In this document: positions 1 to 32,977 of the stretch, in pieces
Position numbering within the stretch: the stretch's first letter is position 1
Layout of the letters: each line of letters opens with the position of its first letter
NCBI GenBank assembly: GCA_016190065.1
Contig: JACPRI010000290.1
Coordinates: 1-32,977 of the forward strand
From: Verrucomicrobiota bacterium
GTDB lineage: Bacteria > Verrucomicrobiota > Verrucomicrobiia > Limisphaerales > SIBE01
DNA: 32,977 nt
Direction: 5' to 3'
The notes under the pieces: model-generated
The model's input: the letters and a program-made list of their open reading frames with translations, nothing else
What the model was told of the DNA's origin: nothing
Database searches by the model: none
Position numbers and translations under genes: made by a program

Positions 1-150
1 GAGTTGAGGGTCCTCAGTGATCGGGAGTCAGTAATCAGTGTTCTGTCATCAGTAGTCAGTCACGCATCACGTTTTAACGCTTTAACCCTTTTAACTCATT
101 TAACGACGACGAAGTCACTCATGCCGCAGCGCCTCCATCGGATCGACTCG
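1..150. repeat. Left arm of a long inverted repeat (partner about 9797-9946)
   Basis: Positions 1-120 are the reverse complement of 9827-9946; similarity continues with a few mismatches into the permease 3' end (ATCGGATCGACT/TGGGTCGC). Confidence 0.93.
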
Positions 151-2511
151 GGTCGCGCGCCGCGCTGGAATCCAACAGGCCAGTGCAGCTACTGCGGCGA
201 AGAACAGCGTGATCAACGCGAGCGTAAGCGGATCGCGGGCGCTCGTTTGAAACATCCGCGCTTCAATCAAGCGGCCAGCGGCGAGCGCACCGAGCAAACC
301 GAGCACCAAACCGCATCCCACCAATCCGGTGCCCTGACCCAGCACAAGCCGCATTACATCGCGCGGCACGGCTCCCAGCGCCATGCGAATGCCGATCTCG
401 GTGGTGCGCTGGCAGACGCTATAGGCAATGACCCCGTAGAGGCCGACCGCCGCGATCGTGAGCGCCAGCAGCGAAAAAACCGTCAGCAGGTGCATCTCGA
501 ATCGTTGCTGGCTCACACGGCTGTCGATGATTTCGCGGAGTGGGCGCCCTCCTCCGACCGCGAGAGCGGGATCGACCGCGTGGATCTGGGCCCGGAGCGA
601 CGGATAAGTGACGCCGAATTCCGGGCGGGTGCGCACAATCAGGCTCAACGTCGCCCCGGCTCCCTGTATTTGCGCAAATGCGCGGTAGCCTTGCGCGGTG
701 ATGGGTTCGGCGGGACTCGCCTGCGTGGCGTCGGCGACCACGCCGATGATTTCCCACCATTGGGAGGAGATTCCCACCTGGATTCGGCGGCCGACTGGAT
801 TTTCCCCCGGAAAATGTTGCAGGGCGAACGTTTCATTGATCAAGACGACGCGAGGCGCGTGCGCATCGTCGTGCGTGTTGAACAACCGTCCGCGAAGGAG
901 TCGAATGCCCGTCGCCGGAAAATAACCGGGCGTCACTTGCGACATGCGCGTCACCGGCCACGCGGCGCGGTCCGGCTCGTGCCGACCCTCGACGTTGAAA
1001 TCCGTGGTCCCGCGCGCCGCCGCTTCGAAGGTCAGGTATGTGGTCACACCTGCTGCCTCCACGCCCGGCAGTGCCTCGATCCGCGAGAGCACGGCATCGA
1101 CAAAGGCCAACCGCTGTTCAGGCGTGGGGTATTTTGCAGGCGACAGCACCAAAGAAAACTGCACGGCATCCCCGGGCACCAGACCGGGGTCAACGTGAGC
1201 AAGCCGGATGAAACTCCGAAGAAGCAGCCCGGCTCCGGCCAGCAATACCACAGCGCACGCCACTTCGAACACGACCAGCATGCGGCGCAGCCGGCCACCC
1301 GCCCGGCTCTCGCTGTTACCGCGGGTTCCCTGTTTGAGCGCCTCATTGACGTTCACGCGCGAGCCCAGCCAGGCGGGCGCCAGCCCGAAGACGAGCACGC
1401 CGAGCCCACTCAGCAATAGGGCGAACGCCAGGACTCGGCCATCCATTCCAATGGCGGCGTTGTCCATGCCGCCGATCAGGGGATACAGACGGAGCGACTC
1501 CCGCGCTCCATTGGCCATCAACATACCGGCCCCGCCGCCGAGCAACGCGAGCAACATGCTTTCCGTGAGCAATTGCCGCAAAAGACGGGGGCGGCCCGCG
1601 CCGAGCGCAGCCCGGACTGACATTTCGCGCTGCCGGCTGGCCGCGCGTACAAGGAGGAGGCTGGCGACATTCGCGCAGGCGATCAGGAGCACGCAGCCGA
1701 CGGCGCCCAAAAGCGTCCACAGCATGGCGCGCCAATGACGTGTGAGATACCGATGCTCCGGCGCGACGGTGTGGATGAAGCCCTGGTTTGCTTCGGGATA
1801 TTGTTCGGCCAGCCGGGCCGTGAGCACGTCGAGTTCGGCCTGCGCCTGCGCGAGCGTGACACCATGCTTGAGTAATCCCCGGACAGCGACCGACCCCGCT
1901 CGGCGGGCTGGTGGCACGCTGGAGTCGTATGGCACAAACGCGTCGGCGTCGTTGCGGCTCCGATAAAAGTCTTCGGGCGCGACGCCGATCACGCTCCAAG
2001 ATTCCCCGTCGAGCAGCACGCTGCGACCCAGAATGTCTTTCGCTCCACCGAACACACGCTGCCAGAAGCCATGCCCAAGGATGATAACCCGGTGATTCCC
2101 TGCGACGTGTTCGTCAGCGGAAAAATTCCGGCCCAAGGCAAACTTCGTCCGGTAGAAGGGGAAGAAGCTGTTGGAGACAGCCTTTGCCTTTACGTTGAGC
2201 GGCTCCCCTACGCCGGTGAGCGTGAGCGGACGATTGAAATTGGCAACAAGAAGTTCGAACGACTTCAATTCGGTCTGAAAGTCTAACCAGTCGCCGGCTG
2301 AAACGGCCGGCTGGACCGAACGCGACACGTGAGCGCGCCAGATCATCACGCGCCGTTCGGGATCGGCATTGTAAGTGGTCAAGAGAACCGAATTGATGAG
2401 CGAGAACATGGTGACGCACGCACCAATGCCCAGCGCCAGCGTGACGACGACGAGCGCGGTGAAGCCAGGGTTTTTCAGCAATTGGCGGAAGGCGAATTTG
2501 AGGTCGTTCAT
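115..2511 (-). CDS. ADOP-type (acidobacterial duplicated orphan permease) ABC transporter permease, MacB/FtsX-like
   Basis: Starts MNDLKFAFRQLLKNPGFTALVVVTLALGIGA; ends RRATRVDPMEALRHE; FtsX-like core (LLIACANVASLLLVRAASRQREMSVRAALGA). ORF opens at 2571 but the family start is the internal ATG at 2511. Confidence 0.93.
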   Translation of the reverse strand: MNDLKFAFRQLLKNPGFTALVVVTLALGIGACVTMFSLINSVLLTTYNADPERRVMIWRAHVSRSVQPAVSAGDWLDFQTELKSFELLVANFNRPLTLTGVGEPLNVKAKAVSNSFFPFYRTKFALGRNFSADEHVAGNHRVIILGHGFWQRVFGGAKDILGRSVLLDGESWSVIGVAPEDFYRSRNDADAFVPYDSSVPPARRAGSVAVRGLLKHGVTLAQAQAELDVLTARLAEQYPEANQGFIHTVAPEHRYLTRHWRAMLWTLLGAVGCVLLIACANVASLLLVRAASRQREMSVRAALGAGRPRLLRQLLTESMLLALLGGGAGMLMANGARESLRLYPLIGGMDNAAIGMDGRVLAFALLLSGLGVLVFGLAPAWLGSRVNVNEALKQGTRGNSESRAGGRLRRMLVVFEVACAVVLLAGAGLLLRSFIRLAHVDPGLVPGDAVQFSLVLSPAKYPTPEQRLAFVDAVLSRIEALPGVEAAGVTTYLTFEAAARGTTDFNVEGRHEPDRAAWPVTRMSQVTPGYFPATGIRLLRGRLFNTHDDAHAPRVVLINETFALQHFPGENPVGRRIQVGISSQWWEIIGVVADATQASPAEPITAQGYRAFAQIQGAGATLSLIVRTRPEFGVTYPSLRAQIHAVDPALAVGGGRPLREIIDSRVSQQRFEMHLLTVFSLLALTIAAVGLYGVIAYSVCQRTTEIGIRMALGAVPRDVMRLVLGQGTGLVGCGLVLGLLGALAAGRLIEARMFQTSARDPLTLALITLFFAAVAALACWIPARRATRVDPMEALRHE

Positions 2512-2651
2512 GGTGCGTTCCCTGGGTTGATTTGGTCGAAGCTTGAAGACCGGGCGAATCGGTCGGCACATCCCGTTTGTGATGGGAGGATTTGGTGATT
2601 GTTCACGCGGCGTTGACTGACTGATTGCGACGGCGTATTCATGATGGCGTT

Positions 2652-2891
2652 ATGAGAAAGAAAGCCGTGGGCCATTACATCGTCGCCGATCCGAAAATCT
2701 GCCATGGGCAACCGACGTTTCGGGGCACGCGAATTCTCGTGGAGGACGTCTTGGAGCAGGTCGCGAATGGAGTGGCCTGGAAAAGCATCGTTGAAGAATG
2801 GCGAGGCAGTATCACCGAGGAAGCCATCGCGGAGGCCGTGCGTGCGGCCAGACAGACGTTCCGAGAACACGCCCACGAACTCGCGGTGTAA
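2652..2891 (+). CDS. DUF433 domain protein, putative antitoxin
   Basis: HYIVADPKICHGQPTFRGTRILVEDVLEQVANGVAWKSIVEEW is characteristic of DUF433 (HTH). Confidence 0.88.
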   Translation: MRKKAVGHYIVADPKICHGQPTFRGTRILVEDVLEQVANGVAWKSIVEEWRGSITEEAIAEAVRAARQTFREHAHELAV

Positions 2892-2900
2892 GAGCGGGGC

Positions 2901-3290
2901 GTGAACGTCCTGGATGAAAACATTCTCGAGAGCCAACGCCAGTTGTTGCGCGGTTGGCGCATTGCCATTCGGCAAATCGGCCTGGACGTCAGTCGCAAGG
3001 GCATGGCCGATGAGGAAATCCTTCCGCTTCTCCTGACACTTCCCCGTCCGACGTTTTTCACCCGCGACTTGGGCCTGGGCGCTCGTTCGTCCGTTCATCC
3101 CCGGTACTGCTTGGTGATTTTGGCCGTCGGACAGTATGAGGTGGCGCATTTTGTCCGGCGACTCCTCCGTCACCCGGCCTTCAATACGCGAACCAAACGG
3201 ATGGGCACGGTGATCAGGGTCATGCCGACCGGGCTGAATGTCTGGAGGCTGCACACCGACCAGGAGATGCGCCTTTCCTGGCCAGGTTGA
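2901..3290 (+). CDS. PIN-like (DUF5615/Mut7-C-like) protein, putative toxin partner of the DUF433 gene; GTG start
   Basis: MNVLDENILESQRQLL...GLDVSRKGMADEEILPLLLTLPRPTFFTRDLGLG has conserved acidic residues typical of PIN-like toxins; starts 9 bp after the DUF433 stop. Confidence 0.75.
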   Translation: MNVLDENILESQRQLLRGWRIAIRQIGLDVSRKGMADEEILPLLLTLPRPTFFTRDLGLGARSSVHPRYCLVILAVGQYEVAHFVRRLLRHPAFNTRTKRMGTVIRVMPTGLNVWRLHTDQEMRLSWPG

Positions 3291-3389
3291 TCGGAGAATC
3301 ACCGTAGCGAGCGCGACCGTGAGCACGGCCACGGCGGTGAAGCCGGAGTTTTTCAGCAGTTGGCGGAAGGCGAATTTCAAGTCGTTCAT
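3291..3389 (-). pseudogene. 5' remnant of an ADOP permease gene
   Basis: MNDLKFAFRQLLKNSGFTAVAVLTVALA matches the N-termini at 2511(-) and 7427(+); homology stops after about 30 codons. Confidence 0.85.
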
Positions 3390-3683
3390 GAGAGCCAGTT
3401 GTCAGTGATCAGTAATCAGCTCACGCATCACACATCACGTTCCACGTTTTCACGATTCAACTTGGTAACTCAGTCCACGACGCCTCTGAAGCAACCGGCA
3501 CGGATTCACGCTGGCCATTGCGGGCATCAGTCGTGCCATGCGCTGGCACGTGGCCTAAACCTAACGAAATCAAGCACGGACTCGCCTCCTCGGTAAAACC
3601 AGCGACGCGTGCTCTGACCGTTTGCGGGAAAGGTCGATCCCAACCGTGGGACGGGAATTGCGGAATCCGGAGACCCCGATTCC

Positions 3684-5264
3684 TCAAGGCAATGAAATCC
3701 GGACGCGATAGAACTGGGCGAAGTCGGCTGCGTCTAAATCGAATACGCTGCCCTTTAGACCTTGGGTTTCGGGGTTGACGCCGTCCCAGCGAATAAGCCC
3801 ACCCGGCGCCAAATTCGGGCTGGCTTCGAGCACATAAGTTCGATCTTCCAAGCGCGGACTGAAGGACAGTTTGATCGCGCCTTGCGAGGCCGCGCCTTTC
3901 TCGATGCGGAGGCGAAATCGCGAATTCGAATCGGTCGGGTCCGTGCCGGCAAGAAATTCGTGAAGGTTGTCCTGGCCATCCAGATCGGGATCCGCTGCGG
4001 GCAATCCGGCCACGTTGTTCTCACCAAAATAGCGGCGTTGCCACTGATCCGGCAGATGATCGCGGGCGTAGCTTCCGGGTTCGAAGTAGAAGGAGAGCGA
4101 ATCGTGAAAAACAAGCATGCCTTCGCCGGTCCACACCGCGCCGTTGGCGAGTGAGTTGTGCGGAGCGCCGACGAGGCTGATTGGCGTCCATGAATCGGAG
4201 GCCGGATCGTAGCGTCCGCCGGAGTTACCCTCTCCGCTCCCTCCGAGGATGAGCATCTCCTTTCCCGTCCAAAGCCCGATGTGCCGGCTGCGGCCCGAGG
4301 GAACGGCGGCGTTCGATGTTGGCGTCCAGGACTGAGTCGCAGGATTGAATCTTGCGCCGTCGTTCATCAGCAACTCCCCGGAACGCCGGGAGGTCTCCGT
4401 CACGCCGCCCCAAACAATCATCTCTTGGCCGGTCCAAATGGCGGAATGGCCCGCCCGAACCCTTCGAGTATTCGGGACGTATTTTGTGGTCCAGGTGTCA
4501 GTCGCGGGATCGTATTGGCCCAAATCCGCCGGATAAACGAAGTAGGGCTGAGGTTTTGTGTCTTCGTCATCGTCGTCCCTTTCAAGCAGCAATCGTCGTC
4601 CGCCCCACACTAGCATCTCCCGCCCTGTCCACACCGCCGTATGGTCCTGGCGGGGATTGGGCGCGTTTGCCAGGCTCAACGGCTTCCAGGAATCGGTCCC
4701 CGGATCGTAGCGTCCGCCATCATTCCAGGTGTCCGGATAGCCAATGGAGAATCCGCCCCAAACGATCATTTCTTTTCCGGTCCAAACCGCGGTGTGGGAA
4801 TCTCTCCGCGCGGGCGCGCCCGCCAGGTTCACCGGAGTCCACTTGTCTGCAACCGGATCATATCGCGCGCCGGTGTTGTAGGATTCTTCGAGACGGCCGG
4901 TCGGTCTTCGTCCTCCCCAAACAATCAGTTCGCGGCCGGTCCAGACCGCGGTGTTGGCATAGCGAGGTGCGGGCGCGCCGGCGGTTGTGATCGGCTTCCA
5001 GCGATCCGTCCGCGGATCGTAGCGAAACCCGTCGTTCCTCCAATCATCGTGGCCGTCCAAAAGTCGTCCGCCCCAGAAGAGGAACTCGCTGCCGGTCCAA
5101 ACCGCACTCATGTAAATGCGCCCGGGGGGCGAACTCTGTTTGCCGACGGCTTCCCATTGCCAGCGATCCGACGCGAGCCCGGCCAAAGGCGCCATCACCA
5201 AAGGAGACAGAACGAGGGCGGCCAAGGCGAAGCCATTGGCCCGCGGCACCCTTCTCATAAACAC
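3684..5264 (-). CDS. Exported kelch-repeat protein with C-terminal calcium-binding-like (DPDLDGQDNLHEFLAGTDPTD) segment
   Basis: N-terminal hydrophobic signal; repeated xAVWTGxExxxWGGxxxxx...GxRYDPxxDxW blades. Confidence 0.88.
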   Translation of the reverse strand: MFMRRVPRANGFALAALVLSPLVMAPLAGLASDRWQWEAVGKQSSPPGRIYMSAVWTGSEFLFWGGRLLDGHDDWRNDGFRYDPRTDRWKPITTAGAPAPRYANTAVWTGRELIVWGGRRPTGRLEESYNTGARYDPVADKWTPVNLAGAPARRDSHTAVWTGKEMIVWGGFSIGYPDTWNDGGRYDPGTDSWKPLSLANAPNPRQDHTAVWTGREMLVWGGRRLLLERDDDDEDTKPQPYFVYPADLGQYDPATDTWTTKYVPNTRRVRAGHSAIWTGQEMIVWGGVTETSRRSGELLMNDGARFNPATQSWTPTSNAAVPSGRSRHIGLWTGKEMLILGGSGEGNSGGRYDPASDSWTPISLVGAPHNSLANGAVWTGEGMLVFHDSLSFYFEPGSYARDHLPDQWQRRYFGENNVAGLPAADPDLDGQDNLHEFLAGTDPTDSNSRFRLRIEKGAASQGAIKLSFSPRLEDRTYVLEASPNLAPGGLIRWDGVNPETQGLKGSVFDLDAADFAQFYRVRISLP

Positions 5265-5314
5265 TCGCGTTTCCGAATTGATAAGCGTGGGGCGATCAGT
5301 CAGGGGGCTTCCCC

Positions 5315-6193
5315 TTATTTGGATCTACTTGGATCAGGAACGGCTTTTTTAGGATTGACCACGACCTGAGATCGAATCGCGTTCAATTTCTTTTTACCGA
5401 TGCCCTTGACTCTTACCAGATCGTCCACTGATTTGTAAGGCCTCCCCTGGACAATGCGCGGCGCAAGCACTGGGCCGATGCCAGCCACGGATTCCAGTTG
5501 CCGAACGCTCGCTGTATTCAGGTCGATGCGTCGTTGATCCGTTGCTCTGACGCCTTTCGATTCTTGGCGCACGCGATCCAACTCCTGTAGTTTTTGACGC
5601 TGCTGCCGGCGCATTTCGGCAATGCGATCGGGATTCGATTCAGTCCAGATGCCAGCCTTTTTCAACATGGCGGCGGCTTCCAGGTCTTCCAGGCGTTGGC
5701 TCATTTCCTGGCGTGGGATGCCTGTGGCATTTCCCCGCTCCATGCCGTGGGCTCTGGCCAGGCCAGCCTGCACAAGCATATCGGCGAGGTCTTCACCCGA
5801 AGCAACCTTGACGAAGGCATAAACACGCCCCCCAAAACGGCCCGGCGCATTGGCCCGAGCGGTCTCAACGGTAAACGGCTTGGCCAGCGCCTGCTCGGCA
5901 TAACGCCGGGCCTCTTGGCCGAATCGAATGACCTGTTCGGCATTGGTCAGTCCGAAGTATCGCATCTGTTCCTGCACTCGCTCGGCATCTGCATTTGCGC
6001 CTGCAGACGTTTCCGGGCAATCAACAAAGTAAAGGCGAATGCGTAACTGCTGCTTTTGGGCTTCGACGAGAAAGCTGTCGCCATCGTTATCAGGGTCAGG
6101 AAGCAAACGCGCGCCCGGAATGGTTTCCAAGTCGGCTGGCCAGATCACCCCGCAGGCGGCGAGTGTAATGATCAACCAAGCCAGCCTCTTCAT
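5315..6193 (-). CDS. Secreted thermonuclease-like (SNase) protein with C-terminal ComEA-like helix-hairpin-helix domain
   Basis: Signal MKRLAWLIITLAACGVIWP; DNDGDSFLV..LRIRLYFVDCPET; GRFGGRVYAFV; C-term IDLNTASVRQLESVAGIGPVLAPRIVQGRPYKSVDDLVRVKGIGKKKL. Confidence 0.88.
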   Translation of the reverse strand: MKRLAWLIITLAACGVIWPADLETIPGARLLPDPDNDGDSFLVEAQKQQLRIRLYFVDCPETSAGANADAERVQEQMRYFGLTNAEQVIRFGQEARRYAEQALAKPFTVETARANAPGRFGGRVYAFVKVASGEDLADMLVQAGLARAHGMERGNATGIPRQEMSQRLEDLEAAAMLKKAGIWTESNPDRIAEMRRQQRQKLQELDRVRQESKGVRATDQRRIDLNTASVRQLESVAGIGPVLAPRIVQGRPYKSVDDLVRVKGIGKKKLNAIRSQVVVNPKKAVPDPSRSK

Positions 6194-6253
6194 GGGATGC
6201 CGAGGACGCTTTTGCACGGTGTTCGACGGATAACCTCTGGCGGTAACGTGGTT

Positions 6254-7024
6254 CTACTTATACGGCGTGAAATAAATGTCCACATTCGCGCCCCATTGAA
6301 TATCGAGGACGCGCTGGTGTTTCATCTGCTCGACATGGCCGTCAATGAACACGACGTTGATGCGGCCGCTGTGCATCACGAAGTTTCCTCCCGCCGCGCT
6401 CCCGCCCGGGCGAAAACTGGCGTTGTCCATCGTTTTCGGGTCTTCGTTAAACAAGAGCGTCTTCGTCACGGGATTCGGCACGCGGGAGATGAGCACGCCC
6501 CGCGGCGGATACTCGATGCCGTCGATCAGGCTGTTGACGCTGTAATTCACGCGCAACGCTTTCCCGGGCCGCCCGGTGCTGGGACACCGGTAAATTTCGT
6601 AGGTGTTCGTGTGGTTCAGATCCACTTTGTTGCCCGCCAGACGATGGATCGGAAGCCCGGTGACGTAACTGAACGCGGAGCCCGCCTCGGCATGAAATCC
6701 ATGAGTGAGCGGCGGGTTCTCCCAATTGCGCGGATTGACCGTTTGCGGATCCGGCTGTCCTCCGAACATCCAGTCTTCGGGAAGATCCCGATCGACGCCG
6801 CCAGCCCAGGGGAGATAATCCGAATGATCACCGACGTACATCAGCAGTCCGTACGTGACCTGGCGCATGTTGCTCTTGCACTTCGCCGATCGCGCGCCTT
6901 CTTTGGCTTTGGAAAGCGCCGGCAACAGCAAGCTCGCCAGCATCGCGATGACCGCTATGACCACGAGAAGCTCGATGAGTGTGAATCCCGAACTCGGACG
7001 GATGATGCGCCCTACAGTTTTCAT
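6254..7024 (-). CDS. Prepilin-type N-terminal cleavage/methylation domain protein (H-X9-DG type)
   Basis: [44 protein letters not shown]-term [17 protein letters not shown]. Confidence 0.93.
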
Positions 7025-7426
7025 GGGTTTGAAAATTGATTACGCCGGACGCCTCAAAAAGCAAGCCGCGAAGAAGGGCCCGGTGAAGAGCGGACAAAAC
7101 CCCACCTCACGTCCCGTCCTTGGGACGAGCCAATCCCAGAGATGAACATGAAGACCCGCCACGCGCCTGGGAGCGCTAGAGAGTAAGTCTTTGTGCTTGG
7201 GCCGTTTCAGAAGTGTTTGGTCCCTCGGCAGGCATTGGCATGAGTGCTGCAAAAGCCGCTTGGAAGAGAGCGCATGGGTTCACCGAATCAAATTGCGAAC
7301 CTGAGACCATGGGAGCGTCAAAGGGTCAGGAGCGGCTGAGGGTGAAACGTAAAACGTAAAACGTAATGCGTGGCTGGATACTGATCACTGACCACTGATC
7401 ACTGGCAACTGACAACTGAACTGAAC

Positions 7427-9832
7427 ATGAACGACCTCAAATTCGCCTTCCGCCAACTGCTGAAGCACCCCGGTTTCACCGCCGTGGCCGTGCTCACGCT
7501 CGCGCTGGGTATCGCTTTGAATGCCGCGATGTTCAGCGTGGTGAAGGCGTTCCTGTTCCCGCCGCTGCCGTACGCGAACGCGGAGCAACTGCTCATTCTG
7601 ATCAGCAACCGGAAAGGCCACGATGAAATGGGCGCTTCGCTGCCGGATTTCGATGACTGGAAACAGCAAGACCGCTTGTGCCAACCGATCGCTTCGTTCA
7701 CACCATGCCGTTTGACGGTGACGGGCGGAGATCAGCCGGTGGAGGTTTCCGGCTATTACGTGTCCGCCGATGCTTTCCGTCTGACGGGTATTCAGCCGAA
7801 ACTGGGCCGAGCGTTTGCGCCGGAAGAAGATCGCGCCGGCGCCGAACGTGTCGTCATTCTCAGCCACGAACTCTGGCAGAATCGTTTCGGCGGCCGCGAG
7901 GATTTGCCTGGCCAAACGGTGAAACTCAGCGGGGACCAGTACACCGTCGTGGGCGTGATGCCGCCTGGACTCACCGGCTTCTTGGCCGCTCAAATGTATT
8001 TGCCGCTGGGTTCTTTGCCGCGCGATTCTTTCCACAACCGGAGCGAACGCAGCACGCCGGTCGTGGCTCGGCCCAAGCCCGGCGTCCGTCTGGCCGAAGT
8101 GCAGGCTCAGATGGACACGATCACGGCTCGTCTGGCCCGGCTTTACCCGGAAACGAACGAAGGCGTGAAGGTTCGGGTGCTCCCGTTGCGCCGCTGGGTA
8201 AGATCGGATTACGCGTCGCCGGCTCTCGTTCTCCTCGGCGCGGTGCTCTTCGTCATGTTGATTGCGTGCTCCAATGTCGCCAACTTGCTGCTGGCGCGCG
8301 CCGCTTCGCGGCAGAAGGAAATCGGGATTCGTGTCGCGCTCGGAGCCAGCCGCTTTCGAGTGGTTCGGCAATTGTTGACGGAAAGTCTCCTGCTGGCCTC
8401 GCTCGGCGGTGGGTTGGGCATCTGGCTTGCACTTTGGGCCGTGAATGGGATCAACGCGCTTTATCCCACCGGAACGCGATTCGCCGTGGACAGTCAAGTT
8501 CTCGGCTTCGCAGCGCTGGCCACACTGCTGACGGGCCTTCTGGTCGGCTTGACCCCAAGTCTCCAGGTATCGAAACCGGCCTTGAACGAAACGTTGAAGG
8601 AAGGCGCCCAAAAATCGGCGAGTGTTCGAGGACGCCGATTCCACGACTTTCTCGTGGCGGGCGAGATCGCGCTGGCGCTGATTCTTTCCTGCGGCGCTGG
8701 ATTGCTGATCCAAAGTTTTCTTCGCTATGAGGCCATCGACAAAGGCTACGATCCGAAAAACGTTTTGACCGTGGTTCTCAATGTTGCGCCGTCAAAATAC
8801 CCGCAGCCGTTCCAGGTGCAGGAGTTCAGCCGTAATGTGCTCACGGAGATGGGCCGATTGCCCGGGGTAGAATTCGCTGCGGCCGCCGCGCCGATGAACA
8901 TACCGCGGGAGCGGGACGGATGGGGTTTTTCCGTTCCTGGCTGGGAGCCTGGCTCAAGCGAATCGCGGCCCATCGTCAGCGTTCATGCCGTAAGCGCCGA
9001 CTATTTCCGCGCGCTAAAAATTCCGATGGTGCGCGGACGCTCCTTCACCGTGCAAGATACTGGCGCCGCCAGCGCGGTCGTGATCAACGAACGCATGGCG
9101 CAGAGGATCTGGCCAGATGCCGAACCCATCGGCCAATCCGTCAAGCTGGGCGGAAGGAACTCGCCGGGGCCGTGGCTGACGGTCGTGGGTGTGACCCAAA
9201 CGGCGCGCGGCCACACCTGGTACGATACGGCCTCGGATGTTTGGGACATCTCTGTGCCGTTGGACGCGCCAGTCCAGGCGGGGACGAGCTTCGCGTGGCT
9301 GAATTTCTACGCGCGCACCGCGTCCGACGCAGCCGGATTTGCCGAGCCGATCCGAAAGGCCATCGCGTCGGTGGACCCCGATCAACCGATTCTCTCCATA
9401 AGAACGATGGAGGAATGGCTCCACCAGGCAGGCTTCAGCCGTCGCGCCTTCGCGATGGCGATGAGCCTCTTTGGCGCGCTATCGCTGTTGCTCGCGGCCG
9501 TGGGCATCTACTCGTTGATCAGCTATGCCGTGAGCCAGCGGACCCGCGAAATCGGAATCCGCATGGCGTTGGGAGCGCAACAAAGCAATGTGCTGGGAAT
9601 GGTCCTGAAGAAGGGAATGGTTCTGGCGCTGATTGGCAGCACGATCGGTTTGATTGGAACGTTCGCGCTCACAAACGTCATTGCGAGCCAGTTGTATGGC
9701 ATCCAACCCACAGATCCGCTCACGTTCGCCGGCGTCACCGGACTCTTACTCGGAACCACTCTGCTGGCTTGTTACCTCCCGGCGCGAAGAGCGACCCAAG
9801 TCGATCCGATGGAGGCGCTGCGGCAGGAGTGA
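7427..9832 (+). CDS. ADOP-type ABC transporter permease, MacB/FtsX-like
   Basis: MNDLKFAFRQLLKHPGFTAVAVLTLALGIALNAAMFSVV...RRATQVDPMEALRQE. Confidence 0.94.
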   Translation: MNDLKFAFRQLLKHPGFTAVAVLTLALGIALNAAMFSVVKAFLFPPLPYANAEQLLILISNRKGHDEMGASLPDFDDWKQQDRLCQPIASFTPCRLTVTGGDQPVEVSGYYVSADAFRLTGIQPKLGRAFAPEEDRAGAERVVILSHELWQNRFGGREDLPGQTVKLSGDQYTVVGVMPPGLTGFLAAQMYLPLGSLPRDSFHNRSERSTPVVARPKPGVRLAEVQAQMDTITARLARLYPETNEGVKVRVLPLRRWVRSDYASPALVLLGAVLFVMLIACSNVANLLLARAASRQKEIGIRVALGASRFRVVRQLLTESLLLASLGGGLGIWLALWAVNGINALYPTGTRFAVDSQVLGFAALATLLTGLLVGLTPSLQVSKPALNETLKEGAQKSASVRGRRFHDFLVAGEIALALILSCGAGLLIQSFLRYEAIDKGYDPKNVLTVVLNVAPSKYPQPFQVQEFSRNVLTEMGRLPGVEFAAAAAPMNIPRERDGWGFSVPGWEPGSSESRPIVSVHAVSADYFRALKIPMVRGRSFTVQDTGAASAVVINERMAQRIWPDAEPIGQSVKLGGRNSPGPWLTVVGVTQTARGHTWYDTASDVWDISVPLDAPVQAGTSFAWLNFYARTASDAAGFAEPIRKAIASVDPDQPILSIRTMEEWLHQAGFSRRAFAMAMSLFGALSLLLAAVGIYSLISYAVSQRTREIGIRMALGAQQSNVLGMVLKKGMVLALIGSTIGLIGTFALTNVIASQLYGIQPTDPLTFAGVTGLLLGTTLLACYLPARRATQVDPMEALRQE

Positions 9833-9946
9833 CTTCGTCGTCGTTAAATGAGTTAAAAGGGTTAAAGCGTTAAAACGTGATGCGTGACTGACTACTGATG
9901 ACAGAACACTGATTACTGACTCCCGATCACTGAGGACCCTCAACTC
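9797..9946. repeat. Right arm of the long inverted repeat (partner 1-150)
   Basis: Includes the end of the permease gene and about 114 bp downstream; antisense translations of both arms begin MRVLSDRESVISVLSSVVSHASRFNALTLLTHLTTTKSL. Confidence 0.93.
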
Positions 9947-9971
9947 TCAACTCAAACTCCTCTCCACTGTC

Positions 9972-10025
9972 ATGAATGACCTCCGCTTCGCCTTCCGCCA
10001 ATTGCTGAAGAATCCCGGCTTCACC
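9972..10025 (+). pseudogene. 5' remnant of an ADOP permease gene
   Basis: MNDLRFAFRQLLKNPGFT, after which the frame leaves the permease family (VHPPQCRHPN...). Confidence 0.85.
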
Positions 10026-10218
10026 GTCCACCCTCCGCAGTGCCGCCACCCAAACCGGGTCCAGTTCTTAAATCGATCAAGTCTCGCTCGCCTCTGTTCT
10101 CTCGGTTTGCTCTTGTTCCCAACGATTTTTCTGCAACTGTCCGTTACGCAGCCGGGTATTCCAAGCTGACGGGGGACACCGTTCCCCGCGCAGAAAACCT
10201 AAAACGCTTGTGAATGCT

Positions 10219-10776
10219 ATGAAATACCCGGCTCGTTCCCTCCTCAGTTTGGCTGCCTTGTCCGTGCTGGTCAGCCTCAACACCTCGGCCCAGAACTCGC
10301 CTCCCGGATACGTTGATTTCGGGAAATTCTCCCCGCCCACGTCCGGCGAATTTGTCGAGGTCCACATCAAGAATAACCTGATCTCCATGGCCGCGCGCCT
10401 GGCGGAGAAAATCGAGCCCGACGTCGCACAGTTGCTTCGTGGCCTCCAACTCGTCCGCGTCAACGTCATTGGGCTGAACGACGACAATCACGCGGACGTC
10501 GAGAAACGCATCCAGACGATCCGCGGTGAGCTTGATGCCAAAGGCTGGGAGCGCATCGTGACCGTGCAAAAGAAGGGTGAGGACGTCAGCGTCTATCTCA
10601 AGACACGCGGCGAAGAAACCATCGAAGGTTTGGTGGTGACTGTCCTCGATGGAAAACGGGAAGCGGTGCTTGTGAACATCGTGGGCGACATCAAACCGGA
10701 GAAAGTCGCGGTCATAGGGGAGAAGCTCAACATCGATCCGCTCAAGAAAATCGGGCGCGAACTTGGCAAGAAGTGA
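10219..10776 (+). CDS. DUF4252-like exported protein
   Basis: Signal MKYPARSLLSLAALSVLVSLNTSAQ; VEVHIKNNLISMAARL..EPDVAQLLRGLQLVRVNVI; EEIEGLVV-like VTVLDGKREAVLVNIVGDI. Confidence 0.7.
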   Translation: MKYPARSLLSLAALSVLVSLNTSAQNSPPGYVDFGKFSPPTSGEFVEVHIKNNLISMAARLAEKIEPDVAQLLRGLQLVRVNVIGLNDDNHADVEKRIQTIRGELDAKGWERIVTVQKKGEDVSVYLKTRGEETIEGLVVTVLDGKREAVLVNIVGDIKPEKVAVIGEKLNIDPLKKIGRELGKK

Positions 10777-10820
10777 AATGCACTGCCATCGGTTGCTGCT
10801 GGCTGTAATCAAGGGGCGAT

Positions 10821-10913
10821 GAACCCACCCCTGCGCTCCTCCCAGGAAGGGAACTGAGCTAAGCACGCGCCAACCGATTCCCCTCCTGGGAGGGGCAAGG
10901 GGTGGGTTAGTTC
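10821..10913. repeat. Dispersed palindromic repeat (AACCCACCCCT...CCTCCCAGG family), copy 1
   Basis: AACCCACCCCTGCGCTCCTCCCAGGAAGGGAA (10822-10853) is nearly the reverse complement of TTCCCCTCCTGGGAGGGGCAAGGGGTGGGTT (10878-10908). Confidence 0.9.
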
Positions 10914-10945
10914 AACGGAATCCAGAACTCAACTCCAAGAACGTT

Positions 10946-11530
10946 ATGAAACCATCGGAAAGCCCTGCCAATCCACGTGGCCAAGTCTCGTCAGTAAAAC
11001 TCAGCATGGCAGCTTCTCTTTCGATCCTCTGCCTCGGTCTGACCGGATGCTTCGACGTTGGCAGTGAAACCCAAGCCCTTCGAGCCGGTCTGGTCAAATC
11101 CGCCGGCATTGAATTGGAGCCTGAGATCGAGATTGGCATCGGCGCGTTCACGTTCTATTTGGCGCAAGCTGGCCTTCGCTTTCTCGACCTCGATGAAGAG
11201 GCGCGAATCGCGCTGAACACGCTCCGCAGTGGCGACGTCGGGATTTATCACGTGCGTGGCCGCACCAAGACCTCCAACCACAGCAGAGTCCTCGCGTCCG
11301 CCGATAAAATCATGTCGGCCCGCGGCTGGGACCGAGTTGTCGGCGTCGTAAACCGCCACGAACTCGTCGCTGTTTATTCGCCGCAAGACTCGCTCTCGGC
11401 AACGGACGTCAGACTCAGCGTGGTCGTGCTGCAAGGAAACAAATTGGTCATTGTCTCCGCGCGAAGCAACGTCGAACCGCTCCTCGATCTGGCGCTCAAG
11501 CAGAGCCACCTGCTACAAAAGGTCCCTTGA
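10946..11530 (+). CDS. Putative lipoprotein, probable divergent paralogue of the upstream DUF4252-like gene
   Basis: Lipobox-like LSILCLGLTGC; ends VVVLQGNKLVIVSARSNVEPLLDLAL, same layout as 10219-10776. Confidence 0.65.
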   Translation: MKPSESPANPRGQVSSVKLSMAASLSILCLGLTGCFDVGSETQALRAGLVKSAGIELEPEIEIGIGAFTFYLAQAGLRFLDLDEEARIALNTLRSGDVGIYHVRGRTKTSNHSRVLASADKIMSARGWDRVVGVVNRHELVAVYSPQDSLSATDVRLSVVVLQGNKLVIVSARSNVEPLLDLALKQSHLLQKVP

Positions 11531-11949
11531 AGTCGAGAAATTGGCGGTCCAGAAGCCCGCGCCGGTTTTGTCTCTCTCCACCGTGCGTTTTCAATGGTGG
11601 GAGATGACCTACACGTTTCGGCAAGCGGGCATGGACGGATTTCCGGTGCATCTGGCCCGAGCGGGTTTCGATTACCGAGGTCTGCGCGCCGATTCGTTGG
11701 ACACGCGCGAGGAAATCGAGCAGTTCAGGGACGGCAAGCTGATTCGCGCGCCGAGGGACTTTGAGGCCGAAGACCAGCTCCTGCATGGCCTCGAACAATC
11801 TGCTGCCAGTGTTGATCAACTTGCTCCAAACGCCCGGCGAGGAATTCTCCCCCAAAAAACTGGAGAAGATGTCCGCCAAACGGGCGGTGCTCGTTCCGCT
11901 CGGCGACGGCCGTGTGCTGCCGTTTCCAGCCGGACGCCTTCAAGACGAT

Positions 11950-11998
11950 CCCGACCGGCGAGGCGCCGGTCGGGACACGCGAGGCGCGTGTGCTCCCC
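11950..11998. repeat. Dispersed hairpin repeat (GACCGGCG-AGG-CGCCGGTC family), copy A
   Basis: CCCGACCGGCG-AGG-CGCCGGTCGGG (11950-11974) followed by ACACGCG-AGG-CGCGTGT (11975-11991) and GCTCCCC; reverse complement matches 29761-29809. Confidence 0.88.
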
Positions 11999-12053
11999 AA
12001 GACCGGAGCTTATTAGTGTGGATTAGTGTCCATGTGTGGTTGAACAGTCGCCC

Positions 12054-12956
12054 TCACATCTTCCACGTAATCGAAGTCGTCTTGCCATCGCCTTCACGAT
12101 TTCCAGCGAAAGCCTTCAGGGTGAGAGCCGCGCCTTCCGAAGTGAATCGCGCATCGACCCATCCGACCGGCTCGCTGTCCGCGAAATTGTAGCCCACGGC
12201 CGGGAGATTCACCAGGTGCACGCCTTGCTGCTCGCTGAAGGCGTACTTGTGGGAGTGGCCGTAGAAAATGGCTTTCACTTTCTTGTGCGGACGAGTCAGC
12301 TCGAAGAGCCGTTCCGCGTCCATCAGGCTGCCATCGCCGTCATCCAGGGTGTGATGCACGAAGAGAACCGTGGGACGGCCATCGGACCTTTCCAGATACT
12401 GAGCCAGCCAATCGCGTTGCGCCTTCCCCAACAACCCTGCGACCCGGTTCACGTACATCAGCGAATCCAGCACCACGAACCGGATCCCAGGCCATTCGAT
12501 CACCAGCAAGTGCTTTTCCTTCACGGATTGGCTCTCTCGGGGCGGCTGAGGGAAAACTTTGAAAAAATTCTCGCGATCATCGTGGTTGCCCAAGCCAATG
12601 TAAACCGGCGCTTCCGCCGCGACCGGCGCGAGCAATTTCTTGAGCTCCACGTAGTCCTCCAGTTGGCCCGTCAAGCGCGCGGCGTCGCCATTGATGATCA
12701 CCGCTTTCGGGCGCGCCTGGATGACCTGCGGCGCGACGGTTCTCAAATTGGACCAGGGAAGAAACTTTCGATGCTCGCCGGCTTTGAAGTCGGCCGGGAT
12801 GTGAGTGTCCGAAAGCAGCGCCACTCGCAGCTCCTCGGGCTTGTCCGCACCCGCAAACAGCCGAGCCGGCGATGCGAACGCGACCGCCGTCAAAGCCTTC
12901 GCTGAGTGTCCGAGGAATTTTCTTCGATTCAATGCTTCGCAAAAGATTCCAGGCAT
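12054..12956 (-). CDS. Tat/Sec-exported calcineurin-like metallophosphoesterase
   Basis: NRRKFLGHSAKALTAVAFASPARLFA signal; LLSDTHI, INGDAA, GLGNHD, FVHHTLDD, FYGHSHKY motifs. Confidence 0.9.
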   Translation of the reverse strand: MPGIFCEALNRRKFLGHSAKALTAVAFASPARLFAGADKPEELRVALLSDTHIPADFKAGEHRKFLPWSNLRTVAPQVIQARPKAVIINGDAARLTGQLEDYVELKKLLAPVAAEAPVYIGLGNHDDRENFFKVFPQPPRESQSVKEKHLLVIEWPGIRFVVLDSLMYVNRVAGLLGKAQRDWLAQYLERSDGRPTVLFVHHTLDDGDGSLMDAERLFELTRPHKKVKAIFYGHSHKYAFSEQQGVHLVNLPAVGYNFADSEPVGWVDARFTSEGAALTLKAFAGNREGDGKTTSITWKM

Positions 12957-13224
12957 AGGGGTCCTTTCTCTGAATTCTGGCTTAAGACTTAGATCGGGCT
13001 CACCGGGGCAAACAAGCATATTTTTCGGGGTGCCGCCGGCTGCCGCGCCTGGTTACTGTTTGCCAAATCCGAACACGAGCTCACGTCGAATGAAGAGGGC
13101 TTTGGGGCGAATCATCTTGTCCACGCGTCTGCTCGCAGTTGGGTTCAGTCCCGGCTGCGCAACCGGAATGACATGAAACTTGTTCCGTACGGAACAGATT
13201 GACTGTGGTTTGCGGCTTGCACGT

Positions 13225-15339
13225 TTACGGTGAGCCGCCGCCGTTCAAAGTCTCCAGATAATCCGTAAAGCCGCGTTGAGTGGCCTCTGAAACGGTCTTA
13301 AGCCGACTCGACAATCCCGGACTCCGCAAATCGACACCCGCCTTGTGGATCAGGTTTGCCGCTTGCGCCGCTATGGTTTGGTCGTACGACGCGAGCGCAG
13401 GCAGCAATTTGCCAGGATCCGTGCCGTGCTGGTCGATCAGCTTCCGGGCGTAGGCTCTCGCCGACGTGAACTTGCCATCCCCATCCGCATCGATCCAGAT
13501 CGGGTTAGTCGCTCCGATGATCCGCGAGTTCCAAACGCGCGAACTGGGCTGATACGGGCGGGCAATGGCCCAGTAAGGGGCGCGGACTCCCGGACCGGAC
13601 GCAATCGCCACCAGATGGACGTCGTGCTTGGGCCGGGGAATGAGCCAGGTGATCCTGGCTTTGATTCCGTCCGCTTGCCGGCCCGGTCGCCTGGGCAGGC
13701 GTTCCGGGGCAGCAACCTTTTGTTCCCGAATTTTCACGCCGTTGGCGTATAGTTCGACTCGGTCCGCCGTGACCCAGGACGGGCCGAGCACGGTCGTTTC
13801 CACACGAATGCGACGCCCCAAACCGGTCGCGAGATCTCCGACGGCGAACTTTCGATCGACGGCCAACTGCGCGAGCAATCCCAGGTTGACCAGGACTCGG
13901 CCTTTCAGAAAACTCTCACAAGCCGCGTTAATCTCGATGCGGCTCGGATCGTGATCATCGCAAGCCACGTAGCTTCGTCCTTGGCCGACAATGTAACGGC
14001 TCACGTCGTGGCCGTCGCTCGAGCCGACGGCTGTGACACGGTAGCCGTAGTTCAAAAGCGCCATCCAATCGTGGAAACCGAGCATCAGATCGGACTGCAA
14101 CGCGGATGAGTTGCAGACCTCGATGGCGTCGAAGCCAAACTCGAAGCCGCGCTTGTTCTCGCCCGTCACGGCATTGAAATTCGTCGAAGCGAACGGCTGG
14201 AAATTGCTGTGGATGTTGCGCGGATGGTTCAGGATGACGACGCGGACGCCGGGCGTCGAGCGGATCGATTGCAACAATCGCGGCCAGTCCGCGATCTTAG
14301 GGTCGGGGACCTTGCTTCCAGCCGTGATCGGGAAATGGTTGAAGTGCCCCTTCGCCGTCGTGGTCTCGCAGCCGATGACCGGCGTGAAGAATTTTTGGAC
14401 GCCCATTCGTCTGGACGGCTCGGAAAAGTCCGCGAGATACTCGTGGTCTGTGGCAATCGGCAATTCGATCCCTTCGCCGGCCAAGGTGAGGACGCGTTCA
14501 TCCGTCGTCGCGTCACCATGCCGGCTGTAGGTGAAGGTGTGGACGTGCGTGTCGCTGCTGACCAACCCCGGAGTGGACACTTCGCGCCGAAGCTTCAGCT
14601 CGACACGGCGAGTCTCTCCGGCCCGAACGGAAACATTCGTCGTCGCCAGGCTGTATTCAAACCCGCGGGTGGCGTGGATTGCAATACGACCCGGCCGCGT
14701 GCCGACTCGCGCCCTGCCGTCCGGTGAGTAAACCACGCCGGGCCGTACCGCGAGTTTCTGTTCTTCGTTTGCAAAGAGCGGCACTAGCTCGCCGGCCTCA
14801 TTGACGATCGTGAGGCGGCACGGAAGCTCCTTCCGGCCTACGTCTTCCGTGACCTGGATTTCCAACCAGGCCTGCTCGATGGCCTCCCGGCGCGGCCGGG
14901 GATCCAGCTCGAACTTGCCCACGATGATGTCGTCATTCGCTTTGGGCGGCAGGATCGCCAGAACGTTTTCGCCGTCGCGCAAAGCTCCTGCGGGGATGGG
15001 CAAAGCGAAGATGAGTGGCGCTTCCATCAAGAACAAGCTGCCGATTTTTTTGCCGTTGAGTTCGAGGGCCCAGTCCAGCTTCACGTCGTCTTGGCGCAAG
15101 AAAAGAGTCGCTTCGCGTTCGTTGAGCTGGGCCGAGAAACGAAGCTGCAATGCGCGGCTGTCTGGAGTTTTGCCCTCGAAGTAATCCCACTCCGGCGCAC
15201 CGGCGGTTCCCAGATGGTAGGTTCTGCCATCAGCAATCCGGGCGCCTTCAGCGGCGTGCAAAACGAGGCCAAACAAGCAGGAGAAAAGGACGGTGAGAAG
15301 CAATGCCTCGGTCTTGGCTGCCGTCGCGCAGAGTTTCAA
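13225..15339 (-). CDS. CehA/McbA-like PHP-domain metallohydrolase, exported; start inferred as TTG
   Basis: GLVSSDTHVHTFTYSRHGD...LTLAGEGIELPIATDHEY..., NHPRN, GSSDGHD. The annotated ATG at 15699 reads through repeat DNA; TTG at 15339 gives MKLCATAAKTEALLLTVLFSCLFGLVLHA, a plausible signal peptide. Confidence 0.75.
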   Translation of the reverse strand: MKLCATAAKTEALLLTVLFSCLFGLVLHAAEGARIADGRTYHLGTAGAPEWDYFEGKTPDSRALQLRFSAQLNEREATLFLRQDDVKLDWALELNGKKIGSLFLMEAPLIFALPIPAGALRDGENVLAILPPKANDDIIVGKFELDPRPRREAIEQAWLEIQVTEDVGRKELPCRLTIVNEAGELVPLFANEEQKLAVRPGVVYSPDGRARVGTRPGRIAIHATRGFEYSLATTNVSVRAGETRRVELKLRREVSTPGLVSSDTHVHTFTYSRHGDATTDERVLTLAGEGIELPIATDHEYLADFSEPSRRMGVQKFFTPVIGCETTTAKGHFNHFPITAGSKVPDPKIADWPRLLQSIRSTPGVRVVILNHPRNIHSNFQPFASTNFNAVTGENKRGFEFGFDAIEVCNSSALQSDLMLGFHDWMALLNYGYRVTAVGSSDGHDVSRYIVGQGRSYVACDDHDPSRIEINAACESFLKGRVLVNLGLLAQLAVDRKFAVGDLATGLGRRIRVETTVLGPSWVTADRVELYANGVKIREQKVAAPERLPRRPGRQADGIKARITWLIPRPKHDVHLVAIASGPGVRAPYWAIARPYQPSSRVWNSRIIGATNPIWIDADGDGKFTSARAYARKLIDQHGTDPGKLLPALASYDQTIAAQAANLIHKAGVDLRSPGLSSRLKTVSEATQRGFTDYLETLNGGGSP

Positions 15340-15541
15340 TCGGCTGTATCGCCGACTTGCAGTCGGGATGTCACACAGGTCGGCATGCGGCGGATTGGAA
15401 ATCCGCCATCCAGCGCAGCGCGGCGAAGCCGCAACCGAAACGGAGCGCGGCTGTGGTCGAAGACCCAGCCGCAGCGCGGTGGAACTGCCAAGGTGCTGCG
15501 GCTGGTGCTTCGCACACAGCCGCGCTCCAAAGAATCGCCGC
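15326..15541 (-). repeat. Composite modular palindrome element, copy I
   Basis: Contains GCGCAGAGTT..CTGTATCGC linker, GGCGGATT-GGA-AATCCGCC hairpin (15389-15407) and a long hairpin with arms GGAGCGCGGCTGTG (15442-15455)/CACAGCCGCGCTCC (15515-15528). Confidence 0.85.
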
Positions 15542-15619
15542 AGCTTGCAACGATTGGGCGAGATACGGATAGAGTCCAACCCAGCGTTCTGATTGGAGAA
15601 AGCAGTTTGGCCACTCTTT

Positions 15620-15670
15620 ACAGAAGCTAACGAAGAGAACCAAGCCTTGGTTACCTTCGTTACCTTCTGT
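15620..15670. repeat. Hairpin-forming short-word repeat (AACGAAGGTAACCAAGG family)
   Basis: ACAGAAGCTAACGAAGAGAACCAA (15620-15643) pairs with TTGGTTACCTTCGTTACCTTCTGT (15647-15670), 21/24 complementary, loop GCC. Confidence 0.85.
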
Positions 15671-15806
15671 GAGGATTTAGGAAACTTTGCGACCAACATG
15701 TTCGTTCAGTATTCGGCTTGGCAGGCTGGCGCGGATTTGGGGCAGGCAAGATGCCGGCCTGCGCTTGGATTCGTTTTCATTGAGTCAAAGCGAAGTTAAG
15801 CGAACG

Positions 15807-16607
15807 TCAAGGACCACCAAGGACTTTGGCGGGCGAGTGATTCCCAACACCACCCGCTTGCGACGGCCGAAAACGTTCGCTGAGATACTCCGCCAGCGAA
15901 CGGATTTGTTCCTCGTCGAGCGGCCCCTCCGCGGCCTTTGAAAAAGCGGGCATGAGCGTGCCGGGTTTTCCGTTGCGCACCCAGGTCTCCCAATAGCTCC
16001 GATCCGTCGGTGTCTTCACCGCCGCCAAATCGGGAACCATTTCCGCGCGGTGCTTCGCTTCGTGGCAGATGGAGCACGCTGCCTTGTAGAGTTCGGCTCC
16101 TTTCTTGCCGACGGCGGGCTGAACGTGGCATTTCGCGCAATCCCCTTGGAACACCGCTTGTCGATCCGCTTGCGCGACCAGGATGCCAAACATCCGCTGC
16201 CGTTCCTCCGGGGTTGGATCGGGAATGTACACGTTGATCGCGACCTCGAACACGCCGCTCGACGTGACCACGCGTGTCATCTTGCTGAGAAGCCCCTGTT
16301 TGCCGCGCAAATCCACCTGGATCTCCATTTTGTCGGCGCCGCCCGGCGGCAAAATCCAGGGCGAGGCGGGCCTCTTCACCAAGGTGCAACCGCAAGTCGT
16401 GCTCACGCCATTGATTTCGACGTCTTTCCAGTGGGACGTGTTGGTAAGGTGGAATACGAAAACCGTGTTCGTCTGGCCGCGTTTCGCGTCGTAAAACTTG
16501 GAGGTCGCGTCCCAAACCAGCGCTTGCGAAAATCCTCGCTGATCCGCCAGGCCAGCAAGTGTGGCGGTCACGCACCCGAAACTCAGTTGCCACCAAAGTT
16601 TCCTCAT
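15807..16607 (-). CDS. Exported DUF1573-like + cytochrome c fusion protein
   Basis: Signal MRKLWWQLSFGCVTATLAGLA; FHLTNTSHWKDVEINGVSTTCGCTLVK (DUF1573-like); CAKCH and CSICH heme motifs with GTLMPAFS. Confidence 0.85.
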   Translation of the reverse strand: MRKLWWQLSFGCVTATLAGLADQRGFSQALVWDATSKFYDAKRGQTNTVFVFHLTNTSHWKDVEINGVSTTCGCTLVKRPASPWILPPGGADKMEIQVDLRGKQGLLSKMTRVVTSSGVFEVAINVYIPDPTPEERQRMFGILVAQADRQAVFQGDCAKCHVQPAVGKKGAELYKAACSICHEAKHRAEMVPDLAAVKTPTDRSYWETWVRNGKPGTLMPAFSKAAEGPLDEEQIRSLAEYLSERFRPSQAGGVGNHSPAKVLGGP

Positions 16608-16846
16608 TTCAAATCGAGAGAGCCTATACGTCAGGCCTCGCCGGTTGACGAGGAAGAAAATTCGATTCGCCCGTGGAAGTGGGTGGCGCAAATCAGTTTC
16701 AGAACAACTTCGCCGACTTACTTACTTAACTTATTAATGATGGACAAAGTCTGAAAGAAGGAGAACCTGCAACGAGCGGTCGAAAAGGTAGCCGCGGGCC
16801 TAAATGCCGCGCTCCGGATGAATCGGCGATGAGTGTCGTTGTAGTG

Positions 16847-18043
16847 TTAATCGAGTTTCCCCCTGAGCAACTTGACCCGTTCGGAAATTGACGCAGGCAG
16901 ATCTGGAAACCGCGCGATGTGTTCAAGGATTTGGGCCGCGCGGTCGTGGTTTCCGGCCAGCAAAGCCAGTTCAACCACGCCCAGGTGGCGCTCGAAATTT
17001 CCTGGTTCCACGCGACGCAGAATCTCGGCGCATCGCAGAGCGTCTCCGCACTCGCCCCGTCGCCGGCGCAGAATCATAAGCGCGTGCAAAGCGCGAACAT
17101 TGTGCGGGTAGAGATCGAGCGCCTTCTTCAGAAGGATCTCGTTCGGCACGGCCTGTGACGGGGAGCCGGCGGCGGCTTGATCAACAAGCCGATTGGACTC
17201 GGTGATATTCTCGTCCAATTCAACTTGTCCATCGCGCATGCTCCGGACCGAAAAACCGTCTTCCCGATAGAACCGTTCGTCATCGGATTGGAGAAGATGC
17301 CGAGGCCAGCGTTCCTCAAAGCCCCGCGTATCCGCCACCGGAATGGTTCCGGGCGCGCTTTGGGACAAAGTCACCGATCCGTGGTGCAGCACGGTGCTGA
17401 GCGGGTTGAAAACGATGCGCAGGCCCTGCTGGCGAACCTTCAGACACAGATCGACGTCCTCCAAACCGTAGGGCGCGAACATTCCTGCGGCAAAAAACGG
17501 GCCGCGCTTCACCAGCAGACAAGCCCCGAGCACCGCCTGGAAATCGCGCTCCTTGGTGACGCCGTGAAATCCGGCTTCCTCGCGATGATAAATGGGATAA
17601 AACGCATGCAGCGAGGCGTTGTACACATATCCGGCGTGATTGATCGTGTTGGACTGCGGATACACCAGTTTGGGCCCGACCACAGCCACATCCGGCGAAG
17701 CCGCGGCGATGAGCAAGTGCGCGAGCCAGTTTTGGAGAGGGATCGTGTCATTGTTCAAAAACAACAAGAGATCGCCGCGCGCGGCCTCGGCGCCCAGGTT
17801 GCAGGCCGTGGAGAAACCGGCATTGCGGCCGACGGAGATGACTCGCAACGAGATGTTCTGCTCTGTCGCTCGCAGGAGGAACTCCGCGGTGCCGTCCGTC
17901 GAACCGTTGTCCACCACAATCACCTCCACCCTCACATGAGGTGGCAGTGTCCCAAACACCGCGTTCAAACAGGCCTCCGTGAACGGGAGCTGGTTGAAGA
18001 CCGGAATGATAATCGAACACGTCATAGAGGAATCATCTGGCAA
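16847..18043 (-). CDS. Family 2 glycosyltransferase
   Basis: CSIIIPVFNQLPFTEACLNAVF; VIVVDNGSTDGTAEFL; NAGFSTACNLGAEAARGDLLLFLNNDT. Confidence 0.93.
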   Translation of the reverse strand: MPDDSSMTCSIIIPVFNQLPFTEACLNAVFGTLPPHVRVEVIVVDNGSTDGTAEFLLRATEQNISLRVISVGRNAGFSTACNLGAEAARGDLLLFLNNDTIPLQNWLAHLLIAAASPDVAVVGPKLVYPQSNTINHAGYVYNASLHAFYPIYHREEAGFHGVTKERDFQAVLGACLLVKRGPFFAAGMFAPYGLEDVDLCLKVRQQGLRIVFNPLSTVLHHGSVTLSQSAPGTIPVADTRGFEERWPRHLLQSDDERFYREDGFSVRSMRDGQVELDENITESNRLVDQAAAGSPSQAVPNEILLKKALDLYPHNVRALHALMILRRRRGECGDALRCAEILRRVEPGNFERHLGVVELALLAGNHDRAAQILEHIARFPDLPASISERVKLLRGKLD

Positions 18044-18180
18044 AACGCTTGCCCCGCCATGGCACGCTGACTAGAGTCCTTCCATTCAACTTAAAGCGCG
18101 CCGGCGGCTGGAATCGCGTAAGTCCTGAAACATTAAATCCAATTGTCTGCCGAAGGCGCAGCTCATTCGAGGACCGAATC

Positions 18181-18399
18181 GTGCATCAGATCAAAATCTT
18201 CAAAACGCTCGAAACCGACGTCGGCCTGTTGGAGAAACAAGTGAACGCCTGGCTGGCCGAATCCAAAGTTCGGGTCATTAATATGTTTGGCAACATCGCC
18301 CCGCAAAGTCCGCCGCCCGAGGAGAGCGCGCCCGCGATTTCAAAGAGCCCGCATCCCCCGTCGGATGTTTTCCTGGTGGTGCTCTACGAGCAACCTTGA
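18181..18399 (+). CDS. Small conserved-looking protein of unknown function (about 72 aa, GTG start)
   Basis: In-frame GTG at 18181; MHQIKIFKTLETDVGLLEKQVNAWLAESKVRVINMFGNIAPQS...SDVFLVVLYEQP has protein-like composition. Confidence 0.6.
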   Translation: MHQIKIFKTLETDVGLLEKQVNAWLAESKVRVINMFGNIAPQSPPPEESAPAISKSPHPPSDVFLVVLYEQP

Positions 18400-18491
18400 G
18401 GAGGCGATCCGTTGAACCCGCGGATCGACGCGGTCCTTTTTTCACAGGAGGCGACGGAGAGAACAGAGTTGTCATGGTTGGAATTCCTGGT

Positions 18492-20291
18492 TTAGTCCCA
18501 GCCGACGGCACGTCCTTTGTTCTGCTCTTGCAGCCACGCCATGAGCGGCCTGAAATACTCCACCATCGGGCGCGTTGACAGATCCTCGCCGGTCGCTTCC
18601 CGCAGAACCTGCCGCCAATCTTCCCTGCCGCCTTTCTCCATGATTTTGCGAAGAAAATCGCCCACGGCGTTGTGGTTCGCGTAATTGCAGGCTTGCGGCG
18701 GCTGCCGGAGAATCTTCCGCGCAATGTAGTCGTGGAACTGGAATTTCAACACCGTGGCCACGGCGTACGAATAATAGTAAGCCGGCGTGTCGTTGATGTG
18801 GGTTTTGGTCGCCGCGTCGCAGAATTCTTCGCCGCGATCCCACGGCGGTTCGACGCCCTGCAGTTCCCGGACATATTTCCACCACCGCGCATTCCACTCT
18901 TCCGGGCTGAGGTTGTGCGCGTAGATGTCCGCTTCCCAATGCGTCATCGTGCCTGAACTCCAGAAAATGAACGGCACGGAATTGGCCAGCGCGTCATTCA
19001 AAAGAAACGCCGTTTGATCGACCTTGTAATCGGCCGGCACGATGCCCACCGATTGCAAATACGGCGCCGCCCCCGACGCCAGCGAAATCAGCTCCCCCAT
19101 CCCTTCATGAAAGGCGGGATTCGCTCCGAGCCGCAGCAGCGGCGGGACTTCGGGCCGCGTGTAGCTCATAAAGTAGTAACCGTGCCCCAACTCATGATGC
19201 GTGGTCTCGAACCATTGCGTGTTGGGTTCCACACTCATAAGCGACCGAATGTCCTTGTCCAAGTCCAGGTGCCAGCAAGAAGCGTGGGTGTTTTTCTTTC
19301 GTGAATCGCCCGCCTTGACCGGATAAAGGTCGGACGCGCTCCAGAAGCTCGCGGGCAACGGCGAAAACCCCAGGCCGACATAGAACTGCTCGGCGGTCTT
19401 GACGATCCATTCCGGGGTCCGATCCTTAAAATACGGATCGAGGTTGGCGCCCTCGACGATGCCGACCCAATTCTGGCTCCACCGATTGTTGAGCCAGTGC
19501 GCGGGAATGCGCTTGGGCACGGGCTGGCCGTACATCTGCGCGAGCTTGTGTTTCACCCAGGTGTGCAGTTGCAGATAGAGCGGTTTCAGATCGCGCATGA
19601 AACTTTGCTGCAGGTTCACCATCTCCTCGGTGGTCATGCCGTAGCCGGCGACTTGCAGCGCGAAATAATCCCGATGGCCCAACTCCCGCGCCACGCCATT
19701 GCGCAGGTCGCGCAGCTTGATCAAGCCCGGCTTCAACGCCGGCCCCGATTGCTTGGAAGCTTCCCACACGGCCCGACGTTCCGTGAGGTTGGTCGAGGAT
19801 TGCAGGAGATTGTCGATTGCATTGGCTGTGATCGGCTTCCCGTTCAGACGAAAGGTGAACGAATTGAGGATCGAAGCTTGTTTGGTTTCGGCGGCGATCC
19901 GGGCGTTGACCAGTTCGGGATTGGTCATGGGCCCTTCCGCCGCGTTCAAGAGCGCGCGCTCCAACTGCCGAACCGTGATCGGGCGCAGCTCGCTTCGGTG
20001 TTCAAGCAGCATTTTGGCTTCGCGAATCACGGCCGGATTGCCATTGAACGCCGCCAGCGCTTTTCCGGCCGCTTCCGAAGCGGCGTCGTGCGCGGGTGTG
20101 ACGTCGGTGGCGGCAGCCCATTGCGCTTCGCTGTTGACGCGATAGAGAGCCTGATAACCTGCGTTCACGAGATTCAGGAATTGATCCGCGCGATCCTGGA
20201 GAGCCGAAGCCGCGTTCGCGGTCAGGGCGGTTGCGGAAAGCGCGAGGGACACCACACACGCAAGCACTCTGGAAGCTGACCGTGATTTCAT
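18492..20291 (-). CDS. M2 family (angiotensin-converting-enzyme-like) metallopeptidase, exported
   Basis: TTHHELGHGYYFMSYT (HEXXH), PAFHEGMGELISLAS, PFIFWSSGTMTHWEADIY; N-terminal signal. Confidence 0.9.
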   Translation of the reverse strand: MKSRSASRVLACVVSLALSATALTANAASALQDRADQFLNLVNAGYQALYRVNSEAQWAAATDVTPAHDAASEAAGKALAAFNGNPAVIREAKMLLEHRSELRPITVRQLERALLNAAEGPMTNPELVNARIAAETKQASILNSFTFRLNGKPITANAIDNLLQSSTNLTERRAVWEASKQSGPALKPGLIKLRDLRNGVARELGHRDYFALQVAGYGMTTEEMVNLQQSFMRDLKPLYLQLHTWVKHKLAQMYGQPVPKRIPAHWLNNRWSQNWVGIVEGANLDPYFKDRTPEWIVKTAEQFYVGLGFSPLPASFWSASDLYPVKAGDSRKKNTHASCWHLDLDKDIRSLMSVEPNTQWFETTHHELGHGYYFMSYTRPEVPPLLRLGANPAFHEGMGELISLASGAAPYLQSVGIVPADYKVDQTAFLLNDALANSVPFIFWSSGTMTHWEADIYAHNLSPEEWNARWWKYVRELQGVEPPWDRGEEFCDAATKTHINDTPAYYYSYAVATVLKFQFHDYIARKILRQPPQACNYANHNAVGDFLRKIMEKGGREDWRQVLREATGEDLSTRPMVEYFRPLMAWLQEQNKGRAVGWD

Positions 20292-20350
20292 GCGCCGGAA
20301 ACTATCGGCGCGGGATTTGGAAAACAATCGCAAAGGAGCCGAGGTGGCGC

Positions 20351-20509
20351 AGATTTGCAGTCTATCAGTATCCCTGCAAATCGTCTCGACCGGCGACGAT
20401 TCTTCGGAGCGCGGAATTCATTCCGCTTCCGCTCCCACAGCCGCCTGAACCAACCGGCGCGCTGCGGATTTCAAATCCGCGATACAGCAGAGTTCAACTC
20501 TGCGCTACG
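20351..20509 (+). repeat. Composite modular palindrome element, copy II
   Basis: GATTTGCAG/CTGCAAATC (20352-20360/20374-20382), CGGCGACGATTCTTCGGAGCGCGG, GCGGATTTCAAATCCGC (20464-20480), GATACA, GCAGAGTTCAACTCTGC (20487-20503), GCTACG. Confidence 0.88.
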
Positions 20510-20516
20510 CTTGCCT

Positions 20517-21242
20517 TCACCTCCGCCCGCCATAAAACAGATCGAGATGTTTCGGATTCCGGAGCGTCGCTCGCGGCGACCGCAGGAAGCGGACCAGCAA
20601 CTTCAACAGCTCCGGCTTGCTGTAGAGGTGCAGCTTGCGGCTCGAAGTGATCGGCGGATGCTTGCGCAACATTACCGTGCGCAAGCCGTGCCGCTTCGCC
20701 CAGGCCTGCATCCGTATGCCAAACTCGGCGTCCTCGGCCGCATATAATGCTTCGCTGAACCCTCCCAGCTCGCGAAAGACGTCCGCCCTGCAAAAAATCA
20801 GGCAGCCCGGCGTGATCCGAAAAAGCAGGAAGAGGCAGTTCCCCGCCGCCAGCAGGGGCCAGGCCCACCAGGGCGTCGTATCAAAAGCGACCACGGTGCC
20901 GCCGCCCACAAACCTCCCGCTCTGCATGGTCTCCAAAACATCGGTCAATGTTTCCCCAGGGAGCAATGAATCCGCGTCGAAGAACAGGAACCAATCGCCG
21001 GTCGCCGCCGCGGCGCCGGCGTTTCGAGAGCGGGCGATCTGATTGACCGGCTCGAACACCACGCGCGCTCCCGCCGTTCGCGCCAACTCCCCGGTGCCGT
21101 CGGTGGAATTGTTGTCCACGACGATGACTTCAGTCGAGAGTCCCGGCCGAGCGTTGCCTTGAACCGCGTCGAAGACACTCCGCGTGCAGCGTTGAATCCA
21201 CTTAGCCTCGTTGAAGGCCGGGATGATGACGGAAAGTTTCAT
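20517..21242 (-). CDS. Family 2 glycosyltransferase
   Basis: MKLSVIIPAFNEAKWIQRC; VIVVDNNSTDGTGELA; ARSRNAGAAAATGDWFLFFDADSLL. Confidence 0.92.
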   Translation of the reverse strand: MKLSVIIPAFNEAKWIQRCTRSVFDAVQGNARPGLSTEVIVVDNNSTDGTGELARTAGARVVFEPVNQIARSRNAGAAAATGDWFLFFDADSLLPGETLTDVLETMQSGRFVGGGTVVAFDTTPWWAWPLLAAGNCLFLLFRITPGCLIFCRADVFRELGGFSEALYAAEDAEFGIRMQAWAKRHGLRTVMLRKHPPITSSRKLHLYSKPELLKLLVRFLRSPRATLRNPKHLDLFYGGRR

Positions 21243-21472
21243 CTCGAATGGCGCCATTGAGGGCGTACCGGGAACCGCGAGGCAGGCAGGAGGCCAGTCC
21301 TACTTGTCGGAGACGCCCTCAGGCGGATCTAATTGTTCGCGCTCGCCTGGAAATAGACAGGCCACGGGAAAGGTCGTTCCGAAAACTTGTGACAACTTGT
21401 GCGGAAAACCGGGGATAGACGCAAGTCAACGCGACTGAGAAGTCGGATGGCTTTCAACCATTTCCTGCAAGG

Positions 21473-21503
21473 CCATTCGCGTGCATCGGCGTTCATTCGC
21501 GGT
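21473..21503. repeat. Short-word repeat CCATTCGCGTGCATCGGCGTTCATTCGCGGT
   Basis: Reverse complement recurs at 25354-25385 with about 3 mismatches over 31 nt. Confidence 0.75.
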
Positions 21504-21515
21504 GGACCTGAATAG

Positions 21516-22319
21516 TCACGAAAATCTTTCCCATGTTTTTGTCCCGGGGACAAATTCCGGCCGCAGGTCGCGCAGCGCGGGAAACTCGTTGCGCCACGAA
21601 ATCACCCTCGCCACGTCCACTTCCCCGCTGACGATTTGCTCTTCCGCCGAACCTTCGGCAAGGACCTCGCCCTGCGGATCGACGATCAGGCTGCGGCCTG
21701 GATAAGAGAGCTTCGGATCGTTTCCCACCCGGTTCACGCCGACGACATAGGCTTGATTCTCAATCGCCCTGGCTTGGAGCAGCGCTACCCAGTGATTCAC
21801 CCGGCGAGTCGGCCAATTTGCAATTACGGCCAGCAAGTGCGCCCCGCGCTGGGTGGCGATGCGGAAGATCTCCGGAAAACGGAGATCGTAACAAACGAAG
21901 GGAGCGACGACGAAATCCTGCCACTGAAAAGTCACGACCTCGTTTCCTCCCGCGTAATGCTTGGTTTCTCCGCCAAAACTGAACGGATGAATTTTGCCGT
22001 AGCGGCAGAGGCGTTCTCCATCCGGACCAAAAACGACGGCTTCATTTCGTCCTCGGCCGTCTTCAGCCTGGGTGACGAGTCCACCGAGCACAAAGGCGCT
22101 GCAATGCCGGGCGGTGTTCGCCAAAAACGTCTCGGTTTCGGACGGCTCAGCCTCGCGGATGCCCGCGACGTTCATGCTGAATCCGGTTGAAAACATTTCC
22201 GGCAGGACTACCAGGGCGCCAGCAGGAATGGATGCGGCGTCGAGCAGAGAGCGGACTTTGGCGTAATTCGCCTTTTTGTCTTCCCAGGCGCAGTCGAGTT
22301 GGCAAGCCACAATTCTCAT
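21516..22319 (-). CDS. Carbon-nitrogen hydrolase (nitrilase/omega-amidase-like)
   Basis: MRIVACQLDCAWEDKKANYAKV; LVVLPEMFSTGFSMN; Y-GKIHPFSFGGE; APFVCYDLRFPEIFR; NRVGNDPKLSYPGRSLIVDPQGEVLAE. Confidence 0.92.
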   Translation of the reverse strand: MRIVACQLDCAWEDKKANYAKVRSLLDAASIPAGALVVLPEMFSTGFSMNVAGIREAEPSETETFLANTARHCSAFVLGGLVTQAEDGRGRNEAVVFGPDGERLCRYGKIHPFSFGGETKHYAGGNEVVTFQWQDFVVAPFVCYDLRFPEIFRIATQRGAHLLAVIANWPTRRVNHWVALLQARAIENQAYVVGVNRVGNDPKLSYPGRSLIVDPQGEVLAEGSAEEQIVSGEVDVARVISWRNEFPALRDLRPEFVPGTKTWERFS

Positions 22320-22631
22320 GAGCCGCGAAAGTTCATGCTGAGCTATCCTGTCAGACGAATCCGTCTTGCTCAAGAGCGGTTCCGCTGATTTCGAGAACGC
22401 TCCGGGGGGCATCAGCTCTCCAATCTCTCCTCGCGATGAACAAGCGGCGTGAGGAACGAGGAGAGAAGGGATCAATAAGAACGTGCCTCCTCTCCCCAAC
22501 CTCCTCCATCCGTTGGAAGAGGCGGAGGAATTCAGGAGCGTGATGCGGCCCTGGAGGATGCCTTGAATTTCTGGGCTGTGATCGTCAATCTGCGTTGGAA
22601 CCACAGTTCACACAAACCCGGAACTTTGATT

Positions 22632-24629
22632 ATGTCACGAACCCTCCTCGCCGCTTCAGCCTCCGCCCTCCTCGCCGGCGCGTCGTTGTCGGGCGTCTTC
22701 CAACCTGGCACTGCTGCCGAGGTGACTGATTTCAGCCCACTGCACCAAAAGGCGAAATACTTTCAGAAAGACCTTTTGGACAAACACTGGCTGGACGGAC
22801 TCTATGTCAGCATCGTCCCCTCGGCGCCGCCGGGCAGGAAATTTCCCCACACCGTAGACCAACCCGGCAACGTCATCCACGCGGGCGTTTGGACGGGCCG
22901 TTACCTCGGCGGCGTCGGTTATCAATACGCCGTCACGAAAGACCCGTGGGTGCGCCGGCAGGGCGGCGAGATCTTGCGCGCCCTGCGGATTCTTCAGGAA
23001 GTCACCGGCAAACCCGGCCTGCTCGCGCGCGGCTATGTCAAAGGCCACGGCCCGGTCGAGGATTGGGAACGCCATGGCGCCGACTCGGTCGAGTGGCACC
23101 AAGGACAAGGCCCCTATGCGGATTACCGCTGGTACGGCGACGTGAGCGTCGATAATTTCAACGCCGTGCTCTACGGATACGCGATCTATTTCGACCTGGC
23201 GGCGGACGCAGCGCAAAAGCAATTCATCGCGCAAGACGTGGACCGTCTCATGACGCACCTGCTGGAGAATCACTGCCGCATCATGGACGTCGATGGCGAA
23301 GTGACCCGCTGGGGCCACGTCGGAATCGATCCGGATCCGGCGCGCGACGATTATTATCGGAAGCAATATGGATCGTATCTGAGCCGATTGAATACGACGA
23401 ACGGCGCGTGGCAACCGCCGCTGCGTTCGTCGCTGATGCTTTTACCGGACCTTCTGATCGCGCGCCACATCACCGGCAAACCGCGGTACCAGGAATTTTA
23501 TCAACGCGTCGTGGGGCGATTTAAGGACAACCCGGATCGGCTCCGTGACAGCGGCCCGTTCAGCCTCGAACGATTAGCCCGGGTGAACCACAGCAGCGAA
23601 GGCCAGGCCTACGAGGCGCTCTATAACCTTATCCGCTATGAGCGCGATCCGGAGTTGCTCAAGATTTACCGCCCCTGGGTCAGCCAGCTTTGGGAGATGA
23701 ACTGGATGGAAGGCAATTCGCTCTTCACCTGGATGACGCTGGCGCTGCTGCCGGAATATCGCGCGCCGCAAAAACCCGGCTTGACCGCGATCAAACCCGA
23801 GGAAATTCCGCACGCGGCCGAAGCGGCGCGGCTCGCCCTGGAGACCTTGAAGGTGTTCCCCGTGGACCGCGTCTTCCGGCCGGTCATGAATTCGCTGCGT
23901 CAGGACATCGAACTGAATCCGCATCAAAGCGCGCGGAACGGAAAACAAAGCGCCAAACCGGTCCCGATCAATCAACGCCCTCTGGACAATGAGTATGCGT
24001 GGAAAGGCAATCCGTACCAATTGGACGGATGGCTCAAGCCGGCGGTCACGATGTTTCAATTCTCGTGCGACGATCCGCAAGTGGCCTGGTTCAGCGACAA
24101 CACCGGCGGCCTTTTTATGACTCGGAACGGAGGCAAGGACTGGCGGAATGTGAGCGACGGCCTGATGGGCGCCCGCGTGCAAAACTTTGCCGCGTCCACA
24201 AACCGCACTTTTGTGCTGCACGCGCTGACGGACAAAGGAGTGTTCCTCACGCGCGACGGCGGCCTGAGCTGGCGGGCGATGCCTGAAGATGTGAAACCGA
24301 CATTCAGCGCTCCCGACTTCAAGCGCTGGCAAATCGTCTCGGAAAGATGGGCTCTCCGCATCGATGACGCGAGCGAATTGGTTCGAAGCACGGATGGCGG
24401 CCGAAGCGAAAAGGCGTGCATGGCAGGCTGGCGAATTCCGAAGGCGAATTCCGTGTTCATTACGCCCCAAGGCGTCGTCGCTGGTGGGCCGGGCGGGTGT
24501 TATCAAAGCCGCGATGGCGAGCGCTGGACCGAACTGAAGTTATGGCGCGAAGATGAAACCGGCGCGGCGGACTTCCTCCACGCTTATTGGATGGCGCGTT
24601 ATTATGGATTCATCAAGAAGGACGGATGA
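22632..24629 (+). CDS. Exported protein: alpha/alpha-toroid-like N-terminal region plus BNR/sialidase-like repeats
   Basis: Signal MSRTLLAASASALLAGASLSG; later GGLFMTRNGGKDWRNVSDG, KGVFLTRDGGLSWRAMP, RSTDGG, CYQSRDGERWTEL. Confidence 0.75.
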   Translation: MSRTLLAASASALLAGASLSGVFQPGTAAEVTDFSPLHQKAKYFQKDLLDKHWLDGLYVSIVPSAPPGRKFPHTVDQPGNVIHAGVWTGRYLGGVGYQYAVTKDPWVRRQGGEILRALRILQEVTGKPGLLARGYVKGHGPVEDWERHGADSVEWHQGQGPYADYRWYGDVSVDNFNAVLYGYAIYFDLAADAAQKQFIAQDVDRLMTHLLENHCRIMDVDGEVTRWGHVGIDPDPARDDYYRKQYGSYLSRLNTTNGAWQPPLRSSLMLLPDLLIARHITGKPRYQEFYQRVVGRFKDNPDRLRDSGPFSLERLARVNHSSEGQAYEALYNLIRYERDPELLKIYRPWVSQLWEMNWMEGNSLFTWMTLALLPEYRAPQKPGLTAIKPEEIPHAAEAARLALETLKVFPVDRVFRPVMNSLRQDIELNPHQSARNGKQSAKPVPINQRPLDNEYAWKGNPYQLDGWLKPAVTMFQFSCDDPQVAWFSDNTGGLFMTRNGGKDWRNVSDGLMGARVQNFAASTNRTFVLHALTDKGVFLTRDGGLSWRAMPEDVKPTFSAPDFKRWQIVSERWALRIDDASELVRSTDGGRSEKACMAGWRIPKANSVFITPQGVVAGGPGGCYQSRDGERWTELKLWREDETGAADFLHAYWMARYYGFIKKDG

Positions 24630-24687
24630 AAGAGCTGCGCAAGGACGCCGTTGTCCTCACACAGCGGCGGTGCTGTGTCCGCCCGCC

Positions 24688-25284
24688 TCACTCAGTTTCG
24701 CGAACCGCTTTGACGGTCTCAAAAAACCGCAGCATGGAATCGCCGTGCTTCAGCATTTTGATCTCCTCCCATGTGCCGGGAATGCTCAGGGTGTCGCGCC
24801 TCGCGTGGCCGAGAACGAACAGGCCCTCGGGAGCGAGCAAGCGCGGAAGTTGCGCGTCGTCGAGCAGTTGTTGCGCAAAGGAAGTCGAGCGGTGCCCGAC
24901 ATTTTTTTCACCATAGGGCGGATCCGCGACGACCATGTCGAATTGGCATCCTGCCGCCGCCAGTTGAGTCATCGCGGCAAACGCGTCTTGAACGCGCAGC
25001 GTAAACTTCTCCGCGTCCAAATGGGTGGACCGCAGATTCTCCTCGATCAGCCGCGCATGGCGGCTGGTTTTCTCGACGCACGTCAGGTGCGCCGCGCCTC
25101 GGCTCAGGCATTCCAAACCGAGCGCGCCCGTGCCGGCGAACAGCTCCAAAACTCGCGCTTCGACCACGCGTCCGCCAAGGCTGTTGAACAGGGCTTGCTT
25201 GACGAGGTCGGGGGTGGGGCGGACCTCAAAGCCCTTTGGCGCTTTGAGCAATAACCCCGCCGCTGTGCCGCCGATGATGCGCAT
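24688..25284 (-). CDS. rsmD: 16S rRNA (guanine(966)-N(2))-methyltransferase RsmD
   Basis: MRIIGGTAAGLLLKAP..RPTPDLVKQALFNSLGGRV..VLELFAGTGALGLECLSRGA..VVADPPYG. Confidence 0.92.
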   Translation of the reverse strand: MRIIGGTAAGLLLKAPKGFEVRPTPDLVKQALFNSLGGRVVEARVLELFAGTGALGLECLSRGAAHLTCVEKTSRHARLIEENLRSTHLDAEKFTLRVQDAFAAMTQLAAAGCQFDMVVADPPYGEKNVGHRSTSFAQQLLDDAQLPRLLAPEGLFVLGHARRDTLSIPGTWEEIKMLKHGDSMLRFFETVKAVRETE

Positions 25285-25294
25285 GACGCGTTCG

Positions 25295-25344
25295 TGAAAT
25301 GCGAAATCCGAATCTCGAAATCAGAAACAAATTCAAAATCCGAG
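25295..25344. repeat. Degenerate CGAAATCCGAAT-type word repeat
   Basis: TGAAATGCGAAATCCGAATCTCGAAATCAGAAACAAATTCAAAATCCGA; inverted relative to 25469-25536. Confidence 0.7.
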
Positions 25345-25353
25345 CCGTTGTTC

Positions 25354-25385
25354 AACCGCGAATCAACGCCAATGCACACGAATGG
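25354..25385. repeat. Short-word repeat AACCGCGAATCAACGCCAATGCACACGAATGG
   Basis: Reverse complement of the 21473-21503 word. Confidence 0.75.
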
Positions 25386-25468
25386 CATCGCTGATGGTGT
25401 TCGAGAAAGCCGCACCAGCGCTTCTTATTCGTTGACGCGCGTCCCTGGCCGGTTTCCACGCCCGCCAG

Positions 25469-25536
25469 TTTGGCATTTGGCTTTTCGGGCTTGGGATTTG
25501 TTTCGGAATTCGAAATTCGGATTTCGGATTTTGGCC
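25469..25536. repeat. Degenerate TTCGAAATTCGGATTTCGGATTT-type word repeat
   Basis: TTTCGGAATTCGAAATTCGGATTTCGGATTTTGG; inverted relative to 25295-25344. Confidence 0.7.
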
Positions 25537-25601
25537 GCGCCGGAACCTCGCTGATTGGCCAGCGGTTGCGCCGAACGGAATTGAGATAGCGCAACCAGGG
25601 C

Positions 25602-26669
<1,068 letters not shown>

Positions 26670-26880
26670 CTAGTTCCAATTGAATTCAAAATGAGCCGTG
26701 GATGTAAACCGCCCGCCCCGGACCGTCAACGATGAATTCAGCCAATTTAGCCGTTCCAACCGTGGGTCACCGCAGCCCAAAACTGGCCGACAACACGGAG
26801 CTTCTTTGGAGCCGTCGCCGTCACAATTCCCCACCATCGGCGGAAGCCTTGGTCATGTGCGCAAACTTTCGACCGTTCAA

Positions 26881-26918
26881 CCCATTTAACGTTTTAACCT
26901 TGTAACGATTTAACGACT
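26881..26918. repeat. TTTAACG-word degenerate repeat
   Basis: CATTTAACGTTTTAACCTTGTAACGATTTAACGAC; same word style as 72-112 and 9836-9875. Confidence 0.65.
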
Positions 26919-26948
26919 CCTACGCTTCGCCGTGGCGAGGCACACGCC

Positions 26949-27569
26949 TCAACCATGATTCCTTCTCGCCGTCCACCAGCCGGCGAGGGCGCCCGCCAGA
27001 TGGCCTTCCCAGGATACGTGCCCGCGCTGGGGGAGGACGCCGTAGAAAATCCCTCCGTAGATGACGAAGACGAAAATCGCCACCAACGCCGGGCGCCACC
27101 GCTTCATCCAGAACGCCGCGGCGATGAGATAAACCACCAGGCCGTAAATGATCGCGCTGGCCCCGATGTGGATTGATTGGCCGCGCCCGATGAGCCAGGT
27201 GCCCAAGCCGCTCGCCAGCCATATGACCACGAGGGTCTCAATCGGATGATATTTCCGGTCCCAGAACAGGAGGATGAGCAGCACGAAAAGCGGGAACGCG
27301 TTCGCGAGCAAATGCGCACCGTTCAGGTGCAGCAGCGGGCTGAAAAAAATTCCGAGCAAACCCGGCAGCGTGCGCGGGATAATTCCGAGCGCATTGAGTC
27401 CCAGCTTCAAGAAGTGATCCGCGGCGGCCACGAGAAACATCAGCCCCACCACGAGCGCGCTGCTCTCGACGGCGTTCGACCAGTTTCCGTATTTGAGTGG
27501 CTTCGTCACGAGCCGGGAATTATTGGCATCCGCCAGCGCAAAGCAACGCCCGGGAGTGAGATTTTCCAT
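26949..27569 (-). CDS. Rhomboid-like integral membrane protein
   Basis: LLHLNGAHLLANAFPLFVLL; GRGQSIHIGASAIIYGLVVYL (GAS); GHVSWEGHLAGALAGWW. Start at 27569 (MENLTPGRC). Confidence 0.82.
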   Translation of the reverse strand: MENLTPGRCFALADANNSRLVTKPLKYGNWSNAVESSALVVGLMFLVAAADHFLKLGLNALGIIPRTLPGLLGIFFSPLLHLNGAHLLANAFPLFVLLILLFWDRKYHPIETLVVIWLASGLGTWLIGRGQSIHIGASAIIYGLVVYLIAAAFWMKRWRPALVAIFVFVIYGGIFYGVLPQRGHVSWEGHLAGALAGWWTARRNHG

Positions 27570-27666
27570 GAACCGACCCACCCCTGCACCCCTCCCAGGA
27601 GGAGAACTTCCACCCGACGCGCGAAATGTAACTCCCCTCCTGGGAGGGGAAGGGGTGGGTTCATGG
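27566..27666. repeat. Dispersed palindromic repeat (CCCACCCCT...CCTCCCAGG family), copy 2
   Basis: CCATGAACCGACCCACCCCTGCACCCCTCCCAGGAGGAGAA pairs with CTCCCCTCCTGGGAGGGGAAGGGGTGGGTTCATGG. Confidence 0.9.
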
Positions 27667-27705
27667 TCCCCATGCGCGACCGAAGAATCGTGGAAGCTTC
27701 CCCTC

Positions 27706-27794
27706 GTAGGGACGGATTTCACTCCGTCCCTGCCGTACCTGAACGTCTTACTGTCCGGAGCAAGATCAGGGACGCAGTGGAACGCGTCCTTACC
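27706..27794. repeat. Twin-hairpin AGGGACG repeat
   Basis: AGGGACGGA-TTTCAC-TCCGTCCCT (27708-27731) and AGGGACGC-AGTGGAAC-GCGTCCTT (27768-27791), in inverted relation. Confidence 0.85.
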
Positions 27795-27853
27795 AGTTCA
27801 CTGCCTCAGTCTGGTTCGTGAAAACCTTTTGACGGAAGGACGACGCTTCGCCG

Positions 27854-28564
27854 ATGCTGGCGCCCAACAAAATGCGCGTCCTGGAAATCTCCAACCTTCA
27901 GAAGTCCTTTCTCACGCCAGACAGAAAGCGCCACGACGTGGTCAACGTCAGCGACTTTTTCCTGGAAGAACACGCGCACGTCGCGCTCCGAGGCGAAAGC
28001 GGCTCCGGCAAAACGACGTTTTTGAACCTGATTGCGGGGATTCTGAAACCGGATTCGGGCCGCGTGGCGGTTGCGGGCCGCGAGATGTCCGCACTGCCCG
28101 AACCGGAGCGGGACCGCCTTCGGGCCACGGCCATCGGCTACATCTTCCAAACTTTCAATCTGCTTCAGGGCTACACCTGCCTGGAAAACGTGCTCGTGGG
28201 CATGTCGTTCGGGCACGGAGTGGACCGGGAGAAGGCGCGGCGGCTTCTGGACCGCGTGGGATTGCGGGATCATCAGAACCATTATCCTCGCCAGCTCTCC
28301 ACCGGCCAGCAACAGCGGGTCGCCGTGGCGCGCGCGCTGGCGAACCAGCCAAAACTGGTGCTGGCGGACGAACCGACCGGTAATCTGGACTCTGCGAACG
28401 CGCGCGAGGTGCTGGCTTTGATTCGCGAGACCTGCCGCGAGAACGGCGCCGCGTTGCTTTTGGTGAGCCACGACCGCGAAGCGCTCGGGCAGTTCGAGCA
28501 GATCGAGGATTTCCAGAAGTTCAATAATAACGCTTCAAATGACCCTGTGGTGGATCATCTATAA
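27854..28564 (+). CDS. ABC transporter ATP-binding protein (LolD/MacB-type)
   Basis: LRGESGSGKTTFLNLIAGIL (Walker A), LSTGQQQRVAVARALA (signature), LVLADEPTGNLD (Walker B). Confidence 0.96.
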   Translation: MLAPNKMRVLEISNLQKSFLTPDRKRHDVVNVSDFFLEEHAHVALRGESGSGKTTFLNLIAGILKPDSGRVAVAGREMSALPEPERDRLRATAIGYIFQTFNLLQGYTCLENVLVGMSFGHGVDREKARRLLDRVGLRDHQNHYPRQLSTGQQQRVAVARALANQPKLVLADEPTGNLDSANAREVLALIRETCRENGAALLLVSHDREALGQFEQIEDFQKFNNNASNDPVVDHL

Positions 28565-29750
28565 AAGCCTTCGGCAACACGCATTCTCCACGCTGCTCAC
28601 GGCCTTCTCCATTGCGCTGGCCGGAGGATTGTTGATGTCTGTCTGGGCCGTTCGCGAACAATCGCACGCCGCGTTCACCGGCATGAGCGGTGGATTCGAC
28701 GCCGTCCTGGGCGCGCGCTCGGCCAAACTTCAATTGGTCCTCAACGCCATCTTTCACCTCGAAGAGTCCCCCGGCAATCTGGCGTGGCCGGATTACCTGG
28801 AGATTCAGGCAAATCCCAACGTGGCATTGGCCGTGCCGATTGCGATGGGGGACAATTATCGCGGCTACCGGCTGGTCGGGACCACGACCAATTTTTTCAC
28901 GAAGGCGGAATATGCGCCGGGCAAACGCTGCACGCCGCGCGCGCCCGGACGAATCTTCGATCCCGCGGCGCGTGAGGCGGTCGTCGGGAGCCTCGTGGCG
29001 CAAAAGCTCGGCCTGAAACGCGGCGATGTCATCCATCCTTTCCACGGCCTTCAGTTCGACGAGGAAAAGGAGCATTCGGAAACTTACTTGATCGTCGGCG
29101 TTCTGGAACCCACCAACACGCCGGCGGACCGCGTGATTTGGATTCCCTTGGAAGGACTCCAAAAAATGAGCGGACACGATCCCCAAGCGGCCTCAGACGT
29201 CAGCGCGGTGCTGATTCAACTCAAAGCGGGCAGCGCCGTGGCCGGACAACGCCTCAGCCTGTTCTACAACAAAGAAGGCAATCGGCTCACGTTCGCGTGG
29301 CCCATCGGGCAAATCATGGCACAACTCTTCGGAAAGATTGCCTGGTTTGATCGAGTGTTGGAACTCGTGGCGTATCTGGTCGCGCTCGTCGCCACGGGTT
29401 CGATCCTCGCCAGCATTTACAACTCGATGAACGAGCGACGCCGGGAGATCGCGATCCTTCGCGCGTTGGGCGCGCACCGGCGCACCGTGTTCTCGTCAAT
29501 CATTCTCGAAGCCGCGACGATTGCCGCGCTGGGCATGGTGATCGGATTTGCTTTTTACAGCGCGATCATGACGGCCGTGGCTTCCGTCGTGCGCGCGCAG
29601 ACGGGCATCGTGCTGGACCCGCTCGCGTTTCACGCCATCATGATCTGGGCGCCGCTGGGATTGATCGGGCTGAGCGCATTGTCCGGGATCGTCCCGGCCG
29701 TGAAAGCATATCGAACAGACGTCGCGGAGAATCTGGCGCCGATTTCATAG
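28539..29750 (+). CDS. FtsX-like ABC transporter permease
   Basis: Overlaps the ATPase gene by 26 bp; NSMNERRREIAILRALGAHRRTVFSSIILEAATIAALGMVIGF. Confidence 0.93.
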   Translation: MTLWWIIYKSLRQHAFSTLLTAFSIALAGGLLMSVWAVREQSHAAFTGMSGGFDAVLGARSAKLQLVLNAIFHLEESPGNLAWPDYLEIQANPNVALAVPIAMGDNYRGYRLVGTTTNFFTKAEYAPGKRCTPRAPGRIFDPAAREAVVGSLVAQKLGLKRGDVIHPFHGLQFDEEKEHSETYLIVGVLEPTNTPADRVIWIPLEGLQKMSGHDPQAASDVSAVLIQLKAGSAVAGQRLSLFYNKEGNRLTFAWPIGQIMAQLFGKIAWFDRVLELVAYLVALVATGSILASIYNSMNERRREIAILRALGAHRRTVFSSIILEAATIAALGMVIGFAFYSAIMTAVASVVRAQTGIVLDPLAFHAIMIWAPLGLIGLSALSGIVPAVKAYRTDVAENLAPIS

Positions 29751-29760
29751 AGTCCGGATA

Positions 29761-29909
29761 GGGGAGCACACGCGCCCTCGCTTGTCTCGACCGGCGCCTC
29801 GCCGGTCGAATCACGGGCAGACCAGCCGCCGAAAGGTGACTTGTTCCGGCGCACGACGGTGGTTGGCGAGGGCGCCAACCACGGCAGACGAGGCGCGCGT
29901 GCGCTCCCC
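29761..29909. repeat. Dispersed hairpin repeat, copy B (near-palindromic, two inner hairpins)
   Basis: TCGACCGGCG-CCT-CGCCGGTCGA (29787-29809) and GTGGTTGGCG-AGGG-CGCCAACCAC (29859-29882), flanked by GGGGAGCACACGCGCC / GGCGCGCGTGCGCTCCCC-like ends. Confidence 0.88.
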
Positions 29910-29990
29910 AACGCGCCTGTGCAATCTTGGTCTGCGATGGCGGTTGAAACAAGGGAACACTCAGGGTAAAAGACACCAGTCGATACGTTT

Positions 29991-30677
29991 ATGAGGGTTC
30001 GAGAAAAGAAGCTGAAACGGGCCGTGCTGGGATCGACCCTGGCTTGCGCCCTGGCCTGCATTTTTGCCGGGTGCTCCGCGTCGAGTCGTTCCTCTTCCGA
30101 GGACAACGCGCCGGCGGACATCCGAGGCGAACCGATCAATGCGCCCAAGTCGGAATCGACACCGTCCGTTGGCGCCGGAAACGGGCCGGTTCCAACGAAT
30201 TTCGTGCTGAGAGGAAGTGGGTCGTCCGAGCAAGCTTCGGACTCAGCCGTTGAGGAATTCGTTCCCGTGGCGTTCGACAAGCTGGCTTCCTTCACTTTCG
30301 TGATCCCGGATGACCGGCCTTCGACAAATCAGGTCGCGAGCCCTTCCAAATCCGAGGAGCAGATTCCTTCGGCCGTGAAGGCGCTCGACCAAACGAAAGT
30401 TGCGCTCAAAGGGTTCATGCTTCCGCTGCGCGTCGAAAGCGGACTCGTCACGGAGATGCTCATCATGCGCGATCAATCGATGTGTTGCTACGGCACCGTG
30501 CCGAAGATCAACGAATGGGTGAGCGTGAAAATGACGAGCAAAGGCGTGAAACCCATCATGGATCAACCCGTGACGATTTTCGGCAAACTGCGCGTCGGCG
30601 AAATGCGGGAGAATGGCTACCTCGTCGGCATCTACGCGATGGACGGTGAAAAGATGGCCGGGCCGGCGGATTTGTGA
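29991..30677 (+). CDS. DUF3299-domain lipoprotein
   Basis: Lipobox LACALACIFAGC; LKGFMLPLRVESGLVTEMLIMRDQSMCCYGTVPKINEWVSVKM. Confidence 0.85.
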   Translation: MRVREKKLKRAVLGSTLACALACIFAGCSASSRSSSEDNAPADIRGEPINAPKSESTPSVGAGNGPVPTNFVLRGSGSSEQASDSAVEEFVPVAFDKLASFTFVIPDDRPSTNQVASPSKSEEQIPSAVKALDQTKVALKGFMLPLRVESGLVTEMLIMRDQSMCCYGTVPKINEWVSVKMTSKGVKPIMDQPVTIFGKLRVGEMRENGYLVGIYAMDGEKMAGPADL

Positions 30678-30704
30678 ACTCTCAGTTCAGAGGAGACGCT
30701 AACT

Positions 30705-32879
30705 TCACCGCTTGACCGTAAAGGTGATATCTAATGGCTTTTGCGCCGTGGAACGCAGTGACCGGCCTGGGATTTGTGGAGTCACGCCGCCGTTGTCTTT
30801 TCGGTCCGGTCCAACGCTATAGATCATATAGCCGGGATTGAGCCGTTTGTAGCGAAGCGGTTTTCCGTCGAAGGGATCAAGCGGTGCCTGGTCCAAAAAC
30901 CCCGGCACCGTTTCATCAAGTGACTCCGGCATACGACCGTATTTCAGTCGAAATCGTTCCACGGCCAAGGAGGCTGAGGTATTTCGGAATACTGCGACTG
31001 CTTCTGCGTGATTCGTGATTGCTCTTGCAACAGCCGGCAAGAACATCGCTGATACGACGGGCCTGGACAAAAAAGTTTTGCGTGTGGCTTTGGCTTCCTC
31101 CACGCGTCGAGCAACTTCTTCAGCCAGCTTGAGCCTCTCCGGATAGGGGGAATTGGCCGCCTCACTGTACTTCTGCACCATGTTCAAAAAGAATAGACAA
31201 TCGTATTGAAGCCCCCCGAATCCACGAAGGACTCGCCAAGTCATGATGGATTCTGGATCAACGGAATCCTTGGCCTGTTCGATAACAGAAACGAAACCCT
31301 CGGCCGAATCAAGAAACAGGTTCAGACACATCGCGCGCTCTCCGGCGATTGCCCTCCGCATGCCCGCGGAATCCTCCAGATTCTCCAATGAGGACAACAG
31401 TCCCTTGATTTGGCCGTCTTCAAGTGCAGCCAGATTGAGAATCAACTCTAGCGTCGAGCAAGCAGTTCTTTTCATCGATAGCCGAACAAGTTGGGAAACC
31501 GAAAGCGGCTCTTGAGAAAGTGAGTCCGCAAGTCGCAGGATCGTGTGCACAGTCTCGATTGCTTCGATGTGCTGGCGATCCATAGCCAGGACCATGGCTC
31601 TCTGTCTGAGGAGCAAGGAACCTCGCTTCAAGGCCGTGAGGTGTGGAAGCGGAGTGTTGTAGCCGTCCGTGAGATCGATCGGATACCGAGCACGTCCTGG
31701 TTTGGAGCCTTCGTCGAGGATCTGCAGTGCGTCCCTGGCTGCCTTTAGACGGGTCCTGGTTTGCTCCAGGCTTTCCGCAACTAGGCGTCCCAGCTCAGGA
31801 GTCTGGCGTCTGCCTAGCTGGGGCAAAGCCTTTTCACCCAAAGAAGATTCTCGTTCAGACTCTTCGGACTTCTTCAACAAATATGGAAAGGCATTCGTAA
31901 GGACCGAGGTCGCATTCTCTTCTGGCGGCACATCCGGATACCACAAATCCAGCTCCAATAAATCCGTGGGAAGGCCTTGTGCTTGGATCTCGGCGATGCG
32001 GGCTTGTATTTGTTTTGAGAGCCCGTGATTGCGAAACAAAATACCCCCGCTGATGCCAAGCATGATTGCTGCGAGACTCAGACCCACCCATTTGAATGGA
32101 CGCCAGTTGAAGGCGGGTGGCGGAGAGGAAAGCTGAACCGAGGCATGGAACTGCCTGAAGATCGCGTAGCAGGCGCCACCATAGAAATACAGAGCCGTGA
32201 CTAAAAGAGGCGCTACTTCCATGACCTTTATGCCGCGTTCAAACCTGGACCACAGGATGGGAATGATCAGGCAAAGCATCGCCTTTCTACTCTTGCGGTA
32301 AATCCCGAACGCGAAACCGATCGTGATCGCTCCTCCGACAAACATTCCAAGGCTGAGATAATCCATGTCCTCCCAATCTGCCGACATCAGAACCAACCCG
32401 ATGCTCAGCGCGTAGGCGCCGAACAGCAATGCCGCCGTGCCACCAAAAGCAATTCGTCTGTCCCAAACACTCCAACGATCTTCCAGCGGTGTCGAGGCAG
32501 CAGCGCTGGCGCAAGCCGAACGCCGTGTCAACAAGGGCAACCAGTGCGGCCAGAACGCCCAGAGGCCAGTTCCGAGGGCCACGACAAGTAAGATGGAGTG
32601 GGTGATTTCCGGCGCATTGTCATTCAAAGCCTCGTCGATCGTTGTCCCCGATCCGATGAAGCCGAGCCCAAGAGCCACCACGCCGAGAACAACCCGCGGC
32701 CTCAACCGGATCGTGGTTATGCCTGATTCGAATAGGAGGATACTGGCTCCGGACAAAACTGCCGCGAGAGCGATTCGAGAGGCAGTCTGGTAGGTTGAGA
32801 AAATATATCCCTCGCGAAGGAAGACAAATCCGCTCAGCAAAAAAGCGGCTCCCAGGCCAAACAAAATGACACGAACCAC
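30705..32879 (-). CDS. Large multi-pass membrane protein with C-terminal pseudopilin-like segment; GTG start
   Basis: Several N-terminal hydrophobic segments; C-term VERFRLKYGRMPESLDETVPGFLDQAPLDPFDGKPLRYKRLNPGYMIYSVGPDRKDNGG. Confidence 0.75.
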   Translation of the reverse strand: MVRVILFGLGAAFLLSGFVFLREGYIFSTYQTASRIALAAVLSGASILLFESGITTIRLRPRVVLGVVALGLGFIGSGTTIDEALNDNAPEITHSILLVVALGTGLWAFWPHWLPLLTRRSACASAAASTPLEDRWSVWDRRIAFGGTAALLFGAYALSIGLVLMSADWEDMDYLSLGMFVGGAITIGFAFGIYRKSRKAMLCLIIPILWSRFERGIKVMEVAPLLVTALYFYGGACYAIFRQFHASVQLSSPPPAFNWRPFKWVGLSLAAIMLGISGGILFRNHGLSKQIQARIAEIQAQGLPTDLLELDLWYPDVPPEENATSVLTNAFPYLLKKSEESERESSLGEKALPQLGRRQTPELGRLVAESLEQTRTRLKAARDALQILDEGSKPGRARYPIDLTDGYNTPLPHLTALKRGSLLLRQRAMVLAMDRQHIEAIETVHTILRLADSLSQEPLSVSQLVRLSMKRTACSTLELILNLAALEDGQIKGLLSSLENLEDSAGMRRAIAGERAMCLNLFLDSAEGFVSVIEQAKDSVDPESIMTWRVLRGFGGLQYDCLFFLNMVQKYSEAANSPYPERLKLAEEVARRVEEAKATRKTFLSRPVVSAMFLPAVARAITNHAEAVAVFRNTSASLAVERFRLKYGRMPESLDETVPGFLDQAPLDPFDGKPLRYKRLNPGYMIYSVGPDRKDNGGVTPQIPGRSLRSTAQKPLDITFTVKR

Positions 32880-32937
32880 GTAATGCCTCAGTTATTCCCG
32901 GGAGGCGATCCTTTTGGGTGACGCCTTTTTTGCTTGC

Positions 32938-32969
32938 GTATTATGTATGTTATGTGACATACATAATAC
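32938..32969. promoter_or_regulatory. AT-rich perfect 13-bp inverted repeat, candidate operator
   Basis: GTATTATGTATGT-TATGTG-ACATACATAATAC. Confidence 0.6.
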
Positions 32970-32977
32970 ATGCCCGC

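Follow-up and report, generated by a model that had tools for sequence, protein, structure and literature searches.

What kind of element places short, well-paired hairpins of differing sequence beside near-constant linkers, twice, on a short stretch of Verrucomicrobiota DNA? The question arises from two palindrome-rich segments, copies I and II, in the 32,977-nt stretch analysed here (the window). The original prediction took them for one modular element, built of swappable hairpins joined by fixed linkers, and held that it was not a standard REP or MITE. We find that both copies are decayed members of a high-copy mobile family of uncultured Verrucomicrobia. They are long-form elements, distinct from a common short form that is described first.

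A repeat of two tagged hairpins in tandem

The proposed linkers do recur in the genome. GATACAGC by itself was rejected as a family marker, occurring 102 times in the genome against 90 for its reversed control, and GATTCTTYGGAGCGCGG is found exactly only twice. Many of the genome matches to GATACAGC separate two palindromes and are followed by AGAnT..AnTCTGCGCTACG. Read on the other strand, this context is CGTAGCGC-[hairpin]-N-GTATCGC-[hairpin]. The repeated unit, or half-element, is two tagged hairpins in tandem, GTAGCGC[stem]GC-N-GTATCGC[stem]GC, and linker GATACAGC is therefore the reverse complement of the second tag region. Stems are 7 bp, loops are 3 nt, and GTAG lies directly 5' of the palindrome. 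Searching the 5.56-Mb genome (67.8% complete, 472 contigs) with up to 3 mismatches yields 168 half-elements, and the reversed control yields 0. At each of the four tag positions the GTAG base is present in at least 80 of 84 half-elements.

The intact short form is a head-to-head dimer of these halves, which lie 20-60 bp apart. The spacer has a mode of 44 bp (19 of 41 dimers in this genome), and the unit thus measures about 135 bp. Distinct inverted dimers number 41 in this genome's loci and 98 elsewhere. Short-form stems vary by compensatory base-pair change, with no visible swapping of entire modules. Across 67 distinct half-elements, 98.8% of cells are in standard pairs, some of them G-U, and double-change cells number 103 versus 32±3.9 in shuffled data and a maximum of 19 with the partners slid; because the copies are related, these are not counts of independent events.

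The two ends of a dimer are distinguishable. Of 106 complete dimers, 105 (34/34 here, 71/72 from other genomes) have one inner stem that begins GCC..GGC and a second that begins GCA/GCG; copy II was left out of this count, its right linker and one inner hairpin being missing. None of the 34 complete dimers of this genome carries an identical inner stem twice, where random pairing predicts about 7. Outer stems are the same within a dimer in 7 cases versus 15 expected here and in 37 versus 35 elsewhere, thus differing beyond expectation in this genome only. A single polarised ancestor accounts for part of the end rule. Stem positions next to the marker pair vary freely, suggesting that the marker pair itself is constrained.

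Transposase genes between the hairpins in relatives

In a scan of Y1_Tnp loci, genomes G224 and G090 each have an ORF with elements on both sides. The encoded proteins match NCBIfam NF047646, REP-associated tyrosine transposase (RAYT), at 100.8 and 93.3 bits (cut-off 80). The RAYT at G090:C13 is 248 aa long. GTAG hairpins stand on both sides within 400 bp at 20 of 21 closest-clade RAYT loci, and the single unflanked locus starts 31 bp from a contig end. Flanks were called by a tag-plus-stem detector, an exact-pattern detector having missed variants; other Y1 loci, taken as background, gave 8 matches in 158 kb, or 6 when shuffled. Sister RAYT loci have GTAG hairpins on both sides in 8/20. The two-hairpin unit itself is present at RAYT loci L278, L235, L289, L293-L297 and others. 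The HUH and tyrosine region is kept, with both aligned histidines and the tyrosine in 21/21 closest-clade proteins, and from these residues the enzyme is predicted to be catalytically intact in relatives. Genomes that bear this RAYT have at least five copies of the repeat in 13 of 20 cases, versus 29 of 273 for those without (Fisher p = 7e-8, phylogeny ignored).

A search of this genome (67.8% complete, 472 contigs) gave no cognate RAYT at E ≤ 1e-20. G018 has no Y1 match although it carries 63 half-elements, possibly because the enzyme was lost and the repeats stayed, or because the assembly is incomplete. The strongest Y1_Tnp matches of the order (L199-L228) were rejected as cognate candidates, being without the element's motif. 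Sister RAYTs at L271 (G052:C165), L307 and L309 are flanked by two-hairpin GTAG repeats of their own, distinct in sequence, which suggests pairs of one enzyme and one repeat. In E. coli, TnpA-REP cleaves single-stranded REP hairpins in a GTAG-dependent manner (PMC8266576).

The verdict that this is not a standard REP finds no support, as GTAG hairpins, head-to-head dimers, high copy number and RAYT flanking in relatives are REP hallmarks. Since GTAG hairpins flank RAYT on both sides in relatives, the repeat belongs with REPINs or BIMEs of the GTAG kind and is not a new class. We regard it, with good confidence, as a REPIN-type miniature element that is, or once was, moved by RAYT, which would recognise its tags and hairpins, and whose long form carries cassettes. 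We infer that this RAYT, a single-strand transposase, is probably the mover.

The long form and the two copies in the window

Comparison with G152, a genome of the same genus, gives the long-form layout as GTAGCGC[hairpin]-ATCAGTATC-GCC-CGAAATCGTCGCAAGCCGCG-[cassette]-TTTTGGTTGCGGCTTCGCCGCGCTGCG-C/T-GTATCGC[inner hairpin]-spacer-right half. Allowing up to 3 mismatches, we find the long-form signature 119 times in G152, 11 times in this genome, and 10, 6 and 4 times in G052, G090 and G149. Two further genomes have 1-2 each, so that 7 of the order's 293 genomes contain the long form.

Both window copies were found where they had been predicted, with the true extents given in Table 1, and both fold far better than shuffled sequence (z = -6.4 and -4.4). 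The predicted order of parts needs correction in copy I, where the hairpin preceding GATACAGC is CCGACT..AGTCGG and the GCGGATT hairpin lies further upstream. Stems that differ yet pair were rightly recognised, and both the pairing and the covariation are real, but not every stem is perfect, because the outer stem CGATTGAAACTCTG of copy I is degraded. The extra long hairpin noted in copy I is real. It is the cassette of the long form and belongs to one of the families described below (GGAGCGCGGCTGTG..), and the short cassette hairpin of copy II may be a remnant. The intact outer hairpin and tag of copy II match the half-element pattern with 0 mismatches (C206:20479-20508:-).

Table 1. Parts of the two long-form copies, in window coordinates
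Feature	Position	Strand	Remark
Copy I, whole decayed long-form element	15322..15588	-	
Copy I left end remnant AACGCTGGGTTGGACTCTATCCGTATC	15562..15588	-	
Copy I left cassette linker, hairpin-forming, CCAATCGTTGCAAGCTGCGGCGATTCTTT	15529..15561	-	
Copy I cassette, long inverted repeat GGAGCGCGGCTGTG...CACAGCCGCGCTCC	15442..15528	-	41-nt arms 83% complementary
Copy I right cassette linker GTTTCGGTTGCGGCTTCGCCGCGCTGCGC	15414..15441	-	
Copy I purine-type inner hairpin GGCGGATTTCCAATCCGCC	15389..15407	-	
Copy I C-type inner hairpin CCCGACTGCAAGTCGGC with a decayed end pair	15351..15367	-	
Copy I GATACAGC, reversed second tag region	15343..15350	-	
Copy I outer hairpin and tag, degraded, CGATTGAAACTCTGCGCGACG	15322..15342	-	
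Copy II, whole decayed long-form element, GTGGCGCAG ... GCGCTAC	20344..20508	+	L359, 165 bp between end tags
Copy II left end: decayed tag, outer hairpin GTGGCGCAGATTTGCAGTCT, long-form signature ATCAGTATC	20344..20372	+	1 mismatch to GTAGCGCAGANTNNNANTCTATCAGTATC
Copy II cassette hairpin GGAGCGCGGAATTCATTCCGCTTCCGCTCC	20406..20435	+	sequence, fold
Copy II inner hairpin GCGGATTTCAAATCCGC, purine type	20464..20480	+	sequence, fold
Copy II GATACAGC, reverse complement of second tag region GC-T-GTATC	20481..20488	+	
Copy II outer hairpin GCAGAGTTCAACTCTGC, intact, with tag GCGCTAC (reversed GTAGCGC)	20487..20508	+	

The frame of the minus-strand gene at 13225-15699 enters the outer hairpin and tag of copy I (window 15300-15342). 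A TTG within this degraded hairpin could serve as the start codon and is followed by a signal-peptide-like stretch; the copy I element may therefore supply the 5' end of this gene.

Further repeats occur in the window. Two MacB/FtsX-type permease genes in opposite orientation (ORFs 115-2571, minus, and 7427-9832, plus) carry 183-nt inverted repeats, 94% identical, near their outer ends (window 1-183 and 9764-9946), and the pair looks like a duplicated or inverted segment. A 33-nt inverted pair with the hairpin CGACCGGCGAGGCGCCGGTCG (94%; window 11952-11984 and 29776-29808) is apparently another dispersed palindrome. The repeat pair ACCCACCCCTGCRCYCCTCCCAGGARGRGAACT ... TCCCCTCCTGGGAGGGG lies at window 10823-10901 and 27576-27655.

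Unrelated cassettes between conserved linkers

We parsed 41 cassette slots, which fall into 14 BLASTN groups; clustering by global identity above 0.62 merged nearly all of them (0.45 baseline), and BLASTN clustering was used instead. After setting aside L190 (a chance match), L333 (almost empty), L350 (partial) and L374 (possibly belonging to another cassette group), at least 10 unrelated cassette families occupy the one slot. Linkers from different families share 79.5% and 73.2% identity and their cassettes 46.9%, versus 46.1% for shuffled cassettes, so that the idea of swappable hairpins with fixed linkers holds for the long form. Cassettes are mostly inverted repeats with arms of about 20-40 nt, and in single-strand folds the cassette is a long hairpin within the element.

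These observations raise the possibility that the long form goes beyond an ordinary RAYT-moved REPIN and is a dedicated docking site, at which diverse palindromic repeats were repeatedly inserted or exchanged and then spread by RAYT. The number of unrelated families argues for it, as do slot boundaries that agree within a few bases (ATTTTY before, TTTGGTTGCGGC after) and the finding that relatives of several cassette families also occur without linkers elsewhere in the DNA examined. However, the same picture could come from a small number of chance insertions and later recombination among carriers. The left-flank variant (ACGATTTTT or CAAATT/CGGATT) tracks particular cassettes, and independent entries may thus be fewer than families. 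Some cassettes (CTCGTAATCG), moreover, have almost no inverted repeat. We therefore entertain the docking site as a tentative extension of the REPIN reading. It is likewise possible, if somewhat doubtful, that the long form is a RAYT-driven carrier that captures hairpins, its fixed slot taking up and spreading unrelated palindromic repeats. If true, its logic would be comparable to that of an integron, for non-coding hairpins. The one candidate for an empty slot, on this genome's own contig C263 (L333), has nearly lost its linkers and was rejected, as it could equally be a deletion.

Distribution, an empty site and other readings

Across the order, 86 of 293 genomes carry half-elements when up to 2 mismatches are allowed (control 0 in every genome), at 1 to 407 copies per carrier. 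Two same-genus genomes have 407 and 388 half-elements and one same-family genome has 194, the remaining same-family genomes having 0 to 4. In a scan of bacterial and archaeal genomes, all the named ones among the matches listed bear Verrucomicrobiota titles. The element is also carried by L188 (CAMAWP010000022.1), titled as an Akkermansia muciniphila MAG, which may be a mislabelled record or a misbinned contig.

At the copy II locus of the sister species (G152), both neighbour genes and part of the intergenic sequence are kept and the element is absent, with about 60 bp of unrelated sequence in its place. Because this sequence is unrelated, the empty site could reflect loss rather than a site never occupied, and no transposition intermediate is visible. 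None of the dimers examined has direct repeats of 5 bp or longer at its flanks, and the base preceding GTAG is C in 82% of ends in this genome. The empty site and the absent direct repeats fit RAYT-type insertion without target duplication.

A different reading takes the hairpins for structures that act in transcribed RNA, as terminators, mRNA stabilisers or attenuators, and are retained for host function, their mobility being old or irrelevant. The covariation is strong and RNA-like, with some G-U pairs, and elements are depleted from long ORFs (17/41 inside versus 0.74 expected by random placement, on a crude ORF measure). Both window copies also adjoin gene ends or starts. However, recognition as folded single-stranded DNA predicts equal covariation, and a host function sits poorly with copy numbers of 0 to 407 in one order and even inside one family, with a copy II site that is empty in the sister species, and with hairpins of the same kind flanking a transposase gene. 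The window has 0 Rfam matches at gathering score. We consider a host RNA role unlikely. An ordinary MITE of a cut-and-paste (DDE) transposon would likewise be short, non-autonomous and abundant with inverted ends, but given the missing direct repeats and a Y1/HUH transposase as the associated enzyme, it is most improbable.

For a REPIN-type element moved by RAYT, we propose the following route. The short form, GTAGCGC[outer hairpin]-GTATCGC[inner hairpin]-~44 bp spacer-inverted same, has two distinguishable ends with differing stems. A RAYT dimer would bind the GTAG tags and hairpins of both ends in the single-stranded state and cut the unit, which would re-insert between genes without target duplication. 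As tag and hairpin shape would carry recognition, stems would be free to drift while paired, and end identity would be marked by one inner base pair, C-G at one end and purine-pyrimidine at the other. In one lineage, the first hairpin is followed by ATCAGTATC and two linkers that together make up the base of a larger hairpin. The slot between these linkers holds other dispersed repeats, most of them hairpins, which would be copied along with their carrier.

Taken together, these results link a probable enzyme to an anonymous repeat that is abundant in a large order of uncultured bacteria. An end-identity pair kept amid stem drift bears on how RAYTs recognise and orient REPINs, and the cassette slot offers a natural explanation for the origin of composite palindromic repeats in bacteria.

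Comparison with known systems

GTAG-tagged REPs, among them those of Opitutus terrae (Verrucomicrobia), have been reported with alternative complementary stem residues, frequent head-to-head heterodimers and dimers 20-100 bp apart (Di Nocera et al. 2013, PMC3733652). The element shares with them GTAG beside a short-loop palindrome, complementary stem changes, head-to-head heterodimers and repeat-flanked RAYT genes, the Opitutus terrae repeats being compared by description rather than by consensus sequence. It differs in its tandem tagged hairpins (GTAG, then GTATC), the C-versus-purine end rule and the long form with cassettes. In the limited literature searched, PMC3733652 was the sole relevant paper on Verrucomicrobia/Pedosphaera repeats, and the tandem architecture, end rule and cassette slot were not found. 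As in REPINs (Bertels and Rainey 2011, PMC3116915), the unit is an inverted REP doublet with compensatory changes and a presumed RAYT substrate, but it has four hairpins instead of two, distinguishable ends and a cassette slot. The TnpA-REP REPtrons of E. coli and S. maltophilia (PMC8266576) likewise place an HUH/tyrosine RAYT gene between GTAG hairpins. The predicted closest-clade protein here differs from theirs in extra N-terminal sequence ahead of the family domain.

The BOX elements of Streptococcus pneumoniae are modular palindromic intergenic repeats with a variable middle, in which the number of one module varies. Here, by contrast, one slot holds unrelated modules, and the comparison is one of layout. 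The kind of element is already known, and what is added is a repeat of two hairpins in tandem, ends that can be told apart and, in one lineage, a slot for cassettes.
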